The position numbers and the translations under genes were made by a program. A stretch of DNA of 64,000 nucleotides from Hyphobacterium indicum (GTDB lineage: Bacteria > Pseudomonadota > Alphaproteobacteria > Caulobacterales > Maricaulaceae), in assembly GCF_003129605.1 (NCBI RefSeq), contig NZ_QBDX01000001.1, forward strand, positions 806,001 to 870,000, read 5' to 3'. The notes beneath the pieces were generated by a model. That model saw nothing but the letters and a program-made list of their open reading frames with translations. It searched no databases and had not been told where the DNA came from. How positions within the stretch are numbered: position 1 is the stretch's first letter; each line of letters opens with the position of its first letter. Shown here piece after piece: positions 1 through 64,000 of the stretch.

Positions 1-1
1 C

Positions 2-2380
2 CGCCGCTTTTCCGAAGGTCTGGGCCAGCTCGACAGCTTCTTCCAGGATATCGACCTGCAGGGCGTCAGCGTCCTCAAGGGTGAGGAATTGTCCAAGGCC
101 GAGGCCGGCGTCGCGATCAAGCGCGGCCTGTCGGAATATACGACCGGCATTCTTCATTCCGGCGATTTCGATGCCGAGGTGGAAAGCCTGACCGGCAATG
201 TGCAATTCACCATCTCGGTGAAGAAGTCCGGCGCCACCACCCCCATCACCATCGATCTGGCCGATATGGGCGCAACGCCGCGCAATCTCGACAATATCGC
301 CGCCCATATCAATTCGCAGCTGGAAGCCGCCGAGATGATCTCCCGCTTCGAGCGCGTGAAGATCGGCGAGAAGGACGAGAACGGCATCGTCCCCGGCAAT
401 AATTTCGGCTTCAGGATCTCCGGGGCCTCGACCGAAGTGCTCACCTTTTCCGCCCCCACTGCCAGCCCCGCCGTCTATCTCGCCGGCAATTCCGGGCTGG
501 GCGACACCGCGGCCGGGCAGGTCGTCAAGCTGACGGATCTGGCCTCCGGCACACCGACATCGGAATTTTCCCGCCGCCTGGAAGCGGGCGCGGACGAGAT
601 CACCACGGTCAAGGATGACGGCACGGAAAAGACCACCACCGAATCCAATCCGCTGGAAATCGCCGACACGGCGCTGGGTGCGGATGGCGCGCTCTATGTG
701 CTGGGCAAGACCAGCGCCGGCATTGAGGGCCGCATCGTCAAGGGCGAGAGCGATCTCGTCCTGCAGAAGATCGATTCCACCGGCAAGACCGTCTGGACCC
801 GCACGCTCGGGGCCGCCGACGAGGCCGCCGGGGCCAGCCTGACCGTTGATGCCAATGGCGATATCGTGGTCGCGGGCTCGGTGCAGGGCGCGCTGGGCGA
901 CACGACCGATATCGGCGGCACGGACAGCTTCGTCGCCAAATTCGACGCCGCCGGTGTGGAGCAATGGCTGCAACGCTTTGGCGGCACCGGCAATGACCGC
1001 CCCGCCGCCGTCACCGTCGCCGCGGATGGCCGCATCTTCGTCGCCGGACAGGCCGCCACCGCCTTTGGCGGGCAGAACCATCAGGGCGGCGCCAATGACG
1101 GCTATGTCCGCGCCTTCAACGCCGACGGCACGCTCGATTTCACCCGCCGCACCGGCGCATCCGGCGATGAACGCGCCGAGGCCGTGGCCATTGCTTCGGA
1201 TGGCGGCCTGCTGGTTGCCTCGAACGAGGACGGGCGGGCGATCCTGCGCAAATATGACAGTGCGGACGGCAATTCCGCCGCGCTCTGGGAAGTCGATCTC
1301 GGTGATCTCGAGGATGGCGCCATTGGCGGCCTGACCGTTGACGGGAATGACATCTATTTCGCCGGGTCCGCCGGGTCCGGCTTTGCGCCCAGCGCGCCCC
1401 TGACCGCCCATTCCGGCGGCCGCGATGCGGTCGTCGTCAAGCTCACCGACGGGGCCACGCCGACCACGCAATGGACGCAATTTGTCGGCTCCGATGCCGA
1501 TGACAGCGCCAGCGCGGTGCAGGTCTCGAGCGGCACCGTCTATCTCGCTGGCAAGACCACGGGCGAACTCGCCGGGGCGACGCAGAACGGCACCCGCAAC
1601 GCCTTTGTCGCCTCGCTCGATACCGCCACCGGCGCCACCGGCTTTGCCACCCAGATTTCCGGCCGCGGCGGGGTGTCGGCGGCCACCGGCATCGCCATTG
1701 ACCCCGCAGGCGACAGCGTGCTCGACGATCTCGGCCTGCCGGCGGGCACGCTCGCCTATGCCGACAGCCGCGTCGTCACCGACCGTACCTCGGTGCGCGA
1801 GGGCGATTTCTTCTACCTCTCCGTCGATGGCGGGCGGCGCAAGAAGATCACCATCGATGCCGATGACACGCTGCGCGCCGTCACCTTCAAGATCAACGCC
1901 GCCCTGGTGCTGGATGGCTCCGGCGATGTCCGCCGCACCAAGGACGGCGATGTGCTGCGCATCACCCCCAAGCCGAATTTCACGATCGAGCTGTTTTCCG
2001 GCACCGAAGGCCGCGATGCGCTGGCCGGGCTGGGGCTGACGGCGGGATCGGTCACCGGCAAGGAAAGCTTCCTTGATCGCGACAAGACGTCAGCGGCCCC
2101 GAAAGTCTTCGCGCTGGAGCTCTCCAATGATCTCTCCCTGGCCAACCGGGACCGCGCCAAGGCTGCCGCCAAGGCGCTCGAAGATGCCATGAATGTGGTC
2201 CAGCGCGCCTATCGTGACCTGACCACGCCGCAGGCCCTGAAAGACCTGCTCAATGGCGAGGGCAAGGGCAATCGGAACGGCCCGGTCCCGGCATATCTCA
2301 CCGCCCAGATCGCCAATTACTCCGCCGGCCTTGCGCGGCTGCAATCGGGCGGCGGCGGTGGCGGCGGCGGATTTTTCTAG
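2..2380 (+). CDS. SBBP-repeat beta-propeller protein with flagellin-like flanks, 5' partial
   Basis: The reading frame is open from the window edge, so the true start lies upstream; a TTG at 89 is only an internal candidate. The middle (roughly residues 190-560 counted from that TTG) holds several ~50-residue beta-propeller units of the SBBP type, with recurring 'GxDxFVAKFD', 'GGTGNDRP' and 'VYLAGKTTG' patterns. The parts before and after (for example 'ISVKKSGATTPITIDLADMG' and 'FYLSVDGGRRKKITIDADDT') resemble the beta-rich segments of flagellin and hook-associated proteins. The C-terminus is glycine-rich and ends in FF. A FlaEY-like flagellin-associated protein of Caulobacter is a possible relative, from memory only. 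Location beside flagellar genes supports a flagellar or surface role. Confidence 0.6.
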   Translation, partial: RRFSEGLGQLDSFFQDIDLQGVSVLKGEELSKAEAGVAIKRGLSEYTTGILHSGDFDAEVESLTGNVQFTISVKKSGATTPITIDLADMGATPRNLDNIAAHINSQLEAAEMISRFERVKIGEKDENGIVPGNNFGFRISGASTEVLTFSAPTASPAVYLAGNSGLGDTAAGQVVKLTDLASGTPTSEFSRRLEAGADEITTVKDDGTEKTTTESNPLEIADTALGADGALYVLGKTSAGIEGRIVKGESDLVLQKIDSTGKTVWTRTLGAADEAAGASLTVDANGDIVVAGSVQGALGDTTDIGGTDSFVAKFDAAGVEQWLQRFGGTGNDRPAAVTVAADGRIFVAGQAATAFGGQNHQGGANDGYVRAFNADGTLDFTRRTGASGDERAEAVAIASDGGLLVASNEDGRAILRKYDSADGNSAALWEVDLGDLEDGAIGGLTVDGNDIYFAGSAGSGFAPSAPLTAHSGGRDAVVVKLTDGATPTTQWTQFVGSDADDSASAVQVSSGTVYLAGKTTGELAGATQNGTRNAFVASLDTATGATGFATQISGRGGVSAATGIAIDPAGDSVLDDLGLPAGTLAYADSRVVTDRTSVREGDFFYLSVDGGRRKKITIDADDTLRAVTFKINAALVLDGSGDVRRTKDGDVLRITPKPNFTIELFSGTEGRDALAGLGLTAGSVTGKESFLDRDKTSAAPKVFALELSNDLSLANRDRAKAAAKALEDAMNVVQRAYRDLTTPQALKDLLNGEGKGNRNGPVPAYLTAQIANYSAGLARLQSGGGGGGGGFF

Positions 2381-2390
2381 GCGTCACTTT

Positions 2391-2495
2391 CCGTCATCCC
2401 GGACGGAACGAAGTGACGATCCGGGACCCATTCCGTAACGTCACGCTTCCAGCATGGGTCCCGGGTTCTCGCTGGCGCTCGCCCCGGGATGACGG
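2391..2495. repeat. Palindromic intergenic element
   Basis: Outer arms ccgtcatcccgg (2391-2402) and ccgggatgacgg (2484-2495) are perfect inverted repeats. Inner arms ccgggaccca (2421-2430) and tgggtcccgg (2455-2464) are also perfect. The element sits immediately 3' of the propeller gene and could fold as a nested hairpin in its transcript. It looks like a dispersed chromosomal repeat of alphaproteobacteria; there is no T-run marking it as an intrinsic terminator. Confidence 0.7.
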
Positions 2496-2710
2496 GAGAG
2501 GGATAGGCGTGGTTCGAGGCCGCCTGCGGCGGCACCTCACCATGAGGTGGGTATAACGCCCGTCATCCTCAAACCGTCATCACACGGCCGCGCTTGCGCG
2601 AGTCCGGGTGATCTCAGTTCTGACAGGAGGTCTCCCGAACCCCGCGTCCACGAGGGCAGGTAAATTGGGGGATGAAGGGATTATTGGCAGCACTTTGGCA
2701 TAAAGCCAGA

Positions 2711-2828
2711 CACCCCACCCCGCCGACCCTGACGGATCGTCGACCCTCCCCATCAAGGGGAGGGGAAAAACGCCCAACGATGCAAACACTTTCCCCTCCC
2801 ACTGGTGGGGAGGGGTAGGGGTGGGGGG
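2711..2828 (+). repeat. G-quadruplex-prone palindromic repeat, unit 1
   Basis: The unit has two hairpins: ccctcccc/ggggaggg around 2745-2766, and cccctccc/ggggagggg ending in a G-rich tail. The tail at 2807-2828 is four G-runs of 4, 4, 4 and 6 bases separated by A, TA and T, a textbook intramolecular G-quadruplex pattern. It matches the units at 8.8-10.5 kb. Confidence 0.75.
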
Positions 2829-2972
2829 AGGATGGCTGATAGCCACCTTGATCACCCCACCCTGACGGCTTTGCCGTCTTCCCTGCGCATCAAGGGGAGG
2901 GGAAGGGAGCCAGTGCCGTGTCGGGCACACCCGGACGAAGACGCATGTAAAAAAGATGACGGCCGGCGCGTC

Positions 2973-3752
2973 TCAGTGCCGCTGATCTGACGAGCAATTC
3001 TCCGCAATTCGCGACACATAGGCCGCGTGATGTTCCAGCCCCACGCTTTCGCGTCTTGCGTCCATCTCCTCGAACGTGCCAGCATAGGGCCGCGCCTCCC
3101 ATTGGCGCAGCCCGGTGCACCCGCCCTGTGATCCATAGAGCTGCGGGTCGCCGGAATTGACGGCAACCCGGTCGGTCAGCAGGGCATAACCGGAGGGGCG
3201 TGTTTCCCCGGCGTCCACCAGCCCGTTCAACAGATCGAGCATTTCACGCTGGAAGGCCACATCCCGGTCGGCATGCTGGACAATCAGAAAGGCGGCCTGA
3301 TCCGCCCCTTCGCCGAATTCTGATATGGTGAACCAGCCTTGGTCGGCCACCACTGCGCGCAGCCATTCGCGGTTGCGCGCATCCAGCGCGGAGGTGAGAT
3401 ATCCCATCATGGCGCGCTCTTCGGGACTGGTTTCAACAGGATCGTCAGGCCGCTGGATAGAGCGAAACCAGAGCCGTGCAAACTGTTCCTGCGCGACAAG
3501 GGTGAACAGGCAATCTGTTGTTTCGCCCTCGGTTGTGTCCCGGTACCAGATCCAGAGTTCCCACGAATTTTGCGGCTGATCCGTATCCAGAGAGAGCGAT
3601 GACAGGGCCCGGGCCTGTTCGGCAACCATGTCCCGGGAAGCGCCGGACATGTGCGAAATCTGTTCCAGATCCATCGCCGTTTCAATGTCGCTCGGGCAAG
3701 CGGTTGCATCCGAGGCCATTAAAAGCACAGCCGCAATACTGGCAGACATCAT
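2973..3752 (-). CDS. Secreted DUF6624-like protein
   Basis: A 259-residue protein starting at tandem ATGs, with a short hydrophobic leader ending near 'ATACPS', so export is likely. The C-terminal half carries the pattern I associate with DUF6624: 'WFTISEFGEGADQAAFLIVQ', 'HADRDVAFQ' and 'LTDRVAVNSGDPQLYGSQ', followed by conserved Gly/Cys residues. The family has no assigned function. It is transcribed toward the repeat region and is separated from flbY by about 90 nt, so it may share the upstream flagellar transcript or have its own start. Confident as a gene, not as a function. Confidence 0.75.
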   Translation of the reverse strand: MMSASIAAVLLMASDATACPSDIETAMDLEQISHMSGASRDMVAEQARALSSLSLDTDQPQNSWELWIWYRDTTEGETTDCLFTLVAQEQFARLWFRSIQRPDDPVETSPEERAMMGYLTSALDARNREWLRAVVADQGWFTISEFGEGADQAAFLIVQHADRDVAFQREMLDLLNGLVDAGETRPSGYALLTDRVAVNSGDPQLYGSQGGCTGLRQWEARPYAGTFEEMDARRESVGLEHHAAYVSRIAENCSSDQRH

Positions 3753-3841
3753 CCACTGGCCCTTTCGGTTGCAGCGCAGCCGGCAGATTGCAGGGAAGTC
3801 ATGGACGCCGCAAGGGCACGAACCCGGTAACGGGCGGCGGC

Positions 3842-4279
3842 CTAAGCCCTTTGGTTCACCGCGATCGACGGCGTCGCCGGGCGGCGCGTGCCGGGGCCAT
3901 AGCCGGTGTCCTGGTCCTGCAGGCGTCCGGCTTCATCGGCGACGGCGCGGACAATGCCCTCGGTTAAAACCCGCAGCGCCTCGACCGCGCGGCCATTGGC
4001 CTCCAGCGCGGCGGTAAAGCGCACCGTCTCTTCCTTCAGCTGCGACTTGAGAGCCTCGGGCGCGCCCTCCAGCCGGTCGGGCTGTTGCTTCACCGCGGCA
4101 ATCTCGCGCCGGTAGATGGTGGCCAGCTTGGATTTTTCATCCTGGAAGGCTTGCGTATCCAGCGGCCGCCGCGCCTCGAACAGCGCGGTCTCCTGCTCGA
4201 TCAGCCCGGTCAGGCGCGTGGTCAGCAGGATCAGCGCCTCGGCGCGTTCGGCGGGCGAGTTGGCGGCCAGAAGGCTCAT
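3842..4279 (-). CDS. flbY: Flagellar protein FlbY (FlgN-like)
   Basis: A 145-residue, largely helical protein rich in Glu, Leu and Ala, as in FlgN/FlbY export-chaperone-like proteins. Its start overlaps the stop of the rod-binding gene by 4 nt, so the two are translationally coupled in a flgI-flgJ-flbY operon. The same neighbours occur in Caulobacter-type genomes, and the name rests mainly on that synteny plus fold-type similarity. The likely role is in assembly or export of axial components. A central coiled-coil-like region spans roughly residues 25-115, and the Pro/Thr-rich tail looks disordered. Confidence 0.7.
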   Translation of the reverse strand: MSLLAANSPAERAEALILLTTRLTGLIEQETALFEARRPLDTQAFQDEKSKLATIYRREIAAVKQQPDRLEGAPEALKSQLKEETVRFTAALEANGRAVEALRVLTEGIVRAVADEAGRLQDQDTGYGPGTRRPATPSIAVNQRA

Positions 4280-4605
4280 GACATCGTCTCCTGATAGCGC
4301 AGGATTTCAGCCGTCAGATTGTCCGACAGGCCGAGCCCGCCCGTCCCCGCCATGACGCGGGCATATTCCTCGTGCAACAGGCCGGAGAAGGCCTGCTCGC
4401 CGGCCCCGCCGCCAAACGGATTATTCTCGCCCACGCCCTTGAACATGGCTTCCACCATTTGCGACAGGAAGAAGGCTTCAAAGTCCTCGGCAACCTGGCG
4501 CGCCTCTGCCTCGTTCTCGACGCGGCGCAGCGTCGGCTCGCGGCCCGAAGACGCCCCGGAGAGCGCTTGCGACAATTGCATGTCAGGGGAGAGGAGCGTG
4601 TCCAT
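4276..4605 (-). CDS. flgJ: Rod-binding protein (FlgJ N-terminal domain / CheL-like)
   Basis: A 109-residue protein containing only the rod-binding domain. The motif 'EDFEAFFLSQMVEAMF' and the following 'NPFGGGAGEQAFSGLLHEEY' are diagnostic for FlgJ N-termini. The peptidoglycan-hydrolase half found in enterobacterial FlgJ is absent, which is usual in alphaproteobacteria, where a separate enzyme cuts the wall. It acts in the periplasm as a scaffold for rod growth. It lies 2 nt after flgI and overlaps flbY by 4 nt. Confidence 0.88.
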   Translation of the reverse strand: MDTLLSPDMQLSQALSGASSGREPTLRRVENEAEARQVAEDFEAFFLSQMVEAMFKGVGENNPFGGGAGEQAFSGLLHEEYARVMAGTGGLGLSDNLTAEILRYQETMS

Positions 4606-4607
4606 GA

Positions 4608-5723
4608 TCAGAGCACCTCGATCTCGGCCTGCAGCGCGCCGGAGGCGGCAATCGCCTGCAATATCGCGATCATGTCGCGCGGGGAGACGCCGAGCGCGTT
4701 GAGGCCATCGACCAGATCCGACAGTGATACGCCTTCGTCCAGCATACCAAGCTGGCTCATATCCTCTTCCACCGAGACATTGGTGCGCGGCAGCACCACG
4801 GTTTCACCATCGGTGAAGGGCGCAGGCTGGCTGGCGACCGGGCTTTCGGTGACCGAGATGGTGAGATTGCCCTGCGCAATGGCAACGGTGGAGACGCGCA
4901 CATTCTCGCCCATCACAATGGTGCCGGTGGCTTCATCAATGATGACGCGGGCAGGCAGGTCCGGCTCGACGCGAAGCAGCTCCACCTCGGCCAGAAGGGC
5001 GACCATATCGCCCTCGAAGAAGTCCGGCCGGGTCAGCACGACCGTGGCCGGGTCGGAGGCGCGCGCCGCTTCGGTGCCGAGATAATTATTGATGGCGATG
5101 GCGGTGCGCCGCGCCGTGGTGAAATCCGGGTTGCGCAGCGCCAGGCGGATGGCCGAACGGCCCGCCAGATCAAACGCCATTTCGCGCTCCACCAGCGCGC
5201 CATTGGCGATGCGTCCGGCGGTCGGCACGCCGCGCGTCACCGAAGCGCCATCGCCCTGGGCGGCAAATCCGCCAACCGCGAGCTGGCCCTGGCCGACGGC
5301 ATAGACCTGTCCGTCCGCACCGATCAGCGGCGTCGCGATCAGCGTCCCGCCCTGCAGGCTGCCGGCATCACCGATGGCCGACACGGTGATGTCCACCCGC
5401 GTGCCCTGCGTCGCAAAGGGCGGTAGATGCGCGGTGACGATGACGGCGGCGGTATTGCGGGTGTTCAGCGTGGCATCGCGCGTATTGACGTCGAAACGCT
5501 CCAGCATCGCCGACAGGCTCTGCCGGGTGAAGGCGGCATTGCGCAAACTGTCGCCCGTGCCATCCAGCCCGACGACCAGGCCATAGCCGACCAGCTGGTT
5601 GTCGCGGACGCCTTCCACATCGGCGATATCCTTGATGCGGGAATTGGCATGCGCCGGCGCGTTCAGCACCAGACAGCCGATGAGAAAGGCGATGAAGGCG
5701 AAGATATAGGTGGCGCGGCGCAT
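4608..5723 (-). CDS. flgI: Flagellar P-ring protein FlgI
   Basis: A periplasmic P-ring subunit that forms the bushing around the rod in peptidoglycan. I chose the ATG at 5721-5723 (371 residues, normal for FlgI) because it is followed directly by a Sec signal peptide ending near 'NAPAHA'; the longer frame would add 54 uncharacteristic residues. FlgI signatures include 'RIKDIADVEGVRDNQLVGYG', 'GLDGTGDS' and the C-terminal 'LSDLVDGLNALGVSPRDMIA'. It is the first gene of flgI-flgJ-flbY and is divergent from fliX. A perfect CtrA box lies in the shared upstream region. Confidence 0.95.
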   Translation of the reverse strand: MRRATYIFAFIAFLIGCLVLNAPAHANSRIKDIADVEGVRDNQLVGYGLVVGLDGTGDSLRNAAFTRQSLSAMLERFDVNTRDATLNTRNTAAVIVTAHLPPFATQGTRVDITVSAIGDAGSLQGGTLIATPLIGADGQVYAVGQGQLAVGGFAAQGDGASVTRGVPTAGRIANGALVEREMAFDLAGRSAIRLALRNPDFTTARRTAIAINNYLGTEAARASDPATVVLTRPDFFEGDMVALLAEVELLRVEPDLPARVIIDEATGTIVMGENVRVSTVAIAQGNLTISVTESPVASQPAPFTDGETVVLPRTNVSVEEDMSQLGMLDEGVSLSDLVDGLNALGVSPRDMIAILQAIAASGALQAEIEVL

Positions 5724-5889
5724 TTCCGGGGTTCTCCCCTTGTGGTTCCTGCGGGGGAAGGTGCGAAATCCGTGCCAAAGCGCACAGACTTCAAGCCATT
5801 GAAATTCCGTTGAAAACCGGCCCGGCCACGGCGCGCCCCATAGGCAGATCCGCCGCTCCCGGCAGAAATTGCCGTGCGCAATCACAGCT

Positions 5890-5904
5890 TTAAAAGCTTG
5901 TTAA
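5890..5904. promoter_or_regulatory. CtrA box between flgI and fliX
   Basis: A perfect TTAA-N7-TTAA site lies 58 nt before the fliX start and 166 nt before the flgI start. CtrA control of fliX/flgI is known for Caulobacter class II flagellar genes. Which direction the site serves cannot be decided from sequence. Confidence 0.85.
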
Positions 5905-5962
5905 GGCGAAGCAAGGGAGTCTCCGCCTGTCATCACTGACACGCAGGAAGGTTTGCCGATCC

Positions 5963-6373
5963 ATGAAGGTCACAGGGCCCAATTCCGCCGCCTCCGTCTC
6001 TTCCGCCAAACGCCGCTCCGGCGCCAGCGGGGAGGGGTTTTCCGTGGAGACGCCGTCGGGCGGATCCGCCGGTGTGGCGAAAACCGGTTCGGCCTCGGCG
6101 GTCACCTCCGTGGACGCCATACTGGCGCTGCAATCGGTGGGCGATTTCACCGAGGCGAGGAAGAAGGCGACCATGCGCGCCTTCTCCCTGCTCGATGTGC
6201 TCGATGATCTCAAACTCTCACTGCTCGATGGCGGCATTCCGCGCGCCAAGCTGGTCGCCCTGATGGACCTGCTGCAGACGCGCCGCGAATCAACCCACGA
6301 CCACCGGCTGGAGGCGATGCTGGACGAGGTCGAGACCCGCGCCGCGGTCGAACTCGCCAAGCTCGAACGCTAA
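5963..6373 (+). CDS. fliX: Flagellar assembly regulator FliX
   Basis: A 136-residue protein with a low-complexity Ser/Gly/Ala N-terminus (about 1-45) and a helical C-terminal domain. The C-terminus shows the FliX pattern 'ALQSVGDFTEARKKATMRAF' and 'LLDVLDDLKLSLLDG'. In Caulobacter, FliX couples completion of the class II basal body to the sigma-54 activator FlbD, allowing class III expression. Its position divergent from flgI is conserved. The sigma-54 promoter ahead of flgF in this window fits that role. Confidence 0.92.
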   Translation: MKVTGPNSAASVSSAKRRSGASGEGFSVETPSGGSAGVAKTGSASAVTSVDAILALQSVGDFTEARKKATMRAFSLLDVLDDLKLSLLDGGIPRAKLVALMDLLQTRRESTHDHRLEAMLDEVETRAAVELAKLER

Positions 6374-6445
6374 ACTGTGGATAACACTTCGCTTTTTACA
6401 CGAAATTGTGACGGCGTTTTTCCCCCGCCAAACCGCGCTTGCGCG

Positions 6446-6473
6446 TTGACTCGATTAGCGTCCTGAGTAGATT
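6446..6473 (+). promoter_or_regulatory. Sigma-70-type promoter of dksA with a GANTC site in the -35
   Basis: TTGACT at 6446-6451 and TAGATT at 6468-6473 are spaced by 16 bases, 45 nt ahead of the dksA start. The -35 overlaps GACTC (6448-6452), the CcrM methylation sequence of alphaproteobacteria. Promoter activity is inferred. Confidence 0.5.
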
Positions 6474-6517
6474 GCGCCGCGCCTGTCGAGGGGCGGTAAA
6501 ATATCGGAGTGTGCGTT

Positions 6518-6961
6518 ATGGCGAAGACAAAAGACGCCTCGGTCTCTGAAATCGAACTTCCGGCCGGTTATGTGCCGTCCCCCAAAGAACCCTTCATGAA
6601 TGAGCGTCAGGTCGAGTATTTCCGGCGCAAGCTGAATGCGTGGAAGGACGAGATCATCCGCGAGAGCAAGACCACGCTGGAAGCGCTGCAGGAAGATATC
6701 GGCGCCATGCCGGATATTGCCGACCGCGCCTCGACCGAAACCGACCGCTCTCTGGAACTGCGCGCCCGCGACCGCCAGCGCAAGCTGATCGCCAAGATCG
6801 ACTCGGCCCTGCGCCGCATCGAGGACGGCACGTATGGCTATTGCGAGGAAACCGGCGAGCCCATCAGCCTGAAACGCCTCGACGCCCGCCCCGTCGCCAC
6901 CCTGTCGCTCGAAGCCCAGGAACGCCATGAGCGCTCCGAGCGCGTGCATCGCGACGATTAA
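6518..6961 (+). CDS. dksA: DksA-family RNA polymerase-binding regulator
   Basis: A 147-residue protein. The coiled-coil tip motif DxxDxA is present (D66-IA-D69-R-A71), as is the helix 'SLELRARDRQRKLIAKID', both needed to reach the polymerase secondary channel with ppGpp. Of the four zinc-finger cysteines of E. coli DksA only Cys109 remains; the others are Thr112, Ser130 and Ala133, so a normal zinc finger is unlikely. I chose the ATG at 6518 over a GTG nine bases earlier. Its stop lies 3 nt from the end of the convergent cassette gene. Confidence 0.9.
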   Translation: MAKTKDASVSEIELPAGYVPSPKEPFMNERQVEYFRRKLNAWKDEIIRESKTTLEALQEDIGAMPDIADRASTETDRSLELRARDRQRKLIAKIDSALRRIEDGTYGYCEETGEPISLKRLDARPVATLSLEAQERHERSERVHRDD

Positions 6962-6964
6962 GAT

Positions 6965-7753
6965 TCACGACAAGAACAAGTCCGATTGGTTGTCCTCATC
7001 GATCCTGATCATCCCAACAAGCAACCATTGCGACTTCCGACGAGAGTGTGTGCTGAAGGCCAGCGCCATGCCTCGACGCATGTAATCGTTCTCGTATGTC
7101 TCCTTTAGCGAAACAATCCCTGCCTTGTCGCCGAGGTTTTTGCTTCTGCGGTAAAAAGCAGTTGTGGTCTCCCAATCATCGCAGGTGTGATTGTGAACTC
7201 TGCCATCCTGGTCCGCCCATTTGACGTGGAACGAGAATGGGCAGGGCTTCATCGGATCGACAGGCTTATCGAACATCGTGTATTGCCGAGCATACTCCGC
7301 GTGTTTTCGTGTCTCATCGGCCACCATTGCGTCGGATTTTCTTTTGGCCGTGAAATCTAAATTTCGGGGGCGCACTAACGCCAACGACTCGCCGCGATCA
7401 GCAGCCTCTACGAGCGACGCACGGATGAGTGGATTTATGAAGGCCGGTCGTTGCGATATCGTCAGTGCTTTTGAGACAGATAGCGTGTCAGCATCTACTC
7501 GTTGGCTTTCCCAACGGTCGTCTGTTTTGGGGCTGGTATACTCGTATTCAATCCAGTCCCATCGTTTGAACTGGGAGCCGCGCTCGAGAATTCTAAACGG
7601 AACAGGATAAAGGCGTCGCCACCTTCCATCACGGCCTAACCCTGCGCAACAGACAGTTTCAAAATAATCGCTGGATCTATGCGGCAGTGCTTTGACGACT
7701 ATGAAGCACTCGTCTTTTTGCGTGGAAAGTCGGCTCAATTTCGCGAACCCCAA
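6965..7753 (-). CDS. Partner protein of the DUF488 cassette, function unknown
   Basis: A protein of up to 262 residues that overlaps the upstream DUF488 gene by about 77 nt. The TTG at 7753 is uncertain and translation may begin a little downstream. Recognisable blocks are 'CCAGLGRDGRWRRLYPVPFR', 'WDWIEYEY', 'SLALVRPRNL', 'HTCDDWETTTAFYRR' and 'HSRRKSQWLLVGMIRID'. I remember similar proteins beside DUF488 genes, but none with a proven role. Conserved Cys, His and aromatic clusters suggest a compact nucleic-acid or metal-binding domain; this is inference. GC content is visibly lower than in dksA and fliX, which points to horizontal acquisition. Confidence 0.7.
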   Translation of the reverse strand: MGFAKLSRLSTQKDECFIVVKALPHRSSDYFETVCCAGLGRDGRWRRLYPVPFRILERGSQFKRWDWIEYEYTSPKTDDRWESQRVDADTLSVSKALTISQRPAFINPLIRASLVEAADRGESLALVRPRNLDFTAKRKSDAMVADETRKHAEYARQYTMFDKPVDPMKPCPFSFHVKWADQDGRVHNHTCDDWETTTAFYRRSKNLGDKAGIVSLKETYENDYMRRGMALAFSTHSRRKSQWLLVGMIRIDEDNQSDLFLS

Positions 7754-8177
7754 GATGTTGAGGTTTCAAGCCTATACGACCCGCCACTATATCCGCAACT
7801 ATAGAGCGATGGCATGTGCTGGGATCACGTTCATAGCAGAGTAGGCAAGCGTGTTGTTTCTCCACGATTAATTCAATTTCATCGAGAGCTTCTTGGGCGG
7901 CCATTGATGCAACCGCTTCATCGTAGATTTTGCGAAACTTCTTCCATTCGCCAGCCCTTGCTGCTTCGCGACCAGCTTTCGGATCACCGAGTTCGCGAAG
8001 GTGAAGGTAATCAATGCCAACAGCCTTGAGAGCATCTGACAAAGCAGTCTTGGAGAACCCCTTTCGCCGCGATTGCGCGCGATCGCGAACATCGACCAGA
8101 ATTTCAACGCCTGCCGTTTGCAACGTTCCGATAAAGTGGCTGAGTTGCGCGGACTCGTATCCAATAGTTGAAAGCAT
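7677..8177 (-). CDS. DUF488 family protein
   Basis: A 166-residue protein starting at the ATG at 8175-8177. DUF488 features are the N-terminal 'MLSTIGYESAQLSHFIGTLQ', 'VDVRDRAQSRRKGFSK', and the Cys/His-rich 'ACLLCYERDPSTCHRSIVAD'. Family members are small, often plasmid- or island-borne, and mostly uncharacterised. It is the first gene of a two-gene minus-strand cassette; its 3' end overlaps the partner, which implies coupled expression. Low GC relative to neighbours suggests transfer. Confidence 0.85.
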   Translation of the reverse strand: MLSTIGYESAQLSHFIGTLQTAGVEILVDVRDRAQSRRKGFSKTALSDALKAVGIDYLHLRELGDPKAGREAARAGEWKKFRKIYDEAVASMAAQEALDEIELIVEKQHACLLCYERDPSTCHRSIVADIVAGRIGLKPQHLGVREIEPTFHAKRRVLHSRQSTAA

Positions 8178-8373
8178 GATGATCTCCCTACCGCCAAAAT
8201 TGAGTGTGTCGGTTAAAGAATCAACAAGCGAACGCAATCCTGAACCACCTCACAACCCGATGACCCGCTTCCTGCGCCCGCGAAAGCGGGTGTCGCGAGG
8301 ACAGGCAAGCCGGAGGGTGACGGAGTTGGAGAGGGGGAGAGTGTGGTTCGAGGCTTTGCTGCGGGACGTCCAA

Positions 8374-8490
8374 CCCCTCACCCTGGCTGCTCGCCGCAGC
8401 GCGGCTTCGCACCCTTTCCCTCTCCCCTTTGAAAGGGGAGAGGGTAGAGGAAGGCGGCCACGCGAGTGGGCGGCTTTCGAGGGTGAGGGG
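8374..8490. repeat. 117-bp palindromic element, copy 1
   Basis: Bounded by cccctcaccct (8374-8384) and its reverse complement agggtgagggg (8480-8490). A perfect 11-bp central hairpin is formed by ctctccccttt (8420-8430) and aaaggggagag (8432-8442). Copy 2 differs at 4 of 117 positions. Confidence 0.85.
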
Positions 8491-8655
8491 TTGGTTTCCC
8501 CTTCCGCAAGCGGGGAGGGGAAATAGCGCCCTGTTTTTCACCCATACAAACGCGTCATCACCCGGTTTATCCGGGTGATCTCCATGACATCGGGATCACC
8601 CGGACCCGCGCGTGGCGCGGCCGTGTGATGACGGGTTGGGGGTGCAAACTGACTT

Positions 8656-8772
8656 CCCCTCACCCTGGCTGCTCGCCGCTGCGCGACTTCGCACCCTTTC
8701 CCTCTCCCCTTTCAAAGGGGAGAGGGTAGAGGAAGGCGGCCACGCGAGTGGACGGCTTTCGAGGGTGAGGGG
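8656..8772. repeat. 117-bp palindromic element, copy 2
   Basis: Same length and boundaries as copy 1, 282 bp downstream in direct orientation. All four differences lie outside the outer arms; one is in the single-base loop of the central hairpin. Confidence 0.85.
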
Positions 8773-8812
8773 TTGGTTTCCTCCTCCTGTTTACGGGGGG
8801 CAGCAAAACACG

Positions 8813-8925
8813 TCACCCCACCCTGACGGCTGCGCCGTCTTCCCTCCCCATCAAGGGGAGGGGAAAAGACGCCGGCGCTGAAAACTTTCCCCTCCCCCGC
8901 CGTGGGGAGGGGTAGGGGTGGGGGG
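8813..8925 (+). repeat. G-quadruplex-prone palindromic repeat, unit 2
   Basis: It begins with a 'caccccaccctgacgg' block, then the ccctcccc-atcaa-ggggaggg hairpin, then the cccctcccc/ggggagggg hairpin. The G-quadruplex pattern lies at 8904-8925. Confidence 0.8.
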
Positions 8926-8948
8926 CTGGTGTCGCGTCCGCCATCTTC

Positions 8949-9107
8949 ACCCCACCCGGTCCTGCGGACCACCCTCCCCATCAAGGGGAGGGGAAGAACG
9001 CCATCGGTTCAAACATTCCGTCTGACCATCAAGGGGAGGGGAAAAGAGCACCGAACGCTGCCAATACTTTCCCCTCCCCCGCCGTGGGGAGGGGTAGGGG
9101 TGGGGGG
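8949..9107 (+). repeat. G-quadruplex-prone palindromic repeat, unit 3
   Basis: Same architecture as unit 2, with an extra catcaaggggagggg arm at about 9027-9041. The G-quadruplex pattern at 9086-9107 ends 28 nt before the first DUF559 start codon, so the repeat forms that gene's leader. Confidence 0.8.
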
Positions 9108-9135
9108 TAATTGCAACCCGTGATAAGCTGGACCC

Positions 9136-9498
9136 ATGCCCAGCCGTGCCCAATCGCTGCGCAATAGCATGACCGATCACGAACGGCTGGTCTGGTATGT
9201 GCTGCGCGGCTGGCGCGAACAGGGCTTTCATTTCCGGCGGCAAGCCCCGATTGGCGGCTTCATTGTCGATTTCGTCTGTCACAAATACCGTCTGGTGATC
9301 GAGATTGACGGCAGCCAGCACGGCTTTGAAGACAACTCGAAACGAGATGCCGCCCGCGATGCCTGGCTCCGCAGCGAAGGCTATGAGGTCCTGAGGGTCT
9401 GGAATGTCGATGTCCGGGAGAATCTGGATGGCGTGATGGACGGCATATATGCGGCGGTTTGTGAGCTCCGCAGGCGTCAGGAACAGGATGATTCGTAG
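9136..9498 (+). CDS. DUF559 (Vsr-like) endonuclease-fold protein, copy A
   Basis: A 120-residue single-domain protein of the DUF559 group, related to very-short-patch-repair nucleases and the PD-(D/E)XK fold. Visible core: Asp45 in 'GGFIVDFVCHKYRLVIEIDG' and Glu56-Ile-Asp58 in the same segment, then 'GSQH' and the C-terminal 'LRSEGYEVLRVWNVDV'. It probably cuts or nicks DNA, but no substrate can be named. It is 96% identical to copy B (5 residue changes) and is bracketed on both sides by G-rich palindromes, which supply its leader. No canonical promoter is seen. Such genes are common in alphaproteobacterial repeat-rich regions. Confidence 0.85.
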   Translation: MPSRAQSLRNSMTDHERLVWYVLRGWREQGFHFRRQAPIGGFIVDFVCHKYRLVIEIDGSQHGFEDNSKRDAARDAWLRSEGYEVLRVWNVDVRENLDGVMDGIYAAVCELRRRQEQDDS

Positions 9499-9505
9499 TC
9501 TGATC

Positions 9506-9620
9506 ACCCCACCCCGCCGGTCCTGACGGACCTGCGACCCTCCCCATCAAGGGGAAAAGAGCACCGAACGCTGCCAACACTTTCCCCTCCCCCGCCGTGG
9601 GGAGGGGTAGGGGTGGGGGG
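9506..9620 (+). repeat. G-quadruplex-prone palindromic repeat, unit 4
   Basis: Starts 8 nt after the stop of DUF559 copy A. The first hairpin is shortened (ccctccccatcaagggg followed by aaaag). The G-quadruplex pattern is at 9599-9620. Confidence 0.8.
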
Positions 9621-9642
9621 CTGGTGTCGCGTCCGCCATCTT

Positions 9643-9752
9643 CACCCCACCCGGTCCTGCGGACCACCCTCCCCATCAAGGGGAGGGGAAAGAGAACCAA
9701 CGCTGCCAACACTTTCCCCTCCCCCGCCGTGGGGAGGGGTAGGGGTGGGGGG
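9643..9752 (+). repeat. G-quadruplex-prone palindromic repeat, unit 5
   Basis: Forms the leader of DUF559 copy B. The bases from 9621 to about 9690 match those at 8926 to 8995, showing that the upstream flank was duplicated too. The G-quadruplex pattern is at 9731-9752. Confidence 0.8.
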
Positions 9753-9780
9753 TAATTGCAACCCGTGATAAGGTTGAACC

Positions 9781-10143
9781 ATGTCCAGCCGTGCCCAATC
9801 GCTGCGAAACCGCATGACCGATCACGAACGGCTGGTCTGGTATGTGCTGCGCGGCTGGCGCGAACAGGGCTTTCATTTCCGGCGGCAATCACCGATCGGC
9901 GGCTTCATTGTCGATTTTGTCTGCCACAAATACCGTCTGGTGATCGAGATTGACGGCAGCCAGCACGGCTTTGAAGACAACTCGAAACGGGATGCCGCCC
10001 GCGATGCCTGGCTCCGCAGCGAAGGCTATGAGGTCCTGAGGGTCTGGAATGTCGATGTCCGGGAGAATCTGGATGGTGTGATGGACGGCATCTATGCGGC
10101 GGTTTGCGAGCTTCGACGCAGGCAGGAATATGATGGTTCCTAG
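9781..10143 (+). CDS. DUF559 (Vsr-like) endonuclease-fold protein, copy B
   Basis: A 120-residue tandem paralogue of copy A. Replacements are Pro2Ser, Ser11Arg, Ala37Ser, Gln117Tyr and Asp119Gly, none in the putative active-site segment (Asp45, Glu56, Asp58). Fourteen further codons differ silently, so most change since the duplication has kept the protein sequence. The leader is the same G-rich palindrome plus 'taattgcaacccgtgataag'. It ends 7 nt before repeat unit 6. As with copy A, the nuclease activity is inferred from the family. Confidence 0.85.
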   Translation: MSSRAQSLRNRMTDHERLVWYVLRGWREQGFHFRRQSPIGGFIVDFVCHKYRLVIEIDGSQHGFEDNSKRDAARDAWLRSEGYEVLRVWNVDVRENLDGVMDGIYAAVCELRRRQEYDGS

Positions 10144-10149
10144 TCTGAT

Positions 10150-10265
10150 CACCCCACCCCGCCGGTCCTGACGGACCTGCGACCCTCCCCATCAAGGGGA
10201 AAAGAGCACCGAACGCTGCCAATACTTTCCCCTCCCCCACCGTGGGGAGGGGTAGGGGTGGGGGG
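10150..10265 (+). repeat. G-quadruplex-prone palindromic repeat, unit 6
   Basis: Follows DUF559 copy B and matches unit 4 at 645-bp offset, with caccgt instead of cgccgt in the hairpin loop. The G-quadruplex pattern is at 10244-10265. It is followed by taatt as in the DUF559 leaders, but no third gene follows. Confidence 0.8.
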
Positions 10266-10293
10266 TAATTACCGGCATGGCATTTGCCATCAT

Positions 10294-10457
10294 CACCCCA
10301 CCCTGACGACTGCGCCGTCTTCCCTCCCCATCGAGGGGAGGGGAAACGGGCCTCTGGTTCAAACCCTCGTTCAAGCCATCAAGTGAAGGGGAAAAGAGCA
10401 CCCAACGCTGCCAACACTTTCCCCTCCCCCGCCGTGGGGAGGGGTAGGGGTGGGGGG
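10294..10457 (+). repeat. G-quadruplex-prone palindromic repeat, unit 7
   Basis: Last unit of the array, with a decayed middle arm (catcaagtgaagggg). The G-quadruplex pattern is at 10436-10457. Confidence 0.8.
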
Positions 10458-10532
10458 AGAAAAAGGGCATCTGTCACATCCAGATCCCGGATCGCGCGCT
10501 ATCGCGCTTGTCCGGGATGCCTGCTCCGCAGG

Positions 10533-10566
10533 CAAAAATAACCCCTGCCGTCAGAAACGGCAGGGG
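10533..10566 (-). terminator. Intrinsic terminator of the flgF-flgG-flgA-flgH operon
   Basis: A perfect 10-bp stem (10542-10551 with 10557-10566) around a 5-nt loop. Read on the minus strand it is followed by TTATTTTTG. It lies 39 nt past the flgH stop and is the clearest terminator in the window. Confidence 0.92.
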
Positions 10567-10604
10567 CCAAGGTGCGCCACTGGGTGGTGGAGGTTTGCTC
10601 TGCC

Positions 10605-11480
10605 CTAGAAGGGCCAGAGAATGTCGTAGATTTCCTGGCCCAGGCGCGGGCGCTGGACGTCGGAGATATGGCCGCGGCCGCCATAGGAGATGCGCGCTTC
10701 GGCGATCTGGGTGTGGCGGATCGTATTGTCCGAGGCGATGTCCTGCGGCCGCACCACGCCGGAGACGAGGAGCTCGCGGATCTCGTTATTGATGCGCACT
10801 TCCTGCCGCCCGGCAATGGCCAGATTGCCATTCGGCATGCGCCCGGTGACCACCGCCGCGATGGACAGATTGATCGTCTCCTGCCGGCTGACCGCGCCAT
10901 TGCCGCTGTGCGAACCCGACGAGCCGAAACTGGTCAGCGAGGCGGGATCAACCGCATCATTGAAGAATTGCGAAAGCGCCGCTTCGCCGCCGAGGAAATT
11001 GGTCAGATTGCTGTCTTCCGAGGCCGTGCGCGTCCGGTTGGTCGAGTTCTGCACATTGGCGCTGTCGGAGATATTGATATTCACCGTCAGGATATCGCCC
11101 GGCGACGCGGCGCGCGGATCGCCGAAAAAGGTCTGGCGTCCCGGCGTCCACAGGGAATTGGTGGGCGAGGCCTCGTAATGCACCGGAACGGCCCCGGCAC
11201 GGGCCCCGTAAGCGCTGCCATATTGCGAGGCGGGCGGCGGCGGATAGCCGGACTGTCCGCCCTGTTGCGGCTGTCCGTATGGGCCGTTTTGTCCCCCCTG
11301 TGTGGCGGGGGCGTTATACTGCGGGCCATAGGCCGGGTTCGCGTTTGACCCTGTGGCATAGAGCGCCGGATTCTCGATCGGTGTGAGGGCGGGCACGGAC
11401 CCCACCTCGGCGAGCCGGTCGGCGGTGGCGCAGGCCGGAAGGACAAGCGCGGCGGAGAAAACGAGCAGTTTACGGATCAT
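10605..11480 (-). CDS. flgH: Flagellar L-ring lipoprotein FlgH
   Basis: A 291-residue outer-membrane lipoprotein forming the L ring. I chose the ATG at 11480 because it begins a lipoprotein signal with lipobox LPAC; the longer frame adds a low-complexity polythreonine stretch. FlgH features: 'NSLWTPGRQTFFGDPRAASP', 'GDILTVNINISDSANVQN', 'INLSIAAVVTGRMPNGNLAI' and the end 'RPRLGQEIYDILWPF'. It is longer than usual (about 230) because of a Gln/Gly/Pro/Tyr-rich insertion at about residues 45-90, probably a flexible periplasmic tether. It is the last gene of flgF-flgG-flgA-flgH and is followed by a strong terminator. Confidence 0.93.
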   Translation of the reverse strand: MIRKLLVFSAALVLPACATADRLAEVGSVPALTPIENPALYATGSNANPAYGPQYNAPATQGGQNGPYGQPQQGGQSGYPPPPASQYGSAYGARAGAVPVHYEASPTNSLWTPGRQTFFGDPRAASPGDILTVNINISDSANVQNSTNRTRTASEDSNLTNFLGGEAALSQFFNDAVDPASLTSFGSSGSHSGNGAVSRQETINLSIAAVVTGRMPNGNLAIAGRQEVRINNEIRELLVSGVVRPQDIASDNTIRHTQIAEARISYGGRGHISDVQRPRLGQEIYDILWPF

Positions 11481-11607
11481 GGCAATTTTCCCAGTGTTGT
11501 TGATTTTATTGTTCTTATTGGCTTCAGATGTTGGAGCTGTAGTCGTCGTTGTAGTAGTTGTAGTAGGAGACAAAACGTCAAAAACTGTAGGAGTCTCCGA
11601 TTTTGAA
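11481..11607 (-). other. Low-GC leader between flgA and flgH
   Basis: This spacer is clearly AT-richer than its neighbours. On the minus strand it contains nine consecutive ACN triplets (about 11538-11564), then AAT/AAC-rich sequence. The nearest purine stretch ahead of the flgH ATG is GGGAAAA. It could be translated as a threonine-rich extension from a TTG, but the lipoprotein signal argues against that. Confidence 0.55.
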
Positions 11608-12543
11608 TCAGGACGGTCCGGCGGTAACGACGCGGGCGCGGCCCGGCCCTTCCACCATGGCGTCCACCGTCCGGTTGGATTGCAGGTTCACAAAGCGGGC
11701 GATCTCGTTCTCCCCGGCATCCTCCAGCGCGCGGGCGCGGGCTGTCAGCGTCAGGCCCGGGACCGAGAACACCAGATTCACCGTCTCGCCGCGCGCTACG
11801 ACGACCGGGGGCTGCAGGTCATAGGCGCGGACCGGCTCGCCCGGACGCAAGGCCCGGCGCGCTTCCAGACCGGCCATATTGTCGGGATTCATCATCGCAT
11901 CGGCGCGCACCCGGTCGGCGCGGACGGAAATCCAGTCGATATCACTGTGCTCGATCACCTGTCCGGCGGGAATCGGCCGCGCCAGGACCGGCACCTCCAG
12001 CGTCGCAAAAGCCCGGCCCGACAGGCGCACGGGCACCGCCCCGTCATAGGCAACCAGCTCGGCCTGGAACACGCCGGTGCGGCTGGAAAAATCCATCTGC
12101 GAAATCTCCGGCAGGCCGCGCGCCTCGACCGGCATGTGCAGCGCCCCGGCACCCGACAGCTGGACCTCATACTCATTGCCATCGCGCATATTCAGCTCGG
12201 CGGCGATCATCTCGGTCAGCAGGCCGGTATCGATCATGCGGCTGGCGCGCTCGATGGTGACGCGGCGCAGCTGGTTCGCATTGGCCCAGGCGAGGCCGTT
12301 ATTGCGCGCCTGCTGACGCACATAATCGGGATCCAGCGAGGTGCGGCGGCCCGGTTCCGGCGCGCGGGCGATGACCACATCGGCGGCGTCTCCGGTGATG
12401 CCGAAGAGATCGCCCAGCGTCACCATATCGGCTTCGACACGGATATCGCTGCGCAGCATGACCGCCTCGTCGGCAAAAGCCGTGGCGAGGATCTGCGGCG
12501 GCGGGGCGAGAACGAGGGCGAGGGCGAAGAGGACGGTTTTCAT
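11608..12543 (-). CDS. flgA: P-ring chaperone FlgA
   Basis: A 311-residue periplasmic protein with a Sec signal peptide at residues 1-24. The C-terminal third has the SAF/FlgA domain: 'PVLARPIPAGQVIEHSDIDW', 'NPDNMAGLEARRALRPGEPV' and a final 'GETVNLVFSVPGL' strand set. FlgA assists assembly of FlgI into the P ring. It lies 10 nt after flgG and is separated from flgH by a 127-nt spacer. Confidence 0.93.
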   Translation of the reverse strand: MKTVLFALALVLAPPPQILATAFADEAVMLRSDIRVEADMVTLGDLFGITGDAADVVIARAPEPGRRTSLDPDYVRQQARNNGLAWANANQLRRVTIERASRMIDTGLLTEMIAAELNMRDGNEYEVQLSGAGALHMPVEARGLPEISQMDFSSRTGVFQAELVAYDGAVPVRLSGRAFATLEVPVLARPIPAGQVIEHSDIDWISVRADRVRADAMMNPDNMAGLEARRALRPGEPVRAYDLQPPVVVARGETVNLVFSVPGLTLTARARALEDAGENEIARFVNLQSNRTVDAMVEGPGRARVVTAGPS

Positions 12544-12553
12544 GGCTTAATCC

Positions 12554-13339
12554 TCAGCGGAGATTGGAGCTGGCGGCCAGCATTTCATCAGACGCCGAGA
12601 TCACCCGCGCATTCATCTCATAGGCGCGCTGGGCCTGGATCAGGGCGGTGATTTCGGAGACCGCATTGACGTTGGAACTTTCCACAAACCCCTGGCGCAC
12701 AACGCCGAATCCGGTCGATCCCGGCGTGCCGCTGGTCGCCGCGCCCGAGGCCGCGGTTTCGGTGAACAGATTGTCGCCGCGCGCTTCCAGGCCTGCCTCG
12801 TTGAAGAAGGTCGACAATTCCAGCTGGCCGACAATCTGCGGGTTCGGGTCGCCATCAATGATGGCCTGCACCTGTCCCTGCTGGTTGATCGCCACATCGC
12901 GCGTGCCCTGCGGAATGGCGATGCCCGGCGCGACGGTATAGCCGTCCGTGGTCACGATCTGCCCGTCCGGGCTGATGGCGAAATTGCCGGCGCGGGTATA
13001 GGCATCCTCGCCCGAGGGCAGCTGGACGCGGAAATATCCGCGGCCCGAAATGGCCAGGTCATAGCGGTTGCCGGTCTGGTTCAGACTGCCCTGCTCGGTG
13101 ATCCGGTAGACCGAGGCCGCCTGGACACCGAGGCCGATCTGGACGCCGGTCGGCACGATCGTGCCGGCATCAGAGGACGACGCACCCATGCGCTCGACGC
13201 TCTGATAGATCAGGTCCTGGAATTCGGCCCGCTGCCGCTGGAAAGCGGTGGTGTTCATATTGGCGATGTTGTTCGAGATCACCTCGACATTCATCTGCTG
13301 GGCCTGCATGCCCGTAGCGGCGGTGGTGAGAGAACGCAT
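12554..13339 (-). CDS. flgG: Flagellar distal rod protein FlgG
   Basis: A 261-residue rod protein. It starts with the axial-protein N-helix and 'NNIANMNTTAFQRQRAEFQD', carries the FlgG-type 'ISGRGYFRVQLPSGEDAYTR', and ends with the C-helix segment 'ALIQAQRAYEMNARVISASD'. Length is typical. It sits between flgF (13 nt upstream) and flgA (10 nt downstream). It is exported through the flagellar type III system, so no signal peptide is expected. Confidence 0.96.
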   Translation of the reverse strand: MRSLTTAATGMQAQQMNVEVISNNIANMNTTAFQRQRAEFQDLIYQSVERMGASSSDAGTIVPTGVQIGLGVQAASVYRITEQGSLNQTGNRYDLAISGRGYFRVQLPSGEDAYTRAGNFAISPDGQIVTTDGYTVAPGIAIPQGTRDVAINQQGQVQAIIDGDPNPQIVGQLELSTFFNEAGLEARGDNLFTETAASGAATSGTPGSTGFGVVRQGFVESSNVNAVSEITALIQAQRAYEMNARVISASDEMLAASSNLR

Positions 13340-13352
13340 GGTATAACTCCCC

Positions 13353-14090
13353 TTAGACGCGGCCGAGGCGTTCGATCGCCTTGCGGCTCAATTCCTCGCC
13401 CTGTGAGATAAAGCGGGAAACGGATTCATAGGCCCGCATGGTCTCGATCATGCGGGTCAGCTCCAGAATGGGCTGGACGTTCGAGCTCTCGACATAGCCC
13501 TGACGCAGCTGGAAATCGGCGGCGAGATCGGCTGGCGCGTCTTCAGACGCCGCATAACGGCCGGAGCCGGTCTTCGCCAGCGCGCCAAGATTTTCAAAGG
13601 TATAGATGGCCAGCCGGGCGATCTCGGCATTGTTCTGGACCAGCGCGCCGTCCTCGGAAATCATCACCGGTCCCTGTGCCGGATCGATCAGGATGGGCGC
13701 GCCCAGATCATCCAGAACCAGTGCACCATCGGACGCTGCCAGCCGGCCTTCGCCATCAATGGTGAAGCGGCCGTCGCGGGTATAGAGCGCGTCGCCATTC
13801 GCCGCCTCGACCTGGAAGAAGCCGTCGCCTTCCAGCGCGACATCCAGCTGGCGGCCGGTAAATTCCAGCGTCCCCTCACGGAAATCCCGGCCAATGCCCC
13901 AGGCATCGACATATTGAAGGTCTTGCGGACCATCTTGTGATCGGGCGGTGGAGGCCGCCTCGCTGCGCAGCAGCAGGCTTTCGACGTGAAATCCGGGCGT
14001 GTTGGCATTCGCGATATTGTTCGCGGTGATATCCATTTCGCGGCGCAGCGTCAGCTGTCGCGAAAGCCCTATCATCAGAGCATTTTCCAT
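13353..14090 (-). CDS. flgF: Flagellar proximal rod protein FlgF
   Basis: A 245-residue rod protein with 'DITANNIANANTPGFHVESL', 'ALEGDGFFQVEAANGDALYT' and the C-terminal 'LELTRMIETMRAYESVSRFI'. The frame is open to 14174, but I start at the ATG at 14088-14090: it gives the normal length and puts the N-helix at the terminus. A sigma-54 promoter overlaps the upstream part of the longer frame. First gene of the flgF-flgG-flgA-flgH operon. Confidence 0.94.
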   Translation of the reverse strand: MENALMIGLSRQLTLRREMDITANNIANANTPGFHVESLLLRSEAASTARSQDGPQDLQYVDAWGIGRDFREGTLEFTGRQLDVALEGDGFFQVEAANGDALYTRDGRFTIDGEGRLAASDGALVLDDLGAPILIDPAQGPVMISEDGALVQNNAEIARLAIYTFENLGALAKTGSGRYAASEDAPADLAADFQLRQGYVESSNVQPILELTRMIETMRAYESVSRFISQGEELSRKAIERLGRV

Positions 14091-14158
14091 GGCGCGTTCC
14101 GTCCGTTCTGGATCGATATGTTTCAGCACCGTCTTCCGCAGTGCTTGTTCCACCCGTT

Positions 14159-14173
14159 GCATCCAGCGTGCCA
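14159..14173 (-). promoter_or_regulatory. Sigma-54 (-24/-12) promoter of flgF operon
   Basis: On the minus strand the site reads TGGCACG-N4-ATGC, matching the TGGCACG-N4-TTGC consensus at all but one position, with GG and GC at the correct distance. It lies about 70 nt upstream of the flgF ATG. Caulobacter class III rod and ring genes use sigma-54 with FlbD. Confidence 0.85.
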
Positions 14174-14299
14174 TGGTTAATAACGCTGCATTTCAATAGC
14201 TTGGCGCGTCAGATCGCCGGGATGGTTGGCGCATCCCGGCAGTTTGCGGCCCACCAGGCGGCAGGAATTGCCGGGTTGGCGGCAATTGCAAACGCCTCG

Positions 14300-14341
14300 T
14301 TAACCGGACCGGGCCTTAATCAGCATTTGATTCCAAGAATC
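14300..14341 (+). promoter_or_regulatory. fliL upstream region: TTAA half-sites and two GANTC sites
   Basis: TTAA occurs at 14300-14303 (within GTTAACC) and at 14316-14319, spaced 12 and so not a full CtrA box. GATTC (14329-14333) and GAATC (14337-14341) are paired CcrM sites just before the start codon. CtrA control of fliLM is known in Caulobacter, but this site is degenerate. Confidence 0.4.
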
Positions 14342-14352
14342 GGAGCCGGAAA

Positions 14353-14901
14353 ATGGCGGACGAAAACGAAGAGATCGAAGACGGCGCGGAAGGCGAAGAG
14401 GCTGAAGGCGGAAAAAAGAAGCCGGGCCTGATGAAGCTGGCACTGTTTATCGGCCTGCCCGTGGTCATCCTCCTGCTTGGCGGGACTGCGGCCTTCCTGC
14501 TTCTGTCCGGCGGTGGAGAAGATGCGCAACTTGCCGAAGCTGGAGAGCATGGTGAAGCCGCTGACGGTCAAGACGGCCATGCCGCATATGACAACTTGCA
14601 TTATGTGGAATTGCCGGAAATGCAGGTCTCCATCTCCAACGGCAATGGCGGCTTCTCTATTCTGTCCATGCAGCTCCAGTTTGAAACCGAGGAAGAAGAC
14701 TTTGCCGCTCATTTCACGGAATCTGAGCAGGCGCGAATCCGGGATCAATTCATTGCCTTCCTTCGAGAGTTGCGGCCTGAGGATCTGGCCGGCAGCGCGG
14801 GCTATCAGCGCGTACGCATGGAATTGCTGCGCCGCGCACAGCTCGTACTCGGCCAAGACCGGATATCGGCTGTTCTCATCACCAATATGCTGATCGTTTA
14901 G
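14353..14901 (+). CDS. fliL: Flagellar basal body protein FliL
   Basis: A 182-residue single-pass inner-membrane protein. An acidic/Lys-rich cytoplasmic N-terminus (1-25) precedes a transmembrane helix at about 28-50, followed by a periplasmic domain with 'NLHYVELPEMQVSISN' and the usual C-terminal 'RVRMELLRRAQLVLGQDRIS'. FliL stabilises stator-rotor interaction. It is separated from fliM by 8 nt and begins an operon that runs to the large TPR gene. Confidence 0.9.
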   Translation: MADENEEIEDGAEGEEAEGGKKKPGLMKLALFIGLPVVILLLGGTAAFLLLSGGGEDAQLAEAGEHGEAADGQDGHAAYDNLHYVELPEMQVSISNGNGGFSILSMQLQFETEEEDFAAHFTESEQARIRDQFIAFLRELRPEDLAGSAGYQRVRMELLRRAQLVLGQDRISAVLITNMLIV

Positions 14902-14909
14902 GACCATTC

Positions 14910-16022
14910 ATGGCGGACGCTGCAGAAACAGAAGCCCCGGAAGCCACTGAAGCCGAGGATGCCTCCGGAGACGATCTCTCCGAAGAATGGCAGTCCATGG
15001 TTGGTGAAGAAGGCGGCGACGGACAGCCCGGCGCTGCGCCTGAGCGTATCCTCAACCAGGACGAAATCGACAGCCTTCTGGGCTTTTCGGTCTCGGATGA
15101 GGAAGGCGGCGACAAGTCCGGTATCCGCGCCATCATCAATTCGGCGCTTGTCTCCTATGAACGCCTGCCCATGCTGGAAATCGTTTTTGACCGCCTGGTG
15201 CGGTTGATGACGACCAGCCTGCGTAATTTTACCTCGGACAATGTCGAAGTCAGTCTCGACAACATCTCGTCCATGCGCTTCGGCGACTATCTAAATTCGA
15301 TACCGTTACCGGCCATTCTGTCGGTATTCCGCGCCAAACAGCTGGACAATTACGGCCTGCTGACGGTCGATTCCAATCTGATCTATTCCATCGTCGATGT
15401 CTTGCTCGGCGGCCGCCGCGGCAATAGCGCCATGCGGATTGAAGGCCGGCCCTACACGACGATCGAACGGACACTGGTCCAGCGCATGATCGAAGTGGTG
15501 TTACAGGACGCCAAGTCGGCCTTCGAGCCCCTGACCGAGGTCGATTTTGCGCTCGAACGGATCGAGACAAACCCCCGCTTTGCGGCCATCGCACGTCCGG
15601 CCAATGCCGCCATTCTGGTGAAGCTGCGCGTGGATATGGAAGACCGGGGCGGGCGCATCGAATTGCTATTGCCCTACGCCACGTTGGAGCCCATCCGGAA
15701 AATGCTGTTGCAGCAATTCATGGGTGAGAAGTTTGGACGTGACAATATCTGGGAAAGTCACCTCGCCACGGAACTTTGGTCCACACAGATGGAAGTCTCG
15801 GCGGTTCTGGATGAAATCCGGATGCCATTGGGCAAGGTGATGGACATGAAGGTGGGCGACACTTTTTACCTCGATGCGTCGTCCGACAGCGCCATTGAAC
15901 TGAAGTGCGGATCCGTTCCGCTGACACGGGGACGCATGGGGCGGCTTGGCTACAATGTCGCCGTACGCCTGGATGCTCCGCTGACCTCCCGCGCCAAGAA
16001 AGCATTGTTGAGAAAAGTATGA
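14910..16022 (+). CDS. fliM: Flagellar motor switch protein FliM
   Basis: A 370-residue C-ring protein. An acidic N-terminal extension leads to 'RILNQDEIDSLLGF', normally the export or interaction motif, then the FliM middle domain ('YERLPMLEIVFDRLVRLMTT', 'LPLPAILSVF'-like segment) and a C-terminal SpoA-like domain ('VLDEIRMPLGKVMDMKVGDT'). It binds CheY-P and transmits rotational switching. It overlaps the next gene by 4 nt. Confidence 0.96.
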   Translation: MADAAETEAPEATEAEDASGDDLSEEWQSMVGEEGGDGQPGAAPERILNQDEIDSLLGFSVSDEEGGDKSGIRAIINSALVSYERLPMLEIVFDRLVRLMTTSLRNFTSDNVEVSLDNISSMRFGDYLNSIPLPAILSVFRAKQLDNYGLLTVDSNLIYSIVDVLLGGRRGNSAMRIEGRPYTTIERTLVQRMIEVVLQDAKSAFEPLTEVDFALERIETNPRFAAIARPANAAILVKLRVDMEDRGGRIELLLPYATLEPIRKMLLQQFMGEKFGRDNIWESHLATELWSTQMEVSAVLDEIRMPLGKVMDMKVGDTFYLDASSDSAIELKCGSVPLTRGRMGRLGYNVAVRLDAPLTSRAKKALLRKV

Positions 16023-16408
16023 CCCTTGCCACGCTTGTCTTTGAAGGCGCTGTTGCGCTGCTCGTCCTGATTGCTGCGGTGATGCTGTGGCGCGTGGATG
16101 CACGATTGCGCGCCCTGCGCTCGGGACAGGATGGAATCCGGGCGTCCATCATCGCGCTGGACGAGGCATCCGAACGCGCCCGCGCCAGCCTTGCCGGGCT
16201 TCAGCGGGCGGCTCGTGAAAGCGGTGAATCCTTGGAAGAGAATGTGCGCCGTGCACAAGGCCTGTCGGATGAGCTCCGGCTTCTGGTGGAAGCCGGTGAT
16301 CGTCAGGCCGACTCCATAGCATCGCGTCCAAGCCGCAAAACGATTGCTGAACACTTTCCCGAAGGTGGACGGAAAACCGTCTATACTGATCTGAAGGATG
16401 TACGATAA
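16019..16408 (+). CDS. DUF6468-type small membrane protein of flagellar operon
   Basis: A 129-residue protein beginning at the ATG of an ATGA overlap with the fliM stop. One N-terminal transmembrane helix (about 3-25) is followed by a long amphipathic helix or coiled coil ('RLRALRSGQDGIRASIIALD', 'RARASLAGLQRAARESG'). Proteins of this form follow fliM in many alphaproteobacteria; I recall the label DUF6468. Function unknown; the position suggests a motor or stator accessory at the inner membrane. Confidence 0.75.
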   Translation: MTLATLVFEGAVALLVLIAAVMLWRVDARLRALRSGQDGIRASIIALDEASERARASLAGLQRAARESGESLEENVRRAQGLSDELRLLVEAGDRQADSIASRPSRKTIAEHFPEGGRKTVYTDLKDVR

Positions 16409-16410
16409 TC

Positions 16411-17124
16411 ATGCGTCCGGTTCGTCTTCTCGCAACAGCCGCTGTTTTGGCAGGCGGTCTATTCGTTCTCAAGGCGCTGGAAGTCGGGGTCAGCGCAGCG
16501 GACGCGCTGACGGCATGGAGTCTCTCCGAAGAAGCCGAAACCCCGGCGCAGCAAGACGATACAGGCCTCACCGATGAAACCGCTTCACCTTTGCCGGAAA
16601 ACTCGATCGGTGCTGCACAATGCCCGCCGGTTCAACCCGGTCCGGACCAGTCGAGCCTGTTCGCTGCCAGCGTCGGTCTCAGCCCGTCCCAAGCCGATGT
16701 TCTGACGTCCCTCCGGGAGCGGCGGGATCAGCTTGATGGGCGCGCCCGTGAACTTGATACGCGTGAACAATTGCTGGAAGCCGCAGAAATACGCATCGAC
16801 GAACGTATCGTCGAGTTGCGTGCCCTGCGCGATGATATCGAAACCCTCCTCGGTACACTTTCCGAGGAAGAAGAAGCCGAAATTGCACGTCTGGTGTCGA
16901 TCTACAATAATATGGAAGTGGATGCCGCCGCTGAAAGGCTCGCCGCCCTGGATCCGCAAACTCAGGTTCAGATTGTCACCCGTATGGCCGCCCGCAAGGC
17001 CGGTGAAATCATGGGCGAAATGAATGTCCGCGATGCTGCCAATCTTACCGCATTGATCGCATCGCGCCGTGATGTTCCTGATACAGCAGCCGAGCTGGAG
17101 GCGCGGATTGGCACTGAGGGCTAG
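16411..17124 (+). CDS. MotE / MgtE-N-like flagellar accessory protein
   Basis: A 237-residue protein with an N-terminal signal or anchor helix (about 1-30), a linker, a coiled coil ('LRERRDQLDGRARELDTREQ'), and a C-terminal MgtE-N-like domain ('VSIYNNMEVDAAAERLAALD', 'AARKAGEIMGEMNVRDAANL'). MotE proteins in rhizobia chaperone the periplasmic motor protein MotC. It is too short and hydrophilic to be an Mg2+ channel. It starts 2 nt after the upstream gene and overlaps the next gene's probable start. Confidence 0.75.
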   Translation: MRPVRLLATAAVLAGGLFVLKALEVGVSAADALTAWSLSEEAETPAQQDDTGLTDETASPLPENSIGAAQCPPVQPGPDQSSLFAASVGLSPSQADVLTSLRERRDQLDGRARELDTREQLLEAAEIRIDERIVELRALRDDIETLLGTLSEEEEAEIARLVSIYNNMEVDAAAERLAALDPQTQVQIVTRMAARKAGEIMGEMNVRDAANLTALIASRRDVPDTAAELEARIGTEG

Positions 17125-20100
17125 CCTCCTTTCCAGCCTGACCGGGATTATGGTCTGTGCTTCGGCTTATGCCGCCGAGCCGGTCAGTTTCTCGGTCGAG
17201 CGCATCAGTGGCGTGTCCCGCATTGTCGTGGCCTATCCGGAAGCTTTTTCCGATGAACGCCCGGGCGCAGAGGCTGAAATCGTGGGCGGCCAGGTGCTGG
17301 TCGTTCGCCTGTCGGACGCCATCGAAGGCAGTGCCGGTGAAATCACCAGCCGCCTGGGGGATCTGGTGGCGCTCGCCCGCGTCGATCCCGATGGTAATAC
17401 TCTGCGGCTCGCCTTGCGCAGCGGCACGGTGACGCCGCGAATATCCTCGTCTTATAATCTTGTAGCAATTGACCTGGTGCCGGCAGGGACACAACCGCTC
17501 CCGGATATTGTATCCCCGCGCGAGCAAGCTGAAATCGATGCCGCCGCAGCCGCTGCTGCAGCCCCGCCCCCGCCACCTCCTCCTGCTCTGGATGTCGCGG
17601 TCTCCTTCGGACAGGCAGCAGAATACACCCGTATCGAACTGATCTGGCCGGAAGTCGTGGAATATGAACTGCTTCAGGACGGGGATATCGCCACGGTCGA
17701 GTTTTCAGCACCTGCAAATATGGACTTGGTTGAGTTGCGGACGTCCGACCCTCGTCTGCTGGAAGACATTGAAGGCGAACGCGGTGAAAATGACTACCGT
17801 CTGCGCCTGACCCTCGAAGACGGAGCCACAGCCCGCATCTGGGACGAGGGCGAACGCGTTGTCATCGACCTGCTGGCCGATGGCGTCACAAATCCGACGG
17901 ATGTACTGGCAGCCCTGGCTGCGCTGGCCGATGCACAACCGCCTGAAGAAAATGCGCCCGAATCCCGGCAAAATCCGTCACCGACCGCCGATCCGGATGT
18001 GGCAGAAAATGAATTGGACGAGCCGGAAATCGAACCCGGTCAGACGGTGCCGGTGCCGGACATTGAGGACAATGGTCTCAGCTATACGCCCGTCGAGCGC
18101 GCTGATCCGGTTCCGGCCAGTGGTGTGGTTCAGGCCCGTGTTGTGGAAGCGGACGGAGAGCTCACGGCGTCCTTCGAATGGGCGGCACCGGTCGGAGCGG
18201 CTGTCTTCCGCCGCGGATCTGCCGTCTGGATTGTATTCGATGCAGAAGCGGATTTGAATCTCGATGAGATGGCGCACGGTTCGCGCGGGCACGTCATCGG
18301 CTTCACCGCTGTGGTGGGGCAGGATTTTACGGCCGCCCGGGTCGTTGTACCGGAATCCACACAGGCAGAAGTCTTCAACGAAGGGCCGGTCTGGCGCATC
18401 GTGTTGGCCGAGCGAATTGAATCGCCGCCGCGTCCGATTTCAGTCGAGCGGGATGCCCGGCGGGGTGCGTCTGCCCGCATTCTCGTCACGTTGCAGGAAA
18501 TGGGGCAAACGCTCTGGGTCGATGACCCGGTGGTCGGTGACACGATGGCGGTGATTACCGCTGGTGGTCAGATACAGGGTTCGCCCGGCCGCCGTGATTT
18601 CGTGGGCATGGCGCTTTTGCCCTCCAGCCATGGCGCGGCGATGGAAGTCACTGCCGATGATGTGGTCATGACCACGCAGGGCGAAGTCGTGGTATTTGCC
18701 CGCCCGGAAGGTTTGGCGCTATCGCCGACCTCCGACAGCATTCTGGCGTCCGGACGCCGCAGCCTCGACTCCCCGGCCTTCATGGATTTCGAGCGCTGGC
18801 AGCGCCAGGGCGAATATTGGCCGACATATACAGAACTCTATGCCCAGGCCGCACGCGGAACCACCAGCGACAGGATCACGCTTGCCCGATATATGCTGGC
18901 AAACGGCCTCGCGGCGGAGACACTGGGCATTATTGACGTTGCGATTGATCGTGATCCTGCAATGCAGAGCAATGCGCACGCATTGGCGTTGGCAGGTGTC
19001 GCCAGTCTGATGATGGGCCGGATCGAAGATGCCCGTCTGGCCTTCAATGCGCCGGAGTTGCGCAATGATCCAGGTGTTGCGCCCTGGCAGGCCATGGTGG
19101 CTGCCGAGCGAGGCGAATGGGAAGAGGCCAGCCGGCGGTTTGCGGCGTCGCGCGAGACATTGTTCGATTACGCGCCCGAATGGCAGTCCCGCTTTCGCGT
19201 TATGCATGCTGAAACCGCTCTTGAATTGAATGATTTTGCGTCCGCTACAGAATTGTTGCGGAATCTGGATAGCCAAAATCCCGGTCCGGAAATTGCGGCG
19301 CGAGCCGACTGGCTGGACGCTCGGTTGGCGGCGGCGTCCGGTGACACCGCTTCGGCCTTGCGCCAGCTGGAGGCCCTCTCGTCTTCGGGAATTCCGGAAA
19401 TCCAGGCGCTGGCTTTGCTGGAACTTTACAAGATTCGGATCGAAAACGAGCTCATTTCGCCAACCGAAGCCGTTGAGGGTCTGGAAATGCTCCGCCTGCG
19501 CTGGCGCGGGGACACCATAGAGCTTGAAACCATGAATTTGCTGGGCCGGCTCTATGTCCGGGAAGGGCAGTTCAGTGAGGGCCTGCGGATCATGCAGAAT
19601 GCCCGGGCTGAATTTCCGGAAACTCGCGCAGCCCGCCGTACCGGCCAGGAAATGAGCCGTATTTTCAATACGCTTTTTCTGGATGGTGCCGCGGACCGGA
19701 TGGATCCGATAGAGGCCGTCGCCCTGTTTTATGAACACTCCTACATGACCCCGATTGGTGCAGATGGCGACCGCATGATCCGGCGTCTGGCGGACCGCTT
19801 GGTGGCTTTTGATCTGCTGGAACCGGCAGCGCAGCTTCTGGCTCATCAGGTCAATGAGCGCTTGCGGGAACCGGCCGCCCGCGCCCGTGTCGGCACAGAC
19901 CTCGCCGTGATTTATCTGATGGATCACCGGCCCAGTGAAGCCTTGACGGTGATCCGCTCCACCCGTGTTGCCGGGCTGCCATCGGAACTGGTGGCCGAAC
20001 GCCGTATTCTGGAAGCGCGTGCCTTGTCCGAACTGGGACGGCATGAACATGCGCTGGAATTGATCGAACGCGATACCAGCGAGGAAGCCCGCCGCCTGCG

Positions 20101-20467
20101 CGCCGATGTGGCATGGGCCCAGCGTAACTGGCCGGATGCCGGCCGCCGCATCGAAGCGGCGCTCGGCAATCGCTGGAGTGACCCGCAACCGCTGACAATT
20201 GACGAACAGGCCGATGTCCTGCGGGCCGCCATTGCCTATAATCTGGCGGAAGACCGGTCAGCGATTGATCGCCTGACGACACGTTACGGTGCGCAGATGG
20301 CAACAACCGATCAGGCTGAAGCCTTCGACGTTCTGACCAGCGACACCTCGGCCAGCGGCGATGTCCGGATTGGTGATCTGGCCCGCCAGATTGCCGGAGT
20401 CGACACGCTGGATGCCTTCATGGGCCGCTTCCGTGACCGCTTCTCGGACGACACGGATCCCGCCTAG
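17108..20467 (+). CDS. Large exported TPR protein of the fliL-fliM operon, uncharacterised
   Basis: About 1,119 residues if it starts at the TTG at 17108, which has GGAGG six bases upstream and gives a compact signal peptide ending 'ASAYA-AEP'. An ATG at 17072 is an alternative without a clear ribosome site. The TTG lies inside the previous gene's last codons (17-nt overlap). Order: signal peptide; a beta-rich AMIN-like domain (about 25-140); an Ala8/Pro7 linker (about 145-160); a second and third beta domain (165-260, 325-520); then helical TPR-like repeats from about residue 560 to the end ('RYMLANGLAAETLGIIDVAI', 'MNLLGRLYVREGQFSEGLRI'). It is probably periplasmic. Position implies a flagellar assembly or motor role, but no function is known to me. 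The stop overlaps the convergent fliP stop. Confidence 0.75.
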   Translation: MALRASLLSSLTGIMVCASAYAAEPVSFSVERISGVSRIVVAYPEAFSDERPGAEAEIVGGQVLVVRLSDAIEGSAGEITSRLGDLVALARVDPDGNTLRLALRSGTVTPRISSSYNLVAIDLVPAGTQPLPDIVSPREQAEIDAAAAAAAAPPPPPPPALDVAVSFGQAAEYTRIELIWPEVVEYELLQDGDIATVEFSAPANMDLVELRTSDPRLLEDIEGERGENDYRLRLTLEDGATARIWDEGERVVIDLLADGVTNPTDVLAALAALADAQPPEENAPESRQNPSPTADPDVAENELDEPEIEPGQTVPVPDIEDNGLSYTPVERADPVPASGVVQARVVEADGELTASFEWAAPVGAAVFRRGSAVWIVFDAEADLNLDEMAHGSRGHVIGFTAVVGQDFTAARVVVPESTQAEVFNEGPVWRIVLAERIESPPRPISVERDARRGASARILVTLQEMGQTLWVDDPVVGDTMAVITAGGQIQGSPGRRDFVGMALLPSSHGAAMEVTADDVVMTTQGEVVVFARPEGLALSPTSDSILASGRRSLDSPAFMDFERWQRQGEYWPTYTELYAQAARGTTSDRITLARYMLANGLAAETLGIIDVAIDRDPAMQSNAHALALAGVASLMMGRIEDARLAFNAPELRNDPGVAPWQAMVAAERGEWEEASRRFAASRETLFDYAPEWQSRFRVMHAETALELNDFASATELLRNLDSQNPGPEIAARADWLDARLAAASGDTASALRQLEALSSSGIPEIQALALLELYKIRIENELISPTEAVEGLEMLRLRWRGDTIELETMNLLGRLYVREGQFSEGLRIMQNARAEFPETRAARRTGQEMSRIFNTLFLDGAADRMDPIEAVALFYEHSYMTPIGADGDRMIRRLADRLVAFDLLEPAAQLLAHQVNERLREPAARARVGTDLAVIYLMDHRPSEALTVIRSTRVAGLPSELVAERRILEARALSELGRHEHALELIERDTSEEARRLRADVAWAQRNWPDAGRRIEAALGNRWSDPQPLTIDEQADVLRAAIAYNLAEDRSAIDRLTTRYGAQMATTDQAEAFDVLTSDTSASGDVRIGDLARQIAGVDTLDAFMGRFRDRFSDDTDPA

Positions 20468-21234
20468 CCGGGCGGTGAGATCGTTGCAAAACTCTGGACA
20501 AGACTGCCCGCGACCAGACGCCAGCCATCCACCAGAACAAAGAATATCAGTTTGAAAGGCAGCGAAATCACGATGGGTGGCAGCATCATCATGCCCATCG
20601 ACATCAGAATGGACGCCACCACCAGGTCGATGATCAGGAAGGGAATGAACAGGAGAAAGCCGATTTCGAATGCCCGGCGCAGCTCGGAAATCATGAAAGC
20701 GGGCGCCACAACATGAAACGGCGTTTCCTCGGCGCTGGCCGGCGGATCTCCTGCCATGAAACCGATGAACAGGCCAAGATCATCTTCCCGCGTATGCGCC
20801 AGCATGAAAGTTTTGACCGGTGCGCTGGACCGGTCAAAGGCCTCGGTCAGCTCGATCTCGCCATCCAGGAGCGGGCGGATGCCCTGCTCATAGGACTGAC
20901 TGAAGACGGGCGCCATGATGAATCCGGTCAGGAAAATTGCCAGCGAGATCAGCACCGCATTGGGCGGGCTTTGTTGCAGACCGACCGCCGTCCGTAACAG
21001 TGAAAGCACCACCACGATCCGCACGAAAGACGTTGTCATGATGACAATGGACGGGGCCAGCGACAGTACGGTCAGCAGCGCCATCAATTGCAGGACACGC
21101 TCCGTCAGCGTGCCCTCATCGCCCAGATCCAGCGATATGCCGGGGCCGGCGGGCGCCGCTGCCCAGACCGATCCGCTGACCAGCAGAAACCCGCCGATCA
21201 GTGCGAATATGCCGGCCCAGCGTTTCAGGCTCAT
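20464..21234 (-). CDS. fliP: Flagellar export gate protein FliP
   Basis: A 256-residue inner-membrane protein of the type III export gate. A cleavable signal peptide at 1-26 is typical of FliP. Core motifs: 'APSIVIMTTSFVRIVVVLSL', 'RTAVGLQQSPPNAVLISLAI', and the final helix pair 'FLIIDLVVASILMSMGMMML'. It overlaps fliO by 4 nt and shares a CTAG stop tetranucleotide with the convergent TPR gene. Confidence 0.96.
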   Translation of the reverse strand: MSLKRWAGIFALIGGFLLVSGSVWAAAPAGPGISLDLGDEGTLTERVLQLMALLTVLSLAPSIVIMTTSFVRIVVVLSLLRTAVGLQQSPPNAVLISLAIFLTGFIMAPVFSQSYEQGIRPLLDGEIELTEAFDRSSAPVKTFMLAHTREDDLGLFIGFMAGDPPASAEETPFHVVAPAFMISELRRAFEIGFLLFIPFLIIDLVVASILMSMGMMMLPPIVISLPFKLIFFVLVDGWRLVAGSLVQSFATISPPG

Positions 21235-21533
21235 GGAGTCGGCCTTTCGTCATGGGGCAGCAGCGTTTCGTCCGATGCCCCCAGCAGCAAGGCTTTTTCC
21301 TTGCCATCAATCTCAACGATGACGATTCGGCGCCGCGGGTCGAGCACCAGTGTCTCCACCACCCTCATGCGCCGCTCACGTTTCACGCCTGCAAGCGCCC
21401 CGCGTGAAACGCCAGAAAGGAAGCTGGCCAGCCATCCCTGCCTGGCGCCCAACGCCAGCAGGCCCAGCAGACCCAGAACCACGGCCAGCGCGGCGATGTA
21501 TCGGGCGGCATCGACAACGTCCAAGGTGGGCAA
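21231..21533 (-). CDS. fliO: Flagellar export chaperone FliO
   Basis: A 100-residue protein with one N-terminal transmembrane helix (about 12-30) and a short cytoplasmic domain 'MRVVETLVLDPRRRIVIVEI' followed by 'LLLGASDETLLP', the FliO signature. It helps FliP oligomerise. The start is a TTG at 21531-21533 preceded by AGGAAGGAA. It overlaps fliP by 4 nt. The CtrA box lies only 11 nt upstream, too close to be a normal -35 for this gene. Confidence 0.85.
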   Translation of the reverse strand: MPTLDVVDAARYIAALAVVLGLLGLLALGARQGWLASFLSGVSRGALAGVKRERRMRVVETLVLDPRRRIVIVEIDGKEKALLLGASDETLLPHDERPTP

Positions 21534-21544
21534 TTCCTTCCTGT

Positions 21545-21559
21545 TTAACGCGGCGTTAA
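21545..21559 (+). promoter_or_regulatory. CtrA box between fliO and flgB
   Basis: A perfect TTAA-N7-TTAA. Its distance to flgB (43 nt to the ATG) suits a CtrA-activated promoter with the box near -35 driving flgB-flgC-fliE. Confidence 0.88.
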
Positions 21560-21602
21560 GCGACGCGCTCCAGCTTCTTCCTCAACAGACCGGAGTTAGA
21601 GG

Positions 21603-21980
21603 ATGAGTCTGGATAACGCGCCAACACTGGCAATCTTGCGTGAGTCGATGGCTTTTCACAGTCAGCGGCATGATTTGCTGACGCAGAACATCGCGAACGC
21701 CAATACGCCCGGCTACACGCCACAGGATTTGTCCCGTGCCGATTTCCATCGCGCGCTGCAGGAGCAGCTGCGCAATTCTGCCAGCGTCTCTGCCGCTGAC
21801 CGCCGCTATACGGCGCAGGACCGCCCGGACAGCCAGACAACGGTGAACGGCAATTCCGTGATTCTGGAAGAGCAGATGGTGCGGGCACAGGAAAACCGGA
21901 TGCAATACGAAACCGCGCTGACGCTTTACCAGAAAAGTCTGGGCCTGATGCGCATGGCCGCGCGTCCGGTCGGTGGCTAG
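21603..21980 (+). CDS. flgB: Flagellar proximal rod protein FlgB
   Basis: A 125-residue rod protein. It has 'NIANANTPGYTPQDLSRADF' and the C-terminal 'EEQMVRAQENRMQYETALTL' helix. The start ATG has GGAG seven bases upstream. First gene of flgB-flgC-fliE, behind a perfect CtrA box. Confidence 0.95.
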   Translation: MSLDNAPTLAILRESMAFHSQRHDLLTQNIANANTPGYTPQDLSRADFHRALQEQLRNSASVSAADRRYTAQDRPDSQTTVNGNSVILEEQMVRAQENRMQYETALTLYQKSLGLMRMAARPVGG

Positions 21981-21990
21981 GAGTGAATAG

Positions 21991-22404
21991 ATGACAGATG
22001 CATCTGACGCGCTTTCGGTCGCTGCCGCCGGGCTCAGGGCCCAGTCCGCGCGCATGCGGATTATCGCCGAAAACATTGCCAATGCGAACTCGACTGCGGA
22101 AACGCCGGGCACGGATCCCTACCGGCGGCAGATGCCGGTTTTTGAATCCGAGCTGGATCGCGCCAGCGGTCTGGAAACCGTCCGCATGAGCCGCGCTGCG
22201 CCTGACATGTCGGATTTCCGGCTGGAATACGAGCCGGGTCATCCGGCAGCTGATGAAGAGGGCTATGTCCGCTATCCCAACGTCCAGACACTGATCGAAC
22301 TGATGGATATGCGCGAAGCCCAACGCTCTTACGAAGCCAATCTCAACATGGTGGAATCCAGCAAGCGCATGATGGAGCGCGCGCTGGATCTGCTTCGCCG
22401 CTAG
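21991..22404 (+). CDS. flgC: Flagellar proximal rod protein FlgC
   Basis: A 137-residue rod protein with 'RIIAENIANANSTAETPGTD', 'YVRYPNVQTLIELMDMREAQ' and 'RSYEANLNMVESSKRMMERA', all standard FlgC features. Ten nucleotides separate it from flgB and 11 from fliE, so one transcript is expected. Confidence 0.96.
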   Translation: MTDASDALSVAAAGLRAQSARMRIIAENIANANSTAETPGTDPYRRQMPVFESELDRASGLETVRMSRAAPDMSDFRLEYEPGHPAADEEGYVRYPNVQTLIELMDMREAQRSYEANLNMVESSKRMMERALDLLRR

Positions 22405-22415
22405 GACGCTAGATC

Positions 22416-22727
22416 ATGGCCATGGATATCACAGCCGCGCTGAACGCATATCAACAGGCTGCAGGTGCCGCCGGAACCGCTGCAACCGGACCGGATGCAG
22501 CCGCCGAAGGGCTCAAATTCACCGACATGGTGCAGGGCGCGCTGGAAGCCACCAACACCTCTCTGGTCCAGGCCGAGCAGATGACCGCCAATGCCGCGAC
22601 CGGGCAGGCTGAGCTTGTCGATGTGGTCACGGCGGTAGCTGCGGCCGAGGTCCAGCTCGAAACCGTCATGGCCGTCCGCGACCAGGTCATCCGGGCCTAT
22701 AACGACATCCTGAAAATGCCGATCTAG
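22416..22727 (+). CDS. fliE: Hook-basal body protein FliE
   Basis: A 103-residue small helical protein joining the MS ring to the rod. Signature segments: 'FTDMVQGALEATNTSLVQAE' and 'QLETVMAVRDQVIRAYNDIL'. Last gene of the flgB operon; its stop lies 2 nt from the stop of the convergent DUF885 gene, leaving no room for a terminator. Confidence 0.94.
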   Translation: MAMDITAALNAYQQAAGAAGTAATGPDAAAEGLKFTDMVQGALEATNTSLVQAEQMTANAATGQAELVDVVTAVAAAEVQLETVMAVRDQVIRAYNDILKMPI

Positions 22728-22729
22728 GC

Positions 22730-24631
22730 TTACTCTGCAGCCTGAACCTCTTCGATCCATGCCTGAACACGCTCTTCGAGGATGTTCAGTGGCATGGCCC
22801 CCTGCGTCAGCACCACATCGTGAAATGCGCCCATGGTGAAATCGTCACCAAGGACAGATTGTGCCTCGCCACGCAGGCGCAAAATCTCGTTCATGCCGAT
22901 CTTGTAGGCCGTCGCCTGTCCCGGAATGACGATGTAGCGGTCAATTGCATTGACGATATCGCCCTGGGGGTTCGGCGTGTTTTCGGAGAGATAGTCGACG
23001 GCTTCTTCCCGCGTCCAGCGATAATGGTGCAGCCCGGTATCGACCACGAGCCGGCAGGCCCGCCAGAGCTCCATCGCCAGGCGCCCGAAGTTTGAATACG
23101 GGTCGTCATAAAAGCCCATTTCCAGCGGCAGATATTCCGAATAGAGCCCCCAGCCTTCCGTATAGGCCGTTACGCCGCCAAACCGGCGGAAAGACGGCAC
23201 GCCTTCCAGCTCCTGCATGATCGCCAGTTGCATATGATGGCCGGGAATGCCTTCGTGATAGGCCAGCGCTTCCATCTGGTAGGTCGGCATGTCCCGCATG
23301 TCGCGCAGATTGGCGTAATAGCGGCCCGGGCGGGATCCGTCCTCAGACGGGCGGTTATAGAAAGCCTTGCCCGCAGAAGCCTCACGGAAGGGCTCGACGC
23401 GCACAACTTCCATATCCGCTTCCGGGAAGGTGTTGAAAAAGGCCGGAAGCGCCTCTCGCATACTGTCGATCAGCGTTGTCGCATCGGCGAGATAGGCTTC
23501 GCGGCCTTCATCCGTGTTAGGATAATAAAACTGTTCATCGGTCCGCATGAACTCGAAGAAGTCCTGCAGGGAGCCGTCAAAACCGACCTCGGCCATGATG
23601 TCGCGCATCTCGCCATGAATGCGTTCGACTTCCGCCAGACCGAGATTGTGAATTTCCTCCGGCGTCATATCGGTCGTGGTGTAACCTTCCAGCATATAGG
23701 CGTAGTATTCGCTACCATCCGGCATGGTCCAGGCACCGTCATCATCGGTGGCTCCGGCTTCCATTTCACCGAACATGTCGATCATGCGCTCATAGGCGGG
23801 TTGCAATACCTCGACCATCGCGGTCTCAGCCTCGGCGATCAGTTGATCATGCTGATCCTGCGGCAGTCCCAGACCGGTCACTTTGTTGCGGAAATCGGCC
23901 ATGATTGGCGAATCTTCGCCGCTGTCGTCAAAGGGATGGCCGGAAATGACATTGCGCGCCGTCTCAATCATCGGCGGATAGGTCCAGCGCGCGGTCCTCA
24001 CGCCCATATCATAGGCGCGGCGGGCATTTTCCATCGACTGGTCGAGATACGCCCCGACATTGTTCAACCGACCCACATAGGCTTCGGCATCTCCGAATGT
24101 TGCGACCCGATGCTGGCCGATCAGGAATGAGGGCACAAAACTGTGCGGTCCGGCGCGCGGCGTGAATATATAGCCGTGATCCTGCCACCGGCGGCCTTCG
24201 ATCGTACGCTCGGCATTGCGTTCGAACATGCGCCAGGAAATCTGCGCGCTCTCGTCCAGTGCTTCATAATCGAATTCCGACCGCATACGCGCCAGATTAT
24301 TCTCGGCAATCTGGATGCTTTCTTCCGCAAAGCCGGGCGACACATCATTCCATTGATCGTAATCCGTCTTGCGGCCAAGGAAGGTCTGCGTCACCGGTGA
24401 GCGGGCGACTCCGGCTTCATAGACTTCCTCGAACCATGCATTCAGGCGTTCGGACTCGCTGACTTCGAGCTCGTCGCCGGAATCCCCGTTACCATCATTG
24501 TCATTGGCAGCACTGGAAGTGGAGGAGTCATTTGCGGGTGTTTGCCGCTCGGGTGTTTCGCCGGAGGGGCTGCACGCTGCCAGAATGGCCGCCAGAGAAA
24601 CGGATGTCAGGAAGGCGGGGAATTTCGTCAT
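22730..24631 (-). CDS. DUF885 family lipoprotein 1
   Basis: A 633-residue exported lipoprotein (lipobox LAAC, then a Ser/Asp/Asn-rich linker to about residue 55). The DUF885 domain holds 'AYHEGIPGHHMQLAIMQE', a probable zinc site with Glu and three His, plus 'TEGWGLYSEYLPLEMGFY'. The family is predicted to be a metallopeptidase-like hydrolase acting in the periplasm or outer membrane; the substrate is unknown. It is a clear paralogue of the upstream gene at 24754-26631. Its ATG overlaps the stop of the fossil fragment by 4 nt, so it may still be translationally coupled to it. Confidence 0.88.
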   Translation of the reverse strand: MTKFPAFLTSVSLAAILAACSPSGETPERQTPANDSSTSSAANDNDGNGDSGDELEVSESERLNAWFEEVYEAGVARSPVTQTFLGRKTDYDQWNDVSPGFAEESIQIAENNLARMRSEFDYEALDESAQISWRMFERNAERTIEGRRWQDHGYIFTPRAGPHSFVPSFLIGQHRVATFGDAEAYVGRLNNVGAYLDQSMENARRAYDMGVRTARWTYPPMIETARNVISGHPFDDSGEDSPIMADFRNKVTGLGLPQDQHDQLIAEAETAMVEVLQPAYERMIDMFGEMEAGATDDDGAWTMPDGSEYYAYMLEGYTTTDMTPEEIHNLGLAEVERIHGEMRDIMAEVGFDGSLQDFFEFMRTDEQFYYPNTDEGREAYLADATTLIDSMREALPAFFNTFPEADMEVVRVEPFREASAGKAFYNRPSEDGSRPGRYYANLRDMRDMPTYQMEALAYHEGIPGHHMQLAIMQELEGVPSFRRFGGVTAYTEGWGLYSEYLPLEMGFYDDPYSNFGRLAMELWRACRLVVDTGLHHYRWTREEAVDYLSENTPNPQGDIVNAIDRYIVIPGQATAYKIGMNEILRLRGEAQSVLGDDFTMGAFHDVVLTQGAMPLNILEERVQAWIEEVQAAE

Positions 24632-24735
24632 CGGAGATTACTCCTCTTCATTTCAGAGCGCCGTTCGGCGGCATATTCATTGACCAGATCGGTCAGCATG
24701 GCGAGCGGGATAGAGCCATTTGTCAGCACTATTCC
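24628..24735 (-). pseudogene. Fossil C-terminus of a third DUF885 gene
   Basis: Between the two DUF885 genes, in frame 0 after the TAG of the upstream one, the sequence still encodes 'VLTNGSIPLAMLTDLVNEY' plus about 14 more codons and a stop. This aligns with the C-termini of both neighbours ('VLTQGAMPLNILEERVQAW' and 'VLGNGAVPLTLLSDLVDAY'). It has no start codon of its own with a ribosome site and no upstream domain. The simplest explanation is loss of most of a middle gene by deletion between paralogues. Confidence 0.8.
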
Positions 24736-24753
24736 GCCCTCCACGGGACAAGT

Positions 24754-26631
24754 CTATTCGGCAAGCGTCTCTTCGATATAGGCATCGACGAGGTCACTGA
24801 GCAAAGTTAGCGGCACAGCGCCGTTGCCGAGCACGACATCGTGGAAATCCCCATAGTCGAACTGATCTCCCAGCGCTTCCATGGAGCGCTGGCGCAACTC
24901 CAGTATGGTCAGCATCCCGACCTTGTAGGAGATGGCCTGCCCCGGCCAGACGATATAGCGCCGGACCTCGTTGCGGATATCGCCTTCGGTCATCGGCGTG
25001 TTGGCGAGCATGTAGTCCATCGCCTCCTGCTCGCTCCAGTCATAGAAGTGAATACCGGTGTCCACGACCATGCGTGCTGCACGGAACACCTCGTATCCCA
25101 GGCGCCCGAAATCCTGATACGGATCCGTGAAGAACCCCATGTCCTTGCCGAGATTTTCGGAATAGAGCGCCCAGCCTTCGCCGTAGGCAGAAAACCAGGT
25201 CGTGCGCTGGAACATCGGCACATCATCCAGTTCCTGGCTGATGGCAACCTGCATGTGATGGCCCGGCAATCCTTCGTGATAGGCCAGCGTTTCCATCTGG
25301 TAGACGGGCAATTCATCCATTTGCGAGAGATTCACATAATATGCGCCCGGGGCGGAGCCATCCAGAGGTCCCGGCTCGTAGAACGCGCCGGTTGCAGTTT
25401 CAATGCGATAAGGCTCAACGGCGCGCACTTCCATTTCGGCCTGCGGCAGCCGGCCAAAATAGTCCGGCAATGCGTCTCGCATCGTGGCGATCATGGCTGT
25501 CGCTTCATCCAGATAGCGCTGACGGCCTTCTTCTGTGTTCGGGTAGTAGAATTGCTCGTCGGTCCGGAGATAGGCGAAGAATTCCTGGAGTGTCCCGTCA
25601 AAGCCGACCTGGGCCATGATATCGCGCATTTCACCATGGATGCGCTCGACTTCCGAAAGGCCGGTATTGTGAACCATCTCGGCCGTCATATCGTCGCGCG
25701 TCGTGAAATTCGCGACCTGTGCTTCATAGTATGCAACGCCGCGAGGCAGGCGCGAAACCCCGTCAATCTCTAGGCGCTCGGCCATTTCGGCATGGCTTTC
25801 CATGGTCGTGATCAGACGCACATAGGCTGGCGCAACCGTTTCCACCAAAGCGGCCCGTGCCTGCTCCCGCAAGACTTCCGCAGTGCTTTCATCCAGATCA
25901 AGGCCGGCCAGCTTTTCGTTGAAGTCGGCCCACAGCGGCGAGTCTGCGCCACTGTCATCATAAGGTGCGCCGGTGATCATGCCGCGCGCGGTGTTGATCA
26001 CGGTCGGAAAGGCAAAGGCTGGCGGCAGAACGCCCTGTGCGGCGCGTTCATCGGCCTGATCGACCAGCGTCTGCAGACGCGGTCCCAGGCCCTGCAAACG
26101 CCGGACATAGGCATCGGCATGATCCGCATTCGCCATGCGATGATAGCCGATCAGCATGGCTGGCATATCGCTGTGCGGGCCAAAGAATTGTGTGAAAATG
26201 TAATTATGATCCCGGAACGCGCCCTGATCCAGCTGGTTTTCAAGGACGAATTCGGCAAACCGGTAGGAGACTTGGGCTTCCGGAGTCAGCGCCTCAAAAT
26301 CGAAATCATTGCGCAGCGTTTCCAGATCTGCGCGCGCACGGTCCAGACCGGCCTCGAAGGCTGCATCGCTTGCATCATCCCAGCGGCCATAGGCCTCAAC
26401 ATCATCGATCAGTCCGAGATAGGTCTGCCCTTGAGGACTGAACGCCAGTTCGCGCTGGAACTGGGCGTCGAAAAACGCCATCAGGCGTTCGGTTTCAGTC
26501 TGGATTTCAGCTCCGCCATTTTCGCTGGCCGCCGTTTCAACCCCGGCGGGCGGATTGGAGACCTGGACCTGTCCATCCGAACAGGCGGCCAGTAACGCAA
26601 ACGAACTGATACCAACAAGAAAATGACGCAT
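24754..26631 (-). CDS. DUF885 family lipoprotein 2
   Basis: A 625-residue lipoprotein. I chose the ATG at 26629-26631, which has GGGGAG upstream and begins a lipoprotein signal with lipobox LAAC; the longer frame adds ten residues. The DUF885 active-site-like motif is 'AYHEGLPGHHMQVAISQE', followed by 'YGEGWALYSENLGKDMGFF'. It is strongly similar to lipoprotein 1 across the whole domain ('EVERIHGEMRDIMAQVGFDG' is nearly identical). It faces fliQ across a 250-nt divergent region that carries CtrA-like sites. Confidence 0.88.
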   Translation of the reverse strand: MRHFLVGISSFALLAACSDGQVQVSNPPAGVETAASENGGAEIQTETERLMAFFDAQFQRELAFSPQGQTYLGLIDDVEAYGRWDDASDAAFEAGLDRARADLETLRNDFDFEALTPEAQVSYRFAEFVLENQLDQGAFRDHNYIFTQFFGPHSDMPAMLIGYHRMANADHADAYVRRLQGLGPRLQTLVDQADERAAQGVLPPAFAFPTVINTARGMITGAPYDDSGADSPLWADFNEKLAGLDLDESTAEVLREQARAALVETVAPAYVRLITTMESHAEMAERLEIDGVSRLPRGVAYYEAQVANFTTRDDMTAEMVHNTGLSEVERIHGEMRDIMAQVGFDGTLQEFFAYLRTDEQFYYPNTEEGRQRYLDEATAMIATMRDALPDYFGRLPQAEMEVRAVEPYRIETATGAFYEPGPLDGSAPGAYYVNLSQMDELPVYQMETLAYHEGLPGHHMQVAISQELDDVPMFQRTTWFSAYGEGWALYSENLGKDMGFFTDPYQDFGRLGYEVFRAARMVVDTGIHFYDWSEQEAMDYMLANTPMTEGDIRNEVRRYIVWPGQAISYKVGMLTILELRQRSMEALGDQFDYGDFHDVVLGNGAVPLTLLSDLVDAYIEETLAE

Positions 26632-26669
26632 GGAAAACTCCCCGGGAAGGCCGTGTGGCAAAACGCTGC

Positions 26670-26683
26670 CTCTTTCTTAACGC
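26670..26683 (+). repeat. 14-bp direct repeat, copy 1 (CtrA half-site)
   Basis: The bases ctctttcttaacgc recur exactly at 26811-26824 within the fliQ CtrA box. Here the other half-site is CTGC, so CtrA binding would be weak. It lies about 40 nt upstream of the DUF885 lipoprotein 2 start. Confidence 0.6.
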
Positions 26684-26806
26684 AAAGGTCGGGCGCGTAA
26701 ACCTGACTGATCCGTAATGTTTGTGGGCAGAAGGCGTCGCCGAACTTTCGGGCGGCACAACAGAGTGCAATTCCGGCACTGAATTCCGGGTTGGCGTTTA
26801 CCAGTG

Positions 26807-26821
26807 TTGACTCTTTCTTAA
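26807..26821 (+). promoter_or_regulatory. CtrA box of fliQ operon, overlapping a GANTC site
   Basis: TTGA-N7-TTAA, one mismatch from consensus, 61 nt before the fliQ start. GACTC at 26809-26813 overlaps the first half-site, so CcrM methylation could affect binding. The fliQ promoter of Caulobacter is a classic CtrA target. Confidence 0.8.
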
Positions 26822-26882
26822 CGCGAACAGCCGGACCGTGACCGCTCAGACAAGTGTGTGACTGCAGTTGCGGAGAAGCCGC

Positions 26883-27146
26883 GTGACCGGTTCAGAAGTC
26901 CTCGATATTGCCCGGGATTCCATCTGGCTGATGCTGGCCATGGCAGCGCCTATCATGCTGATCGGCCTCGCCGTTGGTGTTGTGATCGCCCTGTTTCAGG
27001 CTCTGACACAGGTGCAGGAAATGACACTGGTTTTCGTCCCGAAAATCATTGCCATCTTTGTGGCCCTGCTGATTTTCCTGCCGATGATGGGGGCGCTGAT
27101 GTCGGCCTTCATGAATGGCATATTCGACCGGATCGTTGCCGCATGA
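26883..27146 (+). CDS. fliQ: Flagellar export gate protein FliQ
   Basis: An 87-residue protein with two transmembrane helices (about 13-40 and 50-75). The GTG at 26883 has GGAGAA seven bases upstream and gives the usual FliQ length; a TTG fifteen bases earlier is less likely. Motif: 'LIGLAVGVVIALFQALTQVQ' followed by 'MTLVFVPKIIAIFVAL'. It overlaps fliR by 4 nt. Confidence 0.95.
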   Translation: MTGSEVLDIARDSIWLMLAMAAPIMLIGLAVGVVIALFQALTQVQEMTLVFVPKIIAIFVALLIFLPMMGALMSAFMNGIFDRIVAA

Positions 27147-27895
27147 TTGCGGATCTCTCACTGCTTGTATTTGCCGGCGCTCTCATTTTTGCGCGGCTCG
27201 GTGCGATCCTCATGCTTTTGCCGGGATTCGGTGAGGGCAGTATTCCGCCACGTATCCGCCTGGCTTTTGCATTGTTGTTTGCGCTTGCCTTGGGGCCCAT
27301 GCTCGCCGGGGAAATGCCGGCCCAGCCGGAACGCCCCCTGCAGATCGCCGGACTGATCATCAATGAGGTTCTGATCGGATTGATGATCGGTTCGGTCGCC
27401 CGCATGTTCCTGGCTTCGGCTGCCGTCGCCGGTCAGGTGATCGGTCAACAGACCGGCCTGGCCATGGCCCAGGTCTTTGACCCTTCTCAGGGGCAGCAGG
27501 GCGCTTTGATGGCGACCTTCCTGAACCTCACCTTCATGCTGCTCCTTTTTGCGACCAATATTCATCACCTGCTGCTGCAGGCGGCGCAGGGCAGCTACAG
27601 TATTTTCCCGGTCGGCCAATTGCCCATGATCGAGGATGCCGCGCAATGGGCGCTCAACGCGTTTGCCGACGCCTTCATGATCGGTGTGCAGATCGCATCC
27701 CCGCTCATCGTCTTCGGATTGGTCTTCTATTTCGGCCTCGGAATTCTCTCCCGCCTGATGCCGCAGGCGCAGATTTTCTTCATTGCCATGCCGGTCAACA
27801 TCATGGCGGGCCTGTTCATTACCGCGATTGCCCTCGGCTCGATGGCCACGCTCTGGCTCAGCCGGATGGAACGCTTTGCTGTGGAGTTTCAATAA
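27143..27895 (+). CDS. fliR: Flagellar export gate protein FliR
   Basis: A 250-residue polytopic protein starting at the ATG of an ATGA overlap with fliQ. FliR features: 'FARLGAILMLLPGFGEGSIP', 'GQVIGQQTGLAMAQVFDPSQ' and the C-terminal 'RLMPQAQIFFIAMPVNIMAG'. It completes the FliP-FliQ-FliR export gate. flhB follows after 3 nt. Confidence 0.95.
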   Translation: MIADLSLLVFAGALIFARLGAILMLLPGFGEGSIPPRIRLAFALLFALALGPMLAGEMPAQPERPLQIAGLIINEVLIGLMIGSVARMFLASAAVAGQVIGQQTGLAMAQVFDPSQGQQGALMATFLNLTFMLLLFATNIHHLLLQAAQGSYSIFPVGQLPMIEDAAQWALNAFADAFMIGVQIASPLIVFGLVFYFGLGILSRLMPQAQIFFIAMPVNIMAGLFITAIALGSMATLWLSRMERFAVEFQ

Positions 27896-27898
27896 TCC

Positions 27899-28987
27899 AT
27901 GGCCGAGGGGCAGGACGAAAGCGAAAAGACCGAGGAACCGACACAGCGGCGGCTGGATGACGCGCGCAAGAAAGGTGATGTCCCCAAATCACAGGAAGTG
28001 CCGGGATGGTTTGTGCTGGCATCCGGTCTGGTCGTGATCGGCCTGATGGCCCCGGCGGCGGCCCGTTCCCTGTCGTCTGACCTCAGCCTGTTTCTGTCGA
28101 ATGCCCACACGATGAGCCTCGAGCCGGCGGCCCTGCGTGCCGAAAGCCTGGCATTGGGCTGGCGCGTGATTGCCGCGACCGGGCTGGCCTTTGCGGTTAT
28201 CGCCATCGCTGGGCTTTCCGGGCATTTGCTGCAAACCGGGCTAATGTTCACAACCGAAAAGATGGAACCGAAGCTTTCAAAGCTGAATCCGGTTGACGGG
28301 TTCAAGCGGATGTTCGGTCCGCAAGGGGTGGCCAATTTCCTAAAGGGCGTCGGCAAGATGGCCATCGTCTCGGCGGCGGTTTTCGTGGTGATCTGGCCAA
28401 AACGGCAGGAGCTGGCGACCATGCCCCAGGTCGATCTGTCGGCGCTGCTCGATATTATCCGTTACGACATTCTTCTGGTTCTCGTCGCTGCGCTGGTTGC
28501 CTATGCCTTTATTGCTGCAGCGGATTTCATTTTCCAGCGCCAGAGTTTCATGAAGCGGAACCGTATGTCGCGGCGCGAGATCAAGGACGAGCTCAAACAA
28601 TCCGAAGGCGACCCGATGATACGGGCCAAGCTGCGCCAGATACGTCAGGAGCGGGCCCAGCGCCGGATGATGGCTGCCGTGCCCGAAGCTACGGTCGTGA
28701 TCATGAATCCGACCCACTTCGCCGTCGCGCTCAAATACGAGCAGGGAGAAACGCCGGCCCCGCTCTGTGTCGCGAAGGGCGTTGATCAGGTTGCCCTGAA
28801 TATTCGCGAGCTTGCCGAGGAGCACAATGTGCCCATCGTCGAGGACCCGCCGCTGGCGCGCGCCCTTTTTGCCAGTGTGGATATCGACGAAACCATTCCG
28901 GCAGAACACTTCCAGGCCGTCGCCAAAGTTATTGGCTACGTCCTCACACTCACCGGCAAGCGCGCACAGAAGCCGCAACCGGAGTAG
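27899..28987 (+). CDS. flhB: Flagellar export switch protein FlhB
   Basis: A 362-residue protein: a cytoplasmic N-terminus 'EKTEEPTQRRLDDARKKGDV', four transmembrane helices, and the autocleaved cytoplasmic domain with 'VIMNPTHFAVALKYE' (cleavage within NPTH). It switches export specificity from rod/hook to filament substrates. The gene ends 7 nt before cckA, so cckA should be co-transcribed with it. Confidence 0.96.
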   Translation: MAEGQDESEKTEEPTQRRLDDARKKGDVPKSQEVPGWFVLASGLVVIGLMAPAAARSLSSDLSLFLSNAHTMSLEPAALRAESLALGWRVIAATGLAFAVIAIAGLSGHLLQTGLMFTTEKMEPKLSKLNPVDGFKRMFGPQGVANFLKGVGKMAIVSAAVFVVIWPKRQELATMPQVDLSALLDIIRYDILLVLVAALVAYAFIAAADFIFQRQSFMKRNRMSRREIKDELKQSEGDPMIRAKLRQIRQERAQRRMMAAVPEATVVIMNPTHFAVALKYEQGETPAPLCVAKGVDQVALNIRELAEEHNVPIVEDPPLARALFASVDIDETIPAEHFQAVAKVIGYVLTLTGKRAQKPQPE

Positions 28988-28994
28988 ACTTCAA

Positions 28995-31556
28995 ATGGCG
29001 GATATTGATTCGCATAAGGACAGAGCCATGGCTGATCTCACCGAACCAGTAGAATCCATGAAATCCCCCTTCCTGTCCCGCGGCTTGAGGCGCGGGCTTC
29101 AATGGGTGATCGGACTCGGTGTGCTGAGTGTCTCCGCGGTCGCGCTGTTTGCCGCCTCCGCCATGGTCTGGAATGGATTTATCCTGCTGTGCGGCATCGC
29201 CATTGCCGCTTTTGGTATGCTGTACGCGCTGGCTGCAGGGGAAGCGGCCGGGCGGTCCATGAAGGAAAAAGTTGATCGCGATTCTGAACCCGGTCCGGCC
29301 GGGCTGGCGCTGGAAGCACTGGAAACCCTGGATGATCCGGTGCTCGTCACAGACCGGCGCGGCGCCGTGCGCTGGGGCAACTCGGCCTATCGCGAGCTTG
29401 CCGGGCGGTTCGCCGCAACAGGGCAGGCATCTTCCTTGCCAGCGCTTGACCGGATCTGGGCCGCCAGCGGCGATGGCGCCATCTACCGGCTCGCCCGCGC
29501 CGCCCGCAAGGGTGACGTCGCACGCGAGCGTCTGCCCGAACTGCCGGGCGAAGAAGAGGGCATCCGGCAATACTGTCTTGAGGCGCGGCCATCGGGAAAG
29601 GACCATATCAGCTGGCGGCTAATGCCCGTTCACGAGGCGACCAGTGCGGCCGGGTCTGTTCCCACGGCGGACTGGACCCACAAATCACCGGTCGGGTTGT
29701 TTGCGCTTTCCGGCGACGGCCGGATGGTCGCCGCCAATGCGACGCTTCGCGACTGGCTCGGTCTGGCTGCTGCCGACCCGCTGCCGCCATTGTCAGATAT
29801 ATTCGAGAAAGACATCGTCCGCGCGCTCGAAAAATCGCAGGGCGATGAGGATGTTTGCCGCTTCGAAACGCGCCTGAAGGGGCGTGACGGCATCGAAACC
29901 GATGCGGTTATTGCCTTGTCGTGGGACAATACGAAGAAGCCTTCGGCCCGTGGCGTGATTTACGGGCTGACCGCGACAGGCGCCCCCTCGGGTGTGGCGC
30001 AGGCCATTGCCGGAGCGACCGGTGGCAAGGCGGGCCGGACATTTGATGACATGTTCGCTGCCGCGCCATTCGGCGTCGCGCGCCTTGCCGGTTCGGATCC
30101 GGCCACGGCCATCATCGAGGACAGCAATCCGCAACTGGTGCGCATGACAGGGGGACTCGCCAAGTCGGGCGCGACATTTGCCGACCTGTTTGACTGGGAG
30201 GCCGGTCGCAGCCCCGAGGACGTGTTCGAGATCGCATCGCGGAAGGGGGAGCCGGCCGAAGCTGTGCTCAAGACCGATCCGCCGATGGATATTCACCTCG
30301 TCTTCTCGCCGTCCAAAGGCGGCAAGCGCGCGGCCTACATGATTGATGTGACGGCCTGGAAGGAACTCGAACGCCAGCTCAGCCAGGGCAACAAGATGCA
30401 GGCCGTTGGCCAGCTCGCCGGTGGCGTCGCGCACGATTTCAACAATCTGCTGCAGGCCATCCGGTTGAATGTTGATGAGCTTCTGGGGCGCCATCCCGTT
30501 GGCGATCCATCTTATGGCGAGCTCCAGGTGATCAATCAGACCGTGGCCCGCGCCGCCGGCCTGGTGAAGAAACTCCTCGCTTTCTCCCGCAAGCAGACTT
30601 TCCGCATGGAAGCTCTGGATGTGGCTGACGTCCTGTCTGACTTCACCGTGCTTCTGCGCCAGATCCTCGAGGAGACCGTCAAGCTGGACATTGTCCATGG
30701 CCGCGATGTTCCCGCCATCCGCGCCGACAAGGGGCAGCTGGAAACCGCGATCATGAATCTTGCGGCCAATGCCCGCGACGCCATGCGCGAAAACGGCGGT
30801 GGCACGCTCACCATCCGCACATCAGCCGTAACGCCTGAGACGGTCACGGCTGCCGGTGCACCGGATGTGGAGGACGGAGCCTGGGTGCAGATTGAAGTGA
30901 TCGATCAGGGCACAGGTATGGACGAGGAAACCCGTCAGAAAATTTTCGAGCCATTCTTTACCACCAAGGCCGTGGGGCAGGGGACCGGACTCGGTCTCGC
31001 CACGGTTTACGGCATCGTCAAACAGTCGGGCGGATTCCTGTTTGTTGAGTCCGAGATCGGAAAAGGTTCGATCTTCCGCATTTTCCTGCCGGCCTATGTG
31101 GCAGCTGAAGGGGAGGAAGCGGCCCCGGAGGAGACACCGAAGACCGATCCAAAACCTGCCGATCTGGCAGGCCGCGGACGCCTCCTGCTGGTTGAGGATG
31201 AAGACGCGGTCCGGTCCATCGCCGCGAAGACGCTGGCAAAACGTGGCTATGATGTGGTTGAGGCCTGCGATGGCGAGGAAGCCTATGACATTCTCGTCAG
31301 TGATGAGGACGGATTTGACCTCCTCGTCTCCGATGTCGTGATGCCCGGCCTCGATGGCCCGGGCCTGTTGGCAAAGGCCGGCGACCTCCTCAAGGACACG
31401 CGCGTGATTTTTATCTCGGGTTACGCCGAGGAACAGTTTTCCGACACGCTGTCCCGCGACAGGAATATCTCCTTCCTGCCCAAGCCGTTCACGCTCACGC
31501 AGCTGGCCGAGCGCGTGAAGGCGGTATTGTCCGGTGAAATTCGCGACGCCGCATAA
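28995..31556 (+). CDS. cckA: Hybrid histidine kinase CckA
   Basis: About 853 residues from the ATG at 28995; an ATG at 29028 with a better ribosome site (aagga) is an alternative. Two transmembrane helices (about 35-80) are followed by three PAS-like regions (about 105, 230, 345), a dimerisation domain with the phospho-acceptor His480 in '[20 protein letters not shown]', an ATPase domain ('[16 protein letters not shown]', '[20 protein letters not shown]'), and a receiver domain with Asp780 in '[16 protein letters not shown]'. In Caulobacter, CckA feeds phosphate through ChpT to CtrA and CpdR. Its position behind flhB is shared with Caulobacter. It probably lies in the CtrA-driven fliQ operon. 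Confidence 0.92.
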
Positions 31557-31566
31557 GAGCTTGAAT

Positions 31567-31581
31567 GTTCTCCTTGCGTTC
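31567..31581 (+). promoter_or_regulatory. LexA (SOS) box upstream of recA
   Basis: A perfect GTTC-N7-GTTC, the alphaproteobacterial LexA operator, 69 nt before the recA start. No competing site is seen nearby. Confidence 0.9.
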
Positions 31582-31650
31582 TGCGAACAAAAGCGGTACA
31601 TATCCCTTAATTGCTCCCCGCCCGGGGACGTGAAATAAGGGGATAGCATT

Positions 31651-32739
31651 ATGGCCAAGGCAGCGATTCGACTGGTGAGCGACGTGAAAAGTGACGACAA
31701 GAAAAAGGCGCTGGACGCCGCCCTGTCCCAGATAGACCGGGCCTTCGGCAAGGGTTCCGTGATGAAGCTGGGCGAGCGCCCGGAGATGGATATCGAATCG
31801 GTCCCCACCGGCTCGCTGGGCCTGGACATTGCTTTGGGCATTGGCGGACTTCCCAAGGGCCGCATCATTGAAATCTACGGCCCGGAATCATCGGGCAAGA
31901 CCACGCTCGCCCTGCATTGCGTCGCCGAAGCACAAAAGCGCGGCGGCGTGGCGGCTTTCGTCGATGCCGAGCACGCGCTGGACCCGGTCTATGCCGGCAA
32001 GCTGGGTGTCGATGTCAGCGAGCTTCTGGTGTCCCAGCCCGATTGTGGCGAGCAGGCACTCGAGATTGCCGACACGCTGGTCCGTTCCGGCGCGGTGGAT
32101 GTGCTGGTCATCGACTCTGTCGCCGCCCTGACGCCACGCGCCGAGCTCGAGGGCGAGATGGGTGACAGCCTGCCCGGTCTGCAGGCCCGCCTGATGAGCC
32201 AGGCGCTCCGCAAGCTGACCGGCTCGATCTCGAAATCCCATTGCATGGTCATCTTCATCAACCAGATCCGGATGAAGATCGGCGTCATGTTCGGCTCGCC
32301 GGAGACCACGACGGGGGGCAATGCGCTGAAATTCTATGCCTCTGTCCGGCTGGACATCCGTCGTATCGGCCAGATCAAGAACCGCGATGAGGTGATTGGC
32401 AATCAGACCCGCGTGAAGGTCGTCAAGAACAAGGTGGCACCGCCTTTCCGTGAGGTGGAATTCGATATTCTCTATGGTGAAGGCATCTCCCAGATGGGCG
32501 AGGTGCTCGATCTGGGCGTGAAGGGCAATATCGTGGAGAAATCCGGCTCCTGGTATTCCTATGAGTCCGAGCGTATCGGTCAGGGGCGTGAAAACGCCCG
32601 GAAATTCCTGCAGGAGAACCCCAACATTGCGGCCTCCATCGAGGAGAAGGTGCGCGCCAATGCCGGACTGATCGCCGGTGAGATGCTGGTCGGTCCCGGC
32701 CCGGAAGACGATCTCGATGATATTGCGGATGCGGGCTAG
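31651..32739 (+). CDS. recA: Recombinase RecA
   Basis: A 362-residue DNA strand-exchange ATPase and LexA co-protease. Walker A '[14 protein letters not shown]', Walker B '[20 protein letters not shown]', and the loop '[20 protein letters not shown]' are intact. The ATG is preceded by aagggg. It is SOS-controlled through the LexA box. No intrinsic terminator is evident before alaS. Confidence 0.98.
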
Positions 32740-32849
32740 ATAAGCGCGCCAACCCTCTCTATCCTGAAGTTCACAGTAACGGGTGCTTGGCGATGCCGGG
32801 CGCCCGTTCGTATATGGGACCAGACCAGCAATTATTCCGGGATAGTGAC

Positions 32850-35507
32850 ATGACCAGCCTGCGCGATATTCGCCGCGATTTTCTGAACTACTTCCATGCG
32901 GCCGGCCACGAGATCGTATCCTCCAGCCCGCTCGTGCCGAAGGACGATCCCACTCTGCTCTTCACCAATGCCGGCATGGTGCAGTTCAAGAATGTTTTTA
33001 CCGGACAGGAAAAGCGCAATCCGCCGCGCGCGGTCACCACGCAGAAATGTGTGCGGGCTGGAGGCAAGCACAACGACCTTGATAATGTCGGTTATACAGC
33101 CCGGCACCACACCTTCTTTGAAATGCTGGGTAATTTCTCCTTCGGTGATTATTTCAAGGAAGAAGCGATTAGCTACGCTTGGAATCTGATCACAAAGGAA
33201 TTCGCGCTGCCGGCCGAGAAGCTGCTGGTGACGGTCTTTTCAGAAGATGATGAGGCGGCCGCGCTCTGGAAGAAGATTGCCGGCCTGCCCGATGAACGGA
33301 TCATCCGCATCGCCACGTCCGATAACTTTTGGATGATGGGCGATACGGGCCCGTGCGGCCCGTGTTCGGAAATTTTCTATGATCATGGCCCTGATATCGC
33401 CGGAGGACCGCCGGGATCCCCGGACGAGGATGGCGACCGTTTCATCGAGATCTGGAATCTCGTCTTCATGCAATTCGAGCAAAAGGAGGGCGGCACCCGC
33501 ATCAGCCTGCCCAAACCCTCCATCGATACGGGCATGGGGCTGGAACGTATCGCTGCGGTTCTTCAAGGCGTCCATAACAATTACGAGGTCGATCTCTTCA
33601 AGGCGCTGATCGCCAGTTCCGAAGATGTCCTGTCGTCGAAAGCCGCCGGTGAAGCGCTGGCCAGTCATCGCGTTATTGCGGACCATCTTCGGTCGACCTC
33701 TTTCCTGATGGCCGATGGTGTGACGCCCTCGAATGAGGGCCGCGGCTATGTCCTGCGCCGCATCATGCGCCGCGCTATGCGCCACGCTCACCTTCTGGGG
33801 GCAACCGAACCGGTCATGCACCTTCTGGTGCCCGAACTCGTTAACCAGATGGGCGATGCCTTCCCGGAACTGGGCCGGGCCCAGGCGACTATTGAATCCA
33901 CACTCCAGGCCGAGGAAGAACGCTTTCAGCGCACGCTCGGCCGCGGTCTTGCACTGCTGGATGAAGCCACAACCGGAATGCGCGAAGGGGATGCGCTCGC
34001 GGGAGAAACGGCATTCAAGCTGTATGACACTTACGGCTTTCCGCTCGACTTGACCCAGGACGCATTGCGCGCCCGTGGCATGTCGGTGGACGAGGATGGC
34101 TTTAATGCGGCCATGGAAAAACAGCGCGCCAGCGCCCGCAAAGCCGGTTTCAGTTCCGGCGATGCAGCGCCGGATGCCGTTTGGTTCGGTGTTCGCGAGA
34201 CAGCCGGTGAGACTGAATTCCTCCGCTATGCGGCCAGCGAAGAGGCTGCAACGCTCAAAGCGATCGTCGCCAGCGGCGATACGCAGGACACGCTCGAGGA
34301 AGGACAGAGCGGCGAACTGGTTTTTGACCGGTCGCCCTTCTACGGCGAATCCGGTGGTCAGATCGGTGATACCGGAACCATTACGTTCGAAAATGGCGCC
34401 AAATTCGTTGTTCATGACGTGCAAAAGCGCGCCGGGGACGTGTTCGCCCATGCCGGAATCCTGGAATCTGGAACGATTAAGCCGGGTGATACGGGGCATC
34501 TCAGCGTCGACCGGACGCGCCGCGACCGCACGCGCGCCAACCATTCCGCGACCCACCTTATGCACCGCGCCCTCCGCGATGTGCTGGGACCGCATGTTTC
34601 GCAAAAAGGCTCCTATGTCGGCCCCGACCGGTTGCGCTTCGATTTCTCGCACAACGGAGCCGTTACGCCGGATGAAATCGCGCGCATCGAAGCCGATGTG
34701 AATGCGGTGGTCCGGCAAAACCTGACGGTTGAGACCCGGGAGATGTCACCGGAAGACGCGATCAAGGCTGGCGCTCTGGCCCTGTTCGGCGAAAAATACG
34801 GCGACTCGGTGCGCGTGCTGACCATGGGGTGTGATCTGTCGAGTCCCGACAAGCCCTATTCGGTGGAATTGTGCGGCGGGACGCATGTGGCACGGACCGG
34901 CGATATTGCCCTGTTCAAGATCGTGGGCGAGAGCTCAGTCTCGGCCGGAGTCCGCCGGATCGAGGCTCTGACCGGAGAGGCAGCACGGCAATATCTCGAG
35001 CAGCAGGCCGGGTTGGCAAAAGCTTCCGCGGATGCGCTGAAAGTGCCGGCACAGGACGTTCCGGCACGCATTCAGTCCTTGCTGGACGAACGTAAACAGC
35101 TCGAACGCCAATTGGCCGATGCCAAGAAGCAACTCGCCATGGGCGGTGGCTCTGGCGCAAATGCGCCGGCCGGGCCGGAGAAAGTCGGTGACGTTAATTT
35201 CACCGGCCGCGTGGTCGAGGGCGTAGGCGGTAAGGATTTGCGCGGGCTGGTCGATGATGCCAAGCGTCAGATGGGCTCCGGCATCGCTGTGTTCATTGGC
35301 GTGAATGACGGCAAGGCCGCCCTGGCCGTTGGCGTAACCGATGATCTCGCTGGCCGGTTCAATGCCGTGGAACTGGTGAAAGCCGGGGCGCCGGTTGTCG
35401 GCGGCAAGGGCGGCGGCGGCCGCCCTGACTTTGCGCAGGCCGGAGGCCCGGACGGCGCCCATGCGCAGGCCGCCATCGATGCCATGAAAGCGATTTTGGC
35501 TTCATGA
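32850..35507 (+). CDS. alaS: Alanyl-tRNA synthetase
   Basis: An 885-residue class II synthetase. The start is the ATG at 32850, beginning '[15 protein letters not shown]'; the longer frame is not conserved. Catalytic motifs: '[17 protein letters not shown]' and '[13 protein letters not shown]'. The editing domain has '[17 protein letters not shown]' and '[15 protein letters not shown]' (zinc ligands His and Cys). The C-terminal C-Ala domain is present and ends in a glycine-rich '[15 protein letters not shown]'. recA-alaS adjacency is common in alphaproteobacteria. The stop overlaps the next gene by 4 nt. Confidence 0.97.
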
Positions 35508-35842
35508 CCGGCGAACCCGGCTCCGGATTCCGGGAAATCGCAACAGATGCCCTGCGCTTCTGGGAGCGGGGCCGCATCGCCTTTAATCTCATTCTTCTGG
35601 CATTGAGCATTTACATGCTTCGGGGTGATGTTTTCGAATACCTGTTGGCGCTTTTTGCCTACGCGCTGATCGCGAATGTCCTTTATACCACCGCCTATAT
35701 TCCGGACGTCTTCATTCAGCACTCGGATTTCCGGGGGCTCTGGCGCAGATTTCGCTGGCTCCTGTGGCTGGCCGGTACGGCATTTGCGTCTTTCATCGCT
35801 TTTCTGGTTCTGTTTGGCCTCGCCTTTAATGGCTGGAGCTGA
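35504..35842 (+). CDS. Small membrane protein, function unknown
   Basis: A 112-residue protein with about three hydrophobic segments (near 25-42, 45-62 and 83-108) and a basic '[16 protein letters not shown]' before the last helix. It starts at the ATG of an ATGA overlap with alaS, so it is translationally coupled. I do not recognise a family. Membrane topology is the only supportable statement. Confidence 0.65.
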
Positions 35843-35878
35843 CAAACTTGACCCCGGACAGAAACGGGAAAGACAAGC

Positions 35879-37615
35879 GTGGAAAATGAAGTCTGGCTAA
35901 AGGATGTCGCCGTATTCCTCGCCGCAGCGGGAATTGCAGCGCCTTTCTTCCGTGCCCTCAAACAGAGTGCTGTGCTCGCCTTTCTTCTGGCAGGTGTTCT
36001 GCTGGGCCCGTTCGGACTCGGTCGCCTTGTGGAAAGCATTCCCTGGCTGCATTTCGTCACAATTTCCGATCCCCACGCGGTCGAGCCAATGGGCGAAGCT
36101 GGCATCCTCTTTTTGCTCTTCATGCTCGGCCTGGAATTATCCTTCGGCCGGCTGTGGGCCTTGCGCAAGGATGTTTTCGGGCTCGGAGCGTTTCAGGTTC
36201 TTTTGTCGGCAACCCTGATTGGGGCGGTCGCGATGTTCATGGGGTTGGAAGCGGGGCCGGCTTCCGTCATTGGCCTGTCCTTGGCGCTCTCATCCACGGC
36301 CATCGTCATGCAGATTCTCATCGAGGACCGGAAAGCGGCAACTCCCACCGGCCGGACGGCGTTTTCCGTATTGCTGTTCCAGGACATTATGGTCGCCCCG
36401 ATTCTCATCCTGGTCGGATTTCTGGGCATTGGCGGTGGCAGTTTGTTACCTGCGATCGGGCAGGCTGTGATTGGTGGCGCTTTCGCCATCGCATTCATCG
36501 GCCTGGTCGGCAGGTTTGCGGTCCGGCCTGCTTTCCAGCTGGCGGCGTCCGCCGGGGGACGGGAGATGATGCTGGCATTGACCCTGTTGGCCGTACTCGG
36601 CGCCTCTGCGGCGACGGCCTATGCCGGCTTGTCCTTGGCGCTTGGCGCTTTTCTCGCAGGACTGTTGCTGGGTGAAACCGAATTCAAGACCCAGATCGAG
36701 ATCGACCTCGAACCGTTCAAGGGACTTCTGATCGGCCTTTTCTTCATGACTGTTGGTATGGGAGTTGACCCGCTCGAGCTGGCGGCCAGCTGGCCGATTA
36801 TACTCGGTGGCACTTCGGCTCTGATCCTGGGAAAAGGCGTGCTCGTCTATTCGGGCGCCCGCCTGTTTGGAAAGCCACGCCATGTCGGCGTGCAGGTCGC
36901 GACCCTGCTCGGCCCGGCGGGAGAGTTTGCCTTTGTCGTTGTCGGGGCAGCTGTCGCGGCCAATGTAATTGGCGTACAGGTGGCGGCCCAGATAACCGCC
37001 ATGGCTGGCTTGTCCATGCTTATCACGCCTTTCATTGCACGCGCGGGAAGCCGTCTTGCCGACCGGCTCTTGCCCGGCGATCTGGGCGTACACAATCACG
37101 CCCCGGACGACATGCCGGACGGTCATGTAATCATTGCCGGTTATGGCCGTGTGGGACGTCTCCTGGGCGAGCTCTTGCTCGAAGAGAATGCCGACATCAT
37201 CGCGATTGATACCGATCCGAAGCGGATTGCCCAGTGCCGCAAGGATGGAATCCGGATCTATTACGGCGATGCCGGGCGCATCGAAACCCTGATCAAGGCC
37301 GGTGTTGAGTCTGCGGCGCAATTCATTGTCACCGTGGACAATCCGGACAAGGCGGAACGCGTTGTCAGGGCGGTCCGCAGCCGCCGCAAGGACGCGCCGA
37401 TCACCGCCCGTGCTACCGATCGCAAGCATGCGGACAGGCTGATCACAGCGGGGGCCAGTTTTGTCATTCACGAGGCCGCTGAAGCCGCTTTGCAGCTCGC
37501 CGTTCATGCGCTTCAGGATTTCGGGATGTCGCCGGATGCTGCACGGGCGCGGATCACCCGCGCCCGTGAAGAAATCTACGGCGATCCGGAGAAAGAGCCG
37601 GTGGACGGTCCTTAG
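35879..37615 (+). CDS. CPA2-family K+/H+ antiporter with RCK (TrkA-N) domain
   Basis: A 578-residue protein starting at a GTG. The first ~385 residues are a polytopic Na+/H+-exchanger domain ('[20 protein letters not shown]', '[20 protein letters not shown]'). Then comes a cytoplasmic NAD-binding TrkA-N domain with '[20 protein letters not shown]' and a partial C-terminal regulatory tail. This is the KefB/KefC/YbaL layout of monovalent cation:proton antiporters; which cation is not decidable here. Its TAG overlaps the TAA of convergent icd. Confidence 0.88.
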
Positions 37616-38829
37616 CCCTTCATCGCCGCTTCGAAGCGTTCGGCGACTTTTTCAAGGAAGCCTTCGGTCGAGAGCCAGCCTTGCTGATCGCCGACGAGCA
37701 GGGCGAGGTCCTTGGTCATATAGCCGGCTTCCACCGTCTTGATGATGGTGTCTTCCAGCTTGTTGGCAAAATCCATGACCGCTTCATTGCCGTCCATACG
37801 GCCACGGTGTTCGAGGCCGCGCGTCCAGGCGAAGATCGAGGCGATGGAGTTGGTAGAGGTTTTCTCGCCTTTTTGGTGCTGGCGGTAGTGACGTGTCACC
37901 GTGCCGTGTGCGGCTTCGGCCTCGACCGTCTTGCCATCCGGGCTCATCAGCACGGACGTCATCAGGCCGAGCGACCCAAAGCCCTGCGCTACCGTATCGG
38001 ACTGGACGTCGCCATCATAATTCTTGCAGGCCCAGACAAAGCCGCCGGACCATTTCATCGCCGCAGCGACCATGTCGTCGATCAGACGGTGCTCATAGGA
38101 AATGCCCTTGGCTTCGAAGGCGGATTTGAACTCGGCTTCGAAGATCTCCTCGAACAGGTCCTTGAAGCGTCCATCATAGGCTTTCAGGATGGTGTTCTTG
38201 GTCGACAGATAGACAGGCCAGCCGCGCTGCAGGCCGTAATTCAGGCTGGCACGCGCAAAATCGCGGATGGAATCATCCAGATTATACATGCCCATCGCCA
38301 CACCGGCGGACGGGAAATCAAAGACCGTATATTCCTGAACGTCGCCGCCATCAGCGGGCTCGAATTTCATGGTCAGCTTGCCCGGACCGGGGACCAGGAA
38401 ATCGGTGGCGCGATACTGATCGCCGAAAGCGTGCCGGCCGACGACCATGGGCTGGGTCCAGCCCGGCACCAGCCGCGGCACGTTGGAAATCACGATCGGC
38501 TCGCGGAAGACCACACCGCCGAGGATGTTGCGGATCGTGCCGTTCGGCGAGCGCCACATCTTCTTCAGGCCGAATTCCTCGACACGGGCTTCGTCCGGCG
38601 TAATGGTCGCGCATTTCACGCCCACGCCATAATGCTTGATGGCGTCGGCCGCATCGACCGTGATCTGGTCATCGGTTTCGTCGCGCTTCTGGATCGACAG
38701 ATCGTAATATTTCAGGTCGATATCCAGATAGGGCAGGATGAGCTTGTCCTTGATCATCTGCCAGATGATGCGGGTCATTTCATCGCCATCGAGCTCGACG
38801 ACCGGTGTATCGACTTTGATCTTTGCCAT
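37612..38829 (-). CDS. icd: NADP-dependent isocitrate dehydrogenase
   Basis: A 405-residue TCA-cycle enzyme of the eukaryote-like dimeric type usual in alphaproteobacteria. The start ATG at 38827-38829 gives '[20 protein letters not shown]', the canonical N-terminus. Other features are '[20 protein letters not shown]', '[20 protein letters not shown]' and the NADP-binding '[12 protein letters not shown]'. The open frame upstream of this ATG is not part of the gene. Confidence 0.97.
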
Positions 38830-38934
38830 GTCGGTCTTTATCCAATGCTGCTGAAGGTCTGCGGAAGCCGGAGATTTCCGGTAAAGCTGGCCGCTAGTTA
38901 TCACTGTGAAACGAATATCGGAAGAGGCTGACTG

Positions 38935-39672
38935 ATGCCGGGCCCTGCATTCATCCTGCACCAGCCCCAGATGGGCGAGAATATCGGCGCGGCGGCGCGC
39001 GTCATGGCGAATTTCGGCCTGCGCGATCTGCGCCTGATTGATCCGCGTGATGGCTGGCCCAATCCCAAGGCGGAAAATGTCGCGGTCGGCTCTCCGGTGT
39101 TGAAAGAGGTTCAGGTGGAATACACCGCTGCCGCCGCCATGCGCGGCCTGACCCGGCTCTATGCGACCACGGCCCGTCCGCGCGGAATGGAAAAGCGTGT
39201 GCTGACCCCACGGCAGGCCATGGCCGAGATCCGAGCGGCGCATCAAGCCGGCGAGCGGGCAGGAGTCATGTTCGGCGGTGAAAAAGCCGGCCTGCCAAAT
39301 GAAATCATCGCCGATGCCGATGCCATCATCACGCTTCCGGTTGATCGGGAATTTTGGTCACTCAACCTCGCTCAGACCGTGGCCTGTTGCGCCTATGAGT
39401 GGCGGGCAGGAGATGAGGTGTCTTCCGATTTCGAGGTGGTCAGCGATCCGGCCACCAAGGAGGATATGGACCGCCTCCTCGTGCATTTCGAAACCGAGCT
39501 CGACCGCGCCGGCTTTTTCCATCCGCCGGAAAAGACGCCGCTTATGGTCAATAATCTGCGCTCGGCTCTGGTCCGTGCCCGTTTCACCGAACAGGAAGCC
39601 CGAACCTTCCGCGGGGCCATCAAGGCGCTGGCACTGGGGCGCGGCAAGGCGCGGATTGTCCGCGAGGATTGA
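38935..39672 (+). CDS. trmJ: TrmJ/TrmH-family RNA 2'-O-methyltransferase
   Basis: A 245-residue SPOUT-fold enzyme. Motif 1 '[20 protein letters not shown]', motif 2 '[16 protein letters not shown]' and motif 3 '[17 protein letters not shown]' form the knotted SAM site. TrmJ methylates tRNA position 32; the exact substrate here is inferred from the family. It is divergent from icd with about 105 nt between. Confidence 0.88.
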
Positions 39673-39675
39673 CGC

Positions 39676-40149
39676 CTACCAGATCACAGGCCGGGCGATC
39701 ATCAGCCAGAGAATGGCAAGAACGCTGAGAAAAGCCGGAATCCCGCAGGCAAACCAGATGTGGAACAGGCGGTAATAGGACGCCGGCAGACGAGCATTGT
39801 CCGCATGGGCAGCGCGGGCCAGATCCCGCAGCCGCATCTGGATCCACACCACAGGCAGCCAGAACGATCCTGTGACCACATAGAGGACAAGCGACAGCAC
39901 GATCCAGCTTTCGCCAAGTGGCCATCCCACCGCCCAGGCCAGCAATATACCGGTCACCGGTTGCAGGATGACGGCTGTGGCGGTGAAGACGGCATCCGCG
40001 ATCACCACCACACTGGCCGTATGGGCAATCAGGGCCGGATCTTTCGTGCGGTGCGCCATCAACATGAAAAAGGCGATGCCCGCGCCCGTTCCGAGCAGGA
40101 CGGTGGCCCCGCCGACATGCAGCCAGCGCAGGATGAATTCGTGGATCAT
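39676..40149 (-). CDS. DUF2269 family membrane protein
   Basis: A 157-residue protein with four hydrophobic helices, including 'VGGATVLLGTGAGIAFFMLM' and 'TGILLAWAVGWPLGESWIVL', matching DUF2269. The start ATG overlaps the stop of the upstream SDR gene by 4 nt, so they form a pair. The role is unknown; the coupling suggests a joint membrane oxidoreductase function. Only 3 nt separate it from the convergent trmJ stop. Confidence 0.8.
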   Translation of the reverse strand: MIHEFILRWLHVGGATVLLGTGAGIAFFMLMAHRTKDPALIAHTASVVVIADAVFTATAVILQPVTGILLAWAVGWPLGESWIVLSLVLYVVTGSFWLPVVWIQMRLRDLARAAHADNARLPASYYRLFHIWFACGIPAFLSVLAILWLMIARPVIW

Positions 40150-41441
40150 CTGTCCTCCAGCAGCGGTAAAATCATGACATGCAGCCCGATCAGCGCTGCC
40201 GATTTGACGAAGGGGCCCAGCGGATCCAGCCATAAATCCGGCGTCAGCCAGCTACCAAGCGCCAGATAAGCCAGAGTCAGACCCATGGCGGCCTTGACCG
40301 CCAGAGCGGTCGTGCTCCGCCACGCCAGCCCCGCTGCAATGGTCAGATCAGCGGCGATCCCGCCTGCGACCAGCCAGCCGGCCAGCCCGGATGCCGGGCT
40401 GTCGCTTAAAACGGCGGCGGCTTCCGGGAACCTGACAAGCGCGAAAAGGCCGCTTATTCCCCAGAAGGCAATCAGGCCCGTCAGAATAATCGGGAAGGCA
40501 AGACTCAGCCGGGCATGCCACCGGTCCGCCTGTGTCGCCGGTATGGACCGCAGCGTTTGCACCAGAGACAGGGCCGGCCGCCCCAGCACGGCGCGAGTTT
40601 CCGAGGCACTGCCGGAAATGCCGCCCTCGAGGACTTTGACGGCATTTGACCGCAAGGGAGATCGCCAGCCCAGCCATCCGGCCATGTCGGCCAACAGCAC
40701 CACGATTGACGTCGTCCAGCGCGGCAGGTTCAGGACAAAGACATGATCCGGCCAGCCCAGCCATTTGCGGACCGCCGCAACGATTTCCACCAGCGTCTGA
40801 TCGCTGTGTTCAACCAGATCGGCCTCCACACCGGTCAGTTGTTCTGATCCAGCTGCAAGAGAAACGGCCTCGGCGATATCATCCAGTGAAATCGTCTGTA
40901 TGCGGCGGTCACCGTAAGCCATCAGGCCGAAACCGGGCAGAGCGGCCAGCATGCGCAACAGTGCCGTCCCGCCATAAGCGGCATGCGCAATGACCAGTCC
41001 GGGCCTGAATATCGTCCAGCCGAGGCTGGAGGCTTTCAGGCGCGCATCGGCCTCGCCCTTGGTCCGCATGAAATCGGTCTCTGCATCGGCCGCGGCCATG
41101 GTGGCGGAAATCTGGATGAAGCGTTTGACGCCCGCTTCTTCGCAGGCCTCGATGAGGGCGATGATCGCAGCCGATTGCACCGCCGCTACATTATCGCGCC
41201 CTCCCGATTGCAGGGCACCGGACGCATTCACGACGGCATCAAAACCGGAAATGACCGGCCGCCAGTCCCCGGCTGTTGTCAGGCGCGCAATATCCGCCGT
41301 GATCCATGTGGCATCGGGAATGAGGCGCTGGCTTGCAGATATATTGCGGCCGAGGCCCGTCACCTCATGGCCGTCAGCGATCAGACGGCGGGTAAGGGCC
41401 GATCCGATCAGCCCGTATCCGCCGAGCACGAGAATGCGCAT
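40146..41441 (-). CDS. SDR-type NAD(P)-binding protein fused to DoxX-like membrane domain
   Basis: A 431-residue protein. The N-terminal Rossmann domain starts 'MRILVLGGYGLIGSALTRRL' (GxxGxxG) and resembles atypical short-chain dehydrogenases (complex-I NDUFA9-like). After about residue 300 come four hydrophobic helices of the DoxX-like type ('FPIILTGLIAFWGISGLFAL'). Such SDR-DoxX fusions often sit with DUF2269 genes, as here. The ATG at 41439-41441 is chosen because the GxxGxxG motif must lie at the terminus. Confidence 0.82.
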   Translation of the reverse strand: MRILVLGGYGLIGSALTRRLIADGHEVTGLGRNISASQRLIPDATWITADIARLTTAGDWRPVISGFDAVVNASGALQSGGRDNVAAVQSAAIIALIEACEEAGVKRFIQISATMAAADAETDFMRTKGEADARLKASSLGWTIFRPGLVIAHAAYGGTALLRMLAALPGFGLMAYGDRRIQTISLDDIAEAVSLAAGSEQLTGVEADLVEHSDQTLVEIVAAVRKWLGWPDHVFVLNLPRWTTSIVVLLADMAGWLGWRSPLRSNAVKVLEGGISGSASETRAVLGRPALSLVQTLRSIPATQADRWHARLSLAFPIILTGLIAFWGISGLFALVRFPEAAAVLSDSPASGLAGWLVAGGIAADLTIAAGLAWRSTTALAVKAAMGLTLAYLALGSWLTPDLWLDPLGPFVKSAALIGLHVMILPLLEDR

Positions 41442-41513
41442 GATGCCCCCTGTTTTCGCGCCAGATTGAGCGCCCCGGCGCGTCAGGGCAAGGGCCCGCA
41501 TTGCCTCATGGCG

Positions 41514-41519
41514 TTGACA
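41514..41519 (+). promoter_or_regulatory. Possible -35 element of rpsD promoter
   Basis: A perfect TTGACA lies 134 nt upstream of rpsD. The expected -10 region (near gtaaaa) is weak, so the promoter assignment is tentative. Confidence 0.35.
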
Positions 41520-41652
41520 TCCCCCTGCAACCCGGTAAAAGCCCGGCTCCGCCTGTGATAGCAGGCGATATTACGGGTGGTGCGGTACCGCCGTTGAGAT
41601 CGCAGTCTTCGTGTCCTGAAGGCTGCCGGGCCGCGTCGAAAATGAGAAGAAC

Positions 41653-42270
41653 ATGTCGAAGCGTCATACGCAGAAGTATAAAATCGACCGCCGCATGGGT
41701 GAAAACCTCTGGGGCCGTCCCAAATCCCCTCTCAATTCCCGCCCCTATGGACCTGGCCAGCACGGTCAGCGCCGCAAGGGCAAGCTGTCCGATTTCGGCC
41801 TGCAGCTGCGCGCAAAGCAGAAGCTGAAAGGCTATTACGGCAACATCACTGAAAAGCAGTTCCGCCGCATTTATACTGAAGCCCAGCGCCTGCGCGGGAA
41901 CACGGCCGAGCAGCTGATCGGACTCCTGGAAAGCCGCCTGGATGCGATCGTCTATCGCGCCAAATTCGTGCCGACCGTTTTCGCGGCCCGCCAGTTCGTG
42001 AACCATGGCCATGTCAAGGTGAACGGCAAGAAGGTCAATATTCCGTCCTACCGCGTAAAGCCGGGCGATGTCGTGGAAGTCCGCGAAAAGTCGCGTTCCA
42101 TGGCATTGGTGCTGGAGGCGCTGGAAAGCGCGGAACGCGACATTCCGGATTACATCGAAGTCGACGGCAAGGGCATGAAGGCCACTTATGTGCGTACGCC
42201 TGAATTCGCCGAAGTGCCGTACCCGGCGCAGATGGAACCGAACCTCGTGGTCGAGTTCTATTCGTCGTAA
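41653..42270 (+). CDS. rpsD: 30S ribosomal protein S4
   Basis: A 205-residue protein that nucleates 30S assembly on 16S rRNA. Features: '[20 protein letters not shown]', the S4 RNA-binding domain '[20 protein letters not shown]' and '[20 protein letters not shown]'. It is monocistronic here and followed by an intrinsic terminator. Confidence 0.98.
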
Positions 42271-42291
42271 TAAATGACGAAATGCAGTTTG

Positions 42292-42324
42292 AAGGCCGCT
42301 TTGGTGTTGCACCAGGGCGGCCTT
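42292..42324 (+). terminator. Intrinsic terminator of rpsD
   Basis: Stem aaggccgc (42292-42299) with gcggcctt (42317-42324), extended by an inner tggtg/cacca stem around a ttg loop. It is followed by a short T-containing stretch and sits 22 nt after the rpsD stop. Confidence 0.85.
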
Positions 42325-42369
42325 TCCTTATGATTATCCACCTATTCTGGATTTCATTCCAACCAAATT

Positions 42370-42544
42370 GAATCAAGTATTTCTTCCAATCCATTGGAAT
42401 TGAATCCTGTTTTGACTCTATCTCATGTAATGAATCGCTTTTCGCCTGTAACGCGAATCACAGACAGCGAAATTCTTCCGGAATCCGGATTTACACCGGC
42501 TCGCGCTTTGCAAGGCGGGCCAAACACGCTTATCAGTTTGAATC
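42370..42544. promoter_or_regulatory. Cluster of seven GANTC (CcrM) sites upstream of a lipoprotein gene
   Basis: GANTC occurs at 42370, 42402, 42414, 42432, 42455, 42481 and 42540 (start positions), seven in 175 bp, in AT-rich sequence. A TTATCCACC DnaA-box-like word lies at 42334-42342. The stretch separates the rpsD terminator from the gene at 42567 and must hold that gene's promoter. Confidence 0.6.
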
Positions 42545-42566
42545 AGGAAATTGCCGGAGTCGCCTT

Positions 42567-42953
42567 ATGACACCTCGCTTATTCGCCATTGCGTTATTGC
42601 CGTTCATTCTGACCGCCTGTTCGACGGTGCAGAATCTGCCCTTGATGCCGGGCGGTGACCGTGAGGACGCGGCTGAAGCCACCAGCGATAATATCGCGCT
42701 TCATGGCTGGCGGATTGTCGGCGATGACATACTGGTGGTGCGTGTGCCGTCCAATGGCTGCACGCAGAAAACAGATCTGACGGTGAATGTGCGCGAGCGC
42801 AGCCGCGAATTCCGGGTGACCATTGGCCGGGTCCGCGAGGATTATTGCCGCGCTCTGGTCCCGAATGGTGTCGAGATCCCGTTCGGGTTTGAAGAGCTGG
42901 GTGCCCGGCCAGGAGCCAATGTCACGGTAACAAATCCGATTTTACAGGACTGA
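42567..42953 (+). CDS. Small exported lipoprotein, function unknown
   Basis: A 128-residue protein with a lipoprotein signal (lipobox LTAC near residue 18) and a short linker. The compact domain contains Cys75- and Cys101-like residues ('VPSNGCTQKTDLTVNVRERS', 'VREDYCRALVPNGVEIPFGF') that could form a disulfide. I do not recognise a named family. Its upstream region is unusually rich in CcrM sites. Confidence 0.7.
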   Translation: MTPRLFAIALLPFILTACSTVQNLPLMPGGDREDAAEATSDNIALHGWRIVGDDILVVRVPSNGCTQKTDLTVNVRERSREFRVTIGRVREDYCRALVPNGVEIPFGFEELGARPGANVTVTNPILQD

Positions 42954-42959
42954 TACGCT

Positions 42960-43292
42960 CTACGCCTCGGCTTTCAGGACGCCCTTGTCCTGAAGATAGG
43001 GGCGCAGCTCGCCCTCTTCGAACATTTCCTTGATGATGTCGCAGCCGCCGACGAATTCGCCCTTCACATAGAGCTGGGGAATGGTCGGCCAGTCGGAATA
43101 GACCTTGATGCCATCACGGATATCCGGATCTTCCAGCACATTCACCGAGGCAAACTCGACGCCAAGATGATTGAGCACACCCGCGACAACTGACGAAAAT
43201 CCGCATTGCGGAAAAATCGGCGTGCCTTTCATGAACAGAAGAACATCATTCTGTTCGACCATTTCCTTGATTTCGGCTTGTACGTCGCTCAT
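42960..43292 (-). CDS. grxD: Monothiol glutaredoxin (Grx4/GrxD type)
   Basis: A 110-residue CGFS-type glutaredoxin: 'VLLFMKGTPIFPQCGFSSVV' carries the active site, and 'YSDWPTIPQLYVKGEFVGGC' binds glutathione. It coordinates a bridging Fe-S cluster and works with BolA proteins in Fe-S or iron signalling. A bolA gene lies two genes upstream on the same strand, which fits. Confidence 0.95.
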   Translation of the reverse strand: MSDVQAEIKEMVEQNDVLLFMKGTPIFPQCGFSSVVAGVLNHLGVEFASVNVLEDPDIRDGIKVYSDWPTIPQLYVKGEFVGGCDIIKEMFEEGELRPYLQDKGVLKAEA

Positions 43293-43321
43293 TTCGGCAC
43301 TCCTTGAGGCATCACATGGAG

Positions 43322-44164
43322 CTAGGCACCGCCATGCCCTGCGTCAAGCCCGGCCATCTGTGCAAGCTCACGAAGGTGCCGGGAATTCGTGGTCTGTACC
43401 ATCAGGCAATCTGTCAGCGGGCAGTCCATTGACCAGCGGAAGGCCTCGATCACCGGCAGCTGGCTTCCAGGCGGGACAGGCGAGCCAGACAGGCGGTTCC
43501 ACAACCGTTTGACCTGTCGTTTGAAATACCAGCGGTCTGCCTTTCCCAGGGGAAGGCGGAGCGAAGATCTGGCCCCGTTCTTGGCTTCGATCGCGAACAC
43601 ACGCTTGCCGACCGCCCGTGCAGTCTTGAGACGAAGGGTCAGTTCTTCTGGCATGCCCGCGTAATTGGGTGCCATGATGATATCGAACAGCTCCGCTCTG
43701 GCGGGTTCGTCCAGTTCTTCGCCACGGCCGGAAAAGCCAATATAGTGAACCAGACCGGAGTCTTTCAGATCCTGCAGGCAGGCCTGCAACGCGTCTGTCA
43801 GCTCCCCGCTTGCCGCTCCCTGCAACAATAATGCATCCACGCGATCAACACCCAGCCGCTTCAGACTGCCGTGTAGCGATGCGCGCACACCTTCCGGTGT
43901 GAAATCCCGCCGGTCTCTCTCATCGAGAATCCCGGCCTTGGTCACGATGAATAACCGGTCGCGATCCACGTCTTTCAACGCTTTGCCCAGACGGATCTCG
44001 GCTTCTCCGTCACCATATTTCGGTGCGGTATCGAAGACGGAAATACCCAGATCTATCGCTTCGCGAATCAATCGCACGGTCAAGCTGCGGTCGACTGCAT
44101 CACACTTATGGGGACCGGACACGCCAAATCCCAGCCGTGAGATTTGCGACAGGTCCAGTGTCAC
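43322..44164 (-). CDS. Aldo/keto reductase family protein
   Basis: A 280-residue TIM-barrel oxidoreductase. The catalytic tetrad region is partly visible: 'DTAPKYGDGEAEIRLGKALK' (Asp and Tyr) and 'DRLFIVTKAGI' (Lys). The GTG start overlaps the bolA stop by 4 nt. Substrate unknown. Its place between bolA and grxD may be incidental or may reflect redox stress co-expression. Confidence 0.85.
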   Translation of the reverse strand: MTLDLSQISRLGFGVSGPHKCDAVDRSLTVRLIREAIDLGISVFDTAPKYGDGEAEIRLGKALKDVDRDRLFIVTKAGILDERDRRDFTPEGVRASLHGSLKRLGVDRVDALLLQGAASGELTDALQACLQDLKDSGLVHYIGFSGRGEELDEPARAELFDIIMAPNYAGMPEELTLRLKTARAVGKRVFAIEAKNGARSSLRLPLGKADRWYFKRQVKRLWNRLSGSPVPPGSQLPVIEAFRWSMDCPLTDCLMVQTTNSRHLRELAQMAGLDAGHGGA

Positions 44165-44391
44165 GGCGCCTGCGTTTTCAGCTTCAGCGCGTGCAGTTCG
44201 CCGCCCATCCGTGCGCCAAGCGCGGCATAGACCATCTGGTGTTGCCGGATGCGTGGTAATCCGCGGAAAGCCTCGGCGGTGACGATGGCTTCATAATGAT
44301 CACCGTCCCCGGCGAGATCGACAATCTCGACCTCGGCTCCCTCAATCCCGTCCTTGATCAGGCGGCTGATCTCATCGGCTTTCATCGGCAT
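44161..44391 (-). CDS. BolA family protein
   Basis: A 76-residue protein if it starts at the ATG at 44391. A TTG at 44418 and an ATG at 44385 are alternatives, and none has a strong ribosome site. The class II-KH-like BolA fold is indicated by 'GAEVEIVDLAGDGDHYEAIV' and 'FRGLPRIRQHQMVYAALGAR', including the conserved His that ligates Fe-S with glutaredoxin. Likely partner of GrxD. Confidence 0.85.
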   Translation of the reverse strand: MPMKADEISRLIKDGIEGAEVEIVDLAGDGDHYEAIVTAEAFRGLPRIRQHQMVYAALGARMGGELHALKLKTQAP

Positions 44392-44464
44392 GACAGAATC
44401 GTATGTGGCGGCTTCCAATCCGTTTGTATAGACCGTTCTGCAAAATCTGCCATGTCAGTGGAGT

Positions 44465-45484
44465 ATGGAAAACATGCGTCATCTCGTTATCGGACTCGCC
44501 GCAGCGCTCGCTGCAACCCTTCCGGTGTCTGCACAGGATATCAATGCCGAGCAGGCGCTGGATGATCTGCGTGCCTTGACGACGGACGAGATGGATGGCC
44601 GGCGCACTGGCACCCAAGGCGCTGCTGATGCCCGCGCCTATATCAGCGAACGGTTTTTCCTGTCGGGTCTGATGGCGTTCGGTGACACCTGGGAACAGGC
44701 TTTCACCTATTCGCCGCGCCGCTCGGCTGAAGAGCTGCAAGGGATCAATCTTGTCGGGTATCATGCCGGATCAGGCGGGGCAGATAACGGCCCGGTGATT
44801 GTCGTGACGGCCCACTATGATCATCTGGGCAATTGCGGTGGTCAAATATGTAATGGTGCGGATGACAATGCCTCGGGCGTCGCCGCGATGATCGCAATTG
44901 CCGAAGCGCTGCGGGACAATCCGCCGGAACACACCATCATCTTTGCCGCGCTGGATGCCGAGGAAAACGGGCTGAATGGTGCGCGGGCGTTGGTCGCCGA
45001 TTTGCCAGTGAACCCGGACCGGGTTGTCCTCAACATCAATCTCGACATGCTGGCCATCAATGCGGAAAACGAGCTCCCGGCGGCCGGCGCGTTTCACTTT
45101 CCGTTCCTGCGCGAGCATATCGACACGATAGAGGTCGCCGAGCCGGTCCAGCTCATCCAGGGCTATGACAGCCCGGAATGGGGCCCGGGCGGCGACTGGA
45201 CCTATTCATACGACCATGCTGCGTTTCACGATGCAGGCATTCCCTGGATCTACTATGGCGTCGATTTTCACGAGCATTATCACCAGCCGACGGACGAGTT
45301 CGAAGTGGTCCAGCAGGACTTCTTCCTTGGCAACGCCCGGACAGTGCTGAACGCGGTCGTATATTTTGACGAAAGGCTGGACGTGATTGCCGCAGAACTG
45401 GCCGAACACCGGGCAGCATTGCCTGCGGTGGAGGAAGCCCGCATTGACGAGAATGGACGCTTCATGAAACCGGGGATGGAATAA
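44465..45484 (+). CDS. Exported M28-family metallopeptidase
   Basis: A 339-residue protein with a Sec signal peptide ending at 'VSA-QD'. M28 zinc ligands: 'VVTAHYDHLGNC' (His, Asp), 'GADDNASGVAAMIAIAEALR' (Asp) and 'FAALDAEENGLNGARALV' (Glu-Glu). It is probably an aminopeptidase of the envelope. The ATG at 44465 is used; an ATG nine bases later is an alternative. It is divergent from bolA and its stop lies 2 nt from the convergent purL stop. Confidence 0.88.
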   Translation: MENMRHLVIGLAAALAATLPVSAQDINAEQALDDLRALTTDEMDGRRTGTQGAADARAYISERFFLSGLMAFGDTWEQAFTYSPRRSAEELQGINLVGYHAGSGGADNGPVIVVTAHYDHLGNCGGQICNGADDNASGVAAMIAIAEALRDNPPEHTIIFAALDAEENGLNGARALVADLPVNPDRVVLNINLDMLAINAENELPAAGAFHFPFLREHIDTIEVAEPVQLIQGYDSPEWGPGGDWTYSYDHAAFHDAGIPWIYYGVDFHEHYHQPTDEFEVVQQDFFLGNARTVLNAVVYFDERLDVIAAELAEHRAALPAVEEARIDENGRFMKPGME

Positions 45485-45486
45485 GC

Positions 45487-47697
45487 CTACTCCGCCTCGC
45501 CCATCAGGGTCGGCATGAAGCTCTCGTTCACAGCCTTCAGGTCCGCAATGGAGACCTCGATCGTGCCATTGATGGTCAGAGCGTCCCCGCCGGCAATGCC
45601 GATAACGTGCAGAGGCACGCCCGCGGCCTTGGCCGCCTTGCGCATGTCCTTTGCTGCCGCTTCATCGACGGCAAGCAGATAGCGCGCCTGATCCTCGCCG
45701 AAGAGCCAGCCATGCAGCGGCAGATCGCCTTCATGCACGAGATTGAGCCCGGTACCTGACGCCATCGCCATTTCCGATGCGGCTGCGCCCAGACCACCGT
45801 CTGACAGGTCGTGGCAGGCCTTGATATGACCGGCACGGATTTGCGTACGAACGAAATCACCATGGCGCTTTTCAGCGTCGAGATCGACGGGCGGCGGGGC
45901 GCCGTCTTCGCGGTTCTCGATGACGCGCAAATAGATGGAGGCACCGAGATGGCCTTCAGTGTCGCCAACAACCATCAGGATGTCGCCCGCCGCGACACAT
46001 CCATAACCCATGCGCTTTGACAGATCAGGAATCAGGCCGACGCCGCCCACAGCCGGGGTCGGCGGAATGGCGAAGCCATTGGTCTCGTTATAGAGCGACA
46101 CATTGCCGGAAACGACCGGGAAATCGAGCACACGGCAGGCTTCCGACATACCTTCCACGCATTCGGCGAACTGCCCCATAATATGTTCTTTTTCCGGATT
46201 GCCGAAATTCATGCAGTCCGTGATGGCAATCGGGTCGGCGCCCACCGCTGTCAGATTCCGCCAGGCTTCAGCAACGGCCTGCTTGCCACCCTCGACCGGG
46301 TGGTTCTCGCAATAGCGCGGCGTGCAATCGGTGGTGATGGCAATCGCCTTGTTCGTGCCATGGACGCGCACGATTGCGGCGTCCGCTGGATCTTCTGAGC
46401 TGGCGGCCGTGTCGGCCATGACGTGGCGGTCATACTGCTTCCAGATCCACGCCTTTGAAGACAGGTCAGGCGAAACCATCATCGTCAGTATCGCTTCGGC
46501 ATAATCTTTCGGTTGGGATAGCTCGTCCGCGAATATGGCCGGTTCCGGCTCGGCCCGCTTCCACGGACGCTCATACAGGGGGGCATCCTCGGCCAGAGGA
46601 TCGAGCGGAATATCACAAACGATGGAATTCTTGTGCATCAACACCATGCGGCCAGTTTCCGTGGTCCGGCCAATCGTCGCGACATCCAGTTCCCACTTCC
46701 GGAAAATGGCCTCGGCGATGTGCTCCTTGCCCGGCTTCAGGATGAAGAGCATGCGCTCCTGGCTTTCCGACAGCATCATCTCATAGGCCGTCATGCCGGA
46801 TTCGCGCTGGGGCACCTTGTCGAGGTCCATCAATAGACCGACCTGGCCCTTACCGGCCATCTCGACGGAGGAGGAGGTCAGACCCGCCGCGCCCATGTCC
46901 TGAACAGCAGCGATGGCGTCGGTCTCCATCAGTTCCAGGCAGGCTTCGATCAGCTTCTTCTCGACAAAAGGGTCACCGACCTGGACCGTCGGGCGCTTTT
47001 CATCGCTCTCATCGTCAAATTCGGCAGACGCCATGGTCGCGCCGTGAATGCCGTCACGGCCGGTTTTCGAGCCGACATAGACAATCGGCTGCCCCGGTTC
47101 CGCGCCGCGCGCATAGAAAATCTTGTCAGTATCGGCGAGGCCGACCGCCATCGCATTGACGAGGATATTGCCATTATAGCCGGAATGAAAATTGGTCTCA
47201 CCGCCGACAGTCGGCACGCCGACGCAATTGCCGTAGCCGCCAATACCGGCCACGACGCCGGAAACCAGCTGACGCGTCTTGGGATGCTCCGGCGCGCCAA
47301 AGCGCAGCGCATTCATCAGCGCAATCGGCCGCGCGCCCATCGTGAAGACATCGCGAAGAATGCCGCCCACGCCCGTCGCCGCGCCCTGATAGGGCTCGAT
47401 ATAGGAAGGGTGGTTGTGGCTCTCCATCTTGAAGATACAGGCTTGGCCATCGCCGATATCCACGACACCGGCATTCTCGCCCGGTCCCTGGATCACCTTC
47501 TCGCCGGTGGTCGGAAACTTCTTCAGATGGATTCGGGATGACTTGTAGGAACAATGCTCGGACCACATGACCGAGAAAATGCCGAGCTCGACCAGATTCG
47601 GCGCCCGGCCGAGAATCTCCACGGCCTTGTCATATTCGTCCGCGGGCAAGTGCGAAGCCGCAATCTCGGGGGTAATGCCTTCAGCGTATTGGCTCAT
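45487..47697 (-). CDS. purL: Phosphoribosylformylglycinamidine synthase subunit PurL
   Basis: A 736-residue small-type PurL, which needs separate PurQ and PurS subunits, both encoded here. Start '[16 protein letters not shown]' at 47697 is 1 nt after purQ. Motifs: '[17 protein letters not shown]' (catalytic His), '[20 protein letters not shown]' and '[20 protein letters not shown]'. It converts FGAR to FGAM in purine synthesis. Confidence 0.97.
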
Positions 47698-47698
47698 C

Positions 47699-48361
47699 TC
47701 ACGCACTCCCCAGCAGGCTTTCAAAGACAGCGAGGCCGTCCGTACCGCCATGATCGGCGTCGATGGCGCGTTCCGGGTGGGGCATCATGCCCATCACATT
47801 GCCGCGCTCATTGGTGATGCCGGCAATGTCGCGCGCCGAACCATTCGGATTGCGCGCATAGCGGAACACGACTTGGCCCTCGCTTTCCAGCCGGTCCAGC
47901 GTTTCGTCATCGGCAAAATAATTGCCGTCATGGTGGGCGATCGGGATCACCACATCGCGATTGGTTGCATAGCCGCTGGTAAAGCGCGTATTGGCATTCT
48001 CCACACGAAGCGGTGATTTCTCGCAGACAAAGTGCAGGCTGGCATTGCGCATCAGCGCGCCGGGCAGGAGCCCGGTCTCGATCAGGATCTGGAAGCCGTT
48101 ACAGACGCCCAGCACAGGCCTGCCAGCTTCGGCATGGGCCTTCACAGCGGGGATGATGTGCGAGACCCCCGCCATCGCACCGCAGCGCAAATAATCGCCA
48201 TAGGAAAACCCGCCTGGCAGCATCACGAATTCCGTGCCGTCGGGCAGGGTGGTTTCCTGATGCCAGACCATGGCCGGCGCGGTGCCCGTGACCTTCTGGA
48301 TCGCCATGGCGGCATCGCGATCACAATTGGAACCGGGAAAGACAATGACAGCGGATTTCAT
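47699..48361 (-). CDS. purQ: FGAM synthase glutaminase subunit PurQ
   Basis: A 220-residue class I glutamine amidotransferase. The nucleophile is Cys in '[20 protein letters not shown]', and His/Glu are near the C-terminus ('[14 protein letters not shown]'). It supplies ammonia to PurL. The ATG at 48361 starts '[18 protein letters not shown]'. The gap to the upstream toxin gene is 70 nt. Confidence 0.96.
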
Positions 48362-48431
48362 GGGCGCAGCCTTTAGCAATGCGGCTCACCAAAAGCGAGC
48401 CCCGGGAATCAGCAGAGATGCGGGATCATAT

Positions 48432-48725
48432 TCATATTTCCGGCTGAAGTTGCCGGTTGTGCACAATCCGCAACACACGGACACATCTGCTCTCGATTTT
48501 GTAGATTAAACGATGCGAACCGCTAGGAGCCACGCGCACATCACCGGAGGCATTCAAAGCGCGGCCACTCTCTGGGAAGTTACCTAGTGCGGTCATCGTG
48601 CCAAGCAGGGAGTCGATGTAAATATCGGCCTGTTGCCGGCCAAACAATCGCGCACTCTCCAGATAGATGAAACGCAACTCCCGGGCTGCGCGGGTGCTGA
48701 GTTCAGTCCGGATAGCCAAGATCAA
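48432..48725 (-). CDS. parE: ParE/RelE-type toxin
   Basis: A 97-residue RelE/ParE-superfamily protein: 'AARELRFIYLESARLFGRQQ', 'FPESGRALNASGDVRVAPSG' and the final 'RCVRVLRIVHNRQ'. The start is a TTG (48725, with aggaag upstream) or another TTG at 48719. It overlaps the antitoxin end by 23 nt, the usual arrangement. ParE toxins target gyrase and RelE toxins cut mRNA; which applies is unknown. Confidence 0.82.
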   Translation of the reverse strand: MILAIRTELSTRAARELRFIYLESARLFGRQQADIYIDSLLGTMTALGNFPESGRALNASGDVRVAPSGSHRLIYKIESRCVRVLRIVHNRQLQPEI

Positions 48726-48957
48726 TCGCTTCCTGGCGAGCCTCCGCCACGACTTGTTCAGGCGTCTTGTCGCTCATACCGCTGTCGATGCCTTCCTGGA
48801 TCAGGCGCTCCAGTTCTTTTTGCTGGGCCGCGCGCTCCTGTTCGCGGCGGATCAGGTCGCGGACATAATCGCTGACATTGGCGAAGCGGCCATTGCCCGC
48901 CTGTTGTTCGACAAACGCCTTCAAGCCATCGGGAAGGGAAATGTTCATGGTCGCCAT
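48703..48957 (-). CDS. parD: ParD-type antitoxin
   Basis: An 84-residue ribbon-helix-helix antitoxin. Its N-terminus 'MATMNISLPDGLKAFVEQQA' and 'NVSDYVRDLIRREQERAAQQ' are standard ParD features; the acidic C-terminus should bind the toxin. The ATG at 48957 has aaggagcg upstream. It has its own promoter with an internal palindrome, so it is likely autoregulated. Confidence 0.9.
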   Translation of the reverse strand: MATMNISLPDGLKAFVEQQAGNGRFANVSDYVRDLIRREQERAAQQKELERLIQEGIDSGMSDKTPEQVVAEARQEAIDLGYPD

Positions 48958-48981
48958 AATACGCTCCTTTGATGAAGCGCA

Positions 48982-49011
48982 ATTATGACAGAGATTGACA
49001 ATCTTTGCCAA
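48982..49011 (-). promoter_or_regulatory. parDE promoter with operator palindrome
   Basis: On the minus strand TTGGCA (49006-49011) and CATAAT (48982-48987) are 18 bases apart. The perfect palindrome agattg-a-caatct (48992-49004) fills the spacer, as expected for ParD autorepression. Confidence 0.7.
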
Positions 49012-49030
49012 TAATGAAGACGCGCAGCCC

Positions 49031-49270
49031 TCAGACCATCTCGATCGAGAAGTTCTCGATAACCGGATTGGCCAGCAATTTCTTGCACATGTCTTCGACG
49101 CGGGTTTTCGCGGCTTCAGCATCATCGCCGGCAAGGTCCAGCTCGATCAGCTTGCCCTGACGCGCGTTCTCGACTTCGTCAAAGCCGAGATTTTTCAGGG
49201 CTCCGGCAACGGCCGCACCCTGCGGGTCCAGAACACCGGGCTTCAGGTAAACGTGGATGCGCGCTTTCAC
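49031..49270 (-). CDS. purS: FGAM synthase subunit PurS
   Basis: A 79-residue PurS: '[20 protein letters not shown]' and '[20 protein letters not shown]'. It bridges PurL and PurQ. Its start overlaps the purC stop by 4 nt, so it is coupled to purC. Confidence 0.95.
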
Positions 49271-50028
49271 TTCATGACCTCTTCGATATTGGTGATCGTT
49301 CCTGATTCGCGGATCACACCCAGACGGCGGGCAACTTCGGTATAGGCTTCGGTGACATTACCCAGATCGCGGCGGAATCGGTCCTTGTCCATTTTCTCGT
49401 TGGTTTCGATATCCCACAAGCGGCAACTGTCCGGGCTGATCTCGTCGGCCAGGACAATCCGCATCATATCACCTTCGAACAGGCGTCCGAACTCGATCTT
49501 GAAATCGATCAGCTGAATGCCGACGGCGGCGAACATGCCGGTCAGATAGTCATTGATCCGCACGGTCAGGGCGATGATGTCGTCAAGATCCTGCGGGCTG
49601 GCCCAGTTGAACGCCGTGATGTGATCTTCTGTCACCAGCGGGTCGCCCAGCGCATCATTCTTGTAGCAGTATTCGATGATCGAGCGGGGCAGGGGAGAAC
49701 CCTCCTCGATGCCCAGCCGTGTGCACAGCGAGCCCGCAGCGACATTACGGACGATCACTTCCAGCGGAATGATCTCGACCTGGCGCACCAGCTGTTCACG
49801 CATATTGAGCCGCCGGATAAAATGGGTGGGTATGCCCGCCCGCATCAATCCGATCATGATGAATTCGCTGATCCGGTTATTCAGAACGCCCTTGCCTTCC
49901 AGCGTGGCTTTTTTCTGATTGTTGAAAGCCGTCGCATCGTCCTTGAAATACTGCACAAGCGTGCCCGGCTCCGGTCCTTCGTAAAGGATTTTCGCCTTGC
50001 CTTCGTAGATCATCTTGCGGCGTGCCAT
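49267..50028 (-). CDS. purC: SAICAR synthase PurC
   Basis: A 253-residue enzyme joining CAIR and aspartate. The start ATG at 50028 gives '[20 protein letters not shown]'. Motifs: '[20 protein letters not shown]'-type segment and '[20 protein letters not shown]'. The ORF open upstream is not conserved. First gene of purC-purS, upstream of the parDE insertion. Confidence 0.96.
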
Positions 50029-50231
50029 CGCCTTGCTCCATGCGCGGGACCAATGGTCCGAAAAAGCAAACGGCCCCGAATCGATCCGCAGGGCCGCTTG
50101 AGAGAGCCCATACTTACTCTGCGCAGGGCCGTGCTGCAATGCGGTCATGTGCGCCGCCGCGAATGATTGATTTACGGACCGTCTCAAGCTAACGGAGGAG
50201 CAGTAATATCTGCCTGCCGAAGGAGCACAGC

Positions 50232-50555
50232 ATGAGCGGAATGGACGATCGCGAAAAAGGACTTGAAGGCCGGTTCGCGCATGATCAGGAACTGGAGTTC
50301 AAGGCGACTGTCCGCCGTAACAAGCTTTTGGGGCTCTGGGTTGCCGGGCAGCTGGGCAAAAGCGGCGAAGAGGCTCAGGAATATGCCAAGACGGTCGTCA
50401 AGGCGGACTTCGAGGAAGCCGGCCATGAGGACGTCTATCGCAAGGTCAAGGGTGATCTGGATGCGGCGGACGTCGACGTTTCCGAACACGTCATCCGGAC
50501 GAAGATGGATCAGCTCCTCGCCGACGCCCGTCAGCAGATCATGTCGGAAGGCTAG
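50232..50555 (+). CDS. DUF1476 protein (ATP synthase zeta-like inhibitor)
   Basis: A 107-residue helical protein: '[20 protein letters not shown]', '[12 protein letters not shown]'-like segment and '[19 protein letters not shown]'. DUF1476 includes the zeta subunit that inhibits F1F0-ATPase rotation in Paracoccus and other alphaproteobacteria. Divergent from purC. The stop overlaps the convergent DUF2892 gene in a CTAG tetranucleotide. Confidence 0.9.
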
Positions 50556-50755
50556 CTGAACGCCCCGCCTTCTTTCAGGCCCATCGCCTTGAAAATCATT
50601 GCGGCCGGGCAGAAGCCGGTGAAGCTGGATTGCACCAGATTCAGGCCGACAAAGGCCGTCAGCGCCAGCCAGTAGGGGCTGAACGCCCAGGCCAGTCCCA
50701 GCGACACCAGCACCATGATGCCGGCAAAAAGGGTCACAGCTCTGCCAATAGTCAT
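50552..50755 (-). CDS. DUF2892 membrane protein
   Basis: A 67-residue protein with two transmembrane helices: 'TLFAGIMVLVSLGLAWAFSP' and 'WLALTAFVGLNLVQSSFTGF', then 'CPAAMIF'. DUF2892 proteins often accompany rhodanese and sulfide-oxidation genes (the YgaP membrane part is related). It lies 1 nt after the RND pump stop and is probably the last gene of that operon. The conserved Cys in 'GFCPA' may matter for sulfur transfer; this is inference. Confidence 0.85.
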   Translation of the reverse strand: MTIGRAVTLFAGIMVLVSLGLAWAFSPYWLALTAFVGLNLVQSSFTGFCPAAMIFKAMGLKEGGAFS

Positions 50756-50756
50756 G

Positions 50757-53700
50757 TCAGTCTCCTTGCGGGGTTGAAGCAGCCGGTTCGGCCGTCTTCG
50801 GGGTGTAAGGGGCATCGGCATCCTTGAAGATCACATAGATCGCGGGAATGACGAGCACGGTAAGAAGGGTAGAGGACGCAAGGCCGAAGAGGAGCGATAT
50901 CGCCAGGCCCTGGAATATCGGGTCGGTCAGGATGACCGATGCACCGATCATGGCGGCAAGGGCGGTCAGCAGGATCGGTTTGAACCGGATCGCCCCGGCG
51001 CGCAGCAGCGTGTCGCGCAAGGGCTCACCCGCCTCTGCACCATGGCGGATAAAATCGACCAGCAGAATGGAGTTGCGGACGATAATCCCGGCCAGCGCGA
51101 TAAATCCGATCATCGAGGTGGCGGTAAAGGCGGCCCCGAAAATCCAGTGTCCGAAAATTATGCCGATAAAGGTCAGCGGAATGGGCGTGAGGATAATCAG
51201 CGGCACCCGGAACGATCCGAACTGGGCGACGACCAGCACATAAATGCCCAGCAGGGCGACCATGAAAGCGGCCCCCATGTCGCGGAAAGTGACATAGGTA
51301 ATCTCCCATTCCCCGTCCCAGAGCAGGGTGACATCCGCATCGCTCTCGGGTTGGCCATAAAGGCGGATAACCGGCTGGGGAATATCGTCTGACCATTCGC
51401 GGTTTTCCAGCGCGTCAGCCACAGCCATCATGCCATAGATCGGCGCTTCATAATCTCCGGCCAGCTCGCCCATGACCATTTCAGCATAGCGGCCATTGCG
51501 GCGGAAAATCGGATAGGAGCCGGCCTCTTCGGTCACCGTGACGACATCGCCCAGCTCGGCAATCTCGCGGGATCCGGGCAAGGTGTTGGCTGGCACCGGC
51601 GTGGACGCCAGCCGCTCGCTCCAGTTCAGGCCGCTATCGGGTAATTGCACCGTTATCTCGACGGGATTGCGGCCCTCACCGCGATGGGAATATCCTACCG
51701 GCATGCCCTCAAACAGCGCCCGGATCGTGTCATAGACATCCGATTGCTGAACCCGGAAGAATTCCAGGCTTTCCTGATCGATCGCGATCCGCAGGCGTGG
51801 CCGCGGCGTGCCGAAACTATCGTCGATATCGACGATATAGGGCACGTCATTGAACGCAGCGCGCACCTCGCTGGCCACGGCCCGGCGGGTATCGGCATCC
51901 GGTCCGTAGATTTCCGCGAGCAGCGTGGCAAGCACGGGCGGACCCGGCGGAATTTCCGCGACGCGGATCACCGTGCCTTCCGGCACATCCAGATCCGCCA
52001 GCAGTTCGCGGGCTTCCAGCGCAATCTCGTGAGAGGAGCGGTCACGGTGATGCTTGGCTTCCAGATTGACCTGTAGATCGCCCAGTTCCGGCCGGGCCCG
52101 CAGATAGTAATGCCGGACCAGACCGTTGAAATTGAATGGCGCCGCTGTCCCGGCATAGGCCTGGATTGTGGTGGCCTCGGGCAGGGCAGACAAACGCTCG
52201 GCGGCTTCCATCAGCACCCGCTCGGTGCGTTCCAGCGTCGCGCCTTCGGGCAGGTCCACAACGACCTGGAATTCCGACTTGTTGTCAAACGGCAGCAGTT
52301 TGACCGTGACGGTGCGGGTGAAGAACAGCGTCATGGAAAGCGCGGTCAGAATCCCCACAATGATCAGCAACGTCCAGGCACTCTTGCGGGACTTGATGAC
52401 CGGATTGGCAACGCGGCGATACCATCGTCCGAGCACACCTTCGCTTTCATGTGCCGCATGACCGCCCGCATGCTTGCGGCGGCCGGCAATCACCTTCATC
52501 AGCCACGGCGTCAGGATGACGGCCACAAAGAAGGAGAAGATCATGGCGGCCGATGCGTTGATCGGGATCGGGGCCATATACGGCCCCATCAGGCCGGACA
52601 CGAACAGCATGGGCAAGAGCGCCGCCACCACGGTCAGCGTGGCGACAATGGTCGGATTGCCGACTTCTGCGACGGCTTCAATCGCCGACTGAACGCGTGA
52701 CTTCCCGGTATCCATGGCCCAGTGCCGCGCAATGTTCTCGATCACGACGATGGCGTCATCGACCAGAATGCCGATCGAGAAAATCAGGGCGAACAGCGAC
52801 ACCCGGTTGATCGTGAATCCCATCAGATTTGAAGCAAACAGGGTCAAGAGGATCGTGGTCGGGATGACGACGAGCACCACCAGGCCTTCGCGCCAGCCGA
52901 TCACGAAGGTAACCAGCAAAACGATGGAGATCGTTGCCAGTCCGAGATGGAAGAGCAACTCGTTGGCTTTTTCGTTGGCGGTCTCGCCATAATTTCGGGT
53001 GATGGTGACGACCAGATCATCCGGGATGAGATCGCCGCGCAGGAGTTCGAGCCGCTCGAGGATATGCTCCGACACCACCACCGCATTCGCGCCCTCGCGC
53101 TTGGCGATGGCGAGCGTGACAGCCGGGGTTCGTGTCCAGCCGCCTTCATGGCCCTCGCGGGTCAGATTCCAGGCGCGCGCATCCGCCGGTGCGGCCCCGA
53201 CAACGACATCCGCGACATCGCGCACATAGACCGGGCGGCCATCGCGCGTGGTCAGCAGGAGCAGGCCGATATCCGGCCCGTCCTGCAGGGTTTGCCCGGC
53301 GGCGATGGTGCGGGTCTCATCAAGTGCGGTGACACTGCCTGCAGGGAAGGAGCGATTGGCCTCGGCCAGACGTCCCGCCAGCTGTTGCAGGGTCACGCCA
53401 TATTGCGACAGGCGTTCGGGATCGGGCTCGATCCGAATCTGGTCGGCGCGCCCGCCCACTATATAGGTCTGGCCGACATCCTCGACATTCATCAGCGCGG
53501 ACCGCAATTCCTCCGCCACATTGAAGATCGCATTGTCGTCCCAGCGCTCCGCCGTTTCCGGTGAGGGTGAGAGAGTGAGAGAGACGATAGCCACGTCACT
53601 GATGCCGCGCCCGGCGATCAGGGGTTCGGGAATGCCCAGTGGCATTTGCGCATAATTGGCGCGGATTTCTTCATGCACCCGCAAGATGGCATCATCGAAA

Positions 53701-54014
53701 TCCGTACCGACTTCAAAGCGGGCGGTGACCATCACCTGATCGTCTTCGGTCTGCGAATAGATATGTTCGACATCCCGGATGGAGCCGATAATGGCTTCCA
53801 GCGGCTCGGTGATCAGTTCGACGGCATCCGGCGCGCGCAAGCCTTCGGCGCGCACCATCACATCCACCATGGGCACCGAAATCTGGGGTTCTTCCTCCCG
53901 CGGAATAGTCATCAGCGCAATCAGGCCGACGGCCAGCGACGCCAGCAGGATCAGCGGCGACAGCGGCGAATTGATAAAGGCCCGCGTCAGGTTTCCGGAA
54001 ATGCCCAGCTTCAT
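50757..54014 (-). CDS. RND-family efflux permease
   Basis: A 1,085-residue inner-membrane pump subunit with two repeats of a large periplasmic loop and transmembrane bundle. Early segments: '[20 protein letters not shown]', then '[20 protein letters not shown]'. Middle: '[20 protein letters not shown]' carries the proton-relay Asp pair. C-terminal half: '[20 protein letters not shown]'. It overlaps its adaptor by 4 nt. Which substrate it exports is unknown; the neighbours suggest a sulfur compound. No outer-membrane channel gene is adjacent. Confidence 0.9.
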
Positions 54015-54967
54015 GGCTGCACCAGCACGTCACCGGCGGACACGCCGGAGAGAATTTCAACCGCATCGCCACGTGTCTCTCCACGCTGGACAACGACGTC
54101 ATGCGGGGCTTCGTCTGCTGTCTGGACGCGCACATAATCAACCCCGTATCGGGTATCGATAAAGGCTGCAGGAATGAAAATCGTGTCCCGCTCATCGACG
54201 GCGATCAGCACCCTGACACGCTCGCCGACGAAGAAATCGCCCAGCCCTTCCACCACGGCGTCGGCCATGACGCGGCCATCCTGGATGCGCGGATAGACCT
54301 GCCGGATAAAGCCTGTGGGCGACACATTGCCGGTCAGCGCGGCACCATCCACACGGATGGAATCGCCTTCGGAAATGGAGCGGGCATGCCGTTCAGGCAG
54401 CATCAGCCGCAAGACGTAGAGGTCAGAGGCGACCAGGGCGATGCTCTCACCGGGCAATACGACGGTTCCGGTTGTGACCGGCACGTCGAGCACCCGGCCT
54501 GTCATCGGGGCCAGCACATCGCCTTCACGCGATTGCTGCACCAGGACGGCGCGTTCCTGCCGGGCCGAGGCAAGCTGGTTTTCCAGTACATCCACCGCCG
54601 TCTGCGCTTCATCAAGACGGGCTTGCGGAAAGATCCCGCGGTCAAACAGGTCCTGCGCCCGGGTCAGGTCCGAGCGGGCCTGATCCAGCTGGGCGCTGAA
54701 GGCGGCGGCCGTCGAATTGACGGCGCCGATCTGCGGCACAAGCCGGTCATCCACGACAACGGCAATTACATCACCCGCGGACACCGCATCCCCTTCGTCC
54801 ACGCGCAACTCGCCGATCACCCCGCCAATGCGGGCACGGGCGCTGACCACATCAACGCTTTCTACGGTAGCGAAAACGGCTTTTTCGTCGGTCACGGCGC
54901 TGGGCCGGACCGTATGGGTTTCCACCGATGTGGCCTGGAGAAGGGCTAGGAAGAGGGGGGTGAACAT
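54011..54967 (-). CDS. RND periplasmic adaptor (HlyD/MFP family)
   Basis: A 318-residue adaptor. An N-terminal signal/anchor ('MFTPLFLALLQATSVETHTV') precedes the lipoyl-like half ('GVIGELRVDEGDAVSAGDVI'), a coiled-coil hairpin ('LDQARSDLTRAQDLFDRGIF'), the second lipoyl half ('DVLAPMTGRVLDVPVTTGTV') and a beta-barrel. It links the pump to an outer-membrane channel. It starts 5 nt after the rhodanese gene stop. Confidence 0.9.
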   Translation of the reverse strand: MFTPLFLALLQATSVETHTVRPSAVTDEKAVFATVESVDVVSARARIGGVIGELRVDEGDAVSAGDVIAVVVDDRLVPQIGAVNSTAAAFSAQLDQARSDLTRAQDLFDRGIFPQARLDEAQTAVDVLENQLASARQERAVLVQQSREGDVLAPMTGRVLDVPVTTGTVVLPGESIALVASDLYVLRLMLPERHARSISEGDSIRVDGAALTGNVSPTGFIRQVYPRIQDGRVMADAVVEGLGDFFVGERVRVLIAVDERDTIFIPAAFIDTRYGVDYVRVQTADEAPHDVVVQRGETRGDAVEILSGVSAGDVLVQP

Positions 54968-54972
54968 GAGTC

Positions 54973-55329
54973 TCAGCCTTTCTGCGGATCGACCAGGCGG
55001 CCGGTCGCGGGATCAACGGCAACGGTCGGCAGACCGGCGGACTTCCAGCCCATGAGGCCGGACGCCATGTGCCTGGTGATGGGGACACCGGCTTGCGCAC
55101 AGCGGGCCAGCGCATCGCCGGAGCGTTTGGCCGATCCACAATGGAGGATGACCTCGCGTGTGGCGTCAATGGGCAAAGCCTTGGGATCAAAAGTCGAGAG
55201 CGGGTGGAGCAGGGCGCCGTGAATGCGCTCGGCGGCAAACTCCGCCGGTTCGCGCACATCAATCAGAATCGCTTCACCTTTTTCCAGAGCTTCGGCAGCG
55301 GCCTTTGGGCTGATTTCCTGCGCAGACAT
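54973..55329 (-). CDS. Rhodanese-domain protein
   Basis: A 118-residue single-domain sulfurtransferase: 'AILIDVREPAEFAAERIHGA' and the active-site loop 'VILHCGSAKRSGDALARC' with nucleophile Cys, a variant of the CRxGxRS loop, then 'MASGLMGWKSAGLPTV'. I chose the ATG at 55329 because GGAG lies seven bases upstream; an ATG 15 bases earlier has none. First gene of a minus-strand operon with the RND pump, divergent from the ArsR-type regulator. Confidence 0.9.
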   Translation of the reverse strand: MSAQEISPKAAAEALEKGEAILIDVREPAEFAAERIHGALLHPLSTFDPKALPIDATREVILHCGSAKRSGDALARCAQAGVPITRHMASGLMGWKSAGLPTVAVDPATGRLVDPQKG

Positions 55330-55357
55330 GGGTTTCTCCGTCATCAGAACTATATAA

Positions 55358-55394
55358 TTGACATCTAATTTAGTAAAAACTATTTTAGTGTCAA
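55358..55394. promoter_or_regulatory. Divergent promoter with two repressor palindromes
   Basis: TTGACA (55358-55363) and TATTTT (55381-55386), 17 apart, form the plus-strand promoter. The reverse strand also has TTGACA (55389-55394). Between them are ctaatttag (55365-55373), a perfect palindrome around one base, and ctattttag (55380-55388), an imperfect one, 15 bp centre to centre. Both overlap polymerase sites, as expected for repression by the adjacent ArsR-family protein. Confidence 0.75.
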
Positions 55395-55411
55395 CTAATG
55401 AAAGAAGGCAC

Positions 55412-55744
55412 ATGAACGCAATCGTCGACCCATCAATCCGTGAATTGCAGGCGCAGGCTGGCGAAGCTGCCGGATTTCTGAAGCTGATCGCCAATGAAAA
55501 GCGCCTTTTGATCCTGTGCCGCTTGGCGATGGGAGAGGCCACGGTGGCCGAACTGACAACGATTGCGAATCTGTCGCAATCAGCCATGTCCCAGCATCTG
55601 GCAAAGATGCGTCAGGATGGGCTGGTCCGCGGCCGGAAAGACGGGCTGCAGGTCTTCTATTCCATCGCAGACCCGCGCTGCTTCGGCCTGCTGTCGCATC
55701 TCAAAGCGGAATTCTGCAGCGCCGTAGACGCAGTGACGAGATAA
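55412..55744 (+). CDS. SqrR/BigR-type ArsR-family persulfide-sensing repressor
   Basis: A 110-residue winged-helix repressor. The recognition helix is in 'IANLSQSAMSQHLAKMRQDG'. Cys36 ('LLILCRLAMGE') and Cys102 ('AEFCSAV') have the same 66-residue spacing as the two sensing cysteines I recall for SqrR (41 and 107) and BigR. An additional Cys90 is present. These proteins leave DNA when reactive sulfur forms a cysteine tetrasulfide. It is placed between rhodanese and sulfide:quinone oxidoreductase genes. The ATG at 55412 has aagg five bases upstream. Confidence 0.88.
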   Translation: MNAIVDPSIRELQAQAGEAAGFLKLIANEKRLLILCRLAMGEATVAELTTIANLSQSAMSQHLAKMRQDGLVRGRKDGLQVFYSIADPRCFGLLSHLKAEFCSAVDAVTR

Positions 55745-55781
55745 TAAACAGGCCGGTTGATCCGGCTGAAGGGAGAAAATC

Positions 55782-57065
55782 ATGGCACATATCGTTGTTC
55801 TCGGAGCCGGTCTTGGCGGCGTCCCGATGGCGCTGGAGGCCCGCAAGGTTCTGCGCAAGGAGGACAAGGTCACGGTGATCAGTGATTCACCGACCTTTCA
55901 CTTCACTCCGTCCAATCCCTGGGTGGCTGTCGACTGGCGAAAGCCGGACGCCATAAAGGTCGAGCTGGCGCCGATGTTCGCGAAGAAGCAGATCGATTTC
56001 ATCCACGCAGCCGCAAAAAAGGTTCAGCCGGAGAAGAATTCCGTCCTCCTCGAAAATGGCGATTCGGTTGATTACGACTATCTGGTCATCGCCACAGGAC
56101 CGGAACTGGCCTTTGACGAAATCGAGGGGCTGGGTCCGCATGGCGGCCACACCCAATCCATCTGTCATGTCGACCATGCCGCCGGTTCCAAACTCGTCTG
56201 GGACGAATTCGTCGAGGATCCGGGGCCAATCGTGGTCGGGGCGGTGCAGGGCGCGTCCTGTTTCGGTCCGGCCTATGAATTCGCGATGATCATGGAAACC
56301 GATCTGCGCCGCCGGAAAATCCGCGACCAGGTCCCGATGACCTTCGTGACATCAGAACCCTATATCGGCCATCTCGGTCTCGACGGAGTCGGAGACACCA
56401 AGGGGCTGCTGGAAAGCGAGATGCGCGACCGGCATATCAAATGGATCACCTCGGCCCGCGTGAAAAAGGTTGAGGCCGGTGTTATGCATGTCGAGGAGGT
56501 TGCTGCCGACGGTTCGGTCACGAAGACCCACGAACTGCCCTTCAAATACTCCATGATGTTGCCCGCTTTTCGCGGTATCGAGGCGGTTCGGGATATTGAG
56601 GGGCTGGTCAATCCGCGTGGCTTCGTCATTGCCGATCACACCCAGCAGAACCCGACATTCAAAAATGTGTTCTCCGTCGGGGTCTGCGTCGCCATAGCGC
56701 CGGTCGAGACCTATGCCGTTCCGGTGGGCGTTCCCAAGACCGGCTTCATGATCGAATCCATGGTGCATGCGGCCGCGAAAAACATCCGTGCCCTGATAGA
56801 TGGCAAGGAACCACGCAACGAGGCCACCTGGAATGCGGTCTGCATCGCCGATTTCGGCGATGGCGGTGTCACCTTTGTGGCCATGCCGCAAATCCCGCCC
56901 CGCAATGTGAACTGGTCCGCTGATGGCGGCTGGGTCCATTTGGCGAAAGTGGCCTTCGAGAAATACTTCCTGGGCAAGATCAGGCGCGGCGTCGGCGAGC
57001 CTTTCTATGAAAAGGCCGTCTTCGACATGCTGGGCGTGCACAAGGTCAAACCGAAGGCGGACTAG
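55782..57065 (+). CDS. Sulfide:quinone oxidoreductase-like flavoprotein
   Basis: A 427-residue FAD enzyme: 'IVVLGAGLGGVPMALEARKV' (FAD-binding GxGxxG), 'DYDYLVIATGPELAFDEI', Cys160 in 'AVQGASCFGPAYEFAMI', and 'NVFSVGVCVAIAPVETYAVP' with another Cys at about 302. Pattern and regulator fit oxidation of sulfide to polysulfide with transfer of electrons to quinone. It lies 37 nt after the regulator on the same strand. Its TAG overlaps the TAG of the convergent gene in CTAG. Related flavocytochrome-c-type sulfide dehydrogenase is the main alternative. Confidence 0.85.
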   Translation: MAHIVVLGAGLGGVPMALEARKVLRKEDKVTVISDSPTFHFTPSNPWVAVDWRKPDAIKVELAPMFAKKQIDFIHAAAKKVQPEKNSVLLENGDSVDYDYLVIATGPELAFDEIEGLGPHGGHTQSICHVDHAAGSKLVWDEFVEDPGPIVVGAVQGASCFGPAYEFAMIMETDLRRRKIRDQVPMTFVTSEPYIGHLGLDGVGDTKGLLESEMRDRHIKWITSARVKKVEAGVMHVEEVAADGSVTKTHELPFKYSMMLPAFRGIEAVRDIEGLVNPRGFVIADHTQQNPTFKNVFSVGVCVAIAPVETYAVPVGVPKTGFMIESMVHAAAKNIRALIDGKEPRNEATWNAVCIADFGDGGVTFVAMPQIPPRNVNWSADGGWVHLAKVAFEKYFLGKIRRGVGEPFYEKAVFDMLGVHKVKPKAD

Positions 57066-57505
57066 CCGGTCATGCTGGCGGGGAGGCTCAGGCCTTCCCG
57101 CTCATTGTCCCAGATCATGGAGATGATGCGCCATTTGCCACTTTCATCCCTGTAGAACTGGATGGAATTGATGCCGCGCCGCTCCGGTCGGGCGCTATCC
57201 AGGTCGTTGCGGGCTTCATAGCTTGACCACGCATGCGCCATATTGCCGAACACCTGCACCTCGCAGGCAAGCTCGATTTCGTGAAACGCTGTTTCGTTGA
57301 AGAAAGGCGTGACATTTTCCCGGTAGGCTTCCGGCGACATGATGGTCGCATGTGGCTTTCCGCTTTCATCGACTCCGGTGCGGATTTGCCGGCACTCGGG
57401 ATGAAAATAATCGTAATGCTTCGACCAGTCGCGCGGACCGGCCGGGCCGGAAATCATGGCATAGATGGCGCAGATCACTTTGCGGATCTCGGCTTCATCA
57501 CTCAC
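57062..57505 (-). CDS. NTF2/SnoaL-like protein
   Basis: A 147-residue cone-fold protein with 'YDYFHPECRQIRTGVDESGK', 'SSYEARNDLDSARPERRGIN' and 'QFYRDESGKWRIISMIWDNE'. Members include isomerases and non-enzymatic ligand binders, so function is open. It is coupled to the upstream PNPOx-like gene by a 4-nt overlap. Confidence 0.75.
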   Translation of the reverse strand: MSDEAEIRKVICAIYAMISGPAGPRDWSKHYDYFHPECRQIRTGVDESGKPHATIMSPEAYRENVTPFFNETAFHEIELACEVQVFGNMAHAWSSYEARNDLDSARPERRGINSIQFYRDESGKWRIISMIWDNEREGLSLPASMTG

Positions 57506-58062
57506 GCGTCATCCTCCGGTTTGACAAGCCCGGGCAGACCATCGATCGATTCCGCATTGCTCGCATAGCGCCGCTCGCGCCAGTCCTCGTCGCTGCGATG
57601 GGTGTTCGTGCGGATCAGCTGGTCGCGTTCGCCCGCAAACTCGTAGAAAGGCACGCCCCAGCCACAGGAATCCTGGATGCGGGTGATATCCGCCGTGATG
57701 ATGGCGCGTGCCTTGGGAAAGTCCGGAAACAGCGCCAGCTTCTCGTCAAATCCCGGCTCGTCAAAACAGATCGCTTCCCCCTTGCCATAGAGACGCAGAA
57801 TGTTGGCTTTGCCCTCAAAGGCACAGAACATGAAGGTGATACGGCCATTCTGGCGCAAATGCGCGACGGTCTCGATGCCGGACCCGCCGAGATCCAGATA
57901 GGCGACTTTTTTCGGGCCCAGTATCCGGAAACTGTCATACCCCTTGGGCGACAGATTCACATGGCCCTCGCTGCCGGACGGGGCGGTCGCCACGAAAAAC
58001 ATTTTCTGCGCCCGGATGAAGTCGGCAATCCGGTCGTCGATATGTTCGTAGAGCTTGGCCAC
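57502..58062 (-). CDS. Pyridoxamine-5'-phosphate-oxidase-like flavin protein
   Basis: A 186-residue split-barrel protein: 'FIRAQKMFFVATAPSGSEGH' and 'VNLSPKGYDSFRILGPKKVA' are PNPOx/general-stress-type features, binding FMN or F420-like flavins. It is probably an oxidoreductase of unknown substrate. It ends in a 4-nt overlap with the NTF2-like gene and begins 17 nt after purB. Confidence 0.82.
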   Translation of the reverse strand: MAKLYEHIDDRIADFIRAQKMFFVATAPSGSEGHVNLSPKGYDSFRILGPKKVAYLDLGGSGIETVAHLRQNGRITFMFCAFEGKANILRLYGKGEAICFDEPGFDEKLALFPDFPKARAIITADITRIQDSCGWGVPFYEFAGERDQLIRTNTHRSDEDWRERRYASNAESIDGLPGLVKPEDDA

Positions 58063-58079
58063 TTTGCGTCTCCTGCCGG

Positions 58080-59381
58080 TTAGTGGCCAAACACCCGCGC
58101 GAAAATCGTGTCGACATGTTTGAGGTGATAGGCCTCGTCAAAACAGGCCTCGATCTGCTCATCCGACAGGAAGCCTTTGACATCCGCATCAGCCTTGAGG
58201 TGATCCATCAGCCGCCCGCCTTCATCCCAGGTTTTCATGCCATTGCGCTGGACCAGACGATAGCCGTCCTCGCGGGAGGCGCCGGCCTGCGTCAGCGCCA
58301 GCAGGATGCGCTGGGAATTATGGATGCCGCCATAGGCTTCCAGATTTTCGCGGCAGCGATCCTCATTGACGATCAGCTTTTCGATCATGCCGGCGGTGCG
58401 TTGCAGGGCAAAGTCCAGATGGACCGTCGAGTCCGGTCCGATGCCGCGTTCCACTGACGAGTGCGAGATGTCGCGCTCATGCCAGAGGGCGATATTCTCC
58501 ATCGCCGGAACCACGGCCATGCGCACGAGCCGGGCCTGTCCCGTCAGATTCTCGGTCAGGATCGGATTGCGCTTGTGCGGCATGGCCGAGGAGCCCTTCT
58601 GGCCCTTGGAGAAATATTCCTGCGCCTCGCGCACTTCCGAGCGCTGAAGGTGACGGACTTCAATGGCGATATTTTCAATCGCCGAGGCAATCAGGCCCAG
58701 CACGGCGAAATAATTCGCATGCCGGTCACGCGGAATGACCTGTGTCGAGATCGGCTCGATGGAAAGACCCATTTTCTCCGCGACATGGGCCTCTACCGCC
58801 GGATCGACATTCGCGAACGTACCGATGGCCCCGGAAATCGCGCAGGTGGAAATTTCTTCGCGCGCTCGCACCAGCCGCTCGCGATTACGGGCAAACTCGG
58901 CATAAAAGCGCGCGAATTTCAGCCCCATCGTCGTCGGCTCGGCATGAATGCCGTGGCTGCGGCCGATACAGGCGGTGTATTTGTGCTCTTCTGCGCGGGT
59001 TTTCAGCGCCGCCAGCACCCGGTCCATGCCGTCCAGCAGCAGATCGGCGGCATCGCGCATCTGCACAGCCAGGCAGGTGTCCAGCACATCAGATGATGTC
59101 AGGCCCTGGTGCACATAGCGCGCATCTTCGCCGACCAGTTCGGCCAGATGGGTCAAGAAGGCAATGACATCGTGTTTGACCTCGGCCTCGATGGCGTCGA
59201 TCCGGCCGGCATCAAACGTCTTGCCTTTGGCTCTCCAGACGGCCTTCGCTGCGGCTTCGGGCACAACGCCCAGCTCGGCCAGCTTGTCGGTGGCATGCGC
59301 CTCGATCTCGAACCAGATGCGATACTTGTTTTCCGGTGACCAGATGGCCGCCATTTCGGGCCGGGTATAACGAGGGATCAT
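58080..59381 (-). CDS. purB: Adenylosuccinate lyase
   Basis: A 433-residue enzyme acting twice in purine synthesis. The fumarase/aspartase signature 'GSSAMPHKRNPILTENLTGQ' is intact, with catalytic His in 'QGLTSSDVLDTC' and 'IGRSHGIHAEPTTMGLKFAR'. Start 'MIPRYTRPEMAAIWSPENKY' is standard. Confidence 0.97.
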   Translation of the reverse strand: MIPRYTRPEMAAIWSPENKYRIWFEIEAHATDKLAELGVVPEAAAKAVWRAKGKTFDAGRIDAIEAEVKHDVIAFLTHLAELVGEDARYVHQGLTSSDVLDTCLAVQMRDAADLLLDGMDRVLAALKTRAEEHKYTACIGRSHGIHAEPTTMGLKFARFYAEFARNRERLVRAREEISTCAISGAIGTFANVDPAVEAHVAEKMGLSIEPISTQVIPRDRHANYFAVLGLIASAIENIAIEVRHLQRSEVREAQEYFSKGQKGSSAMPHKRNPILTENLTGQARLVRMAVVPAMENIALWHERDISHSSVERGIGPDSTVHLDFALQRTAGMIEKLIVNEDRCRENLEAYGGIHNSQRILLALTQAGASREDGYRLVQRNGMKTWDEGGRLMDHLKADADVKGFLSDEQIEACFDEAYHLKHVDTIFARVFGH

Positions 59382-59454
59382 GCGCGCGCCGCTCCATGCA
59401 ATATGATGGCGGCGTGATGCGCCGGAGGGGCGGGAAGGTCAAGGGCAGGGTGGT

Positions 59455-59582
59455 TTTCCTCCCCTGTTTACGGGGGAGGTGTTTCGAACGCAGTGAGAAA
59501 CGGAGGGGGCAAAATGACACCCGCCATTCGCCCCCCTCGCCCCGGACCCGATCCGGGGCACTCCCCCCGCAAGCAGGGGGGA
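59455..59582. repeat. Cluster of intergenic hairpins between purB and the PEP-mutase-like gene
   Basis: The 210-nt gap holds several C/G palindromes: cctcccc/gggggagg near 59458-59477, ccccgga/tccgggg at 59540-59558 and tcccccc/gggggga at 59562-59582. None has a T-run in the sense of the flanking gene. They resemble the palindromes at 8.5-8.8 kb. Confidence 0.65.
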
Positions 59583-59591
59583 GAAAAAGAA

Positions 59592-60356
59592 CTAGCTGCC
59601 GTACACGGCACCCGCACTCGCCGTCAGCGCCTGCATCGCCTCACGGTACGGACCCGGACCATGGCTGATCCGGGCGACGCCCAGATTCGCCATTTCGGGA
59701 ATCGCGGGCGCGCCCGCCTTCATATAGGCATTGACCGGCAGATCGGTGTGATCGCAGATCCGCGCAATCAGGTCGGGATCGGTCAGGCCGGGAATGAAGA
59801 ATCCGCTCGCCCCGGCCTCGGCATAGACATCGCAGCGGTCAGTGGCCTCTTTCATGTGGCTGGCATGATCGGCCGGATCGGATTTCAGGAACACATCCGT
59901 GCGCGCATTGATGAACAGCGGAATGCCCGTCTCGTCGGCGACGGCGCGGATCGCGGCAATGCGGTGCGCCTGGTCCTCGATAGAGTGCAGCCCGTCACCG
60001 CCGACCACCTGGTCCTCGAAATTGAGGCCCACAGCGCCCGCCGCAATCAGGCCGGCAATATTGGGGGCGAGAAATTCCGGCCGCTTCGCATAGCCACCTT
60101 CAAAATCGATACTGACCGGCAGGTCCACCGAGGCGGTGATCCGCGCGGCAATGGCCAGCAGCGTATCCAGCGGCAGGGCCTGTCCGTCCGCATAACCTTG
60201 CGCCGCCGCGACTGACCAGCTGCCGGTGGCGATGGCTTTTGCCCCGGCCTCGGCCACGGCCTTCGCACTGCCCGCATCCCAGATATTGTAGAGCACCAGC
60301 GGCTCGCCTTTCTTGTGCAGGGCATGGAAGGCGCGGGCTTTTTCGGCCTGGGTCAT
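59592..60356 (-). CDS. Isocitrate lyase / PEP phosphonomutase superfamily protein
   Basis: A 254-residue TIM-barrel protein. 'LVLYNIWDAGSAKAVAEAGA', 'PVSIDFEGGY', 'AGAVGLNFEDQVVGGDGLHS' and 'GIPLFINARTDVFL' follow the family pattern of metal-binding acid residues; the lyase KKCGH loop is not seen. The reaction is unknown. The ATG at 60356 overlaps the stop of the PLP enzyme gene by 4 nt. Confidence 0.85.
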   Translation of the reverse strand: MTQAEKARAFHALHKKGEPLVLYNIWDAGSAKAVAEAGAKAIATGSWSVAAAQGYADGQALPLDTLLAIAARITASVDLPVSIDFEGGYAKRPEFLAPNIAGLIAAGAVGLNFEDQVVGGDGLHSIEDQAHRIAAIRAVADETGIPLFINARTDVFLKSDPADHASHMKEATDRCDVYAEAGASGFFIPGLTDPDLIARICDHTDLPVNAYMKAGAPAIPEMANLGVARISHGPGPYREAMQALTASAGAVYGS

Positions 60357-61573
60357 AAGGATGTCCAATCGATTTCGCTATGGCGGTCCAGCCGCCGGGA
60401 TGTATCCGGCATCGGGAATTTCAGGCCCGACCCGCAATTATAGAGCACGACGTCTGCATCACGTTCAATCAGCCCTTCGGCGATGGCGATTTCCATGGCC
60501 GCATAGGTGGCCGAGCCTTCCGGCCCCATCAGCAGGCCGTCTTCCGCTCCGATCCGGTGCCAGCATTGCTGGATGTGTTCATCGGTGACCGCCAGCGCCG
60601 CACCGCCGCTTTCCCGCACGGCGCGCAGGATCAGGAAGTCGGCCACCGCTTTCGGCACCCGCATCCCGGCCGCCATCGTGTCGGCGTCCAGCCATTCCTC
60701 GGCATGGTCCGCGCCGTCATTGAAGGCTTTCACTATCGGCGCACAGCCGGTGGATTGCACCGCAAACATTTTCGGGCGCTCCGGGCCGATCCAGCCGAGC
60801 TGCTCCATCTCGTCGAAGGCTTTCCACATGCCGATCAGGCCGGTACCGCCGCCCGTGGGATAGAAAATCGCCTGCGGCAGCCGCCAGCCCAGCTGGGCGG
60901 CGAGTTCCAGCCCCATCGTTTTCTTGCCCTCGGCGCGATAGGGCTCTTTCAGCGTGGACAGGTCAAACCAGCCCATCGCCTCCTTGCCCGCGCCGACCAG
61001 CGCGCCGCAATGATGGATCAGCCCGTTGACGCGGAACACCTTGCCGCCCTGCAGGCAGGTCTCCTGGATGTTCACCTCGGGTGCATCCTCCGGGCAGAAG
61101 ACAAAAGCTTCCATCCCGCCGCGCCGCGCATAGGCCGACATTGCTGCCCCGGCATTGCCCGCCGTCGGCATGGCCAGCCTCTTCAGGCCGAAACTCTTCG
61201 CCATCGAAACGCCCAGCGCCAGGCCACGTGCCTTGAAGCTGGCGGTCGGCAGGCGGCTTTCATCCTTGACGATGACGCGGCCTGTTGCGCCCGCAGATTT
61301 TGCCGAGACCGGAATGTCGATCAGAGGCGTGTCGACTTCGCCAAGGCGCAGGACATCACGGTCATTCCCGACCGGCAGCAGCTCGCGCCATTTCCAGAAA
61401 CCGCCGCCGCGCGCCCAGATTTCGTCCCGGTCGATCTCGGCTTTGGCTTTCGCTAGATCATAGCGCGCCAGCAGGGGTTTTCCGGCGGCGGACAGATTCT
61501 GCGGCCGGTCTTTTTCATAGCGCTCGCCCGTGGCCGAGCATTCCAGATGAGTGAAGTAATTCTTGAAGGTCAT
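60353..61573 (-). CDS. Threonine-synthase-like PLP enzyme
   Basis: A 406-residue fold-type II PLP enzyme. The PLP lysine is in 'ESRLPTASFKARGLALGVSM', the phosphate loop in 'YPTGGGTGLIGMWKAFDEME', and the N-terminal 'LECSATGERYEKDRPQNLS' is as in archaeal-type threonine synthases. It may be a threonine synthase or another beta-elimination enzyme. Followed by the PEP-mutase-like gene in one operon. Confidence 0.85.
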   Translation of the reverse strand: MTFKNYFTHLECSATGERYEKDRPQNLSAAGKPLLARYDLAKAKAEIDRDEIWARGGGFWKWRELLPVGNDRDVLRLGEVDTPLIDIPVSAKSAGATGRVIVKDESRLPTASFKARGLALGVSMAKSFGLKRLAMPTAGNAGAAMSAYARRGGMEAFVFCPEDAPEVNIQETCLQGGKVFRVNGLIHHCGALVGAGKEAMGWFDLSTLKEPYRAEGKKTMGLELAAQLGWRLPQAIFYPTGGGTGLIGMWKAFDEMEQLGWIGPERPKMFAVQSTGCAPIVKAFNDGADHAEEWLDADTMAAGMRVPKAVADFLILRAVRESGGAALAVTDEHIQQCWHRIGAEDGLLMGPEGSATYAAMEIAIAEGLIERDADVVLYNCGSGLKFPMPDTSRRLDRHSEIDWTSL

Positions 61574-61685
61574 GCGCGATTGTTAGGCGGCGCCGGGGAG
61601 GGCCGCAAGCGGCCGATGATGAATGGCCCGCCGTTTTCCACTGCCTCATCCGCTTCCACCGTGTCATCCGCTTCCACCGCGTCTT

Positions 61686-61704
61686 CCTCCGGCTTGACCG
61701 GAGG
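61686..61704 (-). terminator. Hairpin after radC, possible terminator or dispersed repeat
   Basis: cctccgg (61686-61692) pairs with ccggagg (61698-61704) just past the radC stop. A 16-nt sequence 'catccgcttccaccg' occurs twice immediately beyond (61648-61680). A short T-run (gaaaa in sense) is absent, so termination is uncertain. Confidence 0.45.
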
Positions 61705-61707
61705 ATC

Positions 61708-62397
61708 TCACAACAACCCCAGGCTCTTGAAACTCGCCGTGGTTTCCCGGCCGATGATGAGATGGTCGTGGACGATGATATTGAACGGTTTCGCGGCATC
61801 GACGATGGTTTTGGTGATCTCCACATCCGCACCTGATGGCGTCACGTCTCCCGACGGGTGATTGTGCACCAGAATGATGGCGCTGGCTTCATGGGCGAGG
61901 GCACGTTTCACCACTTCGCGCGGGAATACAGGCGCCTGATCGACAGTGCCTCTGGAGATGACTTCATCCGCCATCAGCCGGTTTTTCTTGTTCAGAAACA
62001 GCACCCGGAACTGCTCGACGGGTTCATGCTGCATGGCGGTGCGGCAATAGGTGATCAGCGCCGACCAGGAGGAAATCACCGGCCGGTCCAGCGCGCCCTC
62101 CAACGCCATACGCGCCGAAGCGGCCTGCAGCAGTTTCAGATCAATCGCCGTTTTTTCTGAGACGCCCTTGATGTCCGTCAGTGCTTGAACCGGCGCAGCC
62201 GCGACGCCGCCCAGATCGCCAAAACGCGCAATCAGGTCCTTGGCCAGCGGTTTGACATCGCGGCGCGGGATCGAGCGGAACAGGAAGAGTTCCAGCAGCT
62301 CGTAATCGGCAAGGGCGTCTCCGCCCGCTTTGGCAAACCGCGCTCTCAGGCGGTCGCGATGCCCTGCATGATGGGGTGGCGACGCCTTTTCCGCCAT
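61708..62397 (-). CDS. radC: RadC family (JAB/MPN) protein
   Basis: A 229-residue protein: N-terminal helix-hairpin-helix ('GGVAAAPVQALTDIKGVSEK') and C-terminal JAB metalloprotease-like motif 'AIILVHNHPSGDVTPSGADV' (HxH-x-D arrangement). Despite the name, a direct DNA-repair role is not established for the family. It lies 3 nt after map. Confidence 0.93.
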   Translation of the reverse strand: MAEKASPPHHAGHRDRLRARFAKAGGDALADYELLELFLFRSIPRRDVKPLAKDLIARFGDLGGVAAAPVQALTDIKGVSEKTAIDLKLLQAASARMALEGALDRPVISSWSALITYCRTAMQHEPVEQFRVLFLNKKNRLMADEVISRGTVDQAPVFPREVVKRALAHEASAIILVHNHPSGDVTPSGADVEITKTIVDAAKPFNIIVHDHLIIGRETTASFKSLGLL

Positions 62398-62400
62398 GCC

Positions 62401-63237
62401 TCAGTCTGTATAGGGCGGGCAATCCAGGCCCGCGGGCGATGCGGTGAAGATTTCCACCCCGTCTTCGGTCACGCCCACCGAGTGTTCGAACTGCGCCGAC
62501 AGGGACTTGTCACGTGTCACGGCGGTCCAGCCATCGGCGAGCACTTTCGCATCAGGGCGGCCCAGATTCAGCATCGGCTCGATGGTGAAGAACATGCCCG
62601 GCTTCAGCTCGACGCCTTCGCCCCGGCGGCCATAATGCAGCACATTCGGGCTGTCATGGAACAGGCGGCCAATGCCATGGCCGCAGAAATCCTGCACTAC
62701 GGAACAGCGATTGGCTTCGGCCACCTGCTGAATCGCCGCCCCGACATCGCCCAGCGTTGCGCCGGGCTTCACCTCGGCAATCCCGGCCATCATGGCTTCA
62801 TAGGTCACTTCAACAAGGCGTTCGGCTTTGCGGCGCGGTTCGCCGACGATGAACATGCGCGACGTATCGCCATGCCAGCCATCCAGCAGGATGGTGACGT
62901 CGATATTGAGGATATCCCCGTCTTTCAGGGGCTTTGGACCTGGAATACCGTGGCAGATGACATGATTGATCGAGGTGCAGGAGGATTTCGTGTAGCCGCG
63001 ATAGCCCAGCGTTGCCGGAACCCCGCCTTGCGCGAACATGAATTCGCGCACGGCGTCGTCGATTTCCTCGGTCGTCACACCCGGCTGGACCATGGACACG
63101 ATGTGATCCAGCGTGGCCGCCGCCGCCCGTCCGGCCTTGCGCATACCCGCAAAACCTTCCTCGCCGTGCAGCTTGATGCGGCCATCGCGCGACAACTCGT
63201 CGGCACCGTCTGCCTGAATATCGTAAGCCAGATTCAT
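62401..63237 (-). CDS. map: Methionine aminopeptidase type I
   Basis: A 278-residue enzyme removing initiator methionine. Metal ligands: Asp in 'NIDVTILLDGWHGDTSRMFI', His in 'FCGHGIGRLFHDSPNVLHYG', Glu in 'MFFTIEPMLNLG' and the late 'QFEHSVGVTEDGVEIFT'. Substrate His in 'INHVICHGIPGPKPL'. The ATG at 63237 starts 'MNLAYDIQADGADELSRDGR'. Confidence 0.97.
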   Translation of the reverse strand: MNLAYDIQADGADELSRDGRIKLHGEEGFAGMRKAGRAAAATLDHIVSMVQPGVTTEEIDDAVREFMFAQGGVPATLGYRGYTKSSCTSINHVICHGIPGPKPLKDGDILNIDVTILLDGWHGDTSRMFIVGEPRRKAERLVEVTYEAMMAGIAEVKPGATLGDVGAAIQQVAEANRCSVVQDFCGHGIGRLFHDSPNVLHYGRRGEGVELKPGMFFTIEPMLNLGRPDAKVLADGWTAVTRDKSLSAQFEHSVGVTEDGVEIFTASPAGLDCPPYTD

Positions 63238-63267
63238 GTCCTGTCCTGTGCCCTTTGCCCTTCCATA

Positions 63268-63301
63268 TAAACAAAACGCGCGGCGTTTGGAACGCCGCGC
63301 G
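63268..63301 (-). terminator. Intrinsic terminator of the M28 peptidase gene
   Basis: A perfect 11-bp stem (63277-63287 with 63291-63301) around tgg, followed on the minus strand by TTTTGTTTAT. It lies 30 nt past the peptidase stop. Confidence 0.9.
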
Positions 63302-63330
63302 CCTGCTATTTGATTGTCAGGAAGAATTCC

Positions 63331-64000
63331 CTAGCGATTGGCACCGTAGAATTCGCCGAAGAAATCCCCTTCATTCCACGCCGGAGCGTCGTCATTATTG
63401 GCAATTTCGCGCGCGATCAGGAAATTGATATTGGCGAATTTCGCGCCCTGTTCGTAGAGGATCACCATTTCCTCGTCACTGTCCGGCTCATCCGACTGAC
63501 GGTGATAATGGGTGTTCAGAAAGCCCATGAAGCCTTCCCCTTCATCCCAGCGCGGATCAGGCGAGGAGAACCCCGTCATGAGGAATACCGAGGGAATGCC
63601 TTCGCGCACAAAATTGTAGTGGTCCGAACGGACAAACAGATTCTGTTCCGGTATCGGATCCGGGCTGATGGTCACGCCATGGCGCGCCGCAGCGCGTGCT
63701 GCAATCGGTCCCAGAGAGGAGCGTTCGGCCCCGAAAGCGATGACATCGTCAAACTCATAGACAATGACCGGCATGTCGAGATTGACATTGGCGACCATCG
63801 CTTCGGCGGGAACAGTCGGGCGGGTGGCAAAATATTCCGAACCCAGCAGGCCCTGCTCCTCTGCGGCCAGCGCCACGAACAGCAGGGAACGGCGCGGTGC
63901 GCCGGTCTGCATGAAGGTGCGTGCGGTTTCCAGCATGATGGCGGAGCCGGACGCATTATCAACGGCGCCATTGCAGATCCGGTCCTCTACATTGTTGGAG
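63331..64000 (-). CDS. M28-family metallopeptidase, 5' partial
   Basis: The reading frame continues past the right edge on the minus strand. Visible M28 features: 'GAVDNASGSAIMLETARTFM' (Asp ligand) and 'FVALAAEEQGLLGSEYFATR' (Glu-Glu), then 'RSDHYNFVREGIPSVFLMTG' (His ligand). It is only about half of a typical protein; an internal ATG at 63936 is not the start. A second M28 peptidase lies at 44.5 kb, but they are not close copies. Confidence 0.88.
   Translation of the reverse strand, partial: SNNVEDRICNGAVDNASGSAIMLETARTFMQTGAPRRSLLFVALAAEEQGLLGSEYFATRPTVPAEAMVANVNLDMPVIVYEFDDVIAFGAERSSLGPIAARAAARHGVTISPDPIPEQNLFVRSDHYNFVREGIPSVFLMTGFSSPDPRWDEGEGFMGFLNTHYHRQSDEPDSDEEMVILYEQGAKFANINFLIAREIANNDDAPAWNEGDFFGEFYGANR

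Follow-up and report, generated by a model that had tools for sequence, protein, structure and literature searches.

Inverted triplex-motif repeats flank genes for DUF559 nuclease-like proteins in Hyphobacterium indicum and across the Pseudomonadota

Palindromic repeats and DUF559 proteins

Several families of short bacterial repeats resemble those described here. The BoxC/PIT/TM motifs share with them a pyrimidine/purine hairpin accompanied by a mirror-image purine third strand (class II), an intergenic location and a frequent arrangement as inverted pairs; in the type described below, both the stems and the second loop depart from the E. coli consensus (PMC4666352). The E. coli K-12 catalogue holds 23 copies of the triplex motif, triplex formation has been demonstrated in vitro for the E. 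coli motif only, the motifs are associated with instability, and PIT elements are reported to be without promoter and terminator activity (PMC4666352). Holder et al. (2015) looked for mobility genes beside the motifs and found none, nor was there any consistent function among the flanking genes (PMC4666352).

A second group comprises the REP and REPIN elements, whose short multi-copy palindromes form inverted dimers and are associated with a repeat-flanked nuclease gene (RAYT, or TnpA-REP) and with gene-less derivatives. All of this has a counterpart at the present locus, except that the nuclease gene here encodes a PD-(D/E)XK-type DUF559 protein and not an HUH/Y1 enzyme. The Alphaproteobacteria also contain palindromic repeats for which no transposase is known (PMC3733652). 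Among these, the CGTC REPs are likewise arranged as inverted dimers and lack a RAYT, but they belong to another sequence class, and in the order studied here CGTC-like repeats flank some GIY-YIG genes and not DUF559 genes. Finally, MITEs are short, have terminal inverted repeats and share their ends with a gene-bearing element; they differ from the present repeats in that no target duplication is seen here and that DUF559 is not a known transposase.

The DUF559, YcjD and VsrA proteins (PF04480, COG2852) constitute a single family within the Vsr-like PD-(D/E)XK superfamily (PMC1189080, PMC12907096). No link between DUF559, COG2852 or ycjD and these repeats was found in the literature searched, a body that leaves out most subscription journals. 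The components are all known, and the link between them is new to the searched literature.

The repeat unit and the DUF559 cassettes of Hyphobacterium indicum

The locus lies in a stretch of 64,000 nucleotides of the H. indicum genome, referred to here as the window. Seven copies of a repeat core, GGGGAGGGGTAGGGGTGGGG, are present in the window, all of them on the forward strand, one at 2807 and six from 8904 to 10455, in agreement with a first-pass annotation that had listed seven units of like orientation at 2.7-2.8 kb (one) and 8.8-10.5 kb (six). The purine arm GGGGAGGGG is matched 22 times in the window against an expectation of 0.84, and its perfect partner CCCCTCCCC accompanies six of the seven cores; the perfect hairpin that had been ascribed to every unit therefore fails in the copy at 2790-2826, where CCCCTCCCA takes the place of CCCCTCCCC.

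Solitary copies elsewhere in the genome establish where a unit starts, at TTTCCCCTCCCC, and where it ends, at GGGGAGGGGAA(A) about 110 bp further on. The annotation had instead taken the G-runs as the end of the unit, and because the scattered solitary copies define both ends, its units prove to be out of phase with the true dimer. The unit is an inverted dimer, TTTCCCCTCCCC...GGGGAGGGGAAA, of 103-121 bp in most intact copies. Its left part reads TTT(T)CCCCTCCCC-loop-GGGGAGGGG-TA-GGGGTGGGGG; after a linker of about 16-34 nt, its right part consists of (G)ATCACCCCACCC, a variable hairpin and CCCTCCCCATCAAGGGGAGGGGAA(A), such that the G-rich tails of the two halves face inward, toward each other. 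The 5' foot of the units in this genome is TTT and not the GTAG or CGTC of the RAYT type; a GTAG is present within GGGGTAGGGG as the 3' foot, and is absent from the other repeat types read. A search of Rfam gave no match. The ends are MITE-like insofar as gene-less units have the termini TTTCCCCTCCCC and GGGGAGGGGAA and the DUF559 cassettes have the same halves; among dispersed units with both ends, no common flanking target-site duplication was seen by eye.

Two DUF559 genes occupy the position of the dimer linker, each forming a cassette of half-unit, gene and inverted half-unit (9068-9558 and 9713-10203). In cassette 1, the left half-unit (9068-9107, forward strand) is made up of a TTT-CCCCTCCCC hairpin, TA and the third strand GGGGTGGGG, with its tail toward the gene; the gene (9136-9498, forward) encodes a PF04480 protein of 120 aa in which D45, E56, D58 and H62 are present, and the right inverted half-unit (9502-9558, reverse strand) comprises GATCACCCCACCC, a variable hairpin and CCCTCCCCATCAAGGGGAAAA. 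Cassette 2 repeats this arrangement, with a left half-unit at 9713-9752 (forward), a gene at 9781-10143 (forward) and a right inverted half-unit at 10147-10203 (reverse). The window sequence thus confirms that both nuclease genes lie between units and have a unit as leader. The two genes are 645 bp apart and their proteins 96% identical, and the cassettes represent a tandem duplication; since part of the array arose in this manner, the six units cannot be counted as six independent insertions.

Complete gene-less dimers are found before (8886-8995), between (9581-9691) and after (10226-10346) the two cassettes. The last of these has a long cruciform-like predicted fold (z = -4.6), and relatives of it that are 93-94% identical are located in the same genome at C1:558325, C4:462584 and C1:800471. 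Partial copies include a solitary right half-unit (8813-8867, reverse), a remnant of a right half-unit (9026-9045) and a left half-unit without its right half (10418-10457, forward), and at 2.8 kb a gene-less dimer with an imperfect left hairpin (2790-2904) lies beside a solitary right half-unit (2712-2769, reverse). CGTC-type repeats (CGTCATCCCGG.../...CCGGGATGACGG) are also present in the window near the triplex-motif repeats, at 2390-2502 and 10470-10530. A window-like arrangement, with two tandem DUF559 genes and a triplex-motif pair between them, was noted in another genome (locus L082 of G064).

Both window ORFs match the PF04480 profile (E = 2.5e-35 and 2.4e-35; 121 bits against a curated cut-off of 20.6), which upholds their earlier identification as DUF559 genes. 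Nine residues, E16, Q36, F46, E56, D58, G59, H62, R74 and R87, are invariant in 98 of 98 DUF559 sequences and D45 is kept in 97; E56, D58, H62 and D45 are the putative catalytic residues, and their near-universal retention argues for a working enzyme. The relative detected by sequence in the PDB is 3HRL, an endonuclease-like protein (E = 1.7e-19). An AlphaFold2 model based on three input sequences had a pLDDT of 64, and no conclusion was drawn from it.

Genome-wide (2.79 Mb in 4 contigs), the core has 20 exact copies, of which 18 run forward and 2 in reverse relative to the contig coordinates. About 13 of them are dispersed and have no DUF559 gene in the vicinity, and no core outside the window cluster has one within 1.5 kb. 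A second cluster, of four units and likewise without DUF559, was seen at C1:594957-596429 (L066). A third DUF559 gene, 46.7% identical and located elsewhere in the genome, has repeats of another type on its flanks, and this second type is also represented in the window by two copies that are 95% identical (8374-8505 and 8656-8787; CCCTCTCCCC/GGGGAGAGGG hairpins with GGGTGAGGGG tails). An exact 20-mer from the window repeat was recovered from only 7 of 150 genomes of the order; the window sequence is thus lineage-specific, and the general form of the repeat was sought by structure.

A mirror third strand as the conserved feature

Across repeat types, the purine tract beside the hairpin mirrors the purine arm of the stem (T being allowed for A). 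Such a mirror third strand accompanies 206 of the 221 hairpins that flank DUF559 genes, compared with 15.9 when tails are shuffled, and in 169 of 197 cases no other stem type matches the tail as well as its own. The stem and third strand are GGGGAGGGG-TA-GGGGTGGGG in the window and, elsewhere, GGGAGAAGG/GGATGAGGG or GAGAGAGGG/GGGTGAGAG. At the level of sequence, this covariation of duplex and third strand is what characterises the intrastrand triplex motif of class II known from BoxC/PIT/TM. The units had previously been viewed as G-quadruplex-forming palindromes, and the strand seen in the window may possibly adopt such a structure. However, several repeat types do not contain four long G-runs, and four runs of at least 3 are not found in all types (the CTTCTCC type, for example, has GGGAGAAGG...GGATGAGGG); the quadruplex is not a common property of the repeats and was rejected as their conserved feature in favour of the nearly universal mirror third strand.

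Association of DUF559 genes with the repeats

The architecture of the element is real, and the co-localisation of DUF559 genes with hairpin repeats is phylum-wide. The test set consisted of 12-kb regions, one per genome, that surround a DUF559 gene in 60 genomes of the order; 20 ParE regions and 20 GIY-YIG regions served as controls. Pyrimidine/purine (Y/R) hairpins were defined by an arm of at least 7 and a loop of 3-8. A Y/R hairpin was located within about 300 bp of the DUF559 gene in 55 of the 60 loci, and on both sides in 40, as against 0/20 ParE and 0/20 GIY-YIG loci; the nuclease-repeat association, first proposed for the window, thus extends far beyond it. Hairpin density was 3.1/kb near DUF559 and 0.08/kb more than 1 kb away, a 38-fold difference. 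With genes called in the same regions by a crude longest-ORF rule, 85 of 103 intergenic gaps beside DUF559 contained a hairpin versus 26 of 469 other gaps (p = 3e-59). A motif-free test, in which one flank was compared with the reverse complement of the other, gave inverted-flank similarity above the 99th percentile of the background at 45/60 DUF559 loci and 0/20 ParE loci.

Where the hairpins could be oriented, their tails were directed at the gene in 56 of 65 upstream and 46 of 61 downstream cases; at a minority of loci they are directed away from it on at least one side, as in Deinococcus. Hairpins are present as well in the best-scoring 27 loci from the rest of the Pseudomonadota, which include other families, orders and classes, and inverted hairpin pairs lie on both sides of the gene in four DUF559 loci on Deinococcus plasmids. 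At two Deinococcus loci (L292 and L288) the inverted repeats run 10-15 bp past the triplex motif with locus-specific arms (such as ATTCGCTTTG...), as if each insertion had made its own inverted flank.

The type of stem follows the DUF559 phylogeny. On a tree of 98 domains, which is based on short sequences and has many weak forks, stem type changes 9 times, compared with a mean of 23.5 and a minimum of 17 in 300 shufflings within host family. Such a pattern fits enzyme and repeat being inherited together as a unit, although it is not by itself proof of recognition; physical linkage alone could be the source of the correlation. Nor are the repeats equally common in genomes that lack the enzyme, and the check on which the first-pass annotation had made its view depend comes out in its favour: the median number of copies of one common repeat form is 5 in genomes with DUF559 and 0 in those without (p = 3e-6, kinship ignored), and at least 10 copies are found in 38 of 112 genomes with DUF559 versus 2 of 38 without it (kinship again ignored). 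Some DUF559-less genomes are nevertheless repeat-rich (19 copies in G108, 15 in G062). Among the genomes of the order, a single form reaches up to 123 copies per genome. Hairpins remote from the gene matched the type of the local DUF559 gene in 18 of 64 cases, versus 24.6 by chance, in a sample with mostly one DUF559 gene per genome, which makes this a weak test.

Occupied and unoccupied sites

Unoccupied sites, for which a search had been recommended, exist both at gor and at the window locus. At gor in one family, the genome G117 has the arrangement hairpin-DUF559-hairpin, and in G053 (92% identity of Gor) 15 bp take its place; a lone motif is found there in G147, a relic palindrome in G057, and three further genomes are occupied, the cassette being common to four genomes of two genera. 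The comparison gives the ends of the element at base level, with gain and loss indistinguishable, and the short allele of G053 may reflect loss rather than a site that was never occupied. At the window locus, G153, from the same genus as H. indicum, matches it at about 95% identity on either flank and has no DUF559 gene there, its cassette (80% nt identity) being at another place, while in G150 only about 95 bp separate the dksA-like gene from flgH. This interval, from the dksA-like gene to flgH (window 6960-10530), is a variable site at which four other congeners have 1.4-3.9 kb of other content; an ORF at 6965-8237 (262 aa), beside a DUF488 gene, is apparently accessory cargo of the same site.

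In E. coli the DUF559 gene is ycjD, between sapF and fabI. A 1.4-kb query over the sapF/ycjD/fabI junction was covered to at least 80% in 3,333 of 5,426 genomes, and in a K-12-type strain the ycjD-fabI interval contains a motif that is letter-for-letter the published K-12 motif 9 (1,351,239-1,351,204).

Proposed spread of the elements

On balance, the window locus probably consists of two tandem small elements, in each of which inverted triplex-motif repeats surround a gene for a PD-(D/E)XK, Vsr-like nuclease, and which are spread by DUF559, together with gene-less dimers built from the same repeats. Recognition, cleavage and mobilisation are what we infer for the enzyme. The motif would fold once it becomes single-stranded, for instance on the lagging strand; DUF559 would recognise its cognate motif, extruded or single-stranded, as a hairpin with a third purine strand, and would nick or cut at the folded motif; and repair or recombination using another copy would then place the element, or a gene-less dimer, in a new intergenic site. 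The data suggest that DUF559 supplies what these common repeats have long lacked, a partner to spread or process them. Several observations weigh against this: the cores dispersed without a DUF559 gene in the vicinity, the repeat-rich genomes that lack the enzyme, remote hairpins that match the local type no better than chance, the want of a visible target-site duplication, and the loci whose tails are directed away from the gene. The likeness to REP elements and their RAYTs that had been pointed out earlier holds for the anatomy of the locus and may extend to its working, but two defining features, the HUH domain and the GTAG/CGTC foot, fail, and the RAYT itself is missing: Y1_Tnp/RAYT (PF01797) is absent from the H. 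indicum genome and from 120 of 150 genomes of the order, and for this reason RAYT is unlikely to be the mover and was rejected as such.

Positions at which some genomes have a cassette and others an unoccupied allele, as at gor, are also to be expected if DUF559 were a selfish homing-type passenger that cuts repeat-lacking or divergent alleles and is copied in via the flanking repeats, the gene-less repeats not being spread by it. This would agree with the Vsr-related fold (the YcjD profile detects Vsr; PMC1189080), with the finding of either ycjD or eef as alternatives at the same E. coli position, and with cassettes inside operons, such as pntAA-DUF559-pntAB in the pnt operon of Sphingomonas and paaD-DUF559-paaZ. 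It is nonetheless an unlikely account, as the rise in repeat numbers with DUF559 presence is left unexplained by it and so, unless by linkage, is the tracking of the enzyme tree by repeat type.

Somewhat more doubtful still is the notion that DUF559 is a Vsr-like repair or structure-resolving nuclease that has triplex motifs among its targets and limits replication stalling, with its gene kept close to them through autoregulation or chance. Caulobacter VsrA, a DUF559 protein, has indeed been connected with DNA damage, and a role in mismatch repair has been put forward for it (PMC12907096); the instability associated with triplex motifs points in the same direction. A host gene of this kind would, however, be expected to have stable positions, whereas DUF559 genes number 0 to 11 per genome in the order and occupy variable sites with inverted-repeat flanks; moreover, the motif proposed for VsrA, YGCCGGCR (PMC12907096), is unrelated to the repeats.

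The two remaining explanations are disfavoured by the controls. That the hairpins are regulators of DUF559, acting as a leader attenuator or a terminator, and look like repeats only because G/C-rich hairpins are common, would account for their occurrence in leaders and just past stop codons, but is most improbable given that they are multi-copy and dispersed, with as many as the 123 copies of one form noted above; a terminator-only reading was rejected in view of the mirror third strand, which RNA hairpins do not need, and of the reported inactivity of PIT elements as terminators (PMC4666352). There is equally little to recommend the view that DUF559 genes and repeats gather in the same permissive intergenic sites with no functional link, for although the window locus is variable and has other cargo, hairpins are found in few other gaps of the same regions (26/469) and at none of the 40 ParE and GIY-YIG loci, and they adjoin the DUF559 gene at either end, forming inverted pairs.

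A possible wider family of nuclease-associated repeats

It is nearly as likely as not that the BoxC/PIT/TM superfamily, which is very widespread in bacteria, has its cognate triplex-recognising nuclease in DUF559/YcjD and makes up with it a RAYT-independent class of REP-type mobile elements ranging from Deinococcus to E. coli; a parallel GIY-YIG class may exist. The strength of the association names a candidate enzyme for the repeats and points to a likely substrate for DUF559, whose function has been unknown. The question can be tested in E. coli K-12, where ycjD adjoins a catalogued motif.

A second nuclease-repeat pairing, of GIY-YIG genes with other palindromes, is possible. Palindromes of another class (CGTCATTCC.../GCTTCGACAAGCTCAG...) lie beside the small GIY-YIG nuclease genes in part of the regions (L155, L158, L160, L161, L163, L164, L166 and L169), an excess of similarity between the two flanks is seen in inverted orientation in 6/20 regions and in direct orientation in 6/20, and the motif CGTCATYCY has a density of 1.36/kb near GIY-YIG genes versus 0.11/kb far from them.
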